Source of the DNA: Pleomorphomonas sp. PLEO
Lineage (GTDB): Bacteria; Pseudomonadota; Alphaproteobacteria; Rhizobiales; Pleomorphomonadaceae
DNA: 64,000 nt
Assembly: GCF_041320595.1 (NCBI RefSeq)
Contig: NZ_CP166625.1
Span: 4,338,001 to 4,402,000 of the forward strand
Reading direction: 5' to 3'
This document shows positions 1-64,000 of the stretch, one piece after another; positions within the stretch are counted from its first letter, which is position 1, and each line of letters begins with the position of its first letter. A program made the position numbers and the translations under genes. The notes beneath the pieces were generated by a model that made no database searches, had not been told where the DNA came from, and was given only the letters and a program-made list of their open reading frames with translations.

Positions 1-82
1 GCGCATGATAGCATACTGGGCTCGCGGCGCGAATAAGCCGCTAGGGATGGAGCGGATCGGGGTAGCCCCTTCGAAAAACGCT

Positions 83-126
83 TTGACAATCCAAGGCTGA
101 TTTGTCTAGATATCGATAATAGACAA
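83..126 (+). promoter_or_regulatory. Promoter with overlapping operator for the hexuronate operon
   Basis: A consensus-like -35 hexamer TTGACA lies at 83-88. A perfect inverted repeat, TTGTCTA at 102-108 and TAGACAA at 120-126 with an 11-base spacer, covers the place where the -10 element should be. The best -10 candidates (TAGATA near 107-112) fall inside the repeat, so a repressor bound there would block RNA polymerase. Uronate genes are commonly controlled by GntR- or LacI-type repressors. Which family acts here is inference, because no regulator gene lies in the window. The first gene starts about 55 bases downstream. Confidence 0.55.
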
Positions 127-181
127 GAGGCGCGACGATGAGCGTTCATTGATGAGCTGCGCTTCACCGGGAGGGATGGTC

Positions 182-1195
182 ATGCGCGCATTGAAGATCG
201 ACGGTGCGGGAGTGAGCTCGTTTCACGAGGTCGCGGAGCCGGTTGCCGGGGCTGGCGAGGTGATGATCGCGGTCAAGCACGTCGGGCTGTGCGGCAGCGA
301 TCTCAACACATTTTCCGGCCTCAATCCGCTGGTCAGCCTGCCGCGTATTCCCGGCCACGAAATCGGCGCGGAGATCGTCTGCGTCGGCGAGGACGTGCCG
401 GCCGAGTACGCCCCCGGCAAGCGCGTCATCGTCGTGCCCTATACGGCCTGCGGCAAATGCTCGTCCTGCCGCAAGGGCCGGGTCAACGCCTGCCGCTACA
501 ATCGGACGCTCGGCGTCCAGCAGGAAGGCGGCCTTGCCGAGAAGATCGTGCTTCCTTACGGCAAACTGATCCTCAACGACAGCTTGGCGCCGCGCCATCT
601 GGCGCTAGTCGAACCGCTGTCGGTCGGCTTCCACGCCGTCGATCGCGGCCGCATTGCCGCCGGCGACCGTGTGGTGGTGATCGGCTGCGGCATGATCGGC
701 ATGGGCGCGGTGGCCGGCGCGGTGGCGCGCGGTGCCGAGGTGATCGCCGTCGATCTCGGCGACAAGACGGCCATGGCCCTGAAGTATGGCGCCAAGCATG
801 CCATCGACGCCGGCAAGGAAGACGTCGTCGCTCGCGTGAACGAGCTGACCGGCGGCGACGGCGCCGACGTGGTGATCGAGGCGGTCGGCTTGCCGGCCAC
901 CTTCACCCAGGCCATCGATCTTGCCTGCTTTGCCGGCCGCGTCGTCTACATCGGCTACTCCAAGGCGCCGGTCACTTACGACACCAAGTATTTCAACATG
1001 AAGGAGCTGGACATCCACGGCTCCCGCAACGCCACCATCGACGACTTCAAGGCGGTCATCGCCTACCTCGAAGGTCTCGATCACGCTCCCGACGACCTGA
1101 TCTCCAAGGTGTTCCCGTTCGCGGAAGCCGACAAGGCCCTGCCCTACTGGACCGAGGCGCGCGCCTCGACGCTGAAAATCCTGATCGAGTGCTGA
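182..1195 (+). CDS. Zinc-dependent medium-chain dehydrogenase, L-galactonate 5-dehydrogenase-like
   Basis: This is a 337-residue medium-chain alcohol dehydrogenase. Catalytic zinc ligands appear at Cys37 and His58-Glu59 (GHE), the structural zinc cysteines at 89, 92, 95 and 103, and a glycine-rich Rossmann fold follows near residue 165. The motifs PYTACGKCSSC and GSRNAT resemble E. coli LgoD, which oxidises L-galactonate to D-tagaturonate. The genes that follow directly, uxaB and uxaA, would reduce tagaturonate and dehydrate altronate, so an L-galactonate (or L-gulonate) 5-dehydrogenase role fits. The start at 182 is preferred over upstream in-frame starts at 149, 152 and 176 because GGGAGGG ends six bases before it. 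The exact substrate is inferred. Confidence 0.8.
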   Translation: MRALKIDGAGVSSFHEVAEPVAGAGEVMIAVKHVGLCGSDLNTFSGLNPLVSLPRIPGHEIGAEIVCVGEDVPAEYAPGKRVIVVPYTACGKCSSCRKGRVNACRYNRTLGVQQEGGLAEKIVLPYGKLILNDSLAPRHLALVEPLSVGFHAVDRGRIAAGDRVVVIGCGMIGMGAVAGAVARGAEVIAVDLGDKTAMALKYGAKHAIDAGKEDVVARVNELTGGDGADVVIEAVGLPATFTQAIDLACFAGRVVYIGYSKAPVTYDTKYFNMKELDIHGSRNATIDDFKAVIAYLEGLDHAPDDLISKVFPFAEADKALPYWTEARASTLKILIEC

Positions 1196-1214
1196 GGCGG
1201 CAAGGAACTCCATC

Positions 1215-2684
1215 ATGAACCCAATAGACGCTTCCGCCCTCAAGGGGCGCTCTCGGCCGCGAGCCCGCATCCTGCAATGGGGTGAGGGCAATTTCCTGCG
1301 CGCCTTCGTCGACTGGAAGATCGACCGCATGAACGAGGCCGGTGGTCTCGACTGGGGTGTTGTCATCGTCCGCCCCATCGCCGGCGGCAACCCGCACTGG
1401 CTCAATGAACAGGACGGCCTCTACACGGTACTGTCACGCGGCGTTGCCGATGACGGCTCGAAGGTGTCGGAGGCGCGCGTCGTCGGCTCGGTGCTCAAAG
1501 AGATCGGCGCCTATCAGCACTGGAACGAGGTGCTTGAGCTGGCCCGTTCGCCGGAGATCACCGTCGTCATCTCCAACACGACCGACGCCGGCATCGCCTT
1601 TGTGCCGACCGTCAAGTATGACGACGCGCCGCAGTCCTCCTTCCCGGCCAAGATGACGCGCCTGTTGCACGAGCGCTGGCAGGCGTTCGCCGGCAAGTCG
1701 GACGCCGGCTGGCAGATGATCGCCTGTGAGCTGATCGACCACAACGGCGACGAACTCCGCCGCATCGTGCTGCGGCACGCCGAGGAATGGGGTCTCGAGC
1801 CGGCCTTCATTACCTGGGTGAAGGAGGCCAACGCCTTCTACAACACACTGGTCGACCGCATTGTACCGGGCTACCCGAAGGCCGATGCCGAGGCAATCGA
1901 GCAGGAACTTGGCTACACTGACCGGTTCATGACCACCGGCGAGCTGTTCCACTTCTTCGTCATCGAACGGCAGCCGGGTCAGCCGGAACTGCGCCTGCCG
2001 CTCGCCCATCATGACGAGAACACCGTCGTCGTGCCGGATGCCACGCCTTACAAGGCACGCAAGGTGGCGATCCTCAACGGCGCCCACACCGCGCTCTGCG
2101 CCCTCAGCCTGATCTCCGGCGTCGAGACGGTGGGCGAGGCAGTGACCACGCCGGTTGGCGCCAAGTTCCTCGACCGGTTGCTCGCCGAGGAAGTGATCCC
2201 CTTCCTGACGCTGCCCAAGGATGAGCTCAAGGCCTTCGCCGACGCGGTGCTCCGGCGCTTTGCCAACCCCTATATCCGCCACCTCTGGTACGACATCTCG
2301 CTCAACGGTCTCGTCAAGTACCAGACGCGCGATCTCGACCGCCTCACCGCCTACATGGAGCGCCACGGCAAGCCGGCACCGCTGATGACGCTGGCGCTCG
2401 CCGCCTGGCTGGTATTCTACCTCGGCCGCTTCTCTGGCTCGGAGGCCTATCCGCCGCGCGACGGTGCCGACATCATCGCCAAGGTCAAGGCAATCGGCGC
2501 GCTCGACGACGGCACGCCGACCGGCCGCGAAGCGATGGTATCGGCCTATCTCGGGGAAGCCGCCTTCTGGGGCCGGTCGATCGATACGCCAGCTTTGAGG
2601 ACCGCCGTTCTTGCCGACTTCACGGCGCTGACCGCCGCGCCGATGAGCTTCGACCGGCTAGGGGCGCTGATCGACGCCCGCTGA
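1215..2684 (+). CDS. uxaB: Tagaturonate reductase (altronate oxidoreductase)
   Basis: This 489-residue polyol/mannitol-dehydrogenase-family enzyme is predicted to interconvert D-tagaturonate and D-altronate with NAD(H) in the cytoplasm. The N-terminal nucleotide-binding region carries the family motif QWGEGNFLRAFVDWKID at about residues 18-34. The central KVAILNGAHTALC segment holds the conserved Lys and Asn-Gly-x-His of the catalytic centre. The length matches UxaB. The gene lies 19 bases after the zinc dehydrogenase with AAGGAA upstream, and 84 bases before uxaA, so the three form an operon. The uronate isomerase UxaC is absent from the window, which suggests that tagaturonate arrives from the dehydrogenase rather than from galacturonate, unless uxaC lies elsewhere. 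Confidence 0.9.
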   Translation: MNPIDASALKGRSRPRARILQWGEGNFLRAFVDWKIDRMNEAGGLDWGVVIVRPIAGGNPHWLNEQDGLYTVLSRGVADDGSKVSEARVVGSVLKEIGAYQHWNEVLELARSPEITVVISNTTDAGIAFVPTVKYDDAPQSSFPAKMTRLLHERWQAFAGKSDAGWQMIACELIDHNGDELRRIVLRHAEEWGLEPAFITWVKEANAFYNTLVDRIVPGYPKADAEAIEQELGYTDRFMTTGELFHFFVIERQPGQPELRLPLAHHDENTVVVPDATPYKARKVAILNGAHTALCALSLISGVETVGEAVTTPVGAKFLDRLLAEEVIPFLTLPKDELKAFADAVLRRFANPYIRHLWYDISLNGLVKYQTRDLDRLTAYMERHGKPAPLMTLALAAWLVFYLGRFSGSEAYPPRDGADIIAKVKAIGALDDGTPTGREAMVSAYLGEAAFWGRSIDTPALRTAVLADFTALTAAPMSFDRLGALIDAR

Positions 2685-2715
2685 CGGGCGGGGTCTCGCT
2701 CCCCATATACCGAAG

Positions 2716-2738
2716 ACCGGCGCCTTCCCGGCGCCGGT
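2716..2738 (+). other. Intercistronic hairpin between uxaB and uxaA
   Basis: ACCGGCGCC at 2716-2724 and GGCGCCGGT at 2730-2738 form a perfect 9-bp GC-rich stem with a five-base loop. No T tract follows, so it is not a classical terminator. It could stabilise mRNA ends or set the ratio of the flanking gene products. This is inference. Confidence 0.5.
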
Positions 2739-2768
2739 TCCATCGCATCAGAACTCAGGATGTGAGCC

Positions 2769-4256
2769 ATGCCGCGCGTTCTCAAGATCCATCCGGACGA
2801 CAGCGTCGCCGTCGCCCTCGAACCGCTCGCCAAGGGTACGGTGATTGACGCCTTCGGGCTGACGCTTCTCGACGACGTGCCGCAGGCGCACAAGTTCGCC
2901 CTGAAGGACATCGCCGAGGGCGAGAAGGTGATCAAGTATGGCGCGGTGATCGGCTTGGCCCGCGAGGCGATCGCCCGGGGCGGTCATGTCCACGTCCATA
3001 ATCTCAAGACCGCCCTCGGCGACATTCTCGACTACAACTATGCCGGCAACGTCGCGGCACGGCCGCAGAACGGCGGACCGGTGCCGACCATTCAAGCCTT
3101 CGAGCGGGTCAACGGCGACATCGGCATTCGCAACGACCTCTACATCGTGCCCCTGGTCGGCTGCATCAACGGCCTGGCCGATAACATCGCCAAGGCGGTG
3201 GACAGGGAAGGCATGCTGCCCGAGGGGTCCAAGGTCACCGTCCTCAGCCACCCCTATGGCTGCTCGCAGCTCGGCGATGACCTCGCCAACACGCGTGGCA
3301 TTCTGCAGAACTACGTGGCCCATCCCAACGCCGGCGGCGTGCTGGTGCTCAGCCTCGGCTGCGAGAACAACACCAAGGCCTACTTCAAGGAGGGGCTGGA
3401 GCTGCCCGATCCCGAGCGCGTCCGGTTCCTGACCAGCCAGGAGGCCGGTGACGAGAGGACCGAGGCGCTTGCCCTCTGCCGCGAGCTCACGGCAAAGATG
3501 GCCAGTGACAAGCGGACCGAAGTCGGCGCCGACCGGCTGAAGATTGGCCTCAAGTGCGGCGGCTCGGACGGCTTTTCAGGCATTACCGCCAATCCGCTGC
3601 TTGGGGCCTTTTCCGACTGGCTGACCGGCATCGGTGGCACCACGGTGCTCACCGAGGTGCCGGAGATGTTCGGTGCCGAACAGCTGCTGATGGAGCGGGC
3701 GGAAAGCCGCGAAGTGTTCGACAAGACCGTGACGCTGATCAACGACTTCAAGCGCTACTATGTGGACAACAAGCAGCCGATCTACGAGAACCCCTCGCCG
3801 GGCAACAAGGCGGGCGGCATCTCGACGCTGGAGGAGAAGTCGCTCGGCTGCACGCAGAAGGCCGGTCTCTCAACGGTGCGCGACGTGGTGGGCTACACCG
3901 GCAAGATCACCAAGCCCGGCCTCAACCTGTTGTCGGCGCCCGGCAACGACGGCGTCGCAGTCACCGCGCTCGCCGCCTCGGGCTGCCACATGGTTCTGTT
4001 CACCACCGGCCGTGGTACGCCACTCGGCGGCGTCGTTCCAACCATGAAGATCGCCACCAACAGTGACCTTGCCAATCGCAAGCCGCACTGGATCGACTTC
4101 GACGCAGGCCCCATCGCCACCGGCGAGACCACCGTCGCCGGCCTCAGAGACAGCTTCGTCGACGCCGTCCTCGACATCGCCTCCGGCAAACCAGCCAGAA
4201 ACGAGACCAACGCCATCGGCGAAATCGTCATCTTCAAGACAGGCGTCACGCTGTGA
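2769..4256 (+). CDS. uxaA: Altronate dehydratase
   Basis: At 495 residues it matches full-length UxaA, which dehydrates D-altronate to 2-keto-3-deoxygluconate. The N-terminal SAF-type domain (about residues 1-95, beginning PRVLKIHPDDSVAVAL) is followed by the large UxaA/GarD catalytic domain with LSHPYGCSQLGDD, LSLGCENN and LKCGGSDGFSGITANP, whose conserved cysteines are expected to bind the metal or iron centre. The start is supported by CAGGATGTGAGCC just upstream. It is the last gene of the operon and converges on the lysE-type gene 21 bases beyond. No KDG kinase or aldolase is present here, so the pathway must be completed elsewhere. Confidence 0.92.
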   Translation: MPRVLKIHPDDSVAVALEPLAKGTVIDAFGLTLLDDVPQAHKFALKDIAEGEKVIKYGAVIGLAREAIARGGHVHVHNLKTALGDILDYNYAGNVAARPQNGGPVPTIQAFERVNGDIGIRNDLYIVPLVGCINGLADNIAKAVDREGMLPEGSKVTVLSHPYGCSQLGDDLANTRGILQNYVAHPNAGGVLVLSLGCENNTKAYFKEGLELPDPERVRFLTSQEAGDERTEALALCRELTAKMASDKRTEVGADRLKIGLKCGGSDGFSGITANPLLGAFSDWLTGIGGTTVLTEVPEMFGAEQLLMERAESREVFDKTVTLINDFKRYYVDNKQPIYENPSPGNKAGGISTLEEKSLGCTQKAGLSTVRDVVGYTGKITKPGLNLLSAPGNDGVAVTALAASGCHMVLFTTGRGTPLGGVVPTMKIATNSDLANRKPHWIDFDAGPIATGETTVAGLRDSFVDAVLDIASGKPARNETNAIGEIVIFKTGVTL

Positions 4257-4277
4257 GGTGACAAGCGGCCTAAACTC

Positions 4278-4913
4278 TCACCGGTGCAAGGCGGCGAGTT
4301 TTGCCGCGAGGCCGAGAAACAGTGCGCCCAGCGAGCGATCGAGCCACAAGGCCAGGCGATCGCTGGACCGTAGTCGCGCCGTCAGCCAGGCGCCACCGAG
4401 CACCACCAATGGTTCGACAGTCGCCGCGACGGCGACGATCAGCACGCCATGCAGCAGAAGCTGCAACGGCACCGGCCCTGCGCCATCGACGACGAATTGA
4501 GGCAGGAAGGCAAGAAAGAAGATCGCCACCTTGGGGTTCAGGATGTCGACCAGCATGCCCTGCAGGAAGACAGCCGACAGGCGGCTCTCTGCTTGCGTCG
4601 TCTTGACATTGAAGGCACTCGCCTTCGACCGCAGAGCCATAACGCCGAGGTAGGCGAGATAAGCGACGCCGGCCCATTTCACCAGAGAGAAGGCGGTGGC
4701 CGAGGTCGCCACGATGGCCGACAGGCCGATGGCGGCAAAGAGCACATGACAGAAGGCGCCGGCCCAGAGGCCGAGCATGGCAGCCAGTCCCTGCCGACGG
4801 CCGCCGCGCGCCGTGTGGCCGAGGATGAAGGCAATATCCGGCCCCGGTGATATGTTCAGCAGGAAGGCCGCAGCGAAGAAGGTCGCCCAGTGCGCCAAAT
4901 CGTAGCCCAGCAT
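4278..4913 (-). CDS. LysE/RhtB family amino-acid or metabolite exporter
   Basis: A hydrophobic 211-residue inner-membrane protein with the family signature LLNISPGPDIAFI in the first membrane helix, followed by GLAAMLGLWAG, as in LysE/RhtB efflux proteins that export amino acids or homoserine lactones. About six membrane segments can be traced. Three in-frame starts lie close together (4925 GTG, 4919, 4913). The one at 4913 is chosen because GTGAGG is correctly spaced upstream and the protein then begins MLGYDLAHW, as relatives do. The gene stands alone between uxaA (convergent) and dnaE2. The substrate cannot be told from sequence. Confidence 0.82.
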   Translation of the reverse strand: MLGYDLAHWATFFAAAFLLNISPGPDIAFILGHTARGGRRQGLAAMLGLWAGAFCHVLFAAIGLSAIVATSATAFSLVKWAGVAYLAYLGVMALRSKASAFNVKTTQAESRLSAVFLQGMLVDILNPKVAIFFLAFLPQFVVDGAGPVPLQLLLHGVLIVAVAATVEPLVVLGGAWLTARLRSSDRLALWLDRSLGALFLGLAAKLAALHR

Positions 4914-4983
4914 GTTCATCCTCACGCCATGATGGGTTCCGCTTTACCGGTTCGGCGGTAGCTATGCATGCGGAAAACGCTCA

Positions 4984-7900
4984 TCACGCGCGCCGCCGGG
5001 CCGGCACGTGGCGCGTTGCCCGAGCGGGAACGTCGAGATCGGCGGCCACCTCCGGCTCGATCGGCAACGGCGCGTTGGCGGCAGGCGATGGCTGGCCGGA
5101 GAAATCAGGCAGCCCACCGCCCTTGTCGGTGGCGCGCACAGCCTCGCCGGGCGGTGTCAGCGCCTCTGCCGCGTCGTCGGCAGCGAGATGACCGAGCAGA
5201 TGCGTCACGTTGACAATGCGGTCGGCGACCACATGGATGACGCCACTTTCCGACTGCATACGGCCGGTGACCGATACCATGCGCGAGCCGAGCACAATGG
5301 CCCGGTGCGCCTCGAACACCTTCGCCCAGACAATGATATTGGCGATGCCGCTCTCATCTTCGAGCGTCAGGAAAATGGTGCCCTTGGCCGTGCCCGGTCG
5401 CTGACGCACCACGATGAGGCCTGCCACGGTGACGCGGCGACCGTCGGCCGTGCGCGTCAGGTCGTCGCATGGCATGGCGCGCAGATGATCGAGATGGGAG
5501 CGCAAGAAGCTCACCGGGTGGGCGCGCAGCGACATACGGAGATGGCGATAGTCCATCACCACTTCCTCGCCCGGCGGCATCGGCGGCAGATGCATGTCCG
5601 GCTCGGTCTCTCGTCCGGCCTCTTCGGCGGCCAGGAACAACGGCAGGTCGTCCTTGTCGCCGGCCCGGCCCAGGCCGCGTACCGCCCAGAGCGCATCTCG
5701 GCGACTGAGACCGAGCGAGGCGAAGGCATCGGCATCGGCCAGCCGCTCCAGTGTCGAACTCGGCAGACCGGTCCGGAGCCAGACGTCACGGATGGAATCG
5801 TATCCCCTGCCCCGGCGCTCGGCGACCAACCGGCCATCACTCTCCTTGAGGCCGCTCACCTCGCGGAAGCCGAGACGGAGGGCATGCGTCGTAAGGATCC
5901 GTCCGGCCATAGAAGCGTGGCGAGGATGCGGGGTCACCTCCGGCGCCCCCGGTTCCAGCGTCGCGTCCCACTCAGAGAGGTTGATGTCCGGCGGCCGCAC
6001 CGTGACGCCATGGTCGCGCGCATCGCGGACGATCTGGGCCGGCGCGTAGAAGCCAAGCGGTTGGGCACTGAGCAGCGAAGCGGCGAAGACATCCGGATAA
6101 TAGCACTTGATGAAAGCCGAAGCGTAGACCAGCAGGGCGAAGCTTGCGGCGTGGCTCTCGGGAAAGCCGTAGTCGCCAAAACCTTCGATCTGGCGGAAGC
6201 AGTTCTCGGCAAAGGTGCGGTCGTAACCACGCCCGACCATGCCTCCCACCATCTTGTCGCGGAAGGTGCCGATGGTACCCATGCGGCGGAAGGTGGCCAT
6301 GGCGCGCCGCAGCTTGTCCGCCTCGCCCGGCGTGAAGCCGGCGGCGACAATGGCTATACGCATCGCCTGCTCCTGGAACAGCGGCACGCCCAATGTCTTG
6401 TGCAGGACTTGTGCGAGTTCATCCTTGGGACCGAACTCAGGTGACGGGGATGGATAGATCTCATCTTCCAGTCCCTGCCGGCGGCGGAGATAGGGATGCA
6501 CCATGTTACCCTGGATGGGACCGGGCCGGACAATCGCCACCTCTATGACAAGATCGTAGAAATTGGCCGGCTTCAGGCGTGGCAGCATGCTCATCTGAGC
6601 CCGGCTCTCGATCTGGAAGACGCCGAGCGTATCGGCACGCTGGATCATGGCGTAAACCGCCTTCCGATCAGGCGGCAGGCTGGCGAGCGTCCAGCGCCGA
6701 TCGTAATGCTCACCAAGCATTTTCAGCGCCTTGGCCAGCGCCGTCAGCATGCCCAAGGCGAGTACGTCGACCTTCAGCATCCCGAGCGCGTCGAGATCGT
6801 CCTTGTCCCATTCGACGAAAGTGCGATCCTTCATGGCGGCGTTGCCGATCGGCACGGCTTCGTCGAGCCGCCCCGCCGTCAGCACGAAGCCGCCGACGTG
6901 CTGACTGAGATGGCGCGGAAAGCCCGAGAGCTCTCGAGCGTATTGCAACACCATGGCGAGGCGCTTCTCGGTCGGATCGAAACCGGTGCGGCGGGCGTCA
7001 TCGTCCTTCAGTCCCTTCGATGGCGAGCCCCACACCGAACCGGACAGCGCCGTCACCGCGTCGTCGGTGAGGCCGAACACCTTGCCCACCTCGCGCACGG
7101 CGCTGCGACCGCGATAGGTGATCACCGTGGCAGCTATGCCGGCCTTCTCTCGGCCATAGCGCTCGTAGATGTATTGGATCACCTCTTCGCGCCGGCCATG
7201 CTCGAAATCGACGTCGATGTCCGGCGGCTCACCTCGCTCGACCGAGATGAAGCGCTCGAACAGAAGGTCGCCATGTCTGGGGTCCACATCGGTAATTCCA
7301 AGACAATAGCAGACAACGGAATTGGCGGCCGATCCACGCCCCTGGCACAGGATGTCCTTTGACCGAGCGAAGCGGACGATATCGTAGACGGTCAGGAAGT
7401 AAGGCTCGTATTCGAGTGTCGCGATGATGGCGAGCTCATGTTCGATGGTCTCGCGGATATGAGTGCCGACTCCGTCTGGAAAGCGCCGTTTTACCCCCTC
7501 CTCTATCAGCGCCACCAGCGCCTCAGCCGCCGTGGCATAGCCCACAAAGGACTCGCGAGGGTATTCGTACTTGAGTTCTTTGAGTGAGAAATTGAGCCCG
7601 TCGAGGAAGCGCACTGTCTCGCTCACCGCCTGCGGCAGATCGGCGAACAGCCGCTCCATTTCCTCCGGTCGCTTGAGGTGGCGCTCGGCGTTCTGTTCGA
7701 GGCGAAAACCGGCCTCGTCGATGGTGACGTGTTCGCGGATGCAGGTGACGATATCCTGCAGCGGTCGCCGTTCCGGAACATGATAGAGCGGATCGCCAAG
7801 AGCGATTGGTTTGAGATCGGCTGCTTTGGCCAGCGTAGCGAAGGCCACAAGCCGTCGCCGGTCGTCGCCGAGCCTTGGCATGGTGACACCGAGCCAAAGC

Positions 7901-8343
7901 TGACCGGACAGATCGGCGGCGAGCCGCTTCACCTGGGTGCTGAAGGCCGGCAGGAGGCGGCGCGGCGGCACGACGATCAGCCTGAGTCCCTCCGAGAACT
8001 CCATGAGATCGGCAACCGTCAGGATGCAATCGCCTTTTTCGGCCCGCCGATTGCCGTTGGTGAGCAGGCGGCAGAGCCGGCCATAGGCGGTTCGATCCTT
8101 GGGATAGGCGAGAAGATCGGGCGTGCCGTCGGTGAAGACGAGGCGGGCGCCGACAGCGAGCCGTACGCCATATTCCTTGGCCGCCACATGGGCGCGCACC
8201 ACGCCGGCCAGCGTGTTGCGATCGGCGACGCCAATGCCGGCATAGCCGAGCTGCCCCGCCGTTCCCACCATCTCCAGAGGATGGGAGGCACCGCGCAGGA
8301 ACGAATAGTTGGTGACGGCGGCAAGCTCGGCATAGGCGGTCAT
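4984..8343 (-). CDS. dnaE2: Error-prone DNA polymerase DnaE2 (ImuC)
   Basis: This 1119-residue C-family polymerase carries out damage-induced translesion synthesis together with ImuA and ImuB. The N-terminal PHP domain begins AELAAVTNYSFLRGASHP, where the metal-binding HxH of replicative DnaE is replaced by TNY. The polymerase core contains RGSAANS (about 336-342) and the catalytic PDIDVDF (374-380). A C-terminal OB-fold region has VTVAGLIVVRQRPGTAKG. It lacks the long tail of the replicative enzyme, which fits DnaE2. The start at 8343 is chosen over 8376 because relatives begin with this AYAELAAVTNYSF segment. Its start lies 16 bases after the imuB stop, so it is the last gene of the SOS cassette. 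Confidence 0.95.
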   Translation of the reverse strand: MTAYAELAAVTNYSFLRGASHPLEMVGTAGQLGYAGIGVADRNTLAGVVRAHVAAKEYGVRLAVGARLVFTDGTPDLLAYPKDRTAYGRLCRLLTNGNRRAEKGDCILTVADLMEFSEGLRLIVVPPRRLLPAFSTQVKRLAADLSGQLWLGVTMPRLGDDRRRLVAFATLAKAADLKPIALGDPLYHVPERRPLQDIVTCIREHVTIDEAGFRLEQNAERHLKRPEEMERLFADLPQAVSETVRFLDGLNFSLKELKYEYPRESFVGYATAAEALVALIEEGVKRRFPDGVGTHIRETIEHELAIIATLEYEPYFLTVYDIVRFARSKDILCQGRGSAANSVVCYCLGITDVDPRHGDLLFERFISVERGEPPDIDVDFEHGRREEVIQYIYERYGREKAGIAATVITYRGRSAVREVGKVFGLTDDAVTALSGSVWGSPSKGLKDDDARRTGFDPTEKRLAMVLQYARELSGFPRHLSQHVGGFVLTAGRLDEAVPIGNAAMKDRTFVEWDKDDLDALGMLKVDVLALGMLTALAKALKMLGEHYDRRWTLASLPPDRKAVYAMIQRADTLGVFQIESRAQMSMLPRLKPANFYDLVIEVAIVRPGPIQGNMVHPYLRRRQGLEDEIYPSPSPEFGPKDELAQVLHKTLGVPLFQEQAMRIAIVAAGFTPGEADKLRRAMATFRRMGTIGTFRDKMVGGMVGRGYDRTFAENCFRQIEGFGDYGFPESHAASFALLVYASAFIKCYYPDVFAASLLSAQPLGFYAPAQIVRDARDHGVTVRPPDINLSEWDATLEPGAPEVTPHPRHASMAGRILTTHALRLGFREVSGLKESDGRLVAERRGRGYDSIRDVWLRTGLPSSTLERLADADAFASLGLSRRDALWAVRGLGRAGDKDDLPLFLAAEEAGRETEPDMHLPPMPPGEEVVMDYRHLRMSLRAHPVSFLRSHLDHLRAMPCDDLTRTADGRRVTVAGLIVVRQRPGTAKGTIFLTLEDESGIANIIVWAKVFEAHRAIVLGSRMVSVTGRMQSESGVIHVVADRIVNVTHLLGHLAADDAAEALTPPGEAVRATDKGGGLPDFSGQPSPAANAPLPIEPEVAADLDVPARATRHVPARRRA

Positions 8344-8359
8344 GGTCGACCTCGCTTTC

Positions 8360-10009
8360 TCACGCGAACAGCCCATGCACGAACCAGCGCGGGTGAACGG
8401 TCTCGACCTCGAACAGGCCTTCGCGGAACATCCAGAAGCGTCGCCCCTCGGCGTCCTCGACGCGGAAATAATCGCGTGTCGGCGCCTCCTGTCGCCACCA
8501 CTCGCCAGCGATCCGCTCCGGACCCTCGGCGCGCTTCACCTCGTGCGTGACGCGCCGCCAGCGGAAGCGGAGCGGCGGGCCATCCGGCACCGAGGCCATC
8601 GCCTCTACCAACTCCGGATGGGCGAACAGACGGATCGGCCGCTCCGGCGGGTCCCCGGGCAGCATCTCGGTTGCAGAGGACTTGCCCTCCCCCGCCATGT
8701 GAGCCGGCACGGCACGACACGCCCGCTCAGGAATGTGACTCTCGCGCGCTTGGAGACGCCGCACTCGGCCCTGACCGATGCGGGCGCCGACTCGATCGAC
8801 GAAACGCGTCAGCTCCAGCGTCGTGTCGGGACCGGCCAGCGACAGCGCCTCGGCATCGCGGCGGCTCGCCTCGGTGACGGCAACGGTGACGCAATCGAAG
8901 CCGTAACCGGCGTCGAACTCCTCGGTGAGGCTGTCGAGCCGACGGCAGAGAATATCCTGCATCACCCCCGCCTCTCTGCTCGGCCGGCTGAGCCCTGCCT
9001 CGACGTGGGCGAGGGCACCGTCGACGCGCCAGAGGCTGAGACGAAGACGTAGCGCCCCCTCACCCACCGCCTCCAGCCGGTCGGCCAGCGTACCGATCAG
9101 AGACAGGGCGACGGCGCGTACGTCTTCCTGGCGAGAGATTGGCTCGAAAAAACGCCGCTCGGCACAATAGGGCGCGATCGGTAGCCGTGGCGAGAAGGCC
9201 TCCTCAGCGAGCCCCAACGCCCGGTCGAGCTGAATGAGCGGGGCGCGACCGAAGCGGGCGGTGAGCGGGGCGCGCGGGCCATCGATAAGGTCGCCGATGC
9301 GCTTCAGGCCGACACGGGCGAGCGCATCGACGGTGGGCGCATCCAGCCGCAGCGCCGCCACCGGCAGACCTGCAAGCGCCCGTCGCTCCTCGCCGGCTTG
9401 AAGCCGCCCGCCACGCCCAAAGGCGGCCAGCGCATGGGCGGCGCCAATGATCGAGGCGATGCCGATGGTCACCGTCAGTCCCTGCCGTTCGAGCCGTCGT
9501 GCCATATCGGCGGCTAGAGCCTCCTCGCCGCCGAACAGGTGAGCACAGCCGGCGATATCGAGTATCAGTGTGAAGTCCTCCGGGTAAGGAAACTCGGGGT
9601 CGATGGAGGACGTGCCGATGCGGCGGCCGGCGAGCGGCGTGTAGCGCTGCGACCAATCGCATAGCCGGTCGAGGAAAGCGGCATCGGCCTCAGGATCGGC
9701 GGCGCGCACGTCGAGGCCTGGCACACGGGCGCGGGCGTCGGCAAGGCCGAGTCCCGGCTGCAGCCCAAGCCGCACGGCCTGTCCGTCGACATGGGCGAGA
9801 CGCGCGGCGCCGCGATGCTTGGCCGTAAGTACCATGGGCGGACGGGCTATCGGCTCAGGCGCCGCGGAAGGGGACGACCGCTCCCGATCGAGCCGGGTGA
9901 GACGATCGGTCGCCAGATGCGGCAGCCAGACGACCAGATAGCGGGACCGCCAAGGAGCCGGATCCCTCGGCTTTGGATCCGATACGTGGGGCACGGAAGG
10001 ATTGCTCAT
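8360..10009 (-). CDS. imuB: ImuB, inactive Y-family polymerase homologue of the SOS mutasome
   Basis: A 549-residue Y-family-like protein. The ImuB hallmark YLVVWLPHLATDRL lies at residues 24-37, where true Y polymerases carry catalytic acidic residues, so it is expected to be catalytically dead and to act as the scaffold linking DnaE2 to the beta clamp. The helix-hairpin-helix region follows (PTVDALARVGLKRIGDLIDGP). The start at 10009 is needed to include the conserved N-terminus, which makes the gene overlap the 3' end of imuA by 155 bases in another frame. Such tight packing suggests translational coupling within imuA-imuB-dnaE2. Confidence 0.93.
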   Translation of the reverse strand: MSNPSVPHVSDPKPRDPAPWRSRYLVVWLPHLATDRLTRLDRERSSPSAAPEPIARPPMVLTAKHRGAARLAHVDGQAVRLGLQPGLGLADARARVPGLDVRAADPEADAAFLDRLCDWSQRYTPLAGRRIGTSSIDPEFPYPEDFTLILDIAGCAHLFGGEEALAADMARRLERQGLTVTIGIASIIGAAHALAAFGRGGRLQAGEERRALAGLPVAALRLDAPTVDALARVGLKRIGDLIDGPRAPLTARFGRAPLIQLDRALGLAEEAFSPRLPIAPYCAERRFFEPISRQEDVRAVALSLIGTLADRLEAVGEGALRLRLSLWRVDGALAHVEAGLSRPSREAGVMQDILCRRLDSLTEEFDAGYGFDCVTVAVTEASRRDAEALSLAGPDTTLELTRFVDRVGARIGQGRVRRLQARESHIPERACRAVPAHMAGEGKSSATEMLPGDPPERPIRLFAHPELVEAMASVPDGPPLRFRWRRVTHEVKRAEGPERIAGEWWRQEAPTRDYFRVEDAEGRRFWMFREGLFEVETVHPRWFVHGLFA

Positions 10010-10838
10010 CGATACGCCACTCCATCATCCACGCACCGACCGGACCCAAACGATTTCGCGCGAGGTCGGCCGAAAAAACCGGGTTGCCGGGATGCCGGCC
10101 ACCGCAACTTGGAGCGGCCGCGACGCGCCAGCGCGTGACGGCGCTGGTCGCCCCCGGAACACCGCCGGTTCTGAGCAAAATTCCGGTGGAGCGGCTTCCG
10201 TCGGCGATCAATGACAGGCGACGACAGGCCGTCAGATCGAGGTGGCGGTCGTCGCCGAACGGTTCGATCAGCACCGCCGCGAAGGCGCGGGCGGCAAGCC
10301 CCTCCTCGGCGGCACGCAACACATCCGCCGTGTCGCGGGCCGTTACAGCAACGAGGCATGACGGATCGAGGCCGAAGGCGGTAAGGCCGGGGCCGTAAGG
10401 CTCGCCTGCCTCGCGGCCGGCCATCTCCGCGCGGACCCAGAGCCAGAGACCTCCCCGCCCAGCCGACGACAGGAGCCGCCCGGCAAGTGCCAGGGCAAAA
10501 CCGGTCGCGGCAGCCATGTCGGGCGCGCCGGCTGGACTTATGTCGTGCAGCGCGCCGCGCCGTAGACCGCCCGTCGCCGCATCAACCTCGGGGTGACCGA
10601 AGGGAACAGCCGTCGTCTCCGGTCCTGCCCAGACATTAGCTGCTCGCCCATTGCGGAAAACGGCGGCCGGAGTGAGGCGGCGAGCGACAGGGGCGATGTC
10701 ATGCACCGGCACGCCAGCCACCTCCTCTGCCGCCGCAGGGGCTTCCGCACGGCCATCGCCTCGGCCGCGCGCCCGTTCCAGTTGGGCGATCTGCCGTCGA
10801 AGCATAGCAATCCTGTCCGTCGACTCGCTCGCGAGCAC
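9855..10838 (-). CDS. imuA: ImuA, RecA-like SOS mutasome component
   Basis: At 327 residues with a GTG start this matches the ImuA family, RecA-related proteins required for ImuB/DnaE2-dependent mutagenesis. The N-terminal region IAMLRRQIAQLERAR is typical. A central FGHPEVDAATGGLRRGALHDI segment resembles the RecA-like core, and WMMEWRIDEQSFRAP near the C-terminus marks the family end. The remaining tail (about 50 residues) is low in complexity and encoded by the stretch shared with imuB. The LexA-controlled promoter lies just upstream. The GTG start is the only suitable one after the LexA box. Confidence 0.9.
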   Translation of the reverse strand: MLASESTDRIAMLRRQIAQLERARGRGDGRAEAPAAAEEVAGVPVHDIAPVARRLTPAAVFRNGRAANVWAGPETTAVPFGHPEVDAATGGLRRGALHDISPAGAPDMAAATGFALALAGRLLSSAGRGGLWLWVRAEMAGREAGEPYGPGLTAFGLDPSCLVAVTARDTADVLRAAEEGLAARAFAAVLIEPFGDDRHLDLTACRRLSLIADGSRSTGILLRTGGVPGATSAVTRWRVAAAPSCGGRHPGNPVFSADLARNRLGPVGAWMMEWRIDEQSFRAPRIGSKAEGSGSLAVPLSGRLAAASGDRSSHPARSGAVVPFRGA

Positions 10839-10865
10839 GGTTTAACCCCCGTTTTCGTGGTTCTT

Positions 10866-10909
10866 GTTCTCTATATGTTCCAGTATAGAAGGGGCTTTGG
10901 AAGAGTCAA
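10866..10909 (-). promoter_or_regulatory. SOS promoter of imuA-imuB-dnaE2 with LexA box
   Basis: Read on the minus strand there is a -35 TTGACT (10909-10904), a 16-base spacer, a -10 TATACT (10887-10882) and, two bases later, GAACATATAGAGAAC (10880-10866). That is GAAC-N7-GAAC, a perfect match to the alphaproteobacterial LexA direct repeat. LexA bound over the transcription start would repress the operon until DNA damage. The imuA start is 28 bases further on. Confidence 0.92.
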
Positions 10910-11023
10910 GGACGGGTATGCGGCGGGACATGCCGAGGTTTAGGCGCAGCAAGGGGGCTGTGCAAGGTGAGCACCCCCGCTACTACGATAAGGATGGCAG
11001 GACGCTCGATAGAGATTCCATAC

Positions 11024-11572
11024 TCAGTTGAGTAGCGTCTCAATGCGAGCCACGCGTTCCGCACGGGATCCGGAAACCTCAACAATACGCGGCCCATCCT
11101 CCAGCAATCCCAGATCGTCCTGCCGCAACATGGTCTTGAGCCGCTGGTCCACCTTGGTGCGCAATTGCGGATATTCGATCGGGACCCCGATCTCGTCGAG
11201 CCGAAGCAACGGCACGAAGACGATCAGATCCAGTGAGGCGAGAGCTTTGGCAATACGGTTCAGCAAGCGTCCTTGCGGTAGCCATTCGAAGCCTTCACTT
11301 GCGCTGACAATGTCCAAATAGGCGATAAAATCGAGCGGACAGCGATCGAAAATCAGATCCTTTTCCCTGGCCTGCTCAAGGAGCAGCATACAGCTTTGCC
11401 CGAGTTGTTCCTCAAGGTCCGCCGTGGTTGGCCCGTCGGCGAATGGCATGCCGTTTTGAGCAAGCAACCAATAGGGCTCGGGTACGCTCTCGTAGTTGCC
11501 ATGCGCGGATATGAAATCGTCGATCAGCGTCGTCTTGCCACAACCGTGCGTGCCAGTTACTGCGATACGCAT
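11024..11572 (-). CDS. Small AAA/P-loop NTPase, possible kinase
   Basis: A 182-residue protein with an N-terminal Walker A, GTHGCGKTTL (residues 7-16), and a DRCPLDFIAYLD segment near residue 76 that resembles the DR(S/C)xxD motif of small nucleoside or vitamin kinases (AAA_28-type). No membrane segment is visible. AGGAGG lies five bases before the ATG, a strong ribosome site. It is a single gene, divergent from the Sua5 gene and upstream of, but not joined to, imuA. The substrate is unknown. It could be a cofactor or nucleotide kinase, and no context gene decides this. Confidence 0.7.
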   Translation of the reverse strand: MRIAVTGTHGCGKTTLIDDFISAHGNYESVPEPYWLLAQNGMPFADGPTTADLEEQLGQSCMLLLEQAREKDLIFDRCPLDFIAYLDIVSASEGFEWLPQGRLLNRIAKALASLDLIVFVPLLRLDEIGVPIEYPQLRTKVDQRLKTMLRQDDLGLLEDGPRIVEVSGSRAERVARIETLLN

Positions 11573-11781
11573 CGATGCCTCCTAAAGATGCCGACTTAAG
11601 ACGTCTTCCTCCTGACCGCAACTTTGCGGTTCAGACCAAAACGAAACTACCCACTCCATCCACCGCCTTGACGTCGCCATGTATTGGTCTCACACAAGCC
11701 GGGTCGGGCGAACCGCCTAAAGACAATCCATCATCGGGATACTCCGTGCCACAGCGCCCCTTAGAGCTTGCCCGCATCGAA

Positions 11782-12735
11782 ATGGCGACCGACGAAGCTA
11801 TTCGCCGCGCCGCCAACCTTATTCGGCAGGGCGATCTCGTCGCCTTTCCGACCGAGACCGTTTATGGCCTCGGCGCTGATGCGACACAGGGCCAGGCCGT
11901 TGCCTCCATCTACGAGGCCAAGGGGCGGCCCTCCTTCAATCCGCTGATCGCCCATGTCGACAGCATTGCCATGGCGGAGACGCTGGTCGTCTTCGATCCG
12001 CTGTCGCGACAGCTCGCCGAGACCTTCTGGCCAGGCCCGCTGACGCTGGTGTTGCCCGAGCGGCCGGATTGCCCTGTCTCGTCGCTGGCCACCGCTGGCC
12101 TCGACACACTCGCCGTGCGCATGCCGGCGCACCGGGTAGCGCTCGAACTGATCCGCGTCGCCGGCGTGCCGATCGTCGCGCCCAGCGCCAACACCTCCGG
12201 CCACGTCAGCCCCACGTCCGCGGCTCATGTCTATGGCGATCTTTCGCGCCGCGTGCCGCTGATCCTCGACGGCGGCCGCACCGAGGTAGGTCTCGAATCG
12301 ACCATTCTGCAGGTCCGCGACAACATTCCGTATCTTCTGCGTCCGGGTGGTCTCGCCCGCGAGGAGATCGAAGCGGCGATCGGTATCGCCGTCATCCGTT
12401 CGGAGGGCGACCCGTCCACCACGCCGGTGGCGCCCGGCATGCTCGCCTCCCATTACGCGCCGCGCGCGCGCGTTCGGCTCGACGCCCGCCGTGTCAGTCC
12501 CACTGAAGCCCTTCTCGCCTTCGGCGGGGCTTCGATCCACGGCGTCGCGGAGGCTGCGCGCGTCTTCAACCTCAGCCCCTCGGGTAGCCTGCGCGAAGCG
12601 GCGGCCAATTTGTTCGACATGTTGCGCCAGGCCGACGGCGAAGACATCACCGGCATCGCGGTGGCGCCAATCCCCATCCATGGACTTGGCGAGGCGATCC
12701 GCGACCGGCTGACACGAGCAGCGGCGCCGCGCTAA
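11782..12735 (+). CDS. L-threonylcarbamoyladenylate synthase, Sua5-type
   Basis: This enzyme makes threonylcarbamoyl-AMP from threonine, bicarbonate and ATP for the t6A modification of ANN-decoding tRNAs. The YrdC domain covers about residues 5-205, with PTETVYGLGAD (23-33) and KGRPSFNPL (47-55). A C-terminal Sua5 domain (ALLAFGG onward) follows, giving 317 residues, as in long-form Sua5 proteins. The frame stays open upstream to 11575, but those 69 residues look non-coding, so the ATG at 11782 is used although no strong ribosome site precedes it. A GTG at 11746 is an alternative. Confidence 0.88.
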   Translation: MATDEAIRRAANLIRQGDLVAFPTETVYGLGADATQGQAVASIYEAKGRPSFNPLIAHVDSIAMAETLVVFDPLSRQLAETFWPGPLTLVLPERPDCPVSSLATAGLDTLAVRMPAHRVALELIRVAGVPIVAPSANTSGHVSPTSAAHVYGDLSRRVPLILDGGRTEVGLESTILQVRDNIPYLLRPGGLAREEIEAAIGIAVIRSEGDPSTTPVAPGMLASHYAPRARVRLDARRVSPTEALLAFGGASIHGVAEAARVFNLSPSGSLREAAANLFDMLRQADGEDITGIAVAPIPIHGLGEAIRDRLTRAAAPR

Positions 12736-12742
12736 GGCCATG

Positions 12743-12788
12743 AGCGTTTGAGCGGAAAGCCGATTCTTCCCTTTCCGCACGATGCGCT
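12743..12788. repeat. Dispersed imperfect palindrome, copy 1
   Basis: An AGCG...CGCT palindrome with inner arms GCGGAAA (12752-12758) and TTTCCGC (12772-12778). Read on the minus strand it starts GCATCGTGCGGAAA and resembles two other 45-bp elements at 21969-22013 and 29520-29564. Such GCATCGG-type palindromes are widespread between genes in Hyphomicrobiales. Confidence 0.5.
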
Positions 12789-12882
12789 AAGCCTTCCTGC
12801 CACCTTGACGGCGCGACCGTGGCGGCATCCTCTGTCTCAGGATTTTCACGGACGCCACAAGGCGCCTTCCGGAGAGGGTCGT

Positions 12883-13812
12883 ATGCGGACACTTTTCCTG
12901 AGCCACCCGCGTTATCGTGACCACCTCGCCCCGGAGAACCACCCCGAACAGCCAGAGCGCATAATGGCGATCGAGCGGCGGCTGGAAGGTGAGGCCTTCC
13001 AACATTTGATCCGCGATATGGCACGACCGGTCTCGGACGCGGAAATCCAGCGCGTCCATCCCGCCGGCTATGTCGACCATATCCGCATCCAGGCGCCGCA
13101 TGACGGCCTGATGTCGATCAGCGGCGACACCATTTTGTCAAATGGCACTTATGAGGCGGCGCGGCTTGCCGCTGGCGCCGCTTGCCTCGCTGTCGATGAA
13201 GTGATGGGCGGCCTCGTCGACAACGCCTTTTCCGCCGCCCGCCCACCCGGTCACCACGCCAGCGCACGACAGGCCATGGGCTTCTGCTTCTTCAACCATG
13301 CCGCCATAGCCGCCCGCCACGCCCAGGCGGCGCACGGAGCCGAACGCGTCGCCATCGTCGATTTCGACGTCCATCATGGCAACGGCACGCAGAACATCTT
13401 TTATTCCGACAAAACGGTCTTCTACGCCTCGATCCATCAGGCACAACTGTTTCCGGGTACCGGAGAGACCTCGGAGACCGGCATCGCCGGCAACATTCTC
13501 AATGTGCCGCTCGACGCCGGCGCCAACGGAGCGGTCGTGCTCGAGGCAATGACAACCGCCATTCTGCCGGCCGTCGAAGCCTTCCGGCCCGATCTCCTGG
13601 TATTGTCGGCCGGCTTCGATGCTCACTATCGCGACCCGCTTGGCGACCTCAACCTCGTCGAGGGCGATTACGGCGTCCTGACCCGCGCCTTGATGGAAGT
13701 CGCCGATCGTGTCTGTGGCGGCCGCATCGTCTCCCTGCTGGAAGGCGGCTACGACGTCGACGCCCTCGGCCTGTCGGCCGCCGCCCATGTTTCGGCCCTG
13801 ATGGGCCACTGA
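12883..13812 (+). CDS. Histone deacetylase family protein (acetyl-amide hydrolase)
   Basis: A 309-residue zinc hydrolase of the HDAC/acetoin-utilisation/acetylpolyamine amidohydrolase superfamily. The motifs appear in order: HPEQPERI near the N-terminus, RPPGHHA with the active-site pair His124-His125, GFCFFNHAA, DFDVHHGNGT with zinc ligands Asp162 and His164, SAGFDAH, and LEGGYD. The bacterial substrate is probably a small acetylated amine or a protein lysine. The ATG at 12883 is chosen because GGAGAGGG precedes it and because the protein then starts MRTLFLSHP as relatives do. A frame extension to 12748 is not conserved. Confidence 0.9.
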   Translation: MRTLFLSHPRYRDHLAPENHPEQPERIMAIERRLEGEAFQHLIRDMARPVSDAEIQRVHPAGYVDHIRIQAPHDGLMSISGDTILSNGTYEAARLAAGAACLAVDEVMGGLVDNAFSAARPPGHHASARQAMGFCFFNHAAIAARHAQAAHGAERVAIVDFDVHHGNGTQNIFYSDKTVFYASIHQAQLFPGTGETSETGIAGNILNVPLDAGANGAVVLEAMTTAILPAVEAFRPDLLVLSAGFDAHYRDPLGDLNLVEGDYGVLTRALMEVADRVCGGRIVSLLEGGYDVDALGLSAAAHVSALMGH

Positions 13813-14398
13813 TCCCAATTGGCGAAGATGCTGACGCATCCGCTCATTGAAGCCATTGCCGATTTCTCATTTGCATCTTGGTATGAGTCGCTCTGAGCAA
13901 TGCCGTTGGAGGCCGGGTAATCGGAAAGGCGTTTATTTCCAATACCCAGGCGGTGTGGGCGCACACGAGTGTTCGGAGCCATGCGGCGCGACTTCGCTCG
14001 GATTTGGCTGCCACCAACTCCCTTTATCGACCCAGTGAAGGCGGCATCTCGTCGTGTGCTGCTTTTCCGAAAGGCACGCGCCGCAGACAACGACGGAACT
14101 TTTGCTTAATAAGAGGTTAAGATCTTCTTGGGGTGATCATTTGCTTTGCGTTGTGTCAAATACTTGATTAGCTTTTAGTCTCAGGCGGTAACAAAGCAAA
14201 TGTCGCATTTTAGTCACGCATTCAAAAATCTAATTCAGCCTAGGAAGAAATCCGAACCGCATGAATGCTGCCCGCCCTTGTTCAGCCGCATTCAGAGGCA
14301 TAATATATGAACGTGGAAGACGTGATTTAAACACGGCACTCCCGAATGAATACATAAGACAAACCACGTACCCGGCGACGGGGTAGGACGGTACTCAG
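13813..14398. other. Long intergenic region, AT-rich in its second half
   Basis: No convincing gene was found in these 586 bases. From about 14100 the sequence becomes much more AT-rich than its surroundings and contains a CtrA-like box at 14106-14120. A promoter or small-RNA region for the orphan gene at 14399 is possible. No RNA fold could be named. Confidence 0.5.
14106..14120. promoter_or_regulatory. CtrA-type box TTAA-N7-TTAA
   Basis: The sequence TTAATAAGAGGTTAA is an exact match to the full CtrA consensus TTAA-N7-TTAA known from Caulobacter and relatives. It lies in the AT-rich intergenic block about 280 bases before the orphan small gene. CtrA itself is not encoded in the window. Confidence 0.5.
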
Positions 14399-14590
14399 AT
14401 GGTCAAACAGGCTGACGCTGTTAACAACGGCCAGATCCAGCAAGGCAGCGAGCTGGAGCTCGACGCCCAATATCATGAGATCGGCATTCCGGCGGTGAAC
14501 GCTGCGGCGCGCGCAATGCGTCGTCAGGTGCAGCAGAAGGACTATACGACGGTCCAGCAGACCGCTCCGATGTTCTCCTACGAGGATTGA
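14399..14590 (+). CDS. Orphan small protein of 63 residues
   Basis: I do not recognise this protein. It is polar, rich in Gln and Ala, has no membrane helix and no cysteine, and ends with the aromatic/acidic tail MFSYED. The sequence reads as a plausible folded or helical small protein (ELELDAQYHEIGIPAVNAAARAM broken into two amphipathic parts). GGTAGGACGG lies upstream of the ATG, an AT-rich promoter-like region precedes it, and a strong terminator follows at 14739, so an independent small transcript is likely. It has no operon partners. Confidence 0.6.
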   Translation: MVKQADAVNNGQIQQGSELELDAQYHEIGIPAVNAAARAMRRQVQQKDYTTVQQTAPMFSYED

Positions 14591-14738
14591 TCGGACGACC
14601 TCCCGGGGCTGGCGCATGTTGCAGCCGGCCCGGCGGTGAGCCATTTTCAGATTTGCTTCGGAGGCTCGACGCACCGATCCTTGATGGTTCTGTGCGTGAG
14701 GAAGGGCTTGTGTTTCTGGAGTAAACGGGTGAGTTCGT

Positions 14739-14776
14739 CGAAGGCCGGGGCTTGATGCTCCGGCCTTCGGCGTTTT
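14739..14776 (+). terminator. Rho-independent terminator after the orphan gene
   Basis: The stem CGAAGGCCGGGGC (14739-14751) pairs with GCTCCGGCCTTCG (14757-14769) around a TTGAT loop, and TTTT follows at 14773-14776. There is a single G-T wobble. It faces the copper gene from the opposite strand and could serve both directions. Confidence 0.8.
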
Positions 14777-14801
14777 AGTGGCGCTTTCTGCCGACGCCTC
14801 A

Positions 14802-15371
14802 TTAGCCCCCGTGAGCGTCGGGCATCTTGTTGGCACCATCCATAGGCATGCCGTCGTGGCCACCTGCCTTGTGGTCCATCGCCTTGGCATCGATTGCCTC
14901 GACCGCGAATTCCACCGGTACCTCACCCGCCTTCTCGAAAATCAGCGTTCCCTTCACCTTCGTGCCGGCTTCGAGAGGCGCCGTCAGCTTCATGAACATG
15001 AGGTGGTAGGAGCCGGGCTTCAGCTCAACGGTCGCGCCCGCCGGAATATCGACCCCTCCCCCAAGCTGCCGCATCTTCATGACATCGCCTTCCATCTTCA
15101 TCTCATGCACCTCGGCGCGGCCGGCGAGCGCGAAGCTGCCGCCGGTCAGCCGGTCAGCCGTATTGCCGGTGTTGACGATGGTCACGAAACCACCTCCCAT
15201 CTCGGCGCCCTTGGCGGTGGCCCGCGTCCAGGGATGCTTCAGGATAAGCGCCCCGGCCTTGAATTCATGGGCAGCGGCCGGCTGGATAGCCAGTGCGGAC
15301 GCCGCCGGTAAAACAGCCAAGAAGCCGGCAACCAGCGCCGTGCGGAAAAGGGTCTGAGAAATCTGGACCAT
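14802..15371 (-). CDS. PCuAC-type periplasmic copper chaperone
   Basis: This 189-residue exported protein has a cleavable signal peptide (hydrophobic residues about 9-34, ending near QPAAAHEF) and a PCu(A)C domain. The family motifs are HPWTRAT, GGGFVTIVNTG, EVHEMKMEGDVMKMRQL and HLMFMKL, whose His and Met residues bind Cu(I). The last 20 or so residues form a His/Met-rich tail (HDGMPMDGANKMPDAHGG) that can bind additional copper. Such proteins deliver copper to cytochrome oxidase or buffer periplasmic copper. The start at 15371 is chosen to give the signal peptide. It lies 115 bases after the DUF2946 gene on the same strand. Confidence 0.88.
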   Translation of the reverse strand: MVQISQTLFRTALVAGFLAVLPAASALAIQPAAAHEFKAGALILKHPWTRATAKGAEMGGGFVTIVNTGNTADRLTGGSFALAGRAEVHEMKMEGDVMKMRQLGGGVDIPAGATVELKPGSYHLMFMKLTAPLEAGTKVKGTLIFEKAGEVPVEFAVEAIDAKAMDHKAGGHDGMPMDGANKMPDAHGG

Positions 15372-15486
15372 GGAAAACCTCGATTGATTGACGGCCGGTC
15401 GCCCGTGGCTCCGGCATGCCCGCATCGCGGGTTTGATTTGTTGAATGAAGAGAAGGCGCGTCGCCTTTCAGAGAGCCGGTTACCGA

Positions 15487-15876
15487 TCAGGCGAGCCCAG
15501 GCGGTGCCCGTTGCGATGGCGGGCGACCGGCCCGCACCGGTACAATCGGAGCCTTTGGCACGGCAGGCGCAAGCAGAAGCGGAAAACCTGTCGGCTCCGG
15601 CAACGCGGCCGGCGCTGCCAAGACCCCAACGGCGCTGCCAAGGCAACAGGAGAGGCAATCATGGACGATCCGCGCCGGTGCTTTGACCGGTAGCTGCGTG
15701 TCTGCGCCCGCCATCGCCGAACAAAGAACTGGATAAGCTCCGAGGCCATCACGCGCCTCTGCCTGCGCGGCGGCGAGCGGTGCCAGCGTTTGCAGCACAA
15801 GCGCATAGACGAACAGGACACGCGTGACATCGCGCGCCAGATCTCTCAGCCCCTGCCGCCAGCCGTTACGTGTCAT
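15487..15876 (-). CDS. DUF2946-like exported Cys-rich protein
   Basis: A 129-residue protein with a hydrophobic signal-like segment (VLFVYALVLQTLAPLAAAQA, about residues 18-37), a HDCLSCCLG cluster near residue 72, a second hydrophobic stretch and a proline-rich basic tail. This layout fits the DUF2946 family, often found beside copper genes, although the match is by pattern only. The ATG at 15876 has GGGGAGG directly upstream. It is the first gene of a two-gene copper module with the PCuAC chaperone and is divergent from corA. Confidence 0.65.
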   Translation of the reverse strand: MTRNGWRQGLRDLARDVTRVLFVYALVLQTLAPLAAAQAEARDGLGAYPVLCSAMAGADTQLPVKAPARIVHDCLSCCLGSAVGVLAAPAALPEPTGFPLLLAPAVPKAPIVPVRAGRPPSQRAPPGLA

Positions 15877-16088
15877 GGCCTCCCCACGGCTCATATCCGA
15901 CCAAACACTTACCAGATTGCCTTGGCGGTGCAATGTCCAACGGGAAAGACTCGACCGCCGCCGCGCCCGCGTATAGAGAGACTGCGGACGGTGACGCCTC
16001 CTTCTTCGAAGGGAGTCGCCGCATTCGGAGAATTCGCCCATCGCCAAGCGAACCGGCCTCGCGAAGGCCAGAGTTCTGGACGTCGCCC

Positions 16089-17066
16089 ATGCTCAACGCG
16101 TTTCATCCCGTCGGCGACAAGCTCGAATACGCCCCCAATTGCGGCACCCTTGTGCCAGATCAGCAAGCGCTGTGGATCGACCTGATGACGCCGACACGCG
16201 CCGAGGAATTGGCGGTTGAGGAATTCATCGGCGCCGAGCTTCCGACGCGTGCTGAGATGGAAGAGATCGAGCCGTCGAGCCGGCTATCGGTCACCAACGA
16301 CGTCCTCTATCTTACCGCTGCCCTGCCCTGCCGTGCCGGCAGCAATGATCCGGGCATTACCGTCGTCACCTTCGTGCTCACCGACAAGCATCTTGTCACC
16401 GTCCGCTATGACGAGCCGGGGACCATTCCGCTCGCCATCAAGAATGTCACGACAGCGGGCGCCAACGTGACGACGCCGCACGGTGCGCTGTTGACGATCC
16501 TGGAGGCGGCCATCGATCGGCTGGCCGACGTCATCGAACAGTCGGGCGCTCGCATCGAGACCATCGCCCGGCGCGTGTTCGAGGACGACTCGCGTGCCGC
16601 GCCAACCGGCGATCGGTACAAGAGCTCGCTTCGGCGTATCGGCCGCGAAGGTTTGCGCCTGGGCCATTTCCAGGAGAGCTTGATTTCACTCTCGCGCCTG
16701 CTGTTGTTTCTTACCGCAAAAATGGAAGGGCCACGCTATTCCAAGGAAGATGTTGCTCGCCTGAAGCCGATGAAAAGCGACGTCACAGCGCTGGCCGACC
16801 ATTGCCGCGGCCAGGAGGAACGCATCACCTTCCTGCTGGACGCAACGCTCGGCCTCATCTCGATCCAGCAGAACGACACGATCAAGATCTTCTCGGTTCT
16901 GGCCGTGATCTTCATGCCGCCCACGCTGGTCGCCAGCTTCTATGGCATGAACTTCCGCTTCATGCCGGAGCTCGACTGGACCTACGGCTATGTCTGGGGA
17001 ATCGCCGTCATGATCCTCTCGGCAGTTGGTACCTACGGCCTCTTCCGCTGGAAGAGATGGCTGTAA
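16089..17066 (+). CDS. corA: CorA-family magnesium/divalent metal transporter
   Basis: A 325-residue CorA/MIT protein. A large cytoplasmic N-terminal funnel domain is followed by two C-terminal membrane helices, with the diagnostic YGMNF motif and MPELDW loop between them and the basic RWKRWL end. It forms pentameric channels for Mg2+, Co2+ or Ni2+. The frame is open from 15870, overlapping the copper gene start on the other strand. The ATG at 16089 gives the usual family length. The ribosome site there (CTGGAC) is weak, so a start at 15930 cannot be excluded. Confidence 0.88.
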   Translation: MLNAFHPVGDKLEYAPNCGTLVPDQQALWIDLMTPTRAEELAVEEFIGAELPTRAEMEEIEPSSRLSVTNDVLYLTAALPCRAGSNDPGITVVTFVLTDKHLVTVRYDEPGTIPLAIKNVTTAGANVTTPHGALLTILEAAIDRLADVIEQSGARIETIARRVFEDDSRAAPTGDRYKSSLRRIGREGLRLGHFQESLISLSRLLLFLTAKMEGPRYSKEDVARLKPMKSDVTALADHCRGQEERITFLLDATLGLISIQQNDTIKIFSVLAVIFMPPTLVASFYGMNFRFMPELDWTYGYVWGIAVMILSAVGTYGLFRWKRWL

Positions 17067-17183
17067 GGCGCGAAACGGGCGCGTACAATATGTGGAATAG
17101 ATATCCTCGACCAATGCACACTGTGGTTGCAGACTGAGAGTCTTGGTAAAACGTCCAAGGTCGACATCGATCTGGGGCTGTCC

Positions 17184-17567
17184 ATGTTCATTTCATTGAA
17201 GAAACTTGCCATCTGCGCGGTCGTCGCCGGCATTGCCACTACCGGCATTGCCAAGGCAGAATCGTTCACCAAGCTGACACAACAGGGCTACAAGCTTGGC
17301 AAGCTCACCACAGGCAAATCAGGCATGCCCGGCTGGATAGCCTCGAACGGCACGAAGCAGTACTTCTGCAAGATGTGGGCAAGCAAGGCCTACGTCGGCA
17401 AGGATGGCATGGTGGCCTTCACTTCGAGCGGACGACAGGTAGGGCTGGACCGAGCGACCTATGAAAGGATAATCGGCGGCCCCGATTCCTCGATTCCGCA
17501 GCTGAGCGATCTCAAGGCGGGACGCGTCAAGCCGGCCGACGTCGATATCTGCCTGCCACTTTCCTGA
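17184..17567 (+). CDS. Secreted hypothetical protein, 127 residues
   Basis: I do not recognise a family. The protein starts with a clear signal peptide (MFISLKKLAICAVVAGIATT, cleavage expected after GIAKA) and the mature part of about 100 residues has two cysteines (in YFCKMWA and DICLPLS) that could form a disulfide. The start at 17184 gives the signal peptide directly. A frame extension to 17127 would bury it. It sits between corA and a strong terminator, with its own upstream gap of 117 bases, so it is probably transcribed alone. It is probably periplasmic. Confidence 0.72.
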   Translation: MFISLKKLAICAVVAGIATTGIAKAESFTKLTQQGYKLGKLTTGKSGMPGWIASNGTKQYFCKMWASKAYVGKDGMVAFTSSGRQVGLDRATYERIIGGPDSSIPQLSDLKAGRVKPADVDICLPLS

Positions 17568-17591
17568 CTTCATTGAGTCATCAAAAAATAT

Positions 17592-17632
17592 GCGTCCTGT
17601 CTCCGATCCCTACCGGACCGGAGACAGGACGC
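17592..17632. terminator. Strong terminator hairpin
   Basis: GCGTCCTGTCTCCG (17592-17605) and CGGAGACAGGACGC (17619-17632) are a perfect 14-bp inverted repeat with a 13-base loop. An AAAAAAT run precedes it and TCATTTCTCAAAT follows, so it can work in both directions, between the secreted protein gene and the AraC gene. Confidence 0.85.
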
Positions 17633-17965
17633 TCATTTCTCAAATAAATTAACAATAACGCTTAGTCGGAGAGAGATCGAGGCGGCTGAACTGGGCTGAC
17701 CGGAGTTCTAATCTTGTGTCTGCTTATGGCTTTATGAAAAGCTTAAAACGCTACGCTTAAAAATTGCTTCGTATGGGATCGCCACGCGTTCAGCCACCTC
17801 GATGGGCCCGATTGTCTCGGGACCGACGTTCCATCGCATGCAGGACGGCGGATTTCTATGGCCCAATACGTAGCGACCGGGAAATGGTCATCTTGTGCCA
17901 GCCACCCGGCATTCCGTGTCAGCTTTTCTCACTCTGGAGGGCTGTTGGGACCGGTCGTCTTGCCT
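17633..17965. other. Intergenic region without recognisable gene
   Basis: This holds the 3' flank of the terminator and the end of the AraC transcript. The first 130 bases are AT-rich. The short open frames present are not protein-like. Confidence 0.5.
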
Positions 17966-19009
17966 TTAACGACCGATATTCTCGATCCACTGCGCCCACC
18001 CCATTTCCGACAGTTTCCCCGCCACGTCCTGTAGGCTCCGCCCCGAGCCGGCGAGTTGGCGCACCTCGCGCGGCGACAGATCGTATTCACGGCGGAATGC
18101 CCGGCTGAAGTTTTCAGGATTGGGAAAGCCGTGGGCGCTGCCGATCTCGGAAATTGACATGTGCCGGCAGTCCGGCGAGCGTAGTGCCTGCAGGGCACGT
18201 TGCAGGCGCCGACGGCTGACATAGGTGGCGAAGCCACCAACCGGCTCGAAGAGTCGGTAGGCTTTCCGCCGCGATAGCCCGAAAGTCGCGAGCAGACTAT
18301 CCAGCGAAAGAGTGGGATCGAGAAGATTTTCTTCGACGTAGCGTCTCAAGCCAACAAAGTGCGCCAGATTGACGCCAGCCATGCTCCGCTCATCCACATG
18401 ACCATTGATGGCGGCGGCGGCGAGGTCGAGCAGCGGTTGCATCACAGTTTCAGCTTCACGGCGCGACATATTGTCGATCTGGCCATGGAAGCTCTTCAGG
18501 CTCTCGCGGAACAGCGTGACCAGTGGCAGGCCAGCCGGAATAATCCGCATGTGAGAGGCATCCGGGCTTTCAAGCCGCGTTGACAGCAGGCGGCGTGGCA
18601 CCACGAGGCTGATCTGATCGTGATCGGTGGTGGAGGTGGCGAGCGGCTGAGCCATATCGATCATGTAGAGATCGCCCTCGCCTGCCACTTCAGAATTGCT
18701 CCCTCCCCGCGTAGCGCTTCGGCCGGAGAGGTAGAATTGCAGGAGGTAGCCGTCCATGCCGTCACGGGCGATCTTATAGCGAGAACGATCGAAATCCTGC
18801 GCTGTGCTGCGCACACGGCCGAGCCCCACATCGCCGACGAAGGCCGCGTCGACGTGAGCGAAAAAGCCCTCCTCCACGCTTTTGCGCGGGCGGGTGTCAA
18901 AAATCACGCCGATCGCCTCGTTCCAGGCCGGCTGGACGAGATGGGCCGGTAACAGTCGGCTATCGAAGCGAGAACGCGGGAGTTTTGAATCGGGAGAAAC
19001 GGCGCTCAT
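17966..19009 (-). CDS. AraC-family transcriptional regulator
   Basis: A 347-residue regulator. The N-terminal part resembles the AraC-binding-like domain of FeaR-type proteins (segments FYLSGRSATRGG and LYMIDMAQPL around 95-120). The C-terminal 100 residues form the double helix-turn-helix, with GFPNPENFSRAFRREYDLSPREVR as the conserved second motif. It probably responds to a small aromatic or amine-type effector, but none is indicated by the neighbours. It lies 173 bases after cpdB on the same strand and has no obvious catabolic target beside it. Confidence 0.85.
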   Translation of the reverse strand: MSAVSPDSKLPRSRFDSRLLPAHLVQPAWNEAIGVIFDTRPRKSVEEGFFAHVDAAFVGDVGLGRVRSTAQDFDRSRYKIARDGMDGYLLQFYLSGRSATRGGSNSEVAGEGDLYMIDMAQPLATSTTDHDQISLVVPRRLLSTRLESPDASHMRIIPAGLPLVTLFRESLKSFHGQIDNMSRREAETVMQPLLDLAAAAINGHVDERSMAGVNLAHFVGLRRYVEENLLDPTLSLDSLLATFGLSRRKAYRLFEPVGGFATYVSRRRLQRALQALRSPDCRHMSISEIGSAHGFPNPENFSRAFRREYDLSPREVRQLAGSGRSLQDVAGKLSEMGWAQWIENIGR

Positions 19010-19182
19010 CTAGGGTCGGGCGCTCCGGGCGTCATGTAGAAACTGACAGTCTGCACAATTACTTATACAGAGAGCACCCGGAATATCAAGCAGCCCGCGA
19101 CTGTCTAGCCGTGCAAGGCATCCGGCACCTGGCGTTGCCGTCGGGTGTCGGATGGTTCACGTAGTGCGCACCTGCCAAGTTT

Positions 19183-21135
19183 TCACGCCACCGACAGGCG
19201 ATATTTCGCAAACCCTTCGCCGGCGTCGCCGACCTTCTCCACCTTGACGCCGGCCGGGACGGTATCCAGCGTGGCGTTTGGCGAGTTCGGGAAAGTGAGG
19301 TTGACACTGTCCGGCAGCTTGGCGATCGACCAGTTGCCGTCGGCTGAAGGATTGATGGTCTTGTTCTCGATGATATAGCGGACGATGACGTCGCGGTTGC
19401 TGTCCGGCCCCTGGAATACTACCGTGCTGCCGTCGGCACCTGGGAAGTGACCACCACCGCCAGCACGGTAGTTGTTGGTCACCACCAGGAACTCCTGGTT
19501 CGGCTCGACCTGCTTGCCTTGGTAGGCGAGATCGATGATGCGATGAGCGCCCTCCGCCACCACCTTGCCGTCGTTGTCGTAACGCCTCTCCTGCGTGACA
19601 TCGATGCGGTAGGTGACGCCATCGATCACGTCGTAATTATAGGACGGAAAGGTCGTATCGATCAGCGGCTGCTCGTCGATCTTCGTCGGATCGATCCGGT
19701 TGAAGATGCCGGCCGAACGCTCAAGCCACTCCCGCAGCTGCTCGCCGGTGATTTTCACGATGCGGATGGTGTTGGGGTAAAGATAAATGTCCGCGACGTT
19801 CTTGATGGCGATCGGGCCCTTGGGAACGAAAGTGTAGTAGTCCGGACCGGAACGGCCGCCGCATTTGAAGGGAGCCGCTGCCGACAGGATCGGCAAGTCC
19901 GGCAAGCCGGCCGCCTTCGCCTGAGCCGCTCCATACCAAAGCTGCGCCTGACTGACGATCTGCACCGACGGATCATCGGCAACCAGCGCCCAATAGCTAG
20001 AGATGGGCGCAGAGGTCTCGCCAACAGGACGGCGGACGTAATCGAGCGTCGCCTCGTGGTCGGCTTTCACCGCCGCGAGTACCGCCGGCACGGCATCCAC
20101 GCGGGGTACGATTTTCTTGTCAGCCGTCCGTTCGTAGATCGGGCGCGCTTCGACCTTGAAGCCACTGACCTTCCAGCCCTCGCCTTCCTTGACGAGATCG
20201 AGATCGATGACGCCGAGATGGCTGCCCCAGAAGCCGGGCATCACAGTCGGCACGCCGTTGAGCGTTCCCTTCTCAATATCGGCCCCTTCTATGCCGGTGA
20301 AATCCTTGCCGGGGAAGACGAGATGCTGGTGACCGGTGAAAATGGCGTCGATCCCTGGCACCATCGAAAGGAACAGCGCGGCGTTTTCCTCGCCACCCGA
20401 CCGCTCACCGCCGGCAATGCCAGAATGGCAGAGGGCGATGACCACATCCGACTGCTTGCGTAGCGCGGGCAGGTATTTTCCGGCGGCATCGACGATATCG
20501 ATCGTGGTCGCCTTGCCCTCAAGGTTATCCTTGTCCCACTGGACGATCTGCGGCGGCACGAAACCGATAACGCCAATGCGCAGCACATGCTCGTCGCCCT
20601 CCGCGTCGGTCACCTTGGCGTCGAAGATGCGAGTCGGCTCGATCAGCGGCGTCCCATCGGGTTTCAGCACGTTGGCGCAGACGGCCGGGAACTCGGCGCC
20701 GGACAGCGCCTTGCCAAGAAAGTCGAGCCCATAGTTGAACTCGTGATTGCCGAGCGTGCCGCAGAGATAGCCGAGGCCGTTCATCGCCGCGACGATCGGA
20801 TGCTTGTTGCCACCGTCGAGGCCCTTCTCGTAGGCGATATAGTCACCGAGCGGGCTGCCCTGGATGAGGTCGCCATTGTCGAACAGGAGGGCGTTGTGCG
20901 CTTCGTCGCGAGCCGCGGCGATCAACGCGGCCGTCTTGGCGAGACCGACGGTATCGTCCGACTTATCGCGATAATAATCATAGGGAAAGACATTGACGTG
21001 GAGATCGGAGGTCGCCATCAGGCGCAATCGGACAGTCGGTTCGGCAGCGGCGGCAACCGTGGGAACGAAGGCAACGAGCGCACCGGCGGCGGTAGCCAGC
21101 AATAATTCACGGCGGCTGAGACGATGAATCGGCAT
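19183..21135 (-). CDS. cpdB: 2',3'-cyclic-nucleotide 2'-phosphodiesterase/3'-nucleotidase
   Basis: This 650-residue periplasmic enzyme hydrolyses 2',3'-cyclic nucleotides and 3'-nucleotides to nucleosides for salvage. It begins with a twin-arginine type signal (SRRELLLA at 7-14, then a hydrophobic stretch). The metallophosphatase domain shows the motifs TSDLHVNVFPYDYY, NGDLIQGSPLGDY, GNHEFNYGLDFL and GHQHLVFPG, and a C-terminal 5'-nucleotidase domain follows. AGGAGAC precedes the ATG at 21135. The frame extends upstream to 21300 without family similarity. The Tat signal suggests export in folded form with metals bound. Confidence 0.92.
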   Translation of the reverse strand: MPIHRLSRRELLLATAAGALVAFVPTVAAAAEPTVRLRLMATSDLHVNVFPYDYYRDKSDDTVGLAKTAALIAAARDEAHNALLFDNGDLIQGSPLGDYIAYEKGLDGGNKHPIVAAMNGLGYLCGTLGNHEFNYGLDFLGKALSGAEFPAVCANVLKPDGTPLIEPTRIFDAKVTDAEGDEHVLRIGVIGFVPPQIVQWDKDNLEGKATTIDIVDAAGKYLPALRKQSDVVIALCHSGIAGGERSGGEENAALFLSMVPGIDAIFTGHQHLVFPGKDFTGIEGADIEKGTLNGVPTVMPGFWGSHLGVIDLDLVKEGEGWKVSGFKVEARPIYERTADKKIVPRVDAVPAVLAAVKADHEATLDYVRRPVGETSAPISSYWALVADDPSVQIVSQAQLWYGAAQAKAAGLPDLPILSAAAPFKCGGRSGPDYYTFVPKGPIAIKNVADIYLYPNTIRIVKITGEQLREWLERSAGIFNRIDPTKIDEQPLIDTTFPSYNYDVIDGVTYRIDVTQERRYDNDGKVVAEGAHRIIDLAYQGKQVEPNQEFLVVTNNYRAGGGGHFPGADGSTVVFQGPDSNRDVIVRYIIENKTINPSADGNWSIAKLPDSVNLTFPNSPNATLDTVPAGVKVEKVGDAGEGFAKYRLSVA

Positions 21136-21203
21136 TGTGGCTTGTCTCCTGAATGAATGCCCTTGCCGGGCAAAAGGCATCAATGGCGACGCGGAAGCGA
21201 GGG

Positions 21204-21908
21204 CTACCTGAACTCCTGGAGCCGCTTTTTCTGTCGCCCCTCGCCGTCGAAGTTGTCCGGCATCAGCCAAGCTTCGAAGGAGGCCTTCAGAGCCGGCCAT
21301 TCGCTATCAATCACCGAGAACCAAGCAGTATCACGGTTGCGTCCCTTGACGATGACGGCCTGGCGGAAAGTGCCTTCAAAAGTAAACCCCAGCCGTTCGG
21401 CGGCTTTCATCGACGGTAGGTTGAGAGCGTTGCATTTCCACTCATAGCGCCGATAACCGAGGCCATCGAAGGCGTTCTTCATCAGCAGATAGTGCGCTTC
21501 GGTGGAGATGGCCGATTTCTGCATCAGAGGCGACCAGGTCACCCAGCCGACCTCGATGGAGCCGTTGACCGGATCGATGCGAAGATAGGAGACGATGCCG
21601 ACCGCCCGGCCGCTCGCCTTGTCCACCGCCGCGAAAAACAGCGGGTCTTCGGATGGGATGAGCGGGGCAATCCAGACGCCCAAATCGGCTTCGCTCGAAA
21701 AGGGACCGACGGACAGATAGGTCCACATCCGGCCGCTCTCGTCGGCGGAATAGGCGGCGAATAGATCCGGCACGTGAACGGTCGACAAAGGCTCGAGTCG
21801 CACCGTCCGCCCTTCCAGCGCCGTATGCGACGGACGCGGGCGAGGCGACCAGCCGTCGACCACCGGCCCGACAGGATTGCCATTGGCGTCCAGTTCGGTA
21901 AAGCTCAT
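21204..21908 (-). CDS. GNAT-family N-acetyltransferase, RimJ/RimL-like
   Basis: A 234-residue acetyltransferase. The region GRTVRLEPLSTVHVPDLFAAY starts the RimJ/RimL-type domain, and EVGWVTWSPLMQKSAISTEA followed by LGYRRYEWKCNALNLPSMKAAERLGF is the characteristic acetyl-CoA-binding and motif B segment. Relatives modify protein N-termini or small amines. The substrate is unknown. GGGGGATGAA precedes the ATG. It lies 68 bases upstream of the cpdB start on the same strand, so co-transcription is possible. Confidence 0.85.
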   Translation of the reverse strand: MSFTELDANGNPVGPVVDGWSPRPRPSHTALEGRTVRLEPLSTVHVPDLFAAYSADESGRMWTYLSVGPFSSEADLGVWIAPLIPSEDPLFFAAVDKASGRAVGIVSYLRIDPVNGSIEVGWVTWSPLMQKSAISTEAHYLLMKNAFDGLGYRRYEWKCNALNLPSMKAAERLGFTFEGTFRQAVIVKGRNRDTAWFSVIDSEWPALKASFEAWLMPDNFDGEGRQKKRLQEFR

Positions 21909-21968
21909 TTCATCCCCCTGGAGCAGTGCGCCTTCTGGCTAACGCAAAGTGCCACCTTGCCTAATGTC

Positions 21969-22013
21969 GCATCATTTTGGCAGAAAATCGGTTGCCACTT
22001 TTCCGCACGAAGC
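21969..22013. repeat. Dispersed imperfect palindrome, copy 2
   Basis: A 45-base element beginning GCATC and ending CGAAGC, with CGGTTGCCACTTTTCCG in its second half. Aligned without gaps to the copy at 29520-29564 it is identical at 31 of 45 positions by my count. It lies between dxs and the GNAT gene. Confidence 0.55.
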
Positions 22014-22029
22014 CGTTGCCCCTCCGGCC

Positions 22030-23952
22030 TTATTTGCCGATCACGCCCGCGAATTCGACCCGATTCTGCCCGAGCGCGGTGAGCGCCGCTTGAACGATAC
22101 CGTGGGCGTCGAGACCGGCGGCGGCATACATGCGCTCCGGCTTCTCGTGATCGACGAAAGCATCGGGCAGCGTCAGCGCCCGGAACCGGAAGCCACGATC
22201 GAAGCGGCCGTCATCGATCAGCGCCTGGGCCACCTGGCTGCCAAAGCCGCCGGTTGAACCTTCCTCGACGGTGATCAGCAGTTCGTGGTGGGCCGCCAGC
22301 TGACGGATCAGCGCACGGTCGAGCGGTTTGGCAAAGCGCGCATCGGCCACCGTGGTAGGCAGGCCGAAAGCGGCAAGCTCCTCGGCCGCTTTCAGCGCCT
22401 CGGCGAGACGGGTGCCGAACGAAAGGATGGCTACCTTACCGCCCTCGACGACGATACGCCCACGGCCGATCTCAAGCAGCTGGCCACAGGCCGGCAGCTC
22501 GACGCCGACGCCCTCGCCGCGCGGATAACGGAAAGCGATCGGACCATCGTCATAGGCGACCGCCGTCGCCACCATGTGCCGGAGCTCCGCCTCATCGCCG
22601 GGCGCCATCACCACCATGTTGGGCAGGCAGGCGAGAAAAGCAGTGTCAAAGGCGCCAGCATGCGTCGAGCCGTCGGCGCCAACGAAGCCGGCCCGGTCGA
22701 TCGGCAGGCGAACAGGCAGGTTCTGCAAGGCCACGTCGTGTACGACCTGATCGTAGGCACGTTGCAGGAAGGTGGAATAGATGGCGCAGAAAGGCTTCAG
22801 GCCTTCGGTTGCCATGCCCGCCGCGAAGGTCACCGCATGCTGTTCGGCGATGCCGACATCGAACATGCGATGGGGGAAGGCCTCGGCAAACAGGTCGAGC
22901 CCGGTGCCGGCCGGCATGGCGGCGGTAATGCCGACGATGCGCTCGTCACGCCGTCCCTCGTCGACCAGCGTCTCGCCAAACACCTGCGTATAACTCGGCG
23001 CATTGGCCTTGGGCTTCACTTGAGCGCCGGTCACCACGTCGAACCGGCTCACACCGTGATATTTATCGGCGGCTGCCTCGGCTGGCGGGTAGCCCTTGCC
23101 CTTCTTGGTGACGACGTGCAGCAGCACCGGCCCGTCCTTGGCGTTACGGACATTGCGCAGCACTGGCAGCAGATGAGACAGATTGTGCCCGTCGATGGGG
23201 CCGACATAATAGAAGCCCAGTTCCTCGAACAGTGTGCCGCCGGTTAGGAAGCCACGTGCGTATTCCTCGGCCCGCTGCGCCTTCTGCCGGAGGCCTTTCG
23301 GCAGGTTAAAGGCAAGCTGCTTCATCGCCTCGCGCAACGTGAGATAGGTGGGGCCGGAAACGAGGCGCGCCAGATAGGCGCTCATGGCGCCAGTCGGCGG
23401 AGCGATCGACATGTCGTTGTCGTTCAAGATAACCACGAGACGGCTGTCCATCGCACCAGCGTTGTTCATCGCCTCGTAGGCCATGCCGGCCGACATGGCG
23501 CCATCGCCGATGACGGCGATGACCTGATTGTCGCCGCCCTTCAAGTCGCGCGCCACTGCCATGCCAAGGCCGGCCGAGATCGACGTCGACGAATGGCCGG
23601 CGCCAAACGGATCGTAAACGCTCTCGGCGCGCTTGGTGAACCCGGAGAGGCCGCCGCCCTGGCGCAAAGTGCGGATGTCCGCACGTCGACCGGTCAGAAT
23701 TTTATGCGGATAAGCCTGATGACCGACGTCCCAGATCAGCCGATCGCGCGGCGTGTCGAACACGGCGTGCAGCGCTACCGTCAGCTCGACGACGCCCAGC
23801 CCGGCGCCGAGATGGCCGCCGGTTGCCGACACTGCGTCGATCATCTCAGCGCGCACCTCGGATGCGAGCTGCTCAAGCTCGGCAACCGATAGTACCTTGA
23901 GATCATCCGGCGACGATATCTTGTCGAGGAGCGGGGTGGCGGGACGCGGCAA
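22030..23952 (-). CDS. dxs: 1-deoxy-D-xylulose-5-phosphate synthase
   Basis: At 640 residues it has full length for Dxs, the thiamine-diphosphate enzyme that condenses pyruvate and glyceraldehyde 3-phosphate in the first step of the MEP isoprenoid pathway. Motifs include [31 protein letters not shown] (thiamine-binding GDG), the transketolase pyrimidine-binding domain with [19 protein letters not shown], and [15 protein letters not shown]. The start codon is TTG with GGA only just upstream, a weak context. The family N-terminus ([14 protein letters not shown]) fits this start. It lies downstream of pdxH and xseB on the same strand. Confidence 0.95.
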
Positions 23953-24091
23953 TCCAAAAAATCCGTGAAACTACGAGGGCAAATCCCTCATCTTCAGATA
24001 TCAGTCAATCACAGTGTCTTCAATTCGCAAGCGCGCTCTTTATTGAGCCCAATTGCGGCGAATGCACGAAATAAGTTTTGATATTAACCGC

Positions 24092-24111
24092 CGCCACCAA
24101 AACGGGTGGCG
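24092..24111 (-). terminator. Hairpin downstream of xseB
   Basis: CGCCACC (24092-24098) and GGTGGCG (24105-24111) form a 7-bp stem with a six-base loop 10 bases after the xseB stop. On the minus strand it is followed by GCGGTTAATAT, which is a weak T-rich tail, so termination is plausible but not strong. Confidence 0.45.
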
Positions 24112-24121
24112 CCCCGGCTTA

Positions 24122-24367
24122 TCATTCGCGGTCGAGCGGCTCGACGCCAGCGGCCGAGCCATCCCCGGCAATGCGGATCTTCTCCACCTTCGCCTCGGCG
24201 GCCTTCAGCAAACCGTCGCAGTGTTTGCGTATCGCGTCGCCACGCTCATAGATGGAAATGCTCTCCTCGAGCGGCACCGAACCCTGTTCGAGCCGGGCGA
24301 CGATGCCCTCAAGTTCTTTCAGAGCCTGCTCGAAGCTAAGAGCACTGACGTCGGTAGCGGTAGTCAT
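24122..24367 (-). CDS. xseB: Exodeoxyribonuclease VII small subunit
   Basis: This 81-residue protein has the XseB signature: [32 protein letters not shown], split around the coiled-coil hairpin, then [12 protein letters not shown]. It binds XseA to form the nuclease that degrades single-stranded DNA. xseA is not in the window. The ATG at 24367 lies 20 bases after the pdxH stop with GAAAGGTCG upstream. Longer frame extensions enter pdxH. The gene order pdxH-xseB-dxs suggests one transcription unit, as xseB is often linked to isoprenoid genes. Confidence 0.93.
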
Positions 24368-24387
24368 TGTCGGCGACCTTTCGTCGA

Positions 24388-24996
24388 TCAGGGATAGAGG
24401 CGAGTCCGCGTCCAGCCGCCATTGCCGTCGGGCAGGAAGCGGACACGATCGTGCAGGCGGAACAGCCCGTCGCGCCAGAATTCGATGGCGGTCGGCGATA
24501 CGCGCAGGCCCGACCAATAATCTGGCCGCGGCACCATACCGACACCGAACTTGAGACCCCATTCGGCCACCGCCTTTTCGAGAGCGAAGCGGCTTTCGAG
24601 TGGGCGTGACTGCTTGGAGGCCCAGGCTCCGATCCGGCTACCGCGATCGCGACTTTGGAAATAGGCGTCCGCCTCTTCCTTCGAAACTTCCGAGACGATG
24701 CCGCGCACGCGCACCTGCCGCCTGAGGCTTTTCCAGTGAAACAGAAGAGACGCCTTGCCGCTCTTCAGGATCTGCTCGCCCTTGGCTGAGCCGAAGTTGG
24801 TGTAGAAGACAAAGCCACGCTCGTCGAAGCCCTTGAGCAGCACCATGCGCGCATCCGGCAGCCCGTCCTCGTCGACGGTGGCAAGCGCCATGGCGTTGGG
24901 ATCGCTCGGCTCGCTCTTCTCAGCCTCCTTCATCCAGCTGACGAACAACTGGTAGGGCTCTGAGGCTTCGGTGAAATCGGGCTCGGAACTGGACAT
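24388..24996 (-). CDS. pdxH: Pyridoxamine 5'-phosphate oxidase
   Basis: This 202-residue FMN enzyme oxidises pyridoxine or pyridoxamine 5'-phosphate to pyridoxal phosphate. Family motifs are [64 protein letters not shown] and the C-terminal [11 protein letters not shown] with RTRLYP at the end. The start at 24996 gives the usual length. The frame upstream to 25173 does not resemble the family. It is the first gene of the pdxH-xseB-dxs set and divergent from the dnaJ-like gene. Confidence 0.93.
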
Positions 24997-25112
24997 TTTC
25001 TTCGGCGCCTCGTCATGCTGGCTGGCCGTGGGCCAGATTCGCGCAAGCGTCCGACCGGCATATAGCGACATCCCGGCCATCGACAACCTCCCAAGCGATC
25101 CCACCGAAAAGA

Positions 25113-25141
25113 TTTTGTCAAAGCTGCGCGACCCGTATAAT
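25113..25141 (+). promoter_or_regulatory. Promoter candidate for the dnaJ-like operon
   Basis: A perfect -10 element TATAAT lies at 25136-25141. TTGTCA at 25115-25120 gives a 15-base spacer, which is short. A shifted TTTTGT at 25113 gives 17. Transcription would start about 90 bases before the dnaJ-like ATG. Confidence 0.45.
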
Positions 25142-25237
25142 GGCACACTCTGGAACGGAACGTGATCGGGCATTACATGCTTGGCAGAACCTTGGCGCTA
25201 TCGGGCGCCGTTATCCATTTGAAGAGGGCCAACCAGC

Positions 25238-26242
25238 ATGCGTGATCCGTATGAGATCTTGGGCGTGCCTAAGAGCGCGGACGAAACGACGATCAAGAAG
25301 GCGTATCGCAAGCTTGCCAAGCAGCATCACCCCGATACCAACAAGAACGACCCGCGTTCCAAGGAACGCTTTTCCGAACTCAATTCGGCCTATGAAATCG
25401 TCGGCGACAAGGACAAGCGCCGCCAGTTCGACGCCGGCGAAATCGACGCCGACGGCAAGCCGCGCTTTACCGGCTTCGAAGGGTTCGGAGGCGCCGGCGG
25501 TCAGGGCGGCATGCACGGCGGCTTCCGCCAAGCCGGCGGTCGGGCAACGGACGACATCTTGCACGATATCTTCGGCGAAACCTTTGCCAATTTCGCCAAC
25601 GGCGGTGCCCGTGGCAATACACGAGGGAGTCGGCGTGGCGGGGCCGGATTTTCCGGCTTCGAAGGCTTCTCGGCAGGCGGCGCAGGCCCCGCGGCGGGCG
25701 GTGCCCCATCAACCAAGGGCGCCGACACCATGGTGACGGCGCGCGTGCGCCTTGAGGACATCGTCGGCTCGGGCAAGGTGCGCGTCACGCTACCGAACGG
25801 CAAGTCGCTCGACGCCAAGATCCCCGCAGGCTTCGAGCCGGGTCAGCAACTCCGTCTCAAGGGTCAGGGCGGCGAAGGAACGCCGCCGGGCGATGCCATT
25901 GCCATCCTGGTCTACGAGCCACACGCCCTGTTCCGGCCAGACGGCTACAACTTGCGCCTCGATCTGCCTGTCAGCCTCGACGAGGCGGTGCTGGGTGGCA
26001 AGGTGCGCGTCCCGACGCTTGAAGGCGCCGTCGACATGACTATTCCGGCCGGGGTTACCGGGTCGAAGGCTTTCCGCCTGCGTGGCAAGGGGTTACCGGA
26101 CAAGAAGGGCGTTCGGGGCGATATCTTCGTCACCCCGCGAATCGTACTGCCGGACGGTGCCGATGCTGGTCTCGAAAAGCTGATGGAACGCTGGCGTGAG
26201 GTGCGTCCCTACGACGTGCGTGGACCGGAATTCTCCGCATGA
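25238..26242 (+). CDS. DnaJ/CbpA-like co-chaperone
   Basis: A 334-residue J-domain protein. The J domain (residues 1-65) has the essential HPD in KQHHPDTNKND, which stimulates DnaK ATPase. A Gly/Phe-rich linker (about 75-160) follows, then the C-terminal substrate-binding beta domains, without the cysteine-rich zinc domain of true DnaJ. This is the CbpA/DnaJ-class-B layout. The C-terminal motif DLPVSLDEAVLGGKVRVPT is typical. Its stop overlaps the start of the DUF1499 gene by four bases (ATGA), so the two are translationally coupled. Confidence 0.92.
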   Translation: MRDPYEILGVPKSADETTIKKAYRKLAKQHHPDTNKNDPRSKERFSELNSAYEIVGDKDKRRQFDAGEIDADGKPRFTGFEGFGGAGGQGGMHGGFRQAGGRATDDILHDIFGETFANFANGGARGNTRGSRRGGAGFSGFEGFSAGGAGPAAGGAPSTKGADTMVTARVRLEDIVGSGKVRVTLPNGKSLDAKIPAGFEPGQQLRLKGQGGEGTPPGDAIAILVYEPHALFRPDGYNLRLDLPVSLDEAVLGGKVRVPTLEGAVDMTIPAGVTGSKAFRLRGKGLPDKKGVRGDIFVTPRIVLPDGADAGLEKLMERWREVRPYDVRGPEFSA

Positions 26243-27021
26243 GCCGCCTGCCGCCGCTGCCGCTGCCGTCGGCGCGCGGCGCCCAGCCTGCGCGCTTTCT
26301 AGCCAGCCTCGCCTTCATGGTGATGGTGGTGGGGATCGGTTCCCGCCACCTCGATTTCATATCGAGCGCCACCATGTACGCGGCCGTCATTGCCGGTCTC
26401 CTGTTGGGCTTGGCAGCGCTCGCCGTGGTTTCAGTGACGGTGCGCGATGTCTGGCGTGAGGGACGGCGTGGTGCGAGCAGTGCTTTCGGCACACTGCTTT
26501 TGATCATCGCCACCTTTTCGCCGTTGATCGGCGGCGTCGCCGCCTATGTCGCCTATCCCGCCCTGGACAGCGTGTCGACCGACACCGACGATCCACCGGC
26601 CGCTCCGGCCGGCTTTAAGCAGGTGGCGTTGCCAATCGACCTGCGCGCCGCGCCGGACGATGACGCGGCCTTGCAGGAAGATGCCTATCCAGAGCTGACG
26701 ACGCAGGCGGTCGATCTGTCCACCGTCGAGGCTTATGCCCTTGCCCGACAGACCATCGATGATCTTGGCTGGACGATCAGGCTAGCCGAAGAGCCCGACA
26801 CCGAGGCGGCAAGTGGCCGGATTGAAGCCGAAGCGCGGTCAATGCTGCTGGGCACCCAGGAGGATGTCGTCGTCCGTATTCGCCCCGGCGACGGCGGCAG
26901 CCGTATCGACGTCCGCTCTCTGAGCCAAGTGGCAATGCCCGACCTCGGCGAAAACGCTCGCCATGTCGGCGACTTCCTCGCCCGCTTCGCCGAGGTGTCG
27001 CGGCGGCAGGCGGCCAACTGA
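26239..27021 (+). CDS. DUF1499 domain membrane protein
   Basis: A 260-residue protein. Three hydrophobic segments lie in the first 120 residues (FLASLAFMVMVVGIG, YAAVIAGLLLGLAALAVVSV, TLLLIIATFSPLIGGVAAYV), then a soluble domain that carries the DUF1499 pattern (a long A.. LARQTIDDLGWTIRLAEEP segment, EAEARSMLLGTQEDVVVRIRP, IDVRSLSQVAMPDLGENA). The function of DUF1499 is unknown. It is translated by coupling to the upstream co-chaperone and ends flush against the convergent MBL hydrolase gene. Confidence 0.82.
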   Translation: MSRLPPLPLPSARGAQPARFLASLAFMVMVVGIGSRHLDFISSATMYAAVIAGLLLGLAALAVVSVTVRDVWREGRRGASSAFGTLLLIIATFSPLIGGVAAYVAYPALDSVSTDTDDPPAAPAGFKQVALPIDLRAAPDDDAALQEDAYPELTTQAVDLSTVEAYALARQTIDDLGWTIRLAEEPDTEAASGRIEAEARSMLLGTQEDVVVRIRPGDGGSRIDVRSLSQVAMPDLGENARHVGDFLARFAEVSRRQAAN

Positions 27022-27861
27022 TCAGCACCGGCTCAGCCGGCCCTCTGCTTTTCTGACGAGGCGCCGTTCTTCGAGCCAATCGGTATGGGCCGTGACCGAC
27101 AGCGCAGCCGCGCCGGTCAATGCCGGGTCGAGACCGATGTAAACCGCCGAGACAATCTCCTCGATGGTCCGTTCGCCGCTGTCGAGAGCCCGCAGGATAG
27201 CCGCCTCGCGCGCCTGTCGGTGCCGCTTCAGCTCACTGACGCGGGCGAGACCGTCGATCACCTGACCGCCGTGCCCTGGCAGATAGCTGCGCGCCCCGAC
27301 ACCGGCCAAGCGATCGAGGGAAGCCATATAATCCGCCATGCGACCGTCCGGCGGCACCACGACGCTGGTCGACCAGGCCATGACATGATCGCCCGAGAAC
27401 AGAAGGCTCGAACCCGCAAGGTCGAAACAAATATGCCCGGCGGCGTGACCGGGCGTTGCAACAACCCGGAGAGGGCCGATTTCCGTCGCGACAGTCTCGT
27501 CGTCGGCAAGGATCCCGTCGGGTCGATAGAACGGACGCGAAGGGATTGGCGCCGAGCCCACAACTTCGGCACCGGTCAATTCCGATAGCCGCCGCGCAGC
27601 GCCAGCATGATCGGCATGATCGTGGGTAACGAGGACACGTCGGATCGGCGCGCCGGCCACTGCCAAGAGATCGGCGACGTGGGCGTCATCGTCGGGACCG
27701 GGATCGATCACGGTGATCTCGCTGTCGCCAAGAAGATAACAGTTGGTCCCGCGAAAGGTCAGTGGTCCAGTGTTACGGGCGGTCAGCCTTCGGACGCCCA
27801 CACATACTCGCTCGGCAGCGCCATAGGCGGGCATGAAATCCAAGGCGGGATCGATGCTCAT
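27022..27861 (-). CDS. Metallo-beta-lactamase-fold hydrolase, LACTB2-like
   Basis: A 279-residue MBL-fold protein with the metal motif THDHADHAG (His80, His82, Asp83, His84), a later GHAAGH and GDHVMAW, and a C-terminal winged-helix-like part (RHRQAREAAILRALDSGERTIEEIVSAVY), as in the LACTB2/BLACT_WH subfamily. Relatives are ribonucleases or thioester hydrolases. The ATG at 27861 is preceded by AAGGAGAG, which settles it over the upstream in-frame ATG at 27891. It is convergent with DUF1499 and has no obvious operon partner. Confidence 0.87.
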   Translation of the reverse strand: MSIDPALDFMPAYGAAERVCVGVRRLTARNTGPLTFRGTNCYLLGDSEITVIDPGPDDDAHVADLLAVAGAPIRRVLVTHDHADHAGAARRLSELTGAEVVGSAPIPSRPFYRPDGILADDETVATEIGPLRVVATPGHAAGHICFDLAGSSLLFSGDHVMAWSTSVVVPPDGRMADYMASLDRLAGVGARSYLPGHGGQVIDGLARVSELKRHRQAREAAILRALDSGERTIEEIVSAVYIGLDPALTGAAALSVTAHTDWLEERRLVRKAEGRLSRC

Positions 27862-28175
27862 GCCACTCTCCTTAAGCGAATGCATCGCCATGGGTGTCCA
27901 TGGAGCAGCATGAATCCTCGAGAAACCTCATGAATCAATCTGACTCAGAATGAGCCTCTATGGACTCGTTCACCTACCGCGCCGAATATGGCCGAGCCAC
28001 GCTTGCATTTCCAGGCGAACTGCCTCAAACCGATTCAAAATACAAAGTTCACGGAAACGCCGTAGAGGTTTGCAACTGTCCGCATCGAAAGACCGGACGG
28101 ACCGATGTCGGTGCATCCACGCCGACCGGTTTTGCCAGCGGCCAGCGCCTTCTCGCCTGCATACGAGTTCATTCC

Positions 28176-29471
28176 TTGTCCAAGACCTTCACCCCGCTCG
28201 TCTCGCTGCTGACCGGCATCGGCTTCCTGTTGTGCGGCAACGCGCTGCTGGGCACGGTGATTCCGTTGCGTGGCCTCTACGAGCATTTCACGCCGGTCAT
28301 CATCGGCCTTATGGGTTCGTCCTACAATCTCGGCTTCGTGGTCGGCTGCCTCGCCTGTCCCTACCTCATCCTGAGAGCCGGCCACATCCGGGCCTATTCG
28401 ACGCTGGTGTCGCTGGCCGCTGCCACCACGCTCGTTCATCCGATGGTCGTCGACCCACTGATCTGGATCGGCGCGCGCTCCATCACCGGCTTCTGCCTTG
28501 CCGGTCTCTATCTGATCATTGAAAGCTGGCTCAACGACCGCGCAACCAACGACAATCGCGGCCTGATCATGAGCGTCTACATCGTCGTCAACTTCCTCAC
28601 CACGACCGTTGGTCAGTTGATGGTGCTGCTGGCGCCCATTCAGCACTTCGAACTGTTCGCCGCCGCCTCGCTCTTGGTGTCGCTCGCCGTGGTGCCGGTG
28701 GCGCTGACCACGTCGGCGCAGCCGGCGCCGATCGCCATCGTCCAGTTTCGGCCGCTTCGCCTTTTGAAAATTGCGCCAGTCGGTCTCGCCGGCACCTTCA
28801 TGATCGGCGTAGCCAACGGGGCCTTCTGGTCGCTGGTCACCGTCTTTGCCATCGGGCGTGGCTTGACGGCGGATGGCGCGGCGATTTTTCTCTCCATCGC
28901 CGTCGTCGGTGGTGCCCTGATGCAATGGCCGGTCGGCCGCCTGTCCGACGCCCACGACCGTCGCTTGGTGCTGGCCGGCGTGATTGTGCTGTCGGCCATC
29001 GCCAGCCTGCTCACCGTTCTGCTGCCGCTTGGCAGCAATGGCCTGTTCGTCATGGCCTTTGTGCTCGGCACCGTGGTGCTCACCGCCTATTCGGTGGCCG
29101 CCGCCCACGCTTACGATCGCGCCGAAAAATCCGCCTATGTCGAAATGGCGACCGGCGTGCTGCTCGCCAACGGCGTCGGCGCCGTGTTCGGACCGTTGAT
29201 CGCCTCCTTCGCCATGGAGAGCTGGGGCAACGACTCGCTGTTTGTCTTCATGGCCGCGGTCGAGCTGTTGCTTGCCGCCTTCATCGTGCTGCGCTGGCGC
29301 ATTCGTCCGTCACGTCCGGACGATCCCAAGGAAGCTTACGAAATGTACGCAACCGCGCCGGTCGGCGGCGCCATTCCACCGGAAGCTCCCTCGCCGGATG
29401 ACCCCATCCTCCAGACGCCAGTCGTGCCGGCGACCGAGCCGAAGGAGCCCGCGGAAGCCGATTCTCCCTAG
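28176..29471 (+). CDS. MFS transporter
   Basis: This major-facilitator permease of about 431 residues has twelve hydrophobic segments and the typical arrangement of an MFS sugar/drug-type carrier (YNLGFVVGC in helix 2, LIIESWLNDRATNDNRG in the region after helix 5, VGRLSDAHDRR as the second-half loop A motif). The C-terminal tail is proline/acid-rich. The start is uncertain. The only ATG is at 27960, which would add 72 residues unlike any carrier. The TTG at 28176 lies directly before the first membrane segment and is used here. ESW(L)N-type permeases of this sort are common in alphaproteobacteria with unknown substrates. Confidence 0.8.
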   Translation: MSKTFTPLVSLLTGIGFLLCGNALLGTVIPLRGLYEHFTPVIIGLMGSSYNLGFVVGCLACPYLILRAGHIRAYSTLVSLAAATTLVHPMVVDPLIWIGARSITGFCLAGLYLIIESWLNDRATNDNRGLIMSVYIVVNFLTTTVGQLMVLLAPIQHFELFAAASLLVSLAVVPVALTTSAQPAPIAIVQFRPLRLLKIAPVGLAGTFMIGVANGAFWSLVTVFAIGRGLTADGAAIFLSIAVVGGALMQWPVGRLSDAHDRRLVLAGVIVLSAIASLLTVLLPLGSNGLFVMAFVLGTVVLTAYSVAAAHAYDRAEKSAYVEMATGVLLANGVGAVFGPLIASFAMESWGNDSLFVFMAAVELLLAAFIVLRWRIRPSRPDDPKEAYEMYATAPVGGAIPPEAPSPDDPILQTPVVPATEPKEPAEADSP

Positions 29472-29519
29472 ATTGCTGCGCGTCCTGACGGACGCTGAAG
29501 GGCGATCTCGTTTTTTATC

Positions 29520-29564
29520 GCATCGGATTTCCCAAAAACCGGGTTCCACTTTTCGGTCCGATGC
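29520..29564. repeat. Dispersed imperfect palindrome, copy 3
   Basis: Ends are a perfect 8-bp inverted repeat, GCATCGGA (29520-29527) and TCCGATGC (29557-29564). The interior is CCAAAAACCGGGTTCCAC plus TTTTCGG. It lies between the MFS gene and tlyA and resembles GCATCGG-type palindromes common in Hyphomicrobiales genomes. Confidence 0.65.
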
Positions 29565-29610
29565 CCTGACGGGCCTTGCCAAAGGCCGGCGCCTGCCTCA
29601 AAGCAACGCC

Positions 29611-30345
29611 ATGGCAAGGATCCGTCTCGACCAGCTTCTCGTCACCCGTGGCCTCGTGGATAGCCGCGCTCGCGCCCGCGACGCCGTCTTGCGTGGCCAC
29701 GTAACCGTTGCAGGACGGCCGGTCGACAAGCCGGGCCTTTCGGTCGAGGAGGATATTGAGCTTTCGATATCCGATCCGGCCGCCGCCTATGTGTCGCGCG
29801 CTGCTCTGAAACTCGTCGCAGGCCTCGACCATTTCGGCTTTGATGTCGACGGTCGCGACTGCCTTGATGTCGGCGCCTCCACCGGCGGCTTCACCGAGGT
29901 GCTGCTCAAACGCGGCGCCGCCCGCGTTGTCGCGCTGGACGTCGGCCATGGCCAACTCCATCCGCGCATTGCCGACGATCCGCGCGTCAGCAACATCGAG
30001 GGATTGAACGCCCGTGACCTCACGTCGGATGACCTGCCCTTTCGTCCCGACGTGATCGTCTCCGATGTTTCCTTCATCTCACTGACCCTGGCGCTTCCGC
30101 CGTCATTGGTGCTGGCGCGCCGGCCGGCCGTCGGCGTCTTTCTGGTCAAACCGCAGTTCGAGGCAGGCAGGCAGGCGATCGGCAAGGGAGGCCTCGTCGA
30201 TGAGGCAACCGGCAAGGCCGCCGCTGAACGCATTCGCGCCTGGCTCGACGGCCGTGATGACTGGCGCGTCCACGACCTCATCTCCTCGCCCATCCTCGGC
30301 GGCGACGGCAACCACGAATATCTTCTCGGAGCGAGCCTTGACTGA
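29611..30345 (+). CDS. tlyA: TlyA-family rRNA (cytidine-2'-O)-methyltransferase
   Basis: A 244-residue protein with an N-terminal S4 RNA-binding domain (RLDQLLVTRGLVDSRARARD, residues 5-24) and a FtsJ-like methyltransferase domain with the SAM motif DVGASTGGF at 86-94 and ALDVGHGQLHPRI after it. TlyA methylates 16S and 23S rRNA and is also called a haemolysin in older annotations. The frame is open upstream from 29242, overlapping the MFS gene, but the S4 domain starts exactly at the ATG used. The next gene overlaps the stop by eight bases. Confidence 0.9.
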   Translation: MARIRLDQLLVTRGLVDSRARARDAVLRGHVTVAGRPVDKPGLSVEEDIELSISDPAAAYVSRAALKLVAGLDHFGFDVDGRDCLDVGASTGGFTEVLLKRGAARVVALDVGHGQLHPRIADDPRVSNIEGLNARDLTSDDLPFRPDVIVSDVSFISLTLALPPSLVLARRPAVGVFLVKPQFEAGRQAIGKGGLVDEATGKAAAERIRAWLDGRDDWRVHDLISSPILGGDGNHEYLLGASLD

Positions 30346-31570
30346 ACTTGTGATCGACCGCCTCGGCCACCGCGGTGATGGTGTCGTGCTCCAGCCCGAC
30401 GGGCAGCAGCTGTTCGTCCCCTACACGCTGCCCGGCGAAACCGTCGACGTCGATCTTCAGGGCGGCACGGGGCGACTCAAGGGGGTTCTAACGCCCTCAG
30501 CCGACCGAATTGAGCCGGTTTGCCGACACTTCGGCACCTGTGGCGGCTGCACGCTGCAGCATATGGCACCGGCGCCCTATGCCGATTTCAAGCGTCGGCT
30601 CGTCGTCGATGCTCTGGCCGACCGTGGCCTCGCCCCCGAGATCGGCGAGACGCGTATCGTTCCGCCTCACTCTCGGCGCCGCGCCACCTTCGCCGGCATC
30701 ATGGCCGGCCGTCATCCGCTGGTCGGTTTTAACGAGCGAGGCAGTCACCGCCTGGTCACGATCGACGAATGTCCGGTGGTGAGGCCGCAGCTGCTTGCCG
30801 CGCTCCCGGCGCTGACGGCGCTGACTGGCCTCATCGCACCGAGAAAGGGCGGGCTCGACCTCACGGTAACGCTCACCAACGGCGGCCTCGACGTGTCGGT
30901 CGCCGGCATCGCGGCGCGCGATGCCGATCGGCTGCGCATGCAGCTTATCGAGCTCGCGACCCGTTTCGATCTTGCCCGCCTGTCAGCCGGTGGCGAGGCG
31001 ATCGTCGAACGACGCTCCGTCGCGATCAACATTGATGGCGTAGCGGTAACGCCGTCCCCCGGTGGCTTCCTGCAGGTCTCGGAAGAGGCCGAAGCGATCA
31101 TGGGCGAGTTGGTGACGGCCGCAATTCCGGACAAGGCAAAACGAGTTGCCGATCTCTTCTCGGGTGTTGGCACCTTCGCGTTGCGCCTTGCCCGAAAGGC
31201 CGAAATATTGGCGATCGAAGGCGAAGGTGGCGCAGTCGCAGCGCTCGACCAGGCGGCACGCGGCATGACCGGTCGCCATCGAATCACCACCGAGAAACGT
31301 GACCTCGCCCGCCGGCCACTGATCGAAAAGGAACTCGAGAAGGTCGACGCCGTGGTCTTCGACCCGCCCCGCGCCGGCGCTGCCGAGCAGAGCCAGTGGC
31401 TGGCGCGTTCGAAAGTACCGACCATCGTGGCCGTCTCCTGTAATCCGGCGACGCTTTCCCGCGATCTCAGGATATTGGTCGATGGCGGCTATCGCATCGA
31501 AAGCGTTACGCCGGTCGACCAGTTCCTCTGGTCGAGCCACGTCGAGGTGGTAACGGTATTGAGGCGCTGA
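30338..31570 (+). CDS. TRAM-domain RNA (uracil-5-)methyltransferase, RlmD/TrmA-like
   Basis: A 410-residue enzyme. The TRAM domain (residues 1-55) is followed by the iron-sulfur cysteines C62-x5-C68-x2-C71 plus a Cys in IDECPVV, the SAM site DLFSGVGTFALRLA, FDPPRAGA and the catalytic Cys in VAVSCNPATLSRD. It would make m5U in rRNA or tRNA. The start is a TTG at 30338, inside the end of tlyA, with GGAG seven bases upstream. No ATG gives the TRAM domain. The eight-base overlap implies coupling with tlyA, also an RNA methyltransferase. Confidence 0.88.
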   Translation: MTELVIDRLGHRGDGVVLQPDGQQLFVPYTLPGETVDVDLQGGTGRLKGVLTPSADRIEPVCRHFGTCGGCTLQHMAPAPYADFKRRLVVDALADRGLAPEIGETRIVPPHSRRRATFAGIMAGRHPLVGFNERGSHRLVTIDECPVVRPQLLAALPALTALTGLIAPRKGGLDLTVTLTNGGLDVSVAGIAARDADRLRMQLIELATRFDLARLSAGGEAIVERRSVAINIDGVAVTPSPGGFLQVSEEAEAIMGELVTAAIPDKAKRVADLFSGVGTFALRLARKAEILAIEGEGGAVAALDQAARGMTGRHRITTEKRDLARRPLIEKELEKVDAVVFDPPRAGAAEQSQWLARSKVPTIVAVSCNPATLSRDLRILVDGGYRIESVTPVDQFLWSSHVEVVTVLRR

Positions 31571-31605
31571 GCAACGAGATCGGCGACGCCGATCCAGATT
31601 GCTGA

Positions 31606-31651
31606 ATATGAAAATGGCCGGAGCGGTTTCCCACTCCGGCCATTTTCATAT
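31606..31651. terminator. Perfect bidirectional terminator
   Basis: ATATGAAAATGGCCGGAG (31606-31623) and CTCCGGCCATTTTCATAT (31634-31651) form an 18-bp perfect inverted repeat with a ten-base loop. The A-rich and T-rich arms give a T tract in either direction, terminating both the RNA methyltransferase and alanine dehydrogenase transcripts. Confidence 0.9.
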
Positions 31652-31667
31652 CAGTCCGAGGCCGGCG

Positions 31668-32783
31668 TCAGGCCAGCGCCTTGGCCTGATCAAGGTAGGC
31701 GAGGCCGAGGGCGTCACTCACCGCCTTGTAAGTGATCTTGCCGGCATGGACGTTGAGGCCATGGGCAAGGTGGATGTCGTCCTTGCAGGCCTGCTTCCAG
31801 CCCTTGTTGGCCAGCGCCAGCGCGAAAGGCAGCGTGGCGTTGTTGAGGGCGAAGGTCGAGGTGCGAGCGACGCCGCCAGGCATGTTGGCGACGCAATAGT
31901 GGACGACGCCGCTTTCGATATAGGTCGGGTCGGAGTGCGTGGTGGCGCGCGACGTTTCCGAGGCGCCGCCCTGGTCGATGGCGACGTCGACGAAGGCGGA
32001 GCCCTTCTGCATGGCTGCGATCAGTTCGCGGCTGATCAGCTTCGGCGTACCCGCGCCCGGCACCAGAACCGTGGATATGACGAGATCGGCGCCGATGACG
32101 AGGTCGGCCACGGTATCCTTGTTCGAATGGGCCGTCTTGATGCGCACGCCAAAGGTGGCAATGGCACGGCGCAGAGCGTCGATCGAATTATCGACCAGCG
32201 TCACGTCGGCGCCCATGCCAAGGGCAACGTGGGTGGCATTGGTGCCGGCAACACCAGCGCCGAGGATCACCACCTTGGCCGGCGCCACGCCAGCCACACC
32301 GCCGAGCAGGATGCCTTTACCGCCGGCCGCGTTTTCAAGCGCGGCGGCGCCAACCTGCGGCGCCATGCGACCAGCCACTTCCGACATGGGAGCAAGCAAC
32401 GGCAGCGAACCGTTGGCAGCCGTCACCGTCTCGTAGGCGATGCAGGTCGCACCGGATTTCACCAGGTCTTCGGCCTGCTCCGGGTCGGGCGCAAGATGGA
32501 GATAGGTGAACAGCGTTTGCCCTTCACGCAGCTTCTTGCGCTCGACGGCCAGCGGCTCCTTGACCTTGACGACCAGGTCGGCCTTGGCGAAGATTTCATC
32601 GGGGCCATCGACGATGGTGGCACCGGCCTTGACGTAGGCGGCGTCAGCCACACCGATGCCGGCGCCGGCGTTCTTTTCGATGATAACCTTGTGTCCGGCA
32701 GCGACGAGTTCGCGCACAGACGACGGAACGAGGCCAACGCGGTCCTCGTGATCCTTGATTTCTTTGGGTGTACCGACGAGCAT
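31668..32783 (-). CDS. ald: Alanine dehydrogenase
   Basis: This 371-residue NAD enzyme interconverts L-alanine and pyruvate plus ammonium. The N-terminus MLVGTPKEIKDHEDRVGL is the family start. VKVKEPLAVERKKL carries the substrate Lys, TYLHLAPD the catalytic His, and VVILGAGVAGTNATHVALGMGADVTLVD (in two halves) the Rossmann NAD site. The ATG at 32783 is used rather than the open frame to 32876. It is divergent from an Lrp-type regulator, as is common for ald/aldR pairs. Confidence 0.95.
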   Translation of the reverse strand: MLVGTPKEIKDHEDRVGLVPSSVRELVAAGHKVIIEKNAGAGIGVADAAYVKAGATIVDGPDEIFAKADLVVKVKEPLAVERKKLREGQTLFTYLHLAPDPEQAEDLVKSGATCIAYETVTAANGSLPLLAPMSEVAGRMAPQVGAAALENAAGGKGILLGGVAGVAPAKVVILGAGVAGTNATHVALGMGADVTLVDNSIDALRRAIATFGVRIKTAHSNKDTVADLVIGADLVISTVLVPGAGTPKLISRELIAAMQKGSAFVDVAIDQGGASETSRATTHSDPTYIESGVVHYCVANMPGGVARTSTFALNNATLPFALALANKGWKQACKDDIHLAHGLNVHAGKITYKAVSDALGLAYLDQAKALA

Positions 32784-32862
32784 TTTTATTGATCCCCTGC
32801 TGGTTCCGCCGCCGGGTTTGGTCCCGGCTTGGCGTGATGGCGCATATTTGGCCAATCTTGAC

Positions 32863-32874
32863 GCAATTACTTGC
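32863..32874. promoter_or_regulatory. Candidate Lrp/AldR site
   Basis: GCAATTACTTGC is a short palindrome (GCAA-N4-TTGC) in the 168-base gap between ald and its divergent Lrp gene. Lrp-family proteins bind short AT-centred palindromes. The assignment is tentative. Confidence 0.35.
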
Positions 32875-32951
32875 ACAGATTCAGCAGACTACGGGCGTAA
32901 ATCGGCATAAAATTCTGCTCTTCGCCCCTTGAAACGCAGGAAATTCAACCC

Positions 32952-33410
32952 ATGCGCCTCGACGTGACGGATCGTGCGATCCTGACCGCCTTGCAAGACA
33001 ATGCCCGACCGACCAATGCCGAGCTTGCGGATCGGGTGCACCTCTCAGCCTCGGCCTGCTTGAGGCGCACGCGCCTTCTCGAGGAAAGCGGCCTTATCGC
33101 CCGCTTTGTCGCCATTTTGGACCCGCGAATAGCCGGCGTACCCGGCACCGCCTATGTTTCCGTGACGCTCGACAGCCAGGGACGCGCCTCGCTCGACAAG
33201 TTCGAGGCCGCGGTCCGCGTGATACCGGAGATCACCGAATGCTATCTGCTGGCCGGTCAGCACGACTATCTGCTGCGCGTCGTCTATCGCGACGCCGCCG
33301 ACCTCGAGCGCATCCACAGCGAGATACTGACACCCCTGCCCGGCGTCGTGCGCGTTCAATCGCAGCTGACGCTCCGAACCGTGAAACGCTCCACCAAGCT
33401 GCCGATCTGA
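32952..33410 (+). CDS. Lrp/AsnC-family transcriptional regulator
   Basis: A 152-residue protein with an N-terminal winged helix-turn-helix (LDVTDRAILTALQDNARPTNAELADRVHLSASACLRR in two helices) and a C-terminal RAM/ligand-binding domain (GTAYVSVTLDSQGRASLDKFE, CYLLAGQHDYLLRVV). It probably activates or represses the divergent ald gene in response to alanine, by analogy with AldR. The start matches the family length, with GAAACGCAGGAAA upstream. Confidence 0.9.
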   Translation: MRLDVTDRAILTALQDNARPTNAELADRVHLSASACLRRTRLLEESGLIARFVAILDPRIAGVPGTAYVSVTLDSQGRASLDKFEAAVRVIPEITECYLLAGQHDYLLRVVYRDAADLERIHSEILTPLPGVVRVQSQLTLRTVKRSTKLPI

Positions 33411-34646
33411 TCAGGCCCCGACAGTCGGGCGTCGGATGCGGCTATCCGCGCGTCCAGCGTTGGTGAAATCATCCCTCACCACGCGGCCATCCTTCAAGAT
33501 GAACCGGTGGTTGACCTTGTCGGCCACCGCCATGATGTCGTCGAGCGGGTTGCCCTCGACGACCAGCAGATCGGCGGCAAAGCCTTGCCTGAGGCGCCCG
33601 CGATCATCGAGCCGAAGCAGATCGGCAGCCGTTGCCGTCGCGGCCGTCAGGGCGTGGATGGATTTCATGCCGGCGCCAACCATGTGAGCCAATTCCCAGG
33701 CGGCGTTGCCGTGCGGATTGAACGGCGTTCCGGTGTCAGCGCCCATGGCGATGCGGCCGCCGGCATCGTAGTAGGCCTTGAAGGATCGCCGATGGTGTTC
33801 CGATGCCCAACGCGCCTTTTCCATCGCCCATTCGGGCACACCGCCGACGTTGCTCGCGAGCATGCAATGAAAGGGCATAAGCGTCGGGACCAGCACGACG
33901 CCGCGCAGCAACATCTCGTCGATGCACTGTTGATCGAGCATTATGCCATGTTCGATGGAATCGACGCCGGCCCGCACCGCGTTGAGTATGCCCGCCGGCG
34001 TCATGGCATGCGCGGCGCTAGGACGATCGAAACGGCGCGCTTCGCCAACGGCGGCCGTCATCTCCTCGCAGGTGAACTGGGCGTGCTCCAGCCGAACTCC
34101 AGGCGTCAGCACGCCGCCGGTGGCCATCAGCTTGACGCAGTCGCAGCCGGCATGAATTTGCTCTCGCACGGCTTTGATCATCTCGGCCGGGCCATCCGCC
34201 TGGCGGGCTATGAAATAATTGGTCCCACCGGTCATGCAGATGAACTTGCCGGCGGCTCGAATGGTCGGCCCGAACATCCGGCCGGAATTGAACGCGTCGC
34301 GAACGCGCAGCTCGACATGGTCGACGCCGCCGAGATCGCGCATGGACGTTATTCCGCCGGCCAACGACGCTGTGGCATTCTCCAGGCAACGCAACGTCAG
34401 CTCGACATGGGAGATACCGGCCAAAACCGCCGAGGGATTCAGTTCGCCGCCGAGCACGAGATGAGCATGGCAGTCGATAAGGCCAGGCAGGACGGTCATG
34501 CCCCCGGCATCCACCGTACGACCTACGTAGCCGGCGAAGGCGGCGACAGGCGCAATGTGGGCGATACGGCCATCCTCGACCAGAATCGCATGACCGGCCG
34601 GCAGCAGAGCCTCGCCGTCGAAGATGGAACCGTTGACGAGGAGCAT
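33411..34646 (-). CDS. Metal-dependent amidohydrolase family protein
   Basis: A 411-residue amidohydrolase with the metal-binding HxH in GLIDCHAHLVLGG, the Lys of KLMATGGVLTPG, DSIEHGIMLDQQC and AMGADTGTPFNPHGN. The pattern fits the imidazolonepropionase-like/prolidase-type subgroup that cleaves small amides or dipeptides. The real substrate is unknown. The ATG at 34646 gives the family start MLLVNGSIFDGE. The frame upstream to 34706 is unlike it. It converges tail to tail on the Lrp gene with no gap. Confidence 0.87.
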   Translation of the reverse strand: MLLVNGSIFDGEALLPAGHAILVEDGRIAHIAPVAAFAGYVGRTVDAGGMTVLPGLIDCHAHLVLGGELNPSAVLAGISHVELTLRCLENATASLAGGITSMRDLGGVDHVELRVRDAFNSGRMFGPTIRAAGKFICMTGGTNYFIARQADGPAEMIKAVREQIHAGCDCVKLMATGGVLTPGVRLEHAQFTCEEMTAAVGEARRFDRPSAAHAMTPAGILNAVRAGVDSIEHGIMLDQQCIDEMLLRGVVLVPTLMPFHCMLASNVGGVPEWAMEKARWASEHHRRSFKAYYDAGGRIAMGADTGTPFNPHGNAAWELAHMVGAGMKSIHALTAATATAADLLRLDDRGRLRQGFAADLLVVEGNPLDDIMAVADKVNHRFILKDGRVVRDDFTNAGRADSRIRRPTVGA

Positions 34647-34785
34647 CCGCCAGTCTCTCAAAAAGATCGTGACGGCGAGAATTAGCGGCACCCATGCTCC
34701 GGTCAAGGCATGAAATGCGGCTTTATGGCCCTTGAGGGGCGAAGCCGGCCGGAAGGGTCTTCCGCCCGTCCGGCCAGATGCACGC

Positions 34786-36915
34786 TCAGGCCGCCGTTAC
34801 CTTATCGAGAAAGTCGGCCAACAGTTCTTCCAATGCCTTGGTCTCCCGCTCGACATCGGCGGCGCTATCCTTCACCGACTGCGCCGAACGCGTGGTGGCG
34901 TCGGCCGCGCTGGCCACGCGCTCGACGATGCCGAGCACCGAGCCGGTGGCCGCTGCGGCGGCGTGGACGTTGCCGCTGATCGAGGTGGTCGCCTCGCTCT
35001 GCTGGCCCATGGCGTCGGCCATGGCGACCGTATAGCGATTGACGGTCGCCATGGTGTCGGTAATCGCCTGGATAGCTTCGGCCGCTTCCTCGGAAGAGGT
35101 CTGGATCGCCGTGATCTGGTGAGAAATTTCCTCGGTCGCCTTGGCGGTCTGGCCGGCAAGGTTCTTCACCTCCGAGGCGACGACGGCAAAGCCCCGACCA
35201 GCCTCGCCGGCCCGTGCCGCTTCGATGGTGGCGTTGAGCGCCAGAAGATTGGTCTGGCCGGCGATCGACTGGATCAGCGTGACGATCTTGCCAATCTCCT
35301 CGGAGGCAACCCGCAGGCCGCCGACCTTGGCGTTGGCGGCATTGGCGCCCTGGGTGGCACTCTCGACCACATCGCGCGCGGAGTTCACCTGCGTACCAAG
35401 GTTACGGATCGAAGCGTCCAGCTCTTCCGCTGCGGCGGCGACCGAGCCCACCGAGCCCGATGCCGTCGACGAGGCATGCGCCGCCTCACCGGTGCGGACC
35501 GTAGTCTCCTCGGCAACCTGCGTCAGGTCGGCGGCGGTAGCGGTCATATCGGCCATGCGACGGGCAACCGCCTCAATGGTGTTGTGTACTTCGGCGCGGA
35601 ATGAGGCGACCAGACGATCGACCTCCTGCTGGCGGCTCTCGCGACGACGGCCTTCCGCGATCTGCTGTTCTTCGAGCCGCAACCGCTCGATGGCCGCGGC
35701 GCGGAACACATCGACGGCACGCGCAAGATCGCCGATCTCGTCCTTGCGGTCGCGCCCCGACAACTGGGCATCGAGTTCGCCGGCACCGAGCCGACGGACA
35801 TCGGTGGCCAGGGTCGCCAGGGGGCGGGTCAGACGGCGTGTGAGCTGCACCGCGATGCCGCCGACGAGGAGCAGAACCGCCGCGGCAACGGCAACGAGGA
35901 TCAGCGTCAGCCGTTTGACTGGTGCCAGAGCGGCGCTGCGATCATGCAGGGACAACACCTGCCAGCCGGGACGCACCGACGCCAGGGCGGCCAGCTCGAC
36001 AATGCCAGGTTCGATTTCCGCCTCGAACACCTGGCCCTCCGTCGCCTTGCGCAGAGAATTGGCCGAGAGGTCGATCGACATGTCGCCCTTCGCCGTCTGG
36101 CCGAAGGTGAAACCGGAGCCGGTTTCCGAGGACACAAGAATGGAACGTCCAGTGGCACCAAGGCCGGTCTTGTCGGTCAGAACCTTTGCTGCCTGCGCCA
36201 TGTTGACGCGCAGCGCCACCACGGCGACAAAGCGCCCCTCCATGATCACGGGCGCCACGAAATAGCTGCTGAGGCCGACCGTAGAGGACGGGTCCGGCAT
36301 GAAGCCAGTGAAAGCGGGTTTGAGTGCGGCTGGCTTGGCGCCCGGCGCCGGGATCATCGCCTTGACCACGTCGACCAGCGCCGGCTTGTCTGTGGCATCG
36401 GCGATGCGACGGCCGAACAATTCGTCTTTGGCGTAGGAGTAGTAGGCCTTGCCGCCGTCGTCGAATAGCACGAGGTCGTCAAAGCCGGTGTCGCGCAGGG
36501 CAGACGCGACCGCCTTGTGGCCGGTCGCGTGGTAGATGAAATAGCGCTCCGAGGTGTCGCTGACCGCGGTCATCTCCTCGCGATGTTGCGGGTTCGTGTT
36601 GCCGTCGACAAACACCTGCCGCAGGCGGGCGCCCGGATCATCGTCAAGCAGCTGGTTCCAGCCACTTTTGAATTCGCGCGCCGACTCCTGAAGGGCAGAG
36701 GCGGAGGCAACGGCTGCCGCCTGGCTGGAGAGGCTATCGATCCAGGCCTGCAAGGCGCCAGCGCGGGCACCGGCAGCGGTGACGATGGCTTCGCCCGAGA
36801 GATCGGTAACCGTCTGTTCGGCCATTCGCTGCGTTGCGAAGGTCAGGGCAGCGGCCAGCGCCAGCGCGGACACCAGCACGACGAAAACTATTCTCCCCGT
36901 GAACGACTTCAGCAT
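34786..36915 (-). CDS. Methyl-accepting chemotaxis protein with periplasmic Cache-type sensor
   Basis: A 709-residue chemoreceptor. Membrane helix 1 ([17 protein letters not shown], about 10-28) is followed by a large periplasmic region of about 280 residues, helix 2 ([21 protein letters not shown]), a HAMP domain ([24 protein letters not shown]) and the cytoplasmic signalling domain, whose hairpin tip contains [20 protein letters not shown] and [18 protein letters not shown]. It senses a periplasmic ligand, unknown, and controls CheA. The ATG at 36915 is used. The frame open to 37200 lacks a signal anchor. It stands alone between the amidohydrolase and a GNAT gene. Confidence 0.92.
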
Positions 36916-37139
36916 GCGTGTCCCCGCTAGATTGGCGCGGGACCGCCTGTTTTCGCGATGCCGAAGCCGGCGCAAGGGCACAAACGCCCTCACCCAAATT
37001 CGACAGACCGGTCCGGCCTCCGCCGATGACTGGTCCCCGCCTTGACTGATACTTTCGTCTGAGTTTCTGCGCGGTCGCGCGTAAACAAGCGGTAAAACGA
37101 GTATGAAGAATTCGCGATATCCAGAAGATTGCAGTCCCT

Positions 37140-37667
37140 CTAGGCACAATTCCCGGATATGCCCGTCAGCAGCATTTCGAAACGGTGGACAACGTGCCAC
37201 CGTTCGCCGAAAGCATGCGGCCCGCTGGTTCGCGTTAGCTCGAAACCCTGGCCTTCCCAGAAGCTGCGCGCCCGTATGTTGGCGTCAAGAACACCAATCA
37301 GAAGGCGTGATGCGCCACGTACCTGCGCGAGCTGTTTCACCTCGCCGAGTATCGCCCGGCCCAAGCCCTTATCGCGCATCTCCGGAACGAGAAGCAGCAG
37401 ACCGAGATAGGCATCGCCCGGCTCGGGATAGCCGAATGCGAGGTCACCGATGGCAACGAGCGCGCCGTCATCATCGCGGACGCCAAACTTCAGCGGCTCT
37501 TCGATGTTCGTAGGTGGTCGATCCGCAAAGAAGGCAAGCGCAGCCTCTTCCGGCGTCAGGCCGCTTTCAAGCTCCAGATAGTCGGCGGCGCGGCGGTAGA
37601 CCGCCCCCACGGCACCGAGATCGTTCACCGGGTTTAGCGGTGCAAGGCTGACCGCTGTCGCGTCCAT
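37140..37667 (-). CDS. GNAT-family N-acetyltransferase
   Basis: A 175-residue acetyltransferase with the acetyl-CoA motif [18 protein letters not shown] (R-x-x-G-x-G form) at about residues 96-113 and a C-terminal [18 protein letters not shown] motif B. The substrate is unknown. It starts nine bases after the aroC stop on the same strand, so it is probably the second gene of an aroC operon. Confidence 0.85.
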
Positions 37668-37676
37668 GGGGCGTGA

Positions 37677-38795
37677 TCAGCGTAGCGGGAAGGCGACAGC
37701 GCCATCGCGACCGATCTGGCCTCTGTGACGCAGCTTGTGGTCGGCAAGCACTAGCGCCATCATCGCCTCGCCCACCGGCACGGCACGAATACCGACGCAA
37801 GGGTCGTGGCGGCCACGCGTCATGACGTCCACGTCCTCGCCGGCCGCCGATACCGAGCGGCGGTCGATCAGGATCGACGAGGTCGGCTTGACGGCAAAGC
37901 GCGCCACCAGCGGCTGGCCGGTGGAGATACCGCCAAGGATGCCGCCGGCATGGTTCGAGCCATGCAGGATGGTCCCGTCATTGCCCATGTGCATCTCGTC
38001 GGCATTGGCCTCGCCGGTGAGTTCGGCGGCCGCGAAACCCTCGCCAATCTCGACGCCCTTCACGGCATTGATCGACATCAGTGCCGAGGCAAGGTCCTGA
38101 TCGAGCTTGGCGTAGATCGGGGCGCCCCAGCCGGCCGGCACGCCCTCGGCCACCAGCTCGACCACAGCGCCGACCGACGAGCCGGCCTTGCGGACGCGGT
38201 CGAGATAGGCCTCGAAGCGCGGCACCGCCTGGGGATCGGGGCAGAAGAACGGATTGTCGTTGACCGTACTCCAGTCCCAGTTGGCGCGGTCGATCTTTTC
38301 CTTGCCAATCTGGACGAGAGCACCGCGAACGGTCACGCCATCGATAACCTTGCGGGCCACGGCACCGGCGGCAACGCGCGCCGCCGTCTCGCGGGCGGAA
38401 GAGCGGCCGCCGCCACGGTAATCGCGGACGCCATACTTGAGATCGTAGGCGACATCGGCGTGACCGGGACGGTACTTGTCGCGGATGTCGCCATAATCCT
38501 TGGAGCGCTGGTCGGTATTGCGGATGAGCAGCGAGATCGGCGTTCCCGTCGTGACGGGACCGCCTGTGCGGTCATCCTCGAACACGCCGGAAAGAATCTC
38601 GACGATGTCATCCTCACGCCGCTGCGTCACGAAACGTGACTGGCCCGGCTTGCGTCGGTCAAGAAAGGCCTGGATGAACTCAGCCGTCAGCGGCAGACCC
38701 GGGGGGCAACCATCGACAACGACACCCAGCGCTGGGCCGTGGCTTTCGCCCCATGTGGTGATGCGGAAGAGATGTCCAAAGCTGTTGTGTGACAT
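37677..38795 (-). CDS. aroC: Chorismate synthase
   Basis: At 372 residues it has full length for AroC, which converts 5-enolpyruvylshikimate 3-phosphate to chorismate using reduced FMN. Signature segments are [15 protein letters not shown] at the N-terminus, [38 protein letters not shown] (split) and [15 protein letters not shown] near the end. The gene is divergent from rnhB and followed closely by a GNAT gene. Confidence 0.96.
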
Positions 38796-38941
38796 CGGGA
38801 TGCCTAGGAATTGGTGAGCGGCGGCGGCCGCAACGATCTGGGATTTCTCTTATGTGGCATGGAGGCGGACGTCAAATGGCTGCGGCTTCACCAATCTGCC
38901 GTATCATGGCTGAGATGTTGATTCGCCCCTACTGACAGCTC

Positions 38942-39637
38942 ATGCCTCGTACCGCTTCCTCCCCCTCCCACGATCTTCTTTCGGGCCTTATCGTCGAAGC
39001 CTGCGACCGTCGCATGGAAGAAGATTTCGCTCGCCGCTGGGGCGGCCCCGTCGCTGGGGTGGACGAGGTCGGCCGTGGCCCCTTGGCCGGCCCGGTGGTG
39101 ACCGCGGCGGTGATTCTCACCGACGCACCACTGCCCGAGGGGCTAACCGATTCAAAGCAACTTCGCCCCAGTGTGCGCGAACAAATGTTCGAAGCCATCT
39201 GTCGCGATCATATCGTCGCCGTTGCCTCGGCGTCGGCGGCGCGCATCGATTCCATGAATATTCTGGCCGCCAATCTATGGGCGATGAACCGGGCGGTACG
39301 GTCGCTGGCCGAACAGCCGGTGGGCGTGCTCGTCGACGGACGGGATGTGCCCGCGGCGCTGCTTGCCGCCGGCTATCGGGGCGCCGCCATCGTCAAGGGC
39401 GATGCTCGCGTCGCCGCCATCGCCGCCGCTTCTGTCGTCGCCAAGGTGATGCGCGACCGCATGATGGAACTCCATGCCGACGCGTTTCCCGGCTACGGCT
39501 TCGAAACCAACGTCGGCTACGGCTCGGCCAAACATCTGAGGGCGCTCACCGAACTGGGGCCGACGCCCATCCATCGACGCAGCTTCCGGCCGGTCCGGGA
39601 ATGCATCGAAGCGCGGGCGGGTTGCAGGCAGCCATGA
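38942..39637 (+). CDS. rnhB: Ribonuclease HII
   Basis: A 231-residue RNase HII that nicks RNA of RNA/DNA hybrids and single ribonucleotides in DNA. The catalytic DEDD set is visible as GVDEVGRGPLAGPV near residue 39, VLVDGRDVP and YRGAAIVKGDARVAAIAAAS with its aspartate. The C-terminus YGFETNVGYGSAKHLRAL is typical. A short N-terminal extension (about 20 residues, SSPSHDLLSG) precedes the core. It is convergent with the F0 ATP synthase operon across a short terminator. Confidence 0.93.
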   Translation: MPRTASSPSHDLLSGLIVEACDRRMEEDFARRWGGPVAGVDEVGRGPLAGPVVTAAVILTDAPLPEGLTDSKQLRPSVREQMFEAICRDHIVAVASASAARIDSMNILAANLWAMNRAVRSLAEQPVGVLVDGRDVPAALLAAGYRGAAIVKGDARVAAIAAASVVAKVMRDRMMELHADAFPGYGFETNVGYGSAKHLRALTELGPTPIHRRSFRPVRECIEARAGCRQP

Positions 39638-39640
39638 AAA

Positions 39641-39659
39641 AGGGGCCCCAAAGGCCCCT
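39641..39659 (-). terminator. Terminator of the F0 ATP synthase operon
   Basis: AGGGGCC (39641-39647) and GGCCCCT (39653-39659) pair around CCAAA. On the minus strand the stem is followed by TTTTT, so it ends the atp transcript. It begins immediately after the rnhB stop codon. Confidence 0.75.
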
Positions 39660-39686
39660 CGTTCCGTATCGATCGGCGCCAGCGGC

Positions 39687-40169
39687 TCAGCCGAACCGAG
39701 CCTTTACCTCATCAACGCCCTTGGAGATAAGGTCGGCGGCAACCTCGCCCTGAACCTTTTCGGTCAGCAGCCGCCTCGAGGCGGCGATCGCCATGTCAAT
39801 GGCGACGGCCCGCACTTCGGCGACGGCGGCCGCCTCGGCATGAGCGATCTTGGCCTCAACGGTGCGGGTCCGGTGCTCGATCAGCTCCTTGAGCGCCACT
39901 TCCGCGTCAGCCGTCATGCGCTTTGCCTCGTCTTCAGCGTGAGCGATGATCTCGGCCGCGTCCTTTTCGGCAGCGGCGCGCTTCTGCTGGTACTCGGCCA
40001 GAAGGGCTTCCGCTTCCCGGCGCAGGCGCTGAGCCGCTTCCAATTCAGCGGTCACCTCTTCGCCCCGCTTGTCGAGCATGCGGCCAACAGTGCCGAACAC
40101 CCCATAGTAGGCGAGCACGACGAAGAAAAGGATCAGACCGACGAAGGCCCAAGTGGTGTTGTCGAGCAT
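39687..40169 (-). CDS. atpF: F0F1 ATP synthase subunit b
   Basis: This 160-residue subunit b has one N-terminal membrane helix (WAFVGLILFFVVLAYYGVF) and a long charged coiled coil (LEAAQRLRREAEALLAEYQQKRAAAEKDA in pieces). It forms half of the peripheral stalk linking F0 to F1. ATG at 40169 follows the b' gene by ten bases. The frame upstream is the shadow of b'. Alphaproteobacteria carry two different b-type subunits, as seen here. Confidence 0.93.
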   Translation of the reverse strand: MLDNTTWAFVGLILFFVVLAYYGVFGTVGRMLDKRGEEVTAELEAAQRLRREAEALLAEYQQKRAAAEKDAAEIIAHAEDEAKRMTADAEVALKELIEHRTRTVEAKIAHAEAAAVAEVRAVAIDMAIAASRRLLTEKVQGEVAADLISKGVDEVKARFG

Positions 40170-40179
40170 CGTGGCCCCC

Positions 40180-40794
40180 TCAGTGCTTGCCGGCCGAGAC
40201 GGCGGCGACGGCCACGGCGGCCTCCTCGCGACCAACCTTGCCGAGCAGCGCCTCGACGACCGCCTCGGTCGTCTCGGTAGCGATCGTCGACACATGGTCG
40301 AGCGCGATATTCTTGACGTCGGCTATGTGCTTTTCGGTCTCAGAGAGCTTGGCGGCAAGCTGCCCTTCGGCGGCATGGCGCCGGCCGTCAATCTCGTGGG
40401 CGACCTTGGTGCGCGTATCGTGGGCGATGGCATTGGCCTTGTTACGAGCGGCGGCCAGCGACGCCTCGTAGGAAGCAATGGCAGCGTCCGTTTCCCCCTT
40501 GGCCTTTTCGGCTTCAGCAAGATCGCCGGCAATCTTCGCGGCGCGTGCCTCGAAGATACTACCGATCTGCGGAATGACCTTCTTGGCCATCAGGACGTAG
40601 AGCGCGATGAAGACGATGGCCAGCCAGAACAGCTGCGAGGGGAAAGTCGAGGGATCGAACGGTGGGAAAGTGCCACCGTGTTCGCCGCCCCCGTGCGCCA
40701 CCGTCGAGCCGGCGGCTTCCGTCGGCGCGTGGCCGCCCTCTGCCGGAACGCTTGCCGGCTCTTGTGCGTTGGCTTGGCTGATGAACCAGCTCAT
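40180..40794 (-). CDS. atpG: F0F1 ATP synthase subunit b'
   Basis: A 204-residue b'-type subunit. It has an unusually long N-terminal segment rich in Ala, Glu, Gly and His (about residues 1-50, with AHGGGEHGGTFPPFD), one membrane helix (LFWLAIVFIALYVLMAKKVIP) and an amphipathic coiled coil. It pairs with subunit b in the stalk. The symbol atpG or atpF2 is used for b' in this class. It lies 147 bases after atpE, a gap that holds hairpins. Confidence 0.92.
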   Translation of the reverse strand: MSWFISQANAQEPASVPAEGGHAPTEAAGSTVAHGGGEHGGTFPPFDPSTFPSQLFWLAIVFIALYVLMAKKVIPQIGSIFEARAAKIAGDLAEAEKAKGETDAAIASYEASLAAARNKANAIAHDTRTKVAHEIDGRRHAAEGQLAAKLSETEKHIADVKNIALDHVSTIATETTEAVVEALLGKVGREEAAVAVAAVSAGKH

Positions 40795-40875
40795 CGACGC
40801 TCAGGCTCCATGGATGATAACGATCAAGCGGCGCCCCGAGGCGAAAATCACCTCGCGAGGCGCCGGCTCGTCACG

Positions 40876-40896
40876 GCTGGCCGGAAACCGGCCAGC
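40876..40896 (-). other. Hairpin between atpE and atpF'
   Basis: GCTGGCCGG (40876-40884) and CCGGCCAGC (40888-40896) are a perfect 9-bp stem with a three-base loop. A second GGCGCC repeat pair lies just beside it (about 40831-40865). No T run follows. Such structures after atpE may stabilise the c-subunit mRNA, whose product is needed in about ten copies per complex. Confidence 0.55.
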
Positions 40897-40941
40897 GACA
40901 TGCTGCGAGCCCCACAGGGACTCGCTTCGACTGTCTCGCGA

Positions 40942-41169
40942 TCAGACGGCGAACAGCAGCAACAGGGCGATCAGCAGCGAGAAGATGCCGAGCGCTTCGG
41001 TCACGGCAAAGCCGAGGATCAGGCGACCGAACTGGCCATCAGCGGCCGAAGGATTACGGACGGCACTCGACAGATAATTGCCGAAGATGCTGCCGAGGCC
41101 GATGGCGGCACCGGCGATGCCGATGGTCGAAAGGCCAGCGCCGATGTACTTCGCGGCTTCAGCTTCCAT
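40942..41169 (-). CDS. atpE: F0F1 ATP synthase subunit c
   Basis: This 75-residue proteolipid has two membrane helices ([23 protein letters not shown] and [22 protein letters not shown], each shown whole only in part) with the essential carboxylate Glu in [10 protein letters not shown] and the polar loop [10 protein letters not shown]. It forms the proton-driven c ring. It lies 65 bases after atpB. Confidence 0.96.
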
Positions 41170-41233
41170 TGTAACGCTCCTTAAGAAACAAAGACCTGGA
41201 CGGTTTTGATGGGTGAACTTCGTCGATCCGGCC

Positions 41234-41992
41234 TCAGTGCCCCGGGTGCAGGGCGTCGTTGAGGTACATGCAGGTAAGGATCGTGAAGACGTAAGCCTGG
41301 AGGAAAGCCACCAGGAATTCGAGGGCGGTCAGCGCCACCACCATGATCAGCGGCAACAACGCACCGAGAAAGCCGAAGGCACCGAAGCCGGTTAGCGTCA
41401 CCACGAAGCCCGCGAACACCTTGAGGGTGATATGGCCGGCCAACATGTTGGCGAACAGACGAACGGCGAGGCTGAGCGGCCGCGACAGGAAGGAAATGAT
41501 CTCGATCAGCGTCACCAGCGGCACAATAGCCATGGGCACGCCCGAGGGTACGAACAGCTTCAGGAAATGAGTGCCGTTCTTGTAGAACCCGTAGATCGTC
41601 ACCGTGAAAATCACCAGCAGCGCCAGGGCCGCCGTGACGATGATGTGCGAGGTCACCGTGAAGAAATAGGGCACCATGCCGAATATGTTGGCTGTCAGCA
41701 CAAACATGAATAGCGAGAACACCAGCGGCATAAAGCGCATGCCGCCCTCGCCGGCCGCGTTTCTCAGCGTATTGGCGACAAATTCGTAGGATAGCTCTGC
41801 CACCGACTGCGCCCGGCCCGGCACCACGGCACGCGACGAAGTGCCCCACAACAGTACCAGCGCGATAGCTGCCAGCGTCAATATCATGAACAGCGAAGAG
41901 TTGGTGAAGGAGACGTCGTAGCCGTCAATATTGATGTCCACCAGCTTGTGGATGCCAAACTGATGGATGGGATCGGTTCTTACGTCAGCCAC
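41234..41992 (-). CDS. atpB: F0F1 ATP synthase subunit a
   Basis: This 252-residue membrane subunit holds the proton half channels. The essential Arg lies in [14 protein letters not shown], and the C-terminal helix segment [21 protein letters not shown] is conserved. The N-terminus ([22 protein letters not shown]) is the alphaproteobacterial type. It is preceded by atpI by 69 bases. Confidence 0.96.
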
Positions 41993-42061
41993 CTTGAGGA
42001 GCTCCCTCGCTCGATCTCGCCCGCACTACGGCCTCGGGCCAGCCCGCCCTGCCGTTCTAAC

Positions 42062-42436
42062 TCAGTCTTCGCCGTCCTTATTCCGTCCAGGCGTCTTGCC
42101 CGACCCGGCGGAAAACGGATCCTTCGCCACCCCCGCCGAACGCATCACGTTCAGCGTCCCGGCAGCAAAGCCCAGCAACAAGAATACAATCATGCCCCAC
42201 GGGGTTGTCCCGAAGAGCCGATCGATCGTGTAGCCGATCACGAAGCCAACGATCACCCCAGCCACGAACTCCGACCCGACTTTCATCGCCTGGCCGAAAC
42301 CAGAGAGCCCAGACGATTGAGGCCCGCCGCCCGCCGGTTCGGACGGAGCGCGCCGCGCTTCCGCCAGCTTCTCTCCCAACGCCCTAAGGCGGGGATCGCT
42401 TCCGGCGTCGTCCGGCCGTTCGTCATCCTGACCCAT
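42062..42436 (-). CDS. atpI: ATP synthase protein I
   Basis: A 124-residue AtpI with an acidic/polar N-terminus and two C-terminal membrane helices (EFVAGVIVGFVIGYTIDRLFG and GMIVFLLLGFAAGTLNVMR, shown in part). It assists c-ring assembly or Mg2+ supply. The ATG at 42436 has TTGAGGA eight bases upstream. An upstream TTG at 42466 and ATG at 42445 are alternatives. It begins the operon atpI-B-E-F'-F. About 250 bases separate it from smc, which leaves room for the operon promoter. Confidence 0.88.
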   Translation of the reverse strand: MGQDDERPDDAGSDPRLRALGEKLAEARRAPSEPAGGGPQSSGLSGFGQAMKVGSEFVAGVIVGFVIGYTIDRLFGTTPWGMIVFLLLGFAAGTLNVMRSAGVAKDPFSAGSGKTPGRNKDGED

Positions 42437-42683
42437 CGGCGGCATCCTCAAGAACGTAGTCGCCAAGGCCCTGCAAGATCGGGGTAATCCCTGATTTGGC
42501 CGGCACCATAGTGTTCACACGGATGCCTGTCAAGATTGGCACGGGTCTTAACATTTCATTGATTTATATGCCATTTCTCCTGATGAAACCACACCCCACC
42601 ACAGACTACGACCTTAGTCGAGGTGAGCATAATCGATTAAGCTGCCACTGCCTCGCAACAGGGGGCTGGAAGCGGCAAGTGGC

Positions 42684-45600
42684 TCAGCTCGCCTCTCGGA
42701 AAGATTCGGCGGTTTCGAGGTCGACTGAGACCAGTTGCGACACGCCGCGCTCAGCCATCGTGACGCCGAACAGCCGGTTCATTCGCGCCATGGTGATGGG
42801 ATTGTGGGTGATGACCACAAAACGAGTCTCGGTCGAGCGGGCCATTTCTTCCAGGAGGTCGCAATAGCGTTCGACATTGGCGTCATCGAGCGGCGCGTCC
42901 ACTTCATCGAGTACGCAGATCGGCGCGGGATTGGTGAGGAAGACGGCAAAGATCAGTGCCATGGCCGTCAGAGCCTGTTCGCCGCCGGAGAGCAGCGTCA
43001 TGGTCTGCGGCTTCTTGCCCGGCGGGCGAGCGAGAATCTCCAGGCCGGCTTCCAGCGGGTCCTCGGCGTCGACGAGCTGTAGTTCAGCCGTGCCACCGCC
43101 GAACAGGTGCCCAAACAGACGCTGAAAGTGGGCGTTGACGATACCGAAGGCGTTGAGCAGGCGCTCGCGCGCCTCGCGGTTCAAGTTCTGAATGCCCTGG
43201 CGCAGCCGGCGGATCGCCTCGATCAGATCTTCGCGCTCGTTGACAAGAGTATCGAGGCGCCCCTCCAGCTCGGCCTGTTCGGCCTCGGCCTGCAAATTGA
43301 CGCCGCCGAGCTTGTCGCGCTCCAACTTCAACCGTTCGAGCCGGGTCTCCACGCCGCCGATATCGGGCAACGGCGCGGCATCGTCGATCTCGGCGAGCTG
43401 GCGCAGGGCAAAGAGCGGCGCATCGAAGCGGTCCCGGATCTCGTCGGCATATTCCTCAAGCCGCTGCTTGGCGGCGGCGAGGCGCTCCTCGACTCGCGCC
43501 CGACCTTCGCGGATGGTCGAAAGCCGAGCCAAAGCCTCCGTGGCAGTACGATCGGCTTCGCCGGCCTGCAGCTCGCCATCGCGCAAGCGATCGGAGGCCT
43601 CGGTGCTGGCGGCCTCGGCCGAGGCAATCGCCCGCATCAGGCCGCGTCTGGCTTCAATGATCTCATCGGGGCGATCGACCAGTTCGGCCCGTTCGTCTTC
43701 CACCTGGGCAAGCCGGTCGTCCAATTCGCCGAGATGCGCCGCGGCATGGCGGACGCGATCGCCCCAGCCGGCCAGCTCGCGCTCGATCGCCTCCATGCGA
43801 CGCTTCCGTAACTCGCCCTCGCGGCGGATCATTTCGACGGCGGAGCGGGCTTCCGAGAAGCGCGCGCGCGTGTCAGCCGCCTCGCTCCTGAGATCCTGGA
43901 CGCGGGTCGCAAGCTCCGACGCATCGGCGAGCTCGGCGTACCGTTCCTCGGCCTCCGTTTTGCGAGCGGCAAAGTCTTCGACGTCGGCCGCGAGACGCTC
44001 GCGCTGGCCGGCGGCGGCGGCACGGCGGGCGACTGTCTCCGCCAGCGCCCGTTCGGCCATCAACAGTTGATCGCGGGCGACCGAGGCGGCGCGTTCAGCG
44101 GCCTTGATTGCCTCGCGAGCAGCCCGCTCCTCCGCCTCGGTCTCGCGAAGGCGGATCTCGGCAGCGTCGAGCACCTGACGCCGCGTGGCGCAGAGTTCGT
44201 TTGCCGTTTCGCGCTGCGCGTCGATCTCGGCAAGGCGATTGCGGGCGGCGAGCCGGCGAGCCGCGACGGTCGGCGCATCGGCGGCGGCGGCATAGCCGTC
44301 CCAGCGCCACAGAGCCCCGTCGAGCGTCACCAACAACTGACCGGTGGCAAGCAACGGCTGTAGTCGTGCTGCATCCTCGGCCTTGATGACGCCGATCTGG
44401 CGCAGGCGGCGGGCAATAAGGTCAGGGCCATCAACGAACTTGGCAAGTGGCGGCACACCGTCCGGCAGCGACGGATCGGCGGCACCATTGCCGGGCATGG
44501 TCCAATAAGCCGGGGCGCGATCGTCCATCGGCGCCTCGATGTCCTCTCCGAGGGCGGCGGCCAGCGCCGTCTCGAAGCCCTTCTGCGGCGTCAGGCGATC
44601 GACCAGGGGTGGGAACAGCTGGCCGTGCTCGATATCGAGCATCTTCGCCAAAGTACGCGCCTCGGTATCGAGCTTCTGCAGTTCGCGTTCAGCGTCGGCA
44701 AGTGGCCCCGTGGCGGCAAGGCGCTCTTCCTCGGCGGCGCGGCGGCTGGCCTCGGCATCCTCGACAGCGGCTTCCGCCTCGAACACCATGGCGGTGGCCA
44801 GCTCGATCTCCTCGCGCGCGGCGGCAATGGCGTCGTCGGCATTGAGCCGCTCGTCCAGCTCCGAAAGTTCGGCGTCAAGCCCTTCGAGATCGCGCAGGAG
44901 ACGATCGAGACGAAGACCGGCGTCGCGGATTTCGCGTTCAAGCGCTCCCTTCAGCGCGGCGGCCTCGGCTTCGGCGGAGGTCGCGGCGGCGAGTTCAGCG
45001 TCGATCTCGGCCAGACGGCTGGCAATATCCGAGGCGAGCGCCTCAGCCTCAACCCGTCGTTCCTCCTCGCCAAGCTCCTCAGCCAGCAGAGTCTCCGCCT
45101 CGTCGGCGAGGGCGGCCAGACGTTCGTCGTTTTCGGCCACCAGGGCCGCCTCACGAGTACGATCGCGCGCGATTTCCTCGGCGCGGCGCGAAAGTTCCGC
45201 CAATCGTTCGCGGGCGCGCCGCTCCTCCGCCTCGGATTCGGCGAGCGCGATGCGGAGCCGCTGCAACGCCGCCGCTGTTTCAACGGCCCGATCGCGCAGG
45301 CCGGGCAGTTCGTGGGCGATGATCGCCTGGCGACGAACGGCCTCGGTCTGGGCTGTCTGGGCGTCGGCAACGGCGCCGAAGCTATCCGTCATCTGCGCTT
45401 CGGCTTCCTCGACCTGGGTCATCAGATCGCTTACCCGCAGGAAGGCGACGGTGGCTTCGGCCTTGCGGATGTCACCTGAGAGGTTGCGGTAGCGAGCCGC
45501 CTGCCTTGCCTGCTTGCGCAATCCTTCAAGTCGCGTCTCGATCTCCCGCAATACGTCTTCCATGCGCGTGAGATTGGTTTCGGCGCCCTTGAGACGCAGT

Positions 45601-46142
45601 TCGGCGTCGTGGCGCCGGGAATGCAGACCAGAGATGCCAGCCGCTTCCTCCAGGATGGTGCGGCGCTGCGTCGGCTTGGCGGCGATCAATTCGCCGATCT
45701 GTCCCTGCCGCACCATGGCCGGCGAGCGGGCACCGGTAGAGGCATCGGCGAACAATAGCTGTACGTCGCGGGCGCGTACGTCTTTGCCGTTGATGCGGTA
45801 GGAAGACCCGGCCTGTCGTTCGATACGACGTGTGATCTCCAGAAGATCGGCGTCATTGAAGGCGGGCGGCGCGGTGCGCAGGTCGTTTCTGAGGACCAGC
45901 GTCACTTCGGCCGCGTTGCGGGCCGCCCGCTTGCCGGAGCCGGAAAAGATGACATCGTCCATGCCGGAGGCACGCATCGCCTTGTAGGAGCTTTCGCCCA
46001 TCACCCAGCGCATGGCCTCGACGAGATTGGACTTGCCGCAGCCGTTGGGGCCGACCACGCCTGTCAGGCCGGGTTCGATGACGAACTCGGAGAAGTCCAC
46101 GAAGGACTTGAAGCCCTGTATCTTCAGCCGCTCGAACTGCAT
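42684..46142 (-). CDS. smc: Chromosome segregation protein SMC
   Basis: A 1152-residue SMC ATPase. Walker A GPNGCGKSNL lies at 31-40, long coiled coils flank a central hinge (about residues 520-620, LFPPLVDRLTPQKGFETALA), and the C-terminal head carries the signature LLSGGEQALTAMA and Walker B ICVLDEVDAPLDDANV. It compacts and segregates chromosomes with ScpA/ScpB. It lies 141 bases after the DsbA-like gene on the same strand, a conserved neighbourhood with DUF721 and mutY in Hyphomicrobiales. Confidence 0.97.
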   Translation of the reverse strand: MQFERLKIQGFKSFVDFSEFVIEPGLTGVVGPNGCGKSNLVEAMRWVMGESSYKAMRASGMDDVIFSGSGKRAARNAAEVTLVLRNDLRTAPPAFNDADLLEITRRIERQAGSSYRINGKDVRARDVQLLFADASTGARSPAMVRQGQIGELIAAKPTQRRTILEEAAGISGLHSRRHDAELRLKGAETNLTRMEDVLREIETRLEGLRKQARQAARYRNLSGDIRKAEATVAFLRVSDLMTQVEEAEAQMTDSFGAVADAQTAQTEAVRRQAIIAHELPGLRDRAVETAAALQRLRIALAESEAEERRARERLAELSRRAEEIARDRTREAALVAENDERLAALADEAETLLAEELGEEERRVEAEALASDIASRLAEIDAELAAATSAEAEAAALKGALEREIRDAGLRLDRLLRDLEGLDAELSELDERLNADDAIAAAREEIELATAMVFEAEAAVEDAEASRRAAEEERLAATGPLADAERELQKLDTEARTLAKMLDIEHGQLFPPLVDRLTPQKGFETALAAALGEDIEAPMDDRAPAYWTMPGNGAADPSLPDGVPPLAKFVDGPDLIARRLRQIGVIKAEDAARLQPLLATGQLLVTLDGALWRWDGYAAAADAPTVAARRLAARNRLAEIDAQRETANELCATRRQVLDAAEIRLRETEAEERAAREAIKAAERAASVARDQLLMAERALAETVARRAAAAGQRERLAADVEDFAARKTEAEERYAELADASELATRVQDLRSEAADTRARFSEARSAVEMIRREGELRKRRMEAIERELAGWGDRVRHAAAHLGELDDRLAQVEDERAELVDRPDEIIEARRGLMRAIASAEAASTEASDRLRDGELQAGEADRTATEALARLSTIREGRARVEERLAAAKQRLEEYADEIRDRFDAPLFALRQLAEIDDAAPLPDIGGVETRLERLKLERDKLGGVNLQAEAEQAELEGRLDTLVNEREDLIEAIRRLRQGIQNLNREARERLLNAFGIVNAHFQRLFGHLFGGGTAELQLVDAEDPLEAGLEILARPPGKKPQTMTLLSGGEQALTAMALIFAVFLTNPAPICVLDEVDAPLDDANVERYCDLLEEMARSTETRFVVITHNPITMARMNRLFGVTMAERGVSQLVSVDLETAESFREAS

Positions 46143-46283
46143 TGGCGATCCGCTTCGGCAACACCCTATTCATAGAGTGTGACCGTACCATGGACCACCA
46201 TATCATGAAGGCCGCGACGCCCTGCCGGCAAGAGGCGGGGCATCGCGGCCTGTTGATATCCGGCGGTTATCACCAGTTGAGAA

Positions 46284-46934
46284 TCAGAGCAGCGGATCGA
46301 TCTTGGCCGACATCTCGTCGACCGACATGAAGCCGACTTCCCGCTTGCCGTTGATGAAGAAGGTCGGGGTTCCGGTGATGCCAAAGGCATCGGCGCCGTG
46401 CTTGCGCGTCTCGTTGATATTGTCGAGCAACTTCTGATCGGTCAGCGTCGCCTCGAAAGTCGAGGGCGAATAGCCGAACTGCTTGGAGACGTTGCGCAGG
46501 CCGGACAGCGGATCATCGACGAAGGCCCACTGGCTCTGCGTCTTGAACAGATAGGACACCACGTCGAAATACTTGCCGCCCGGCGCGTTGCGCGCCAGCA
46601 TGAAGCCGGCGGCGGCCAGCGGATCCAATGGAAATTCGCGGATCACGAAGTAAATCTTGCCGGTGTCGATGTACTTGGTCTTGATCGCGTCGAAGGTCTT
46701 GTTATGAAAATCGGCACAGTGGCTGCAAGTCATCGACATATATTCGACGATCTTTACCTTGGCGTCGGGATTGCCGAGGGCCATTTCGGGCAGCACGCCA
46801 GGCTTCATCAGCTCGGTTACGTCGACGGTCGCCGGCGGCTCCTGAGCGAAGGCCAATCCGGGGAACGATGCCACGGCGGCAAACCCGGCCGCGGCAATTG
46901 CAGTGGTCATAAGAAAGCGGCGGCGAGTCAACAT
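46284..46934 (-). CDS. DsbA-family thiol:disulfide protein with Tat-type signal
   Basis: A 216-residue exported thioredoxin-fold protein. The signal has the pattern TRRRFLMTTAIAAAGF (twin arginine, then hydrophobic). The active site CSHC is at 70-73 (MSMTCSHCADFH), followed by the inserted helical domain and the cis-Pro loop ITGTPTFFINGK. It probably oxidises or reduces envelope proteins. It lies between the DUF721 gene and smc on one strand and may be cotranscribed with them. Confidence 0.9.
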   Translation of the reverse strand: MLTRRRFLMTTAIAAAGFAAVASFPGLAFAQEPPATVDVTELMKPGVLPEMALGNPDAKVKIVEYMSMTCSHCADFHNKTFDAIKTKYIDTGKIYFVIREFPLDPLAAAGFMLARNAPGGKYFDVVSYLFKTQSQWAFVDDPLSGLRNVSKQFGYSPSTFEATLTDQKLLDNINETRKHGADAFGITGTPTFFINGKREVGFMSVDEMSAKIDPLL

Positions 46935-47107
46935 GTCGTTCCCTTTCGGATAACAGGCCCTAGCGGGTCCGTCATTGGCGACAAATTATGGCAAGGGCGC
47001 GTCATTGGGAAGAGGATGCTTTTCGTGTCTTGTTCGTCGTGTGCGCCAGCCACTCGTGGCGGCGCCACATGGCGCGGGTAGCCGGGGACGCTGTTCGGGC
47101 TTACTTT

Positions 47108-47635
47108 TCAACGCCGGCCGCGAACATCGCCGCTGATCGCGCGCCCCAGCCGCTCAACCGCCGCCTTGAGGCCGTCATCGTTGATGCCGGCGGCAAGCGT
47201 CTGCACCCTTGCCTCCGCCTCCGGTGAAATCTGCGCCGGCCGCGGACGCGGCCGCGGACCAATCCTGACCGGCGGCAGTTGCAAAGGCCTGAGACGACCG
47301 ACGACGCGATAGCCGAAAAAGGTGTTGATGCGCTCGATCAACTGAGGTGCTTCGAGCGTCAGGCGCATGGCCGCCGCCCCCGAGCATCGCACGGTAAGGA
47401 CCGCCGGCTCGTGCTCTTCCTCGCCGATCAAACCTTTCGGCCGGCGCGGCCAGGAAAGCTGGTCGGGGGCCGTCGTTTCAGCATAGGCGGGGCCGACGAT
47501 ATCCGGCCAGTGGGCGACGAGGTCGAGCGTGGCAAAGCCGCGTTTGCGGCAGGCGACACTGAGCGGCGCGGCGATGATGTCGGCGAGCGGCCGTACCCCT
47601 TTGTAGACGAAAGCCGGTTTTCTCAAGCGCGCCAT
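47108..47635 (-). CDS. DUF721 (DciA-like) protein
   Basis: A 175-residue basic protein. The DUF721 region is RPLADIIAAPLSVACRKRGFATLDLVAHWPDIVG (two halves) and LTVRCSGAAAMRLTLEAPQLIERINTFFG. Members resemble DciA, which loads the replicative helicase, though several have Zn-ribbon or other roles. It has a long Arg/Pro-rich tail (PVRIGPRPRPRPAQISPEAE). It is divergent from mutY with 48 bases between the starts, so they share a promoter region. Confidence 0.82.
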   Translation of the reverse strand: MARLRKPAFVYKGVRPLADIIAAPLSVACRKRGFATLDLVAHWPDIVGPAYAETTAPDQLSWPRRPKGLIGEEEHEPAVLTVRCSGAAAMRLTLEAPQLIERINTFFGYRVVGRLRPLQLPPVRIGPRPRPRPAQISPEAEARVQTLAAGINDDGLKAAVERLGRAISGDVRGRR

Positions 47636-47683
47636 CTGCTATGGAACCTCCAGCGTCCCGTTCTATAGCTCAGGTTATCCCAT

Positions 47684-48763
47684 ATGCCGGCGCCGTCCGC
47701 CACCGCCCTTCTCGACTGGTACGACGTCCATGCCCGACGATTGCCTTGGCGGATACCGCCTGAGGATCGGAAGCTGGGCGTCTTGCCCGACCCTTACCGT
47801 ATCTGGCTTTCCGAGGTGATGCTGCAGCAGACGACGGTAGCCGCCGTCAAGAGCTATTTCCTGGATTTTCTGGCCCGTTGGCCGACCTTGCAAGCGCTCG
47901 CCGCCGCGCCGCGCGATGACGTGATGGCCGCCTGGGCCGGGCTTGGCTACTACTCGCGCGCCCGCAATCTCAAGGCCTGCGCCGAAGCGGTGACGCGCGA
48001 TCACGGCGGCCGTTTTCCAGAAACGGTGGAAGGTCTTGCCACCCTGCCCGGCATCGGTCCCTATACGGCGGCGGCCATCGCCGCCATCGCCTTCGACACG
48101 CCGGCCGCCGTCGTCGACGGCAATGTTGAACGGGTGGTTGCCCGGCTGTTCGCACTGGAAGCGCCGCTTCCCGATGTCAAACCGGAGATCCGCCGCCTGA
48201 CGGCGACGCTGACGCCAGACAAACGCCCCGGCGATTTCGCGCAGGCGATGATGGATCTCGGCGCCACCATTTGTACGCCGAAGCGTCCTGCCTGTGCCCT
48301 CTGCCCCTGGTCGGAGCCCTGCCTCGCCCGCCGACGCGGCGATGCCGACACCTTGCCGCGCCGACGAGCCAAGGCCGAGCGGCCGACGCGCTACGGCACC
48401 GCCTTCGTCGCCCATCGGTATGACGGCGCGCTTCTGGTGCGCAGACGCCCCGACAAGGGGCTGCTGGGCGGCATGCTGGAAGTCCCCGGCAGCGACTGGA
48501 AAGAAGACGCGGCGCCCGAGGCTACCCCACCCTTCCAGGCCGATTGGAAAAGTGCCGGCGACGTGGAGCATACCTTCACCCACTTCCACCTCGTGTTGTC
48601 GGTGAAGGGAGCGGAGGTCGGCGACCGGCCGCCGCCGGCCGACTGTTTTTGGCTGGAGGCCGCGGCCGTCGCGGGTGAGGCGCTGCCTTCCGTGATGCGC
48701 AAGGTTGTGGAGGCGGCCACAGGTCGACCGGCGCGGCAAAGGCGCGGCACGCCCAAGATGTGA
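47684..48763 (+). CDS. mutY: Adenine DNA glycosylase
   Basis: This 359-residue enzyme removes adenine mispaired with 8-oxoguanine. The HhH-GPD core has TLPGIGPYTAAAIAAIAFD and VVDGNVERVVARLF, with the catalytic residues typical for MutY. The iron-sulfur motif C-x6-C-x2-C-x5-C is present in CTPKRPACALCPWSEPC, and a C-terminal NUDIX-like domain (LLVRRRPDKGLLGGMLEVPG) recognises 8-oxoG. The ATG at 47684 follows a 48-base gap to the divergent DUF721 gene. Confidence 0.95.
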   Translation: MPAPSATALLDWYDVHARRLPWRIPPEDRKLGVLPDPYRIWLSEVMLQQTTVAAVKSYFLDFLARWPTLQALAAAPRDDVMAAWAGLGYYSRARNLKACAEAVTRDHGGRFPETVEGLATLPGIGPYTAAAIAAIAFDTPAAVVDGNVERVVARLFALEAPLPDVKPEIRRLTATLTPDKRPGDFAQAMMDLGATICTPKRPACALCPWSEPCLARRRGDADTLPRRRAKAERPTRYGTAFVAHRYDGALLVRRRPDKGLLGGMLEVPGSDWKEDAAPEATPPFQADWKSAGDVEHTFTHFHLVLSVKGAEVGDRPPPADCFWLEAAAVAGEALPSVMRKVVEAATGRPARQRRGTPKM

Positions 48764-49016
48764 CCGCACACTCCCGCAATCAGAGACCGTCGAAATCCAG
48801 CCATTTTGCGACCTTGGTCGCATCACAGTTTACTTGGTGGTTAACGGTATGGGTGAGATAATGACTTCCATTGGGGCATGGCCCGATAGTCATTTGATCG
48901 ACCAGCGGTGGGTTGGGCTAATCCAGCGCGGAAGGTTCGAACGACATAGATTTTGAGGGCAAGCCAGCCTGCATGCCGTAGGGCACGGGCTTAAAAACTG
49001 AGCAAAGAAGAAATGG
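48764..49016. other. Intergenic region after mutY
   Basis: No gene is evident. A GTTAACGG stretch and TTTACTT make it locally AT-rich near 48830. The reading frame that runs past the mutY stop here is short and not protein-like. Confidence 0.45.
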
Positions 49017-49047
49017 CTCTCCGAACTGATCGGGGAGCCTTCTTTAT
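49017..49047. terminator. Terminator hairpin between mutY and ccrM
   Basis: GGCTCTCC (49017-49024) pairs with GGGGAGCC (49034-49041) with one wobble, and TTCTTT follows on the plus strand. The minus strand gives ATTTCTTC. It can terminate ccrM and transcription from mutY. Confidence 0.7.
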
Positions 49048-49069
49048 GCGCGGATCAAAGCGCGGTCGT

Positions 49070-50370
<1,301 letters not shown>

Positions 50371-50405
50371 ACCGGCGGCAGGGGCGAATGCTGCCGCTCC
50401 CGCCG

Positions 50406-50912
50406 TCATTCCTGCCAGAGAAAATCGCGCTTGCCGACCGGCATGCCGAGATGGCGCAAAATGTCATAGGCGGTGGTCAGGTGGAAATAGAAGTTGGGAA
50501 TGGCGAAGCCCTGCAGGTAGTCGAACGCCTTGAGCTCCATCGTCTCGTGGCGAAGCTTCAGCGTGACGATCGCCTCCTGACGGCCGTCGACGGCCGAGGC
50601 CGGTACCGATGCAACGAAAGCGAGCGTCTTGTCGATGCGCGCGTAAAGCTCGCTAAAGGTCTGCTCGCTGTCGGGGAAGGAAGGAACGTCAATCCCGGCG
50701 AGGCGCGCCATCGCCCCTTTTGCATGATCGGTCGCGATCTGGACCTGCCGCTTCAGGTCGAACATGTCCGAGGCGAGGCGCGCACCGAGCACGGCCTCTT
50801 CGGAAAGGCCGCGCGCCGGACCTTCGGCCTCGGCGATCTTCAACAGATGGACGAGGGACTTGAGGCGGGCCGTGAATACCGGCGCCGCGATGGCATGAAG
50901 CTCGATGGTCAT
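50406..50912 (-). CDS. DUF1993 family protein
   Basis: A 168-residue protein with the DUF1993 pattern: an N-terminal LKSLVHLLKIAEAEGPARG helix, VLGARLASDMFDLKRQVQIATDHAKGAMARLAG (in pieces), and a C-terminal KAFDYLQGFAIPNFYFHLTTAYDILRHLG. The fold resembles DinB-like four-helix proteins. The function is unknown. The ATG at 50912 has AAGGA upstream. The open frame to 51305 beyond it is not protein-like. It lies alone between ccrM and the glycosyltransferase gene. Confidence 0.85.
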   Translation of the reverse strand: MTIELHAIAAPVFTARLKSLVHLLKIAEAEGPARGLSEEAVLGARLASDMFDLKRQVQIATDHAKGAMARLAGIDVPSFPDSEQTFSELYARIDKTLAFVASVPASAVDGRQEAIVTLKLRHETMELKAFDYLQGFAIPNFYFHLTTAYDILRHLGMPVGKRDFLWQE

Positions 50913-51019
50913 GGGGGAATCCTTCCGGCTGGCGGGACACTTCCAATGGTGTCCCTGCTCTGCACGCGCCTCATTACCCGGCAATGGCAGACTCAACCAG
51001 TCAACTCTCGGAGATAACG

Positions 51020-51721
51020 TCAGACCCGACGGCCCGTGAGCCCGGCGACCACACCGATGGGAAGGCGAATGGCGAGCAGCAGGCCCGCCAAAGCGCCGAG
51101 GGCGCCGCCACCGGCGATCGTCGCATCCTGGCCGTCGGCAATCACCCGCACCACGGGAGTCCTCAGGCGAACGAGGCGACGGTGTCCGGCACGGCGGATG
51201 AGATCGATGCCGGCTAGGCCGTCGCGCCGGCTGAAACCGCCGAGTTCGCGGAAGTAGCCGCGCGAGATGATCATGCCCTGGTCGGGATGCGTTACACCGG
51301 CACAACGGCCGAACAGGCGCAGCAGATAGTGCTTCAGGCCGCCGCCGAGCGTATCGTCGTCGGAAGCGAGGCGGAAGACAGCCACGAAACGGCTGTCACC
51401 ATGCCTAAGACGCCGCTCGGCGGTCGCCTGGAAATCGCTCTCCCAGCCTGGATCGAGTAGGACCCCCGGGCGCAGGAACATCAGGAATTCACCGCGCTGG
51501 GCAGCGGCCGCTCCAATGGCGCAACGCGCCCAGGCGCCCCCCGCGGCGGAAATGAGATCGCAGCCGGTCCCCTCCGCGACGAGACGCGTCTGATCCTCCG
51601 AGCCGCCGTCGACCACGACGACTTCGCGCACCGTTCCGTCGGCGGCGCCGGTGACCAGCGTCGACAGCGTGCGGACGAGGGCTTCCTCGCTGTTCCGGGT
51701 GGGTATGACAACCGAGATCAT
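51020..51721 (-). CDS. Family 2 glycosyltransferase
   Basis: A 233-residue GT-A protein with ISVVIPTRNSEEALVRTLSTL at the N-terminus, the VVVDGGSEDQT acidic motif (DxD-like Asp) near residue 36 and GEFLMFLRPGVLLDPGW. It lacks a clear membrane anchor, except a weakly hydrophobic C-terminus (GALGALAGLLLAIRLPIGVVAG). The acceptor is unknown. It is divergent from the radical SAM gene with a 264-base gap. Confidence 0.82.
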   Translation of the reverse strand: MISVVIPTRNSEEALVRTLSTLVTGAADGTVREVVVVDGGSEDQTRLVAEGTGCDLISAAGGAWARCAIGAAAAQRGEFLMFLRPGVLLDPGWESDFQATAERRLRHGDSRFVAVFRLASDDDTLGGGLKHYLLRLFGRCAGVTHPDQGMIISRGYFRELGGFSRRDGLAGIDLIRRAGHRRLVRLRTPVVRVIADGQDATIAGGGALGALAGLLLAIRLPIGVVAGLTGRRV

Positions 51722-51947
51722 ACTTTCGTTCTAGCGGGTTTTCCCAGGAAGCGCGAGCCCGTCCGAACGCGGACAAACAATCGCCCGACGACCATCGCAC
51801 GCCCTTCCCAACCTCGACCTTCGGCACGCTTCGGTCATCTCATCTTCGCTGTTTTGCGAGGCCGCCATCCGACGCATAACGCCTATACCACCACCCAGCC
51901 GACGCCCCTTTTCGAGAGCCAATCCGCTAGTGGTCGAACTCAACAAT

Positions 51948-51979
51948 GTTCTTGACCTGTTCTCATTTTCACCTAAGAT
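51948..51979 (+). promoter_or_regulatory. LexA box and promoter of the radical SAM gene
   Basis: GTTCTTGACCTGTTC (51948-51962) is a perfect GTTC-N7-GTTC LexA box. A -35 TTGACC (51952-51957) lies inside it and, 16 bases on, a -10-like TAAGAT (51974-51979). Transcription would start about seven bases later, at the A of the ATG at 51986. No Shine-Dalgarno sequence is present, so the mRNA is predicted leaderless and SOS-controlled. Confidence 0.75.
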
Positions 51980-51985
51980 CAAATC

Positions 51986-53113
51986 ATGAACATCGCATGT
52001 CGCAACCTCGAAGAGCCCATCCCGGCGCCTGAGATCGCCGACACAGCGGTCACGGCCGGACGCCGGCGCGGCCGAGGCGCCGGAATCAACCCTTCGGGCC
52101 GGTTCGAGGCTTATGCCCGCACCACCTTCGACGACGGTTGGAGCGACAGCGAGGAACTGCCGCCGTTCAAGACGACAGTACAGGTCGAACCGGCGCGTTC
52201 AGTCATCACCCGCAACGACAGTCCGGACATCGCCTTCGATCGTTCGCTCAACCCCTACCGTGGTTGCGAGCATGGTTGCGTCTACTGCTATGCCCGACCA
52301 AACCACGCCTATCTCGGCTTGTCGCCGGGACTCGACTTCGAGACCCACCTCTATGCCAAGACCAACGCCGCCGAAGTGCTGGACCGCCAGCTCGGTGCGC
52401 CGTCCTACCAGCCGAAGGTGATCGCCATCGGTACGGCTACCGACGCCTACCAGCCGATCGAGAAGGAGCAGAAGATCACCCGGCGCGTGCTGGAAGTCCT
52501 GGCGAAGACCCAACACCCGGCACTGATCATCACCAAATCGGCGCTGGTCCTGCGCGATATCGACATTCTCCAGACGATGGCCGCCCAAGGGCTGGTCAAG
52601 GTGGCTATTTCCATCACGACGCTCGATCGCCGGCTGGCGCGCGCCATGGAGCCGCGCGCCTCCAGCCCACAGCGACGCCTCGAAGCAATCCAGAAACTTA
52701 CGGAAGCCGGCATTCCAGTCGGCGTCATGATGGCGCCGATCATTCCGGCGGTCACCGACAGCGAGATCGAGCGCATTCTGGAGGCTGCCCACACCTTCGG
52801 CGCTCGCGAGGCCGGCTACGTGCTGCTACGCCTGCCGCTCGAGGTGTCGGAAATCTTCCGCGAATTCCTTCTGCGCGAGCTGCCCGACCGTTATCGGCAC
52901 GTCATGAACGTGCTGAAGTCGATGCGCGGCGGCAAGGACTACGACGCGGAATGGGGCAAGCGCATGCGCGGCACCGGCCCCTACGCTTGGCAGATAGGCC
53001 GGAGGTTCGAGCTGACCACCAAGCGCCTCGGTCTCAACAAGCATAAGGTCAAGCTCGACACGGAAAAGTTCCTGAAACCCGGCAATGGCGGCGTCCAGCT
53101 TAGTTTGTTCTAA
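51986..53113 (+). CDS. PA0069-family radical SAM protein (SplB-like)
   Basis: A 375-residue radical SAM enzyme. The cluster motif C-x3-C-x2-C is at 94, 98 and 101 (RGCEHGCVYCYARP), preceded by ITRNDSPDIAFDRSLNP and followed by the TIM-barrel SAM regions (AIGTATDAYQPIEKEQKITR, ISITTLDRRLARAMEPR). The family is related to spore photoproduct lyase and to Rv2578c, but its reaction is not established. The N-terminus has a basic RRRGRGAG segment. A LexA box and leaderless promoter precede it, which suggests an SOS-induced repair or nucleotide-related role. That function is inference. Confidence 0.9.
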   Translation: MNIACRNLEEPIPAPEIADTAVTAGRRRGRGAGINPSGRFEAYARTTFDDGWSDSEELPPFKTTVQVEPARSVITRNDSPDIAFDRSLNPYRGCEHGCVYCYARPNHAYLGLSPGLDFETHLYAKTNAAEVLDRQLGAPSYQPKVIAIGTATDAYQPIEKEQKITRRVLEVLAKTQHPALIITKSALVLRDIDILQTMAAQGLVKVAISITTLDRRLARAMEPRASSPQRRLEAIQKLTEAGIPVGVMMAPIIPAVTDSEIERILEAAHTFGAREAGYVLLRLPLEVSEIFREFLLRELPDRYRHVMNVLKSMRGGKDYDAEWGKRMRGTGPYAWQIGRRFELTTKRLGLNKHKVKLDTEKFLKPGNGGVQLSLF

Positions 53114-53114
53114 A

Positions 53115-53129
53115 GAACAAATAACGAAC
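53115..53129. promoter_or_regulatory. LexA-like box after the radical SAM gene
   Basis: GAACAAATAACGAAC is GAAC-N7-GAAC, the reverse orientation of the LexA repeat, two bases after the radical SAM stop codon. It overlaps a short inverted repeat GTTCTAAAGAAC (53107-53118). No start codon of a clear gene lies just downstream on either strand, so its target is unknown and chance is possible. Confidence 0.35.
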
Positions 53130-53181
53130 AAACGCTATAGGATGTCGAGGAATACCATCCCCCCAAGGAGCGTCAAGGAAG

Positions 53182-53349
53182 CTACGGTTCGGGTTGCCAG
53201 ATCGAGCGCCCCTCGCACTCGGCCGTCATGAAGCGCCAAAGACCAGAATGCTCGACGCACCCTTTGGGGCTGAGGCGCGTTCCAACGTAGACGATCCATG
53301 TACCCACAAACAGGACAAGAACAAGCAGCAGCCAGTCTCTCGTTCGCAT
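53182..53349 (-). CDS. Small membrane protein, 55 residues
   Basis: I do not recognise a family. From the ATG at 53349 the protein has one membrane helix (WLLLVLVLFVGTWIVYVGTRL) and a C-terminal tail with two cysteines (GCVEHSGLWRFMTAECEGRS) that could be disulfide-bonded outside the cytoplasm. The composition is protein-like rather than a shadow frame. The upstream GGAACGCG is a weak ribosome site. An upstream start at 53388 would add 13 residues. It lies alone, converging on the radical SAM gene. Confidence 0.5.
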   Translation of the reverse strand: MRTRDWLLLVLVLFVGTWIVYVGTRLSPKGCVEHSGLWRFMTAECEGRSIWQPEP

Positions 53350-53558
53350 CGCGTTCCGGAAGCTTTCTTTGGCAGGCGACAACGGCAAATTGGAAAAGGC
53401 TTTGCAGAGCCTGCAACGCTGCTTTCAAGATGGCGCCAATACGAAACCAGTTCAACCTGCCGGTTTCCGTTCAGGGCGCCGCCGTTTTCTTCTCCCTTGA
53501 CGTCTCCTCGTTCCAACGACACTTCTGAAGCCTGATCGAAGGATGGCGGGAGACAAGG

Positions 53559-53990
53559 ATGAAGCTCTTCGGCGGTGGTGCGAAATTCGCCTGGAAGGAC
53601 CTGAAAGCGCCGGAGCTCGACGACTTCGAGGCCATGGCAGCCGAAGCCTATGCCGCGCTTCCGGCCGATTTCCGGGCGCTGACCGGCGAAATCGAGATCC
53701 GCGTGGCCGACTTTCCCGATGAGGACGTCGTCAAGGAAATGGAGCTCGAGAGCGATTTTGACATTCTCGGCCTGTTTGTCGGTACCGGTCTTGCCCACGA
53801 CGCCGCGGTGCCGGAGACAGGTCGCCTGCCCAACCGCATCTGGCTCTATCGTCGCCCCATTCTCGACTATTGGGCCGAGCATGAGGAGACGCTTGGCGAC
53901 ATCGTCAGCCATGTGCTCGTTCATGAGATCGGCCACCATTTTGGCCTGAGCGACGACGACATAGATGACATCGAGGACAACGAGCCATGA
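53559..53990 (+). CDS. Metallopeptidase-family protein (zincin-like)
   Basis: A 143-residue protein of the MMP-like minimal zincin group (formerly DUF1025). The zinc motif HEIGHHFGL is at 122-130 (His122, Glu123, His126), followed by an acidic tail DDDIDDIEDN. There is no signal peptide. The substrate is unknown. GGGAG lies before the ATG. Its stop overlaps the start of the next MBL hydrolase by four bases (ATGA). Confidence 0.87.
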   Translation: MKLFGGGAKFAWKDLKAPELDDFEAMAAEAYAALPADFRALTGEIEIRVADFPDEDVVKEMELESDFDILGLFVGTGLAHDAAVPETGRLPNRIWLYRRPILDYWAEHEETLGDIVSHVLVHEIGHHFGLSDDDIDDIEDNEP

Positions 53991-54859
53991 CCGATACGAG
54001 CACGCTGCGCATCCTTGAACCAGCGCCGGGCGTGTTCGCCTATTATGATGGGCGCGTGCCCGGCGTCCGCCTGCACTCCACAGCTGCGAACTGGCTTGAC
54101 GACGGCGCCTACAGTCTCGGCATCGCCTCCTATGCCATCGTCGGAGGCGACGAGGCGCTGGTCTTCGATAGTCATATCTCGCTCGACCACGCCTGTGCCG
54201 TTCGCCACCATCTTGAAGGACTCGGTGTCACGCGCTTCACCTTGGTGCTGAGCCACTGGCACGACGACCATGTTGCAGGAAATGCCGTCTTTGCGGACGG
54301 GCCAATTATCGCCCACCGTCTGACCCGCGAAGCGCTTGCCGCCAACCGCGACAAACTCGAAGGTGGCTACCCGCCGATCAAACCGCTGGTGTTGCCGACC
54401 GATACGTTCGACGACGGTCTGATGCTCACTGTTGGCGGCCGTAGCGTCGAGGCCATGCATTTCGCCATCCACAGTGCCGACGGAGTCGTGCTGTGGCTGC
54501 CCGACGCCGAGCTGCTTCTCGCTGGCGATGTGGTCGAGGACACCGTGACCTACATTTCCGAGGTGGAACACACGACGACGCATATCGCCGAACTCGGGCG
54601 GCTCGCTGCCCTCCCTGCCCGGCGCATCCTGCCGGCCCACGGTGCGCCCGACCGGATCGCGACTGGCGGCTACGACGGAGGCCTCATCACGGCCAACCGC
54701 GACTATCTCTCACGACTTGTCGTTGGCGAGGGGCGCGACGGCACGCCACTCTCCGCCTTCGTTGCCGGTGACGTGGCCTCCGGCCGGATCGGCTATTTTC
54801 AGCCCTACGAGGTGGTACACGCGGCCAATCTCAAGGCTGTCGCAGCGGCCGGGCTCTGA
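53987..54859 (+). CDS. Metallo-beta-lactamase-fold hydrolase
   Basis: A 290-residue MBL-fold protein with the metal motif LSHWHDDHVAGN (His90, His92, Asp94, His95), a later GDVVEDT segment and the C-terminal LPAHGAPD. Metal-binding residues are complete. The substrate is unknown and the domain is not fused to a DUF. It is translationally coupled to the zincin-like gene upstream, so a two-enzyme unit is likely. Confidence 0.86.
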   Translation: MTDTSTLRILEPAPGVFAYYDGRVPGVRLHSTAANWLDDGAYSLGIASYAIVGGDEALVFDSHISLDHACAVRHHLEGLGVTRFTLVLSHWHDDHVAGNAVFADGPIIAHRLTREALAANRDKLEGGYPPIKPLVLPTDTFDDGLMLTVGGRSVEAMHFAIHSADGVVLWLPDAELLLAGDVVEDTVTYISEVEHTTTHIAELGRLAALPARRILPAHGAPDRIATGGYDGGLITANRDYLSRLVVGEGRDGTPLSAFVAGDVASGRIGYFQPYEVVHAANLKAVAAAGL

Positions 54860-54883
54860 AACCGAGCCGCTGCCATCGCCCCC

Positions 54884-55726
54884 TCAGCCCTTCAACGCCT
54901 CGGCATTCTCCTTCACCCACGCGGTAACCGCGCGCGCCGGATGGCCGGTCAACGTCCGCACATCGTCGGTGACGACGGCCGTCCAGCCTTGGCGAACCGG
55001 ATAGAAGATTGAAGCGAGGAAGCGGGCGTAGACCTCCGGTACCCCGGCACCGACGAGGGCGCCGACGAAGGCATCATCGTCAACAGCAAGGTAGGATACC
55101 GGCTTGCCGATGGCATCGGAGATCAACGCGGCGGCCTCGGCATATCCGAGCGCCTGGGGACCAGTGAGATTGAACGCCTTGCCGTCGAAACGATCCGTCG
55201 TCAGCGCGGCGGCCGCGCTGTCGGCGATATCGCGGACGTCGATGAAGCTCGATTTGCCGTCGGCGGCCGGCACGGCAATGACGCCCGCCGCAGCAATGCC
55301 GGGCTTCCAGTAATTGATGAAATTATCGGTGAACCAGTTGGGGCGTAGAACGACCCACCGCACGCCAGATTTCTCGAGCGCGATTTCCGCTTGGCGGTAG
55401 GGAATGGAATCGTCGGCGTCAACGCCGAGCACCGATAGCAACACCACTTTCACGCCACGCGTCGCAGCCGCCTCAATGACCGGCAGCAGCAGCGCCTTGG
55501 CCTCCGTATAGCCGCCCGGCAGCATGACGAAGGCACGATCGACGCCCTCGAAGGCGGTGGGAAAGGTCATGGGATCGACCACGTCGAAAACCACACCCTC
55601 GGCACCGTCGACCGGCTTGCCGCTACGCGACGCCGCCTTGACCGCCTCACCGCGTGCCATCAGCGCCTTGATGAGCGGCCGCCCGATGTTGCCGGTGGCA
55701 CCCAGAACCAGAATCTTGCCAGCCAT
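54884..55726 (-). CDS. NmrA/QorB-like NAD(P)-binding oxidoreductase
   Basis: A 280-residue short-chain-type protein with the NAD(P) motif ILVLGATGNIGRPL at the N-terminus, the NmrA-like GVDRAFVMLPGGYTEA and a C-terminal region with GVPEVYARFLASIFYPVRQGW. Members are quinone reductases (QorB) or NAD(P)H sensors. It is divergent from an HxlR regulator across a palindrome-rich gap, the usual context of QorB/QorR-type pairs that respond to reactive quinones or aldehydes. Confidence 0.87.
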   Translation of the reverse strand: MAGKILVLGATGNIGRPLIKALMARGEAVKAASRSGKPVDGAEGVVFDVVDPMTFPTAFEGVDRAFVMLPGGYTEAKALLLPVIEAAATRGVKVVLLSVLGVDADDSIPYRQAEIALEKSGVRWVVLRPNWFTDNFINYWKPGIAAAGVIAVPAADGKSSFIDVRDIADSAAAALTTDRFDGKAFNLTGPQALGYAEAAALISDAIGKPVSYLAVDDDAFVGALVGAGVPEVYARFLASIFYPVRQGWTAVVTDDVRTLTGHPARAVTAWVKENAEALKG

Positions 55727-55746
55727 TTTAAAACTCCTTAGTATCT

Positions 55747-55815
55747 ACTGGAAACTGCGTTTCTAGTTGAAACATAGTCAATTCTAGAAATCCCGAAAAG
55801 AAGGCAGTTTCCAGT
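55747..55815. promoter_or_regulatory. Palindromic operator region between the oxidoreductase and HxlR genes
   Basis: ACTGGAAACTGC (55747-55758) and GCAGTTTCCAGT (55804-55815) are perfect 12-bp inverted repeats 45 bases apart. Within and beside the first lies GAAAC-TGC-GTTTC (55751-55763), and further palindromic pieces (TTTC-N5-GAAA, TTCTAGAA) fill the centre. HxlR-type regulators bind such short palindromes. Both divergent genes are probably controlled here. Confidence 0.65.
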
Positions 55816-55855
55816 GCCTTGGTTTCCCCCGGGAAACCCACCCGAAAGGACGCTG

Positions 55856-56227
55856 ATGAACCCCTCTTACGACGTCTTCGACGATCGCTGTCCAACCCGC
55901 ATGGTCCTCGACCGATTGGCCGACAAATGGGCGCTTCTGGTGCTGGACCGGTTGCATGACGGCCCGGTGCGCTTCAATCATCTCCGACATGACATTCGGG
56001 GCTTGTCGCAGAAAGTTTTGTCGCAGACTCTGAAGCGACTGGTGCGGGACGGTCTTATAGAACGCACCGTCCGTCCAACCGTTCCCGTCAGCGTGGACTA
56101 TGCGCTGACCCCGCTTGGCCACACACTGACGGAGACGGTCGCCGCGTTCGCTCATTGGGCGGAGCGCAACATGGACGCGGTCCTCGCAGCCCAGGCCGCA
56201 TATGATGCTAACAACGCGTCCAGCTAG
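55856..56227 (+). CDS. HxlR-family transcriptional regulator
   Basis: A 123-residue HxlR/winged-helix protein, with CPTRMVLDRLADKWALLVLDRLHDGPVRFNHLRHDIRGLSQKVLSQTLKRL (in several pieces) as the domain. The cysteine in DDRCPTRM near residue 12 matches the redox cysteine of QorR/YodB-like regulators. The ATG at 55856 has GAAAGGACG upstream. It is divergent from the NmrA/QorB-like gene, its probable target. Confidence 0.92.
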   Translation: MNPSYDVFDDRCPTRMVLDRLADKWALLVLDRLHDGPVRFNHLRHDIRGLSQKVLSQTLKRLVRDGLIERTVRPTVPVSVDYALTPLGHTLTETVAAFAHWAERNMDAVLAAQAAYDANNASS

Positions 56228-56320
56228 GCCAAAGACGCAGGCATCGGCAATCCCACGCTTTTTTGGTCACGCCGTCCATGCTATCGCCGGGCTGGCTGAT
56301 TGCCTTCCGGGAGACCCAGT

Positions 56321-57364
56321 ATGCGCGCGATTTTCTATGAGCTCTTCGGCCAACGGCCGGAAATCCGCACCCTGCCCGATCCGACGCCAGAGCCACACGG
56401 CCTGGTGTTGAAGGTGGAAGCGTCTGGCATTTGCCGCTCCGACTGGCATGGCTGGATGGGTCACGACCCCGACATCGCGCTGCCGCATGTGCCAGGCCAT
56501 GAATTCGCCGGTCGTGTCGTTGCCGTCGGTCGCGACGTCACCCGCTTCCGAGAGGGCGAGCGCGTCACCATGCCCTTCGTCGCCGGCTGCGGCCGTTGCC
56601 CGGAATGCGGCTCTGGCAATCAGCAGGTCTGCCGCAATCAGACGCAGCCCGGCTTCACCCACTGGGGTTCATTTGCCGAATATGTCGGCGTGCACCACGC
56701 CGACGACAACGTGGTGGCGTTGCCCGACGATATCGACTTCCCAACTGCCGCCAGCCTCGGTTGCCGGTTTGCCACCTCGTTCCGCGCGGTGGTCGATCAG
56801 GGGCGGGTACGCGGCGGTGAATGGGTGGCAGTGCATGGCTGCGGCGGCGTCGGCCTATCGGCCATCATGATCGCGGCGGCGATGGGCGCCAATGTGATCG
56901 CCATCGACATTGCCGATGACAAGTTGGAATTCGCCAAGACCATCGGCGCCATGGCGGTCATCAACGGCCGGACCACGCCGGACGTTGCCGGCGCCGTCCG
57001 CGACCTGACAGGTGGCGGTGCGCATCTGTCGATTGATGCGCTTGGTCATCGGGTCACCGCGCGCAACTCCATCCTCGGGCTCAAGCGGCGCGGTCGCCAT
57101 GTTCAGGTCGGCCTGATGCTCGGTGACGACGCAGAAGCCCCGATCCCCATGGCCCGCATCATCGGCTGGGAGCTGGAAGTCTATGGCAGCCATGGCATGC
57201 AGGCTTGGCGCTATGGCGACATGCTCGCGATGATCGCCGCCGGCAAACTCGCACCGCAGAAGCTGATCAACCGCCACGTCGGGCTCGACGAGGCCATCGA
57301 TCTGCTCATCGGGATGGACCGGTCACAGGAGACCGGCATTAACGTCATCACCCGCTTTGGCTGA
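56321..57364 (+). CDS. Zinc-dependent alcohol dehydrogenase
   Basis: A 347-residue medium-chain zinc dehydrogenase. The catalytic zinc ligands are Cys38, His60 and Glu61 (CRSDWHG, GHEFAG), the structural zinc cysteines lie at 90, 93, 96 and 104 ([15 protein letters not shown]), and the NAD fold is [16 protein letters not shown]. The substrate is unknown (probably a small aldehyde or alcohol). The ATG at 56321 has GGGAGACC upstream. It follows the HxlR gene by 93 bases in the same direction and could belong to its regulon. Confidence 0.88.
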
Positions 57365-57367
57365 GAT

Positions 57368-57658
57368 TTATTTCGCGGTGAAGAAGGCCGGATGGAAGGC
57401 GATGCGTTCCCAGGCGGGCGGCGTGATGAAAGTGACAGCCTGCCCGTAAACATCCGGTACGCCGTCACAGACAAGGCCCGGCCGAGCGACAAAGCCGAAG
57501 CGACCATAATAGGCCGGATCGCCGACCAGCATGGCACCGGCCGCCCCGATTCCCGCGAGCTGAGCGAGACCGGCCCGGACCAGCTCTGAGCCGATACCGG
57601 CTGCTGTTCCAACAGCCATGCGTCGACGATGCATCAGAGCAAGCCGAACCCGAGCCAC
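57368..57658 (-). pseudogene. Truncated GNAT acetyltransferase remnant
   Basis: The 96-residue frame keeps only the C-terminal half of a YhbS-like acetyltransferase: AAGIGSELVRAGLAQLAGIG and the strongly conserved LVGDPAYYGRFGF. The first 80-90 residues and the front half of the acetyl-CoA motif are missing. The sequence upstream, up to the ssb stop, does not encode them in the same frame. It is probably a 5'-deleted pseudogene lying 68 bases after ssb. Confidence 0.65.
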
Positions 57659-57726
57659 ACGATCCGGGCGCGGCTCAACCCGCGGCGTCCAATCGAAAGA
57701 GAAAGCGGGCGTCAGTCCGCCAGCGT

Positions 57727-58254
57727 TCAGAACGGGATGTCGTCGTCGAGGTCGGACGAGAAGTTGGAGGCCGGAGCGCCGCCACCCTGGGGACGCCCAC
57801 CGCCCGACGACTTGGCAGGAGCGCGTTCCATCGGGCCGGAGGAGCCGTAATCCGAACCGGCATCGCCAAAATCGCCCTCGCCGCGGCCACCACCTTCGCC
57901 GCCACGACTGTCGAGAATGGTCAGTTCGCCACGGAAGCGCTGCAGCACCACTTCCGTGGAATAGCGCTCTTGGCCGGACTGGTCAGTCCACTTGCGGGTC
58001 TGAAGCTGCCCCTCGATGTAAACCTTGGAGCCCTTCTTCAGGTACTGCTCGGCGACCTTGGCCAGATTTTCGTTGAAGATCACCACCGAGTGCCACTCGG
58101 TGCGTTCCTTGCGCTCGCCGCTCTGACGGTCGCGCCAGTTTTCGGAGGTCGCGATACGCAGGTTGACCACGGCATCGCCCGACCCCATCCGCCGCACCTC
58201 GGGATCACGTCCGAGATTGCCGATCAGGATGACCTTGTTGACGCTGCCTGCCAT
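57727..58254 (-). CDS. ssb: Single-stranded DNA-binding protein
   Basis: This 175-residue SSB has the OB fold in its first 110 residues ([51 protein letters not shown]), a Gly/Pro-rich linker and the acidic tip DDDIPF that binds partner proteins. It protects ssDNA in replication and repair. It is divergent from uvrA with a shared region that contains a LexA box. Confidence 0.96.
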
Positions 58255-58430
58255 GGCTTTCTTCCCTCAAACTCGTTACCTTCGGCTTGGCGCACTGGCA
58301 CGCCTCGCCGGCCGGCGCTTTCGCCCGGCAACACGGTTGCACGTTATCGCCGGCACCGACACTGCGATACCCCGGCTCGGCTGCCCTCACTCCTTTTCCA
58401 CAGTGAGAAAAGGGCTAGCGTCCGCATTGT

Positions 58431-58445
58431 GTTCCTGATACGTTC
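58431..58445. promoter_or_regulatory. LexA box between ssb and uvrA
   Basis: GTTCCTGATACGTTC is GTTC-N7-GTTC, the alphaproteobacterial LexA repeat. It lies 177 bases from the ssb start and 243 bases from the uvrA start in the 433-base divergent region. uvrA and ssb are classical SOS genes. Clear -35/-10 elements could not be fixed. Confidence 0.75.
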
Positions 58446-58687
58446 TAACCGTTTCACAAGAATGCCGCAACCGAATTCCAAGATTTTCGGCGTTTTCTTC
58501 TCAGGGTAGGCGGTATGGCAGCCGCGCACGCCGATGCTCTTGCAGGTCGCCACTCGATCCTGACAGGATGCGTCAGCAGACCCGGACTAGCGTGGCGCGC
58601 CTTATGGCCGCCTGATCATGCGCTTTGGGCAACGGATTTTTTCGCCTCCCGCCCCTCCCGGGAGACGCGACAAGGACGACGATAGAC

Positions 58688-61600
58688 ATGCCGAACAAGC
58701 CGACCAGCATTTTCGACCAGGCCCGGCGCTCCCTTTCGGTGCGCGGCGCGCGCGAGCACAATCTCAAGAACATCGACGTCGACCTGCCGCGCGACAGCCT
58801 CATCGTCATGACCGGCCTCTCCGGCTCGGGCAAGTCGTCGCTCGCCTTCGACACCATTTATGCCGAGGGCCAGCGCCGCTACGTCGAGAGCCTTTCGGCT
58901 TACGCCCGGCAGTTCCTCGACATGATGCAGAAGCCGGACGTCGACCAGATCGACGGTCTGTCGCCGGCCATTTCCATTGAACAGAAGACCACCTCGCGCA
59001 ATCCACGCTCGACGGTGGGCACCGTCACCGAAATCTACGACTACATGCGCCTGCTGTTCGCGCGCGTCGGCATTCCCTATTCGCCAGCCACCGGCCTGCC
59101 GATCGAGAGCCAGACCATCAGCCAGATGGTCGATCGTACTTTGGAATTGCCCGAAGGCACCCGCCTCTACTTGCTGGCGCCGATGATCCGCGGCCGAAAG
59201 GGTGAGTATCGCAAGGAGTTCGCCGACCTCCAGAAGAAGGGCTTCCAGCGCGTCAAGGTGGACGGCAGCTTCTATCCGATCGAGGAAGTGCCGGCGCTCG
59301 ACAAGAAGATCAAGCATGACATCGACATTGTCGTCGACCGTATCGTCGTCAAGCCGGACCTTACCGCTCGCCTCGCCGACAGCTTTCAGACGGCGCTGGC
59401 CCTGGCCGACGGTATCGCCATTCTCGAGATCGCCGAGATCGCCGAGGGCGAGAGCGAGCCGCGCCGCATCACCTTCTCGGAAAAGTTCGCCTGTCCGGTC
59501 AGCGGCTTCACCATTTCCGAAATCGAGCCGCGCCTGTTCTCCTTCAACAACCCATTCGGCGCCTGCCCCAAGTGCGACGGCCTGGGCACCGAGCTGAAGT
59601 TCGAAGCCGAGCTGGTGGTGCCCGACGACAGCTTGTCCCTGCGTGGCGGCTGCGTCCTGCCTTGGGCGAAGACCGGCGCCTCCTCGCCCTATTACGCCCA
59701 GACGCTCGAGGCGATTTGCCGCCATTTCAAGGCGTCGATGACGACGCCCTGGAAGGATCTTCCGCAAAAGGTGCGCGACGTCATTCTGACCGGTTCGGGT
59801 AGTGAGGAGATCGCCTTCACCTATGACGACGGCCTCAGGACCTACACCACCAAGAAGCCGTTCGAAGGCGTAGTCGGCAACATCGAGCGGCGCTGGAAGG
59901 AAACCGATTCCGATATGGTGCGGGAGGAGCTGGGGCGCTTCCAGTCCGACCATCCTTGCGAGACCTGCAACGGCTACCGCCTGAAGCCGGAAGCGCTGGC
60001 CGTCAAGATCGCCGGCCTGCACATCGGCCAGGTCACCCAGATGTCGATCCGAGAGGCGGTTGCCTGGTTCACGGCCCTGCCAGACAAGCTGACCGCCAAG
60101 CAGAATGAAATCGCCGTTCGCATCCTGAAGGAAATTCGCGAGCGCCTGCGCTTTCTCAACAATGTCGGTCTTGAATACCTGACGATGTCGCGCGCATCGG
60201 GCACGCTGTCCGGCGGCGAGAGCCAGCGCATCCGTCTGGCCAGCCAGATCGGTTCCGGCCTGACGGGCGTGCTCTATGTGCTCGACGAGCCGTCCATCGG
60301 CCTACACCAGCGCGACAACGACAAGCTGATCGAGACGCTGAAGCACTTGCGCGATCTCGGCAACACGGTGATCGTCGTCGAGCATGACGAGGACGCCATC
60401 CTCGCCGCCGATTATGTGCTCGACGTCGGGCCGGGCGCCGGTATCCATGGTGGCAAGATCGTCTCCGAGGGGACGCCGGCCGAAATCATGGCCGATCCGG
60501 CCAGCCTCACCGGCCAGTATCTGTCCGGCACCCTTGCCATCCCCCTGCCCGACAAGCGCCGCAAGCCGCAGAAGAACAAATATATCCGTGTCGTCGGTGC
60601 GCGGGCCAACAACCTCAAGGACGTTACCGCCGACATCCCCATCGGCCTGTTCACCTGCGTCACCGGCGTATCGGGTGGTGGCAAGTCGACGCTGTTGATC
60701 GACACGCTGTTCAAGGCGGCGGCGCGGCGCCTCAACGGCGCCCGCGAGCAGGCGGCACCGCACGACCGCATCGAAGGCCTGGAGATGCTCGACAAGGTGA
60801 TCGACATCGACCAGTCGCCGATCGGCCGTACGCCGCGCTCCAACCCGGCCACTTACACCGGCGCCTTCACGCCGATCCGCGATTGGTTCGCCGGCCTGCC
60901 GGAAGCCAAGGCGCGCGGCTACGGGCCGGGTCGCTTCTCCTTCAACGTCAAGGGCGGCCGCTGCGAAGCCTGTCAGGGCGACGGCGTTCTCAAGATCGAG
61001 ATGCACTTCCTGCCGGACGTCTACGTGACCTGCGACGTCTGCAAGGGCCATCGCTACAATCGCGAGACGCTGGAGGTTCACTTCAAGGGCAAGTCGATCG
61101 CCGACGTGCTCGACATGACGGTGGAGGAAGCCTGCGACTTCTTCCAGGCGGTGCCGGCCATCCGCGACAAGATGACGGCGCTGCGCGACGTCGGCCTCGG
61201 CTACGTCAAGGTCGGCCAACAGGCGACGACGCTGTCGGGCGGCGAGGCGCAACGCGTCAAGCTCGCCAAGGAACTGTCGCGCCGGGCAACCGGCCGCACG
61301 CTCTACATCCTCGACGAACCGACGACCGGCCTCCACTTCCACGACGTCGCCAAGCTTCTCGAAATGCTGCACGAGCTGGTCGAGCAGGGCAACACGGTGG
61401 TGATCATCGAGCACAATCTCGAGGTCATCAAAACTGCCGACTGGTTGGTCGACCTCGGTCCCGAGGGCGGCGACGGCGGCGGTCGCATCGTTGCCGCCGG
61501 TACGCCGGAAGAGGTGATGAAGGTGGATGCGAGCTACACCGGCCGCTATCTCCGTGAGCTGCTCGACCGCCGTCCGCAACGACGCAACGCGGCGGAGTGA
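58688..61600 (+). CDS. uvrA: Excinuclease ABC subunit A
   Basis: At 970 residues this is full-length UvrA, the damage-recognition ATPase of nucleotide excision repair. The first Walker A is GLSGSGKSS (43-51), the second [15 protein letters not shown]. Zinc motifs CPKCDGLG / CETCNGYR and CEACQGDG / [10 protein letters not shown], and two LSGGE signatures ([29 protein letters not shown]) are present. The ATG at 58688 has AAGGAC upstream. The frame is open from 58625. It is divergent from ssb, with a LexA box between them. Confidence 0.97.
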
Positions 61601-61619
61601 CAGCGCCAAGCAAATCCTT

Positions 61620-61650
61620 CCCGCCGGTCAATCATGGATTTGCCGGCGGG
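61620..61650 (+). terminator. Hairpin after uvrA
   Basis: CCCGCCGG (61620-61627) pairs with CCGGCGGG (61643-61650) around a 15-base loop, 20 bases after the uvrA stop. There is no T tract, so it is a weak terminator or processing stem. Confidence 0.4.
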
Positions 61651-61758
61651 ATTGGAGAAGGCGCCAGCCGTCCCTGGAAAGCGACGAGGTTCTGCATGAG
61701 ATTCCAGAAGTCACTTTAATTCATTGATTTAAAATACAAATCAAGAACCTCACACATC

Positions 61759-61791
61759 GATTCAAGTTGTCGAATCTTCAGAATTTGAATC
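61759..61791 (+). promoter_or_regulatory. Cluster of three CcrM (GANTC) sites before folP
   Basis: GATTC (61759-61763), GAATC (61772-61776) and GAATC (61787-61791) fall within 33 bases of AT-rich DNA about 100 bases upstream of folP. Their close spacing is far denser than random. A methylation-sensitive promoter or DNA-binding region is suggested. Confidence 0.5.
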
Positions 61792-61889
61792 AAGATGAAG
61801 TGCTTCAGGTGATGTTGGCGAACGGCCGCTTGCCAGCGGCTGGCGCGCAGTCTACCTCAGAAGCTCGACCCACAGACGCGAGCACGCCC

Positions 61890-62708
61890 ATGGTCCTCTC
61901 CCTCCTGCCCGACCTCGGCAAGCGAACGCTGGTGATGGGCATCCTCAACGTAACGCCCGACAGCTTTTCCGACGGCGGGCGCTATAGCTCGACGGAGGCC
62001 GCGTTCGCCCACGCCCGCCGCATGAAGGAGGAGGGGGCCGACATTCTCGATATCGGCGGCGAGTCGACGCGACCGGGCGCCACCGAGGTGTCGCAGGAAG
62101 AAGAGATCGCTCGCGTGAAGCCGGTGATCGAGCGCCTGGCCGCCGGCGACTTTCCTCCTATATCCATCGACACCTACAAGGCTGCGACAGCGGAAGTAGC
62201 GCTCCGCGCTGGAGCAGCTATCGTCAACGACGTCTGGGGCCTCCAGCGCGAGCCCGACATTGCCTCCGTCGCCGCCGCCCACGGCGCGCTGGTGATCGTC
62301 ATGCACAATCGGTTCGATATCGATCCGGCGCTCGACATCATCGAGGACATGAAAGCCTTCTTCGGGCGGTCGCTGGACATCGCCCGCAAGGCCGGCGTTC
62401 CGGACAATCATGTCATTCTCGATCCAGGTGTCGGCTTCGGGAAGACGCTCGAACAGAACATTCAGGCGGTGGCGCGCGTCGGCGAACTCAAGGCGCTCGG
62501 TTATCCGGTGCTGATGGGAACGTCGCGCAAACGGATGATCGGCGCGCTGATTGGCGCCGAGCGGCCGGTTGCCGAGCGGCTCTATGGCACCGTCGCCTCC
62601 AACGTCGCCGCCATTCTTGCCGGCGCCGATATCATCCGCGTCCACGATGTCGCCGCCCATCGCGACGCCGCCGCCGTAGCCGACGCCATCAGGAAAGAGA
62701 TGCGATGA
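61890..62708 (+). CDS. folP: Dihydropteroate synthase
   Basis: This 272-residue TIM-barrel enzyme joins p-aminobenzoate to the pterin diphosphate. Motifs are GILNVTPDSFSDGG (about residues 17-30), GGESTRPGA, VNDVWGLQ, ILDPGVGFGKT and the C-terminal RVHDVAAH. The ATG at 61890 gives the usual length. The frame is open from 61767, and those 41 residues (AGAQSTSEARPTDAS) do not look like FolP. The stop overlaps the folB start (ATGA). Confidence 0.93.
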   Translation: MVLSLLPDLGKRTLVMGILNVTPDSFSDGGRYSSTEAAFAHARRMKEEGADILDIGGESTRPGATEVSQEEEIARVKPVIERLAAGDFPPISIDTYKAATAEVALRAGAAIVNDVWGLQREPDIASVAAAHGALVIVMHNRFDIDPALDIIEDMKAFFGRSLDIARKAGVPDNHVILDPGVGFGKTLEQNIQAVARVGELKALGYPVLMGTSRKRMIGALIGAERPVAERLYGTVASNVAAILAGADIIRVHDVAAHRDAAAVADAIRKEMR

Positions 62709-63076
62709 GCGACCATATTCGCGTCCACCGGCTCGCCGTCTTCGCCCGCCACGGCGTACTGACTGAAGAGGCGGCGATCGGCCAGCGCTTCTTCATCTCA
62801 TTTGACGCGGTGGTCGATACGCGTGCCGCCGGGGAAAGCGACGACCTGACGAAGTCGGTGTCCTACGCCGACATGGCCGACGTTGCCGTCGGCATCGCCA
62901 CCACGCGGCGCTTCAATCTGCTGGAAGCCCTGGCAGAGGCGATCGCCGGCAACATTCTGGCAAACTTCCCGCTCGTCGAGGCGATCACCGTCCGTGTCGA
63001 CAAGCCGTCGGCACCGGTACAGCATGTGCTCGACAATGTGTCGGTGGAGATCACCCGGAGCCGCGCCAATGCCTAG
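62705..63076 (+). CDS. folB: Dihydroneopterin aldolase
   Basis: A 123-residue aldolase of folate synthesis that splits dihydroneopterin. The segment RVHRLAVFARHGVLTEEAAIGQRF at the N-terminus, SYADMADVAVGI and NLLEALAEAIAGNI hold the family residues. The start overlaps folP by four bases and the end overlaps folK by eight, so it is coupled within a folP-folB-folK operon. Confidence 0.92.
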   Translation: MSDHIRVHRLAVFARHGVLTEEAAIGQRFFISFDAVVDTRAAGESDDLTKSVSYADMADVAVGIATTRRFNLLEALAEAIAGNILANFPLVEAITVRVDKPSAPVQHVLDNVSVEITRSRANA

Positions 63077-63560
63077 GGCAGCGCTCAGCCTCGGCGGCAA
63101 CATTGGCGACGTGCAAGCCACCATCGCAAACGCGCTGGACCTGCTGGAGACGGCGGGTGTGGATGTGGTCGCGCGTTCATCGAATTATCGCACCCGTCCC
63201 TGGGGCAAGACCGATCAGCCAGATTTCACCAACGTCTCGGCCGTAGTAGAAACCACCCTCCCCCCGCTGGAGCTGCTCACCATTTGCCTCGAGGTGGAGC
63301 GCCAGCTTGGCCGCGTCCGCCACGAGCGCTGGGGGCCGCGCGTCATCGACATCGACATCGCCGCCTATGAGGGCGTGCGCATGGATACCCCCGAGTTGAC
63401 GCTCCCGCATCGCCACGCCCACGAGCGCGGCTTCGTCCTAATACCTCTTGCCGAGATCGCGCCGGACCTCTTGATTGGCGACAGGACGGTCGCCGAGCTG
63501 GCGGCCCGATTCGCGAACGATCCGATCGAAAAGCTCGGACGCGCCGGAGGCCTGCCATGA
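63069..63560 (+). CDS. folK: 2-amino-4-hydroxy-6-hydroxymethyldihydropteridine pyrophosphokinase
   Basis: A 163-residue HPPK that transfers pyrophosphate from ATP to the pterin. The motifs are SLGGNIGD at the N-terminus, RPWGKTDQPDFTNVSA and the signature RWGPRVIDIDI, with LPHRHAHERGFVLIPL near the C-terminus. The ATG at 63069 overlaps folB by eight bases. The stop overlaps the next ORF by four. Confidence 0.94.
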   Translation: MPRAALSLGGNIGDVQATIANALDLLETAGVDVVARSSNYRTRPWGKTDQPDFTNVSAVVETTLPPLELLTICLEVERQLGRVRHERWGPRVIDIDIAAYEGVRMDTPELTLPHRHAHERGFVLIPLAEIAPDLLIGDRTVAELAARFANDPIEKLGRAGGLP

Positions 63561-64000
63561 CTGCTCTTCAGGTAACTGTCGCCACGACCGAGGAGGCGCA
63601 AGCGGCCATCGCTGCCGGCGTCACGATGATGTTCGCCGCCGGTAGTGTCGCGGGATTGCCGGCCCCTCTTTCGGTGGCCGAGCTGCGGGCTATCCTGGCC
63701 CTTGCCGGCGAACGGGCCGAGGTGGTCGCCGCGGCCGGGAATCTCACGCCCGAGGGGCTGGCCGATCTCGCCGCGACCGGCGTCGCCGCGCTGGTCTTGC
63801 CTGTGCCGGACGGTGACGCCGGGGCGGCGCTTCTGTCGCGGATCGGTCGGTCGATGGCAACCAGCGTCAAGCTGATTGCCGCCTTTCCTCCCGAGGCGGG
63901 GCCGGACTTCGATCTCATGCCCGTGGCAGCCATCGCAGGTTTTTCCGGCGTCTGGCTTTCAGCCCCCGAGACACCGGACGGGCTGACGAAAGCCGTCAAA
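63557..64000 (+). CDS. Open-ended TIM-barrel-like ORF after folK (UPF0264/MfnB-like, tentative)
   Basis: 148 codons are open to the end of the window. The ATG overlaps the folK stop (ATGA), so it is part of the folate operon. The layout (VTVATTEEAQAAIAAGVTMM, VVAAAGNLTPEGLADLAATG, VKLIAAFPPEAGPDFDL, GFSGVWLSAPETPDG) resembles the (5-formylfuran-3-yl)methyl phosphate synthase family (UPF0264, MfnB), whose members help make the methanopterin-type cofactor in methylotrophs. However, the catalytic lysines of that family are not seen at the expected places. I treat the family match as a suggestion only. The C-terminus is outside the window. Confidence 0.4.
   Translation, partial: MTALQVTVATTEEAQAAIAAGVTMMFAAGSVAGLPAPLSVAELRAILALAGERAEVVAAAGNLTPEGLADLAATGVAALVLPVPDGDAGAALLSRIGRSMATSVKLIAAFPPEAGPDFDLMPVAAIAGFSGVWLSAPETPDGLTKAVK

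Follow-up and report, generated by a model that had tools for sequence, protein, structure and literature searches.

A radical SAM gene of Pleomorphomonas appears to combine control by LexA, a leaderless start and a product tail of the type that docks on the beta sliding clamp. The best reading of this combination, which we regard as probable if some way short of certain, is that of a radical SAM enzyme which is induced by damage, docks on the clamp and acts on DNA. The gene is located in the window, by which we mean the whole stretch of 64,000 nucleotides analysed here, and the genome carrying it consists of a single contig of 5.48 Mb; among named relatives, Pleomorphomonas sp. NRK KF1 is the closest at this gene (95% identity). 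On the forward strand a perfect GTTC-N7-GTTC LexA box (GTTCTTGACCTGTTC, 51948–51962) includes the -35 hexamer TTGACC (51952–51957), followed 16 nucleotides later by the -10 hexamer TAAGAT (51974–51979), and this TTGACC-16-TAAGAT element (51952–51979) is the sole promoter-like site in a scan of 51700–53600, with 0.3 expected in shuffled sequences. Six bases lie between the end of the -10 hexamer at 51979 and the ATG at 51986, the predicted leaderless start of a PA0069-family protein of 375 amino acids (51986–53113, forward strand). As the -10 hexamer holds a TAA in the same frame, no start codon is possible further upstream, and the match to the family model begins at residue 28 of the protein. 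The earlier note on this DNA had described the same overlap of box and -35 element with a -10 element just before the ATG, and the scan agrees with it.

Taken alone the motif would be weak evidence, its credibility coming from conservation in relatives: the window holds six GTTC-N7-GTTC matches against 1.8 expected, with at least six in 2 of 100 shuffles, and the genome as a whole shows no excess (147 matches versus 141 for the reversed pattern). It had been argued that boxes at other SOS genes of the window raise trust in the motif. These boxes do exist, one at 10866–10880 upstream of an ImuA-like ORF and one at 58431–58445 between ssb (57727–58254, reverse strand) and uvrA; the ImuA-like ORF reaches 34.6 bits, under its cut-off of 150.

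For the comparison within the order we used 91 loci, namely the window locus and 90 among the matches listed (the best 30 and 60 picked by hand across families), and in 89 of them the 300 nt before the aligned region contain a perfect box; L029 has its perfect box beyond 300 nt and L081 carries one in reverse orientation only. Twelve of 13 additional loci of the order have it as well. Among 68 loci from other alphaproteobacterial orders (27 of the best 30 matches, 40 picked by hand and L303, with L101, L113 and L123 left out as order loci or repeats) a perfect box is present in 60 and missing in eight. Control patterns of similar make-up or spacing matched in 0–5 of the 91 and 0–1 of the 68 loci. 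A named set (L129–L208) overlaps with the order set (L131/L017, L132/L011, L172/L016) and its counts are kept separate; there the box is found in all 79 loci with enough upstream DNA (of 80), the ATG discussed below in 49 of these 79 and the clamp-type tail in 80 of 80. Loss of the box in close relatives, one of the outcomes by which the earlier note would have seen its prediction refuted, is not what we found. As yardsticks we took recA and uvrA of the same order, for which a perfect box in either orientation is present in 18 of 28 recA and 15 of 29 uvrA loci, after leaving out those that could not be anchored (2 of 30 for recA and 1 of 30 for uvrA). This test, covering both orientations and the 450 nt that precede a point within the gene, is more generous than the one applied to the PA0069 gene (300 nt, single orientation), and the PA0069 gene is boxed more consistently than either of them.

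Outside the Alphaproteobacteria the gene seems to be coupled to other LexA motifs. The 39 loci from other classes of the phylum come from genomes over the family cut-off, and their assignment to beta- or gammaproteobacteria is itself inferred from the LexA motif. The alphaproteobacterial box occurs in 0 of the 39, and 28 carry CTGT-N8-ACAG upstream, which we take to be the LexA motif of beta- and gammaproteobacteria and unrelated to the alphaproteobacterial box; the corresponding control pattern is found in none and 11 loci are without a perfect box. Four actinobacterial relatives, the best four rows of the search and all on plasmid records, were also compared. A perfect GAAC-N4-GTTC is present in two of them, and a third agrees with TCGAAC-N4-GTTCGA, presumably the actinobacterial LexA-type motif, at 11 of 12 positions, which gives a LexA-type box in three of four; the fourth shows neither the perfect motif nor a near match. 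LexA would thus probably bind at the box of the PA0069 gene.

The regulation as such is a known prediction. LexA control of splB homologues was predicted in 2012 for alpha- and betaproteobacteria (PMC3323433), and from the accessible part of that article its splB is the same kind of gene with the same regulatory prediction as ours; its section on splB mentions neither a leaderless start nor a clamp motif nor RNase HII and assumes an SPL-like photorepair, SPL being spore photoproduct lyase. SplB-like radical SAM genes, whose products may belong to the PA0069 family, have also been linked to ImuB-C and SRAP genes and placed in the SOS network by their neighbourhood (PMC3765255). A published experiment on this PA0069 gene was not found. 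As far as the literature searched shows, what is new is the conserved module with its predicted leaderless start, together with the clamp-type tag, the absence of a donor cysteine and RNase HII as a neighbour.

The predicted leaderless start is well supported by comparison. An in-frame ATG follows 37–41 nt after the start of the box in 99 of the 149 boxed alphaproteobacterial loci (57 of 89 in the order and 42 of 60 in other orders), with offsets peaking at 38, 39 and 40, and two further boxed loci have a GTG in its place. TTG is present at the -35 position of the box in 112 of the 149 loci, and T-A-N3-T at the positions tested in 89 of them versus 197 of 6522 control windows. If the ATG is allowed at 36–42 nt, 103 loci qualify, 75 of them with the full T-A-N3-T, and here the gap between hexamer and ATG is 6 nt in 58 and 7 nt in 13 (71 of 75), which suggests that the position of the ATG tracks the -10 element rather than the box. 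The base preceding the ATG is a C in 68, 76 and 89% of the loci at offsets 38, 39 and 40, as would be fitting if transcription began with the A of this codon, and Shine-Dalgarno-like 4-mers occur in 9 of 97 such ATG loci versus 22 of 42 boxed loci with other starts. Since the offset of the ATG has a standard deviation of 0.7–0.8 nt and its distance to a conserved motif varies by 16–17 residues (51 and 40 loci), the position of the start seems to be set by the promoter and not by the protein. Among the yardstick genes no start at such an offset was found for uvrA (0 of 29 loci), and for recA there is a single case in 28, a GTG at +40 of the box (L329) that we take as spurious. The arrangement is not universal: 50 of the 149 boxed loci are without an ATG at +37 to +41, some of them with a later start preceded by a Shine-Dalgarno-like sequence and several retaining a -10-like element with a later start, and in the 13 additional loci of the order the ATG is found in seven. 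In the loci of other classes the start is mostly 30–38 nt after the start of the box and the -10 element seems to be located within or next to the box, which would leave these genes with short leaders. Looking at the actinobacterial relatives L395, L396 and L388 by eye, we noticed a -10-like TNNAAT about 6–7 nt before the start codon, and the leaderless arrangement may recur there. Taken together, box, ATG offset and -10 spacing are conserved in a way that favours the LexA-repressed, leaderless transcript proposed in the earlier note. Among the papers listed by a literature search, none joins leaderless transcription, LexA and Alphaproteobacteria for this gene.

Over its full length the protein is a member of the PA0069 family (NCBIfam NF033668, rSAM_PA0069), scoring 551.3 bits against a cut-off of 360 over positions 1–348 of the 348 of the model and showing no difference from the family. 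The model is of the type ‘hypoth_equivalog’ and gives no function, and of 199 genomes sampled from the order, 169 hold a family member above the cut-off, as does one of the 14 control genomes. Membership in the radical SAM superfamily follows from PF04055 (71.1 bits), the cluster motif and the fold matches. The motif C94-x3-C98-x2-C101 (codons 52265–52288, forward strand) is invariant in 61 of 61 aligned sequences, and its three cysteines are presumably the ligands of the 4Fe-4S cluster; both the family assignment and the intact motif had been recognised from the sequence before. The Rv2578c family (NF038135) is related, with the window protein at 218 bits and under the cut-off of 430, and the one actinobacterial relative that was scanned lies over this cut-off.

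In the AlphaFold2 model of the protein (mean pLDDT 87.4) the radical SAM barrel resembles that of SPL, and SPL entries make up the six best fold matches in the PDB (E 1e-9 to 3e-8), the best with E 1e-9, TM 0.53 and 16% identity. SPL (TIGR04070, PDB 4fhc) also shares the C-x3-C-x2-C motif. A profile–profile comparison gave P 3.7e-8 over part of the barrel, and two SPL-like proteins from the class (L365 and L366) served as bridges to the SPL sequence. The protein might accordingly be a spore-photoproduct-type lyase reversing thymine photoproducts, for example in dried DNA. Photorepair has been proposed for the LexA-regulated splB (PMC3323433), and according to the accessible part of a further article an SPL-family gene is induced by UV-C in a non-spore-former and dried DNA is argued to be able to form the spore photoproduct (PMC12029717). 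Yet the protein reaches 31.4 bits with the SPL model TIGR04070 (cut-off 400) and 25.3 bits with the Pfam model PF20903, just short of the cut-off of 27, and SPL was not among the matches up to E 1 when the PDB sequences were searched with the profile of the family, SkfB and NifB being among those obtained. The hydrogen donor of SPL is Cys140/141, and Cys140 is located within FEAACTSD of the SPL chain (4fhc). Across 61 PA0069 sequences the ligands of the cluster are the only cysteines that are conserved. About where SPL has Cys140 the family seems to have the invariant Gly149 (codon 52430–52432, forward strand; Gly in 61 of 61), as judged from the order of strands rather than from a firm alignment, the profile–profile alignment placing Cys140 unreliably. 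We thus doubt an SPL-type donor because no cysteine outside the cluster is conserved and not because of the alignment of Cys140. With the clamp-type tail and the SOS box as further differences from SPL, SPL chemistry is doubtful for this protein, and the SPL-like photolesion repair that the earlier note had in mind is not borne out; we consider such a lyase unlikely, even as the best placed of the alternatives. SPL works without light, so ‘photoreactivation’ would be the wrong word anyway.

At its end the protein reads GGVQLSLF-stop, and QLSLF (residues 371–375, codons 53096–53110, forward strand), a peptide of the QLxLF type formed by the last five residues, corresponds to the full consensus of the docking peptide of the beta sliding clamp, which according to the accessible text of PMC4549789 is often C-terminal and was tested with an alphaproteobacterial clamp. 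Q371 and L374 are invariant in the 61 aligned members. Within the last 12 residues Qxx[LMI][FLI] is present in 88 of 91 proteins of the order, 59 of 68 from other alphaproteobacterial orders and 37 of 39 from other classes (184 of 198); it makes up the C-terminal five residues themselves in 79, 47 and 33 of them, respectively (159 of 198). The same motif is found in 8 of 931 neighbouring ORFs, some of which are not genes, within the last 12 residues and in 0 of 931 as the last five. The strict form QL[SD]LF is restricted to 42 of 91, 12 of 68 and 0 of 39 proteins of the three sets. The clamp-type tail is present in all 13 additional loci of the order. Exceptions to the five-residue form include the six-residue tails QLTLGL, QIALPF, QLGLPI, QMALDL and QMGLDF, a form that we take to be the second clamp motif. 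The actinobacterial relatives end in QESLF, QEPLF, QLRLL or QLTLL (4 of 4), and a relative from Gemmatimonadota ends in QLSLGI. No clamp-type tail was seen in the other radical SAM proteins compared (two mobile-pair-B proteins, one unassigned, one each from Priestia and Staphylococcus and two SPL-like proteins).

From this tail we infer binding to the clamp. The gene could nevertheless be LexA-controlled with a QLSLF tail that is no clamp ligand, since a clamp-type motif is short and a tail could serve another purpose: the motif has a length of only five residues, distant relatives show degenerate forms of it, and variants such as QLSLL, QGSLF and QMALL may bind the clamp weakly. We think this slightly less probable than a lyase of the SPL type, as the consensus is exact and complete in the window protein and a tail of this type is kept in nearly all members and in every actinobacterial relative. 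The confidence of the model also drops to 77 for residues 361–370 and to 57 for the last five, which would suit a loose tether. Searching titles and the beginnings of abstracts for sliding clamp together with radical SAM, we found no paper on the PA0069 family.

A clamp-docked enzyme might also modify a protein at the clamp, be it a polymerase, DnaN or another partner, instead of DNA. Many radical SAM enzymes have peptide substrates, and the best sequence-profile match in the PDB is the peptide maturase SkfB (E 6.5e-4). Against this stand the nearest fold by structure, which is a DNA enzyme, and the surroundings of a relative on a Staphylococcus saprophyticus plasmid (L392), where the radical SAM gene lies between genes for a 2OG-Fe(II) oxygenase and for proteins annotated as DNA glycosylase and Ada-domain protein. 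This neighbourhood looks like an alkylation-repair cluster and hints at DNA repair for the wider group, and we hold a protein substrate to be improbable.

In Alphaproteobacteria the PA0069 gene has a neighbour of its own. Downstream of it, in the same orientation, there is a gene with the RNase HII motif in 127 of 151 loci with 1.5-kb flanks (18 of 27 of those from other orders), within 400 nt of the PA0069 stop in 92 of the 151; these long-flank loci were drawn from L009–L038, L099–L208 and L249–L263, a collection that includes the named set and is partly redundant. All ten downstream ORFs that were scanned belong to PF01351, and the upstream control gave 0 of 150. In another 101 alphaproteobacterial loci, for which the downstream sequence covers only about 400 nt, the RNase HII motif is seen in 41. 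A divergent glycosyltransferase-like ORF precedes the PA0069 gene in 107 of the 151 loci. That the protein is a partner of RNase HII, acting on ribonucleotides or sugar damage left by SOS polymerases, is the least probable of the readings, since conserved gene order can be passive, the rnhB of the Pleomorphomonas window is not adjacent to the gene (about 13 kb away, near 39053) and RNase HII is found within about 500 nt downstream in 0 of 39 loci of other classes. A role in defence was dropped, the two PADLOC matches both being below 20 bits, and no phage record covers 80% of the PA0069 protein.

The unrelated types of LexA box, the clamp-type tail and the RNase HII neighbour all speak for the role in DNA damage suggested in the earlier note, and for the damage-induced, clamp-docked enzyme acting on DNA we propose the following model. 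In the undamaged cell LexA on the box over the -35 element would block RNA polymerase. After damage LexA would be cleaved and transcription would begin from or beside the A of the start codon, so that the mRNA would be leaderless. Its product, a radical SAM protein with one cluster, would use the C-terminal QLSLF to dock on the sliding clamp DnaN, the platform common to translesion polymerases and mismatch repair. Its substrate would probably be damaged DNA at forks that are stalled or have just been replicated, with the 5'-deoxyadenosyl radical driving a reaction that differs from the one known for SPL. It is conceivable, even if we lean slightly against it, that this amounts to an unrecognised form of SOS repair, in which clamp-docked radical chemistry acts at forks on a lesion other than that of SPL and is kept, under LexA motifs unrelated to one another, in Alphaproteobacteria, other classes of Pseudomonadota and Actinomycetota. 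Were DNA repair at forks true, this would be to our knowledge the first clamp-tethered radical SAM repair enzyme. A widespread family without an assigned function thereby gains specific, testable features in its clamp-type tag, its LexA boxes and the geometry of its promoter, and the gene provides a natural model for SOS genes in which the start codon coincides with the predicted transcription start.

Some further sites of the window deserve mention. Directly after the PA0069 stop codon a second perfect box lies on the reverse strand (53115–53129, GAAC-N7-GAAC on the forward strand). We considered it as a second SOS or antisense promoter and rejected this, taking it as chance: counting loci of all sets with at least 60 nt after the stop, duplicates included, any perfect box at this place was found in 1 of 255 other alphaproteobacterial loci (L072, in the other orientation), and the stretch between the gene and a metallopeptidase in which it sits is missing from the close relatives L069 and L129. 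GTTC-N7-GTTC is also present at 53342–53356 and, inside a long ORF, at 34290–34304, both with G+C-rich spacers and both probably chance matches. Near the SOS gene, at 49070–50251 on the reverse strand, there is a CcrM-like adenine methyltransferase with 627 bits, under its cut-off of 830.
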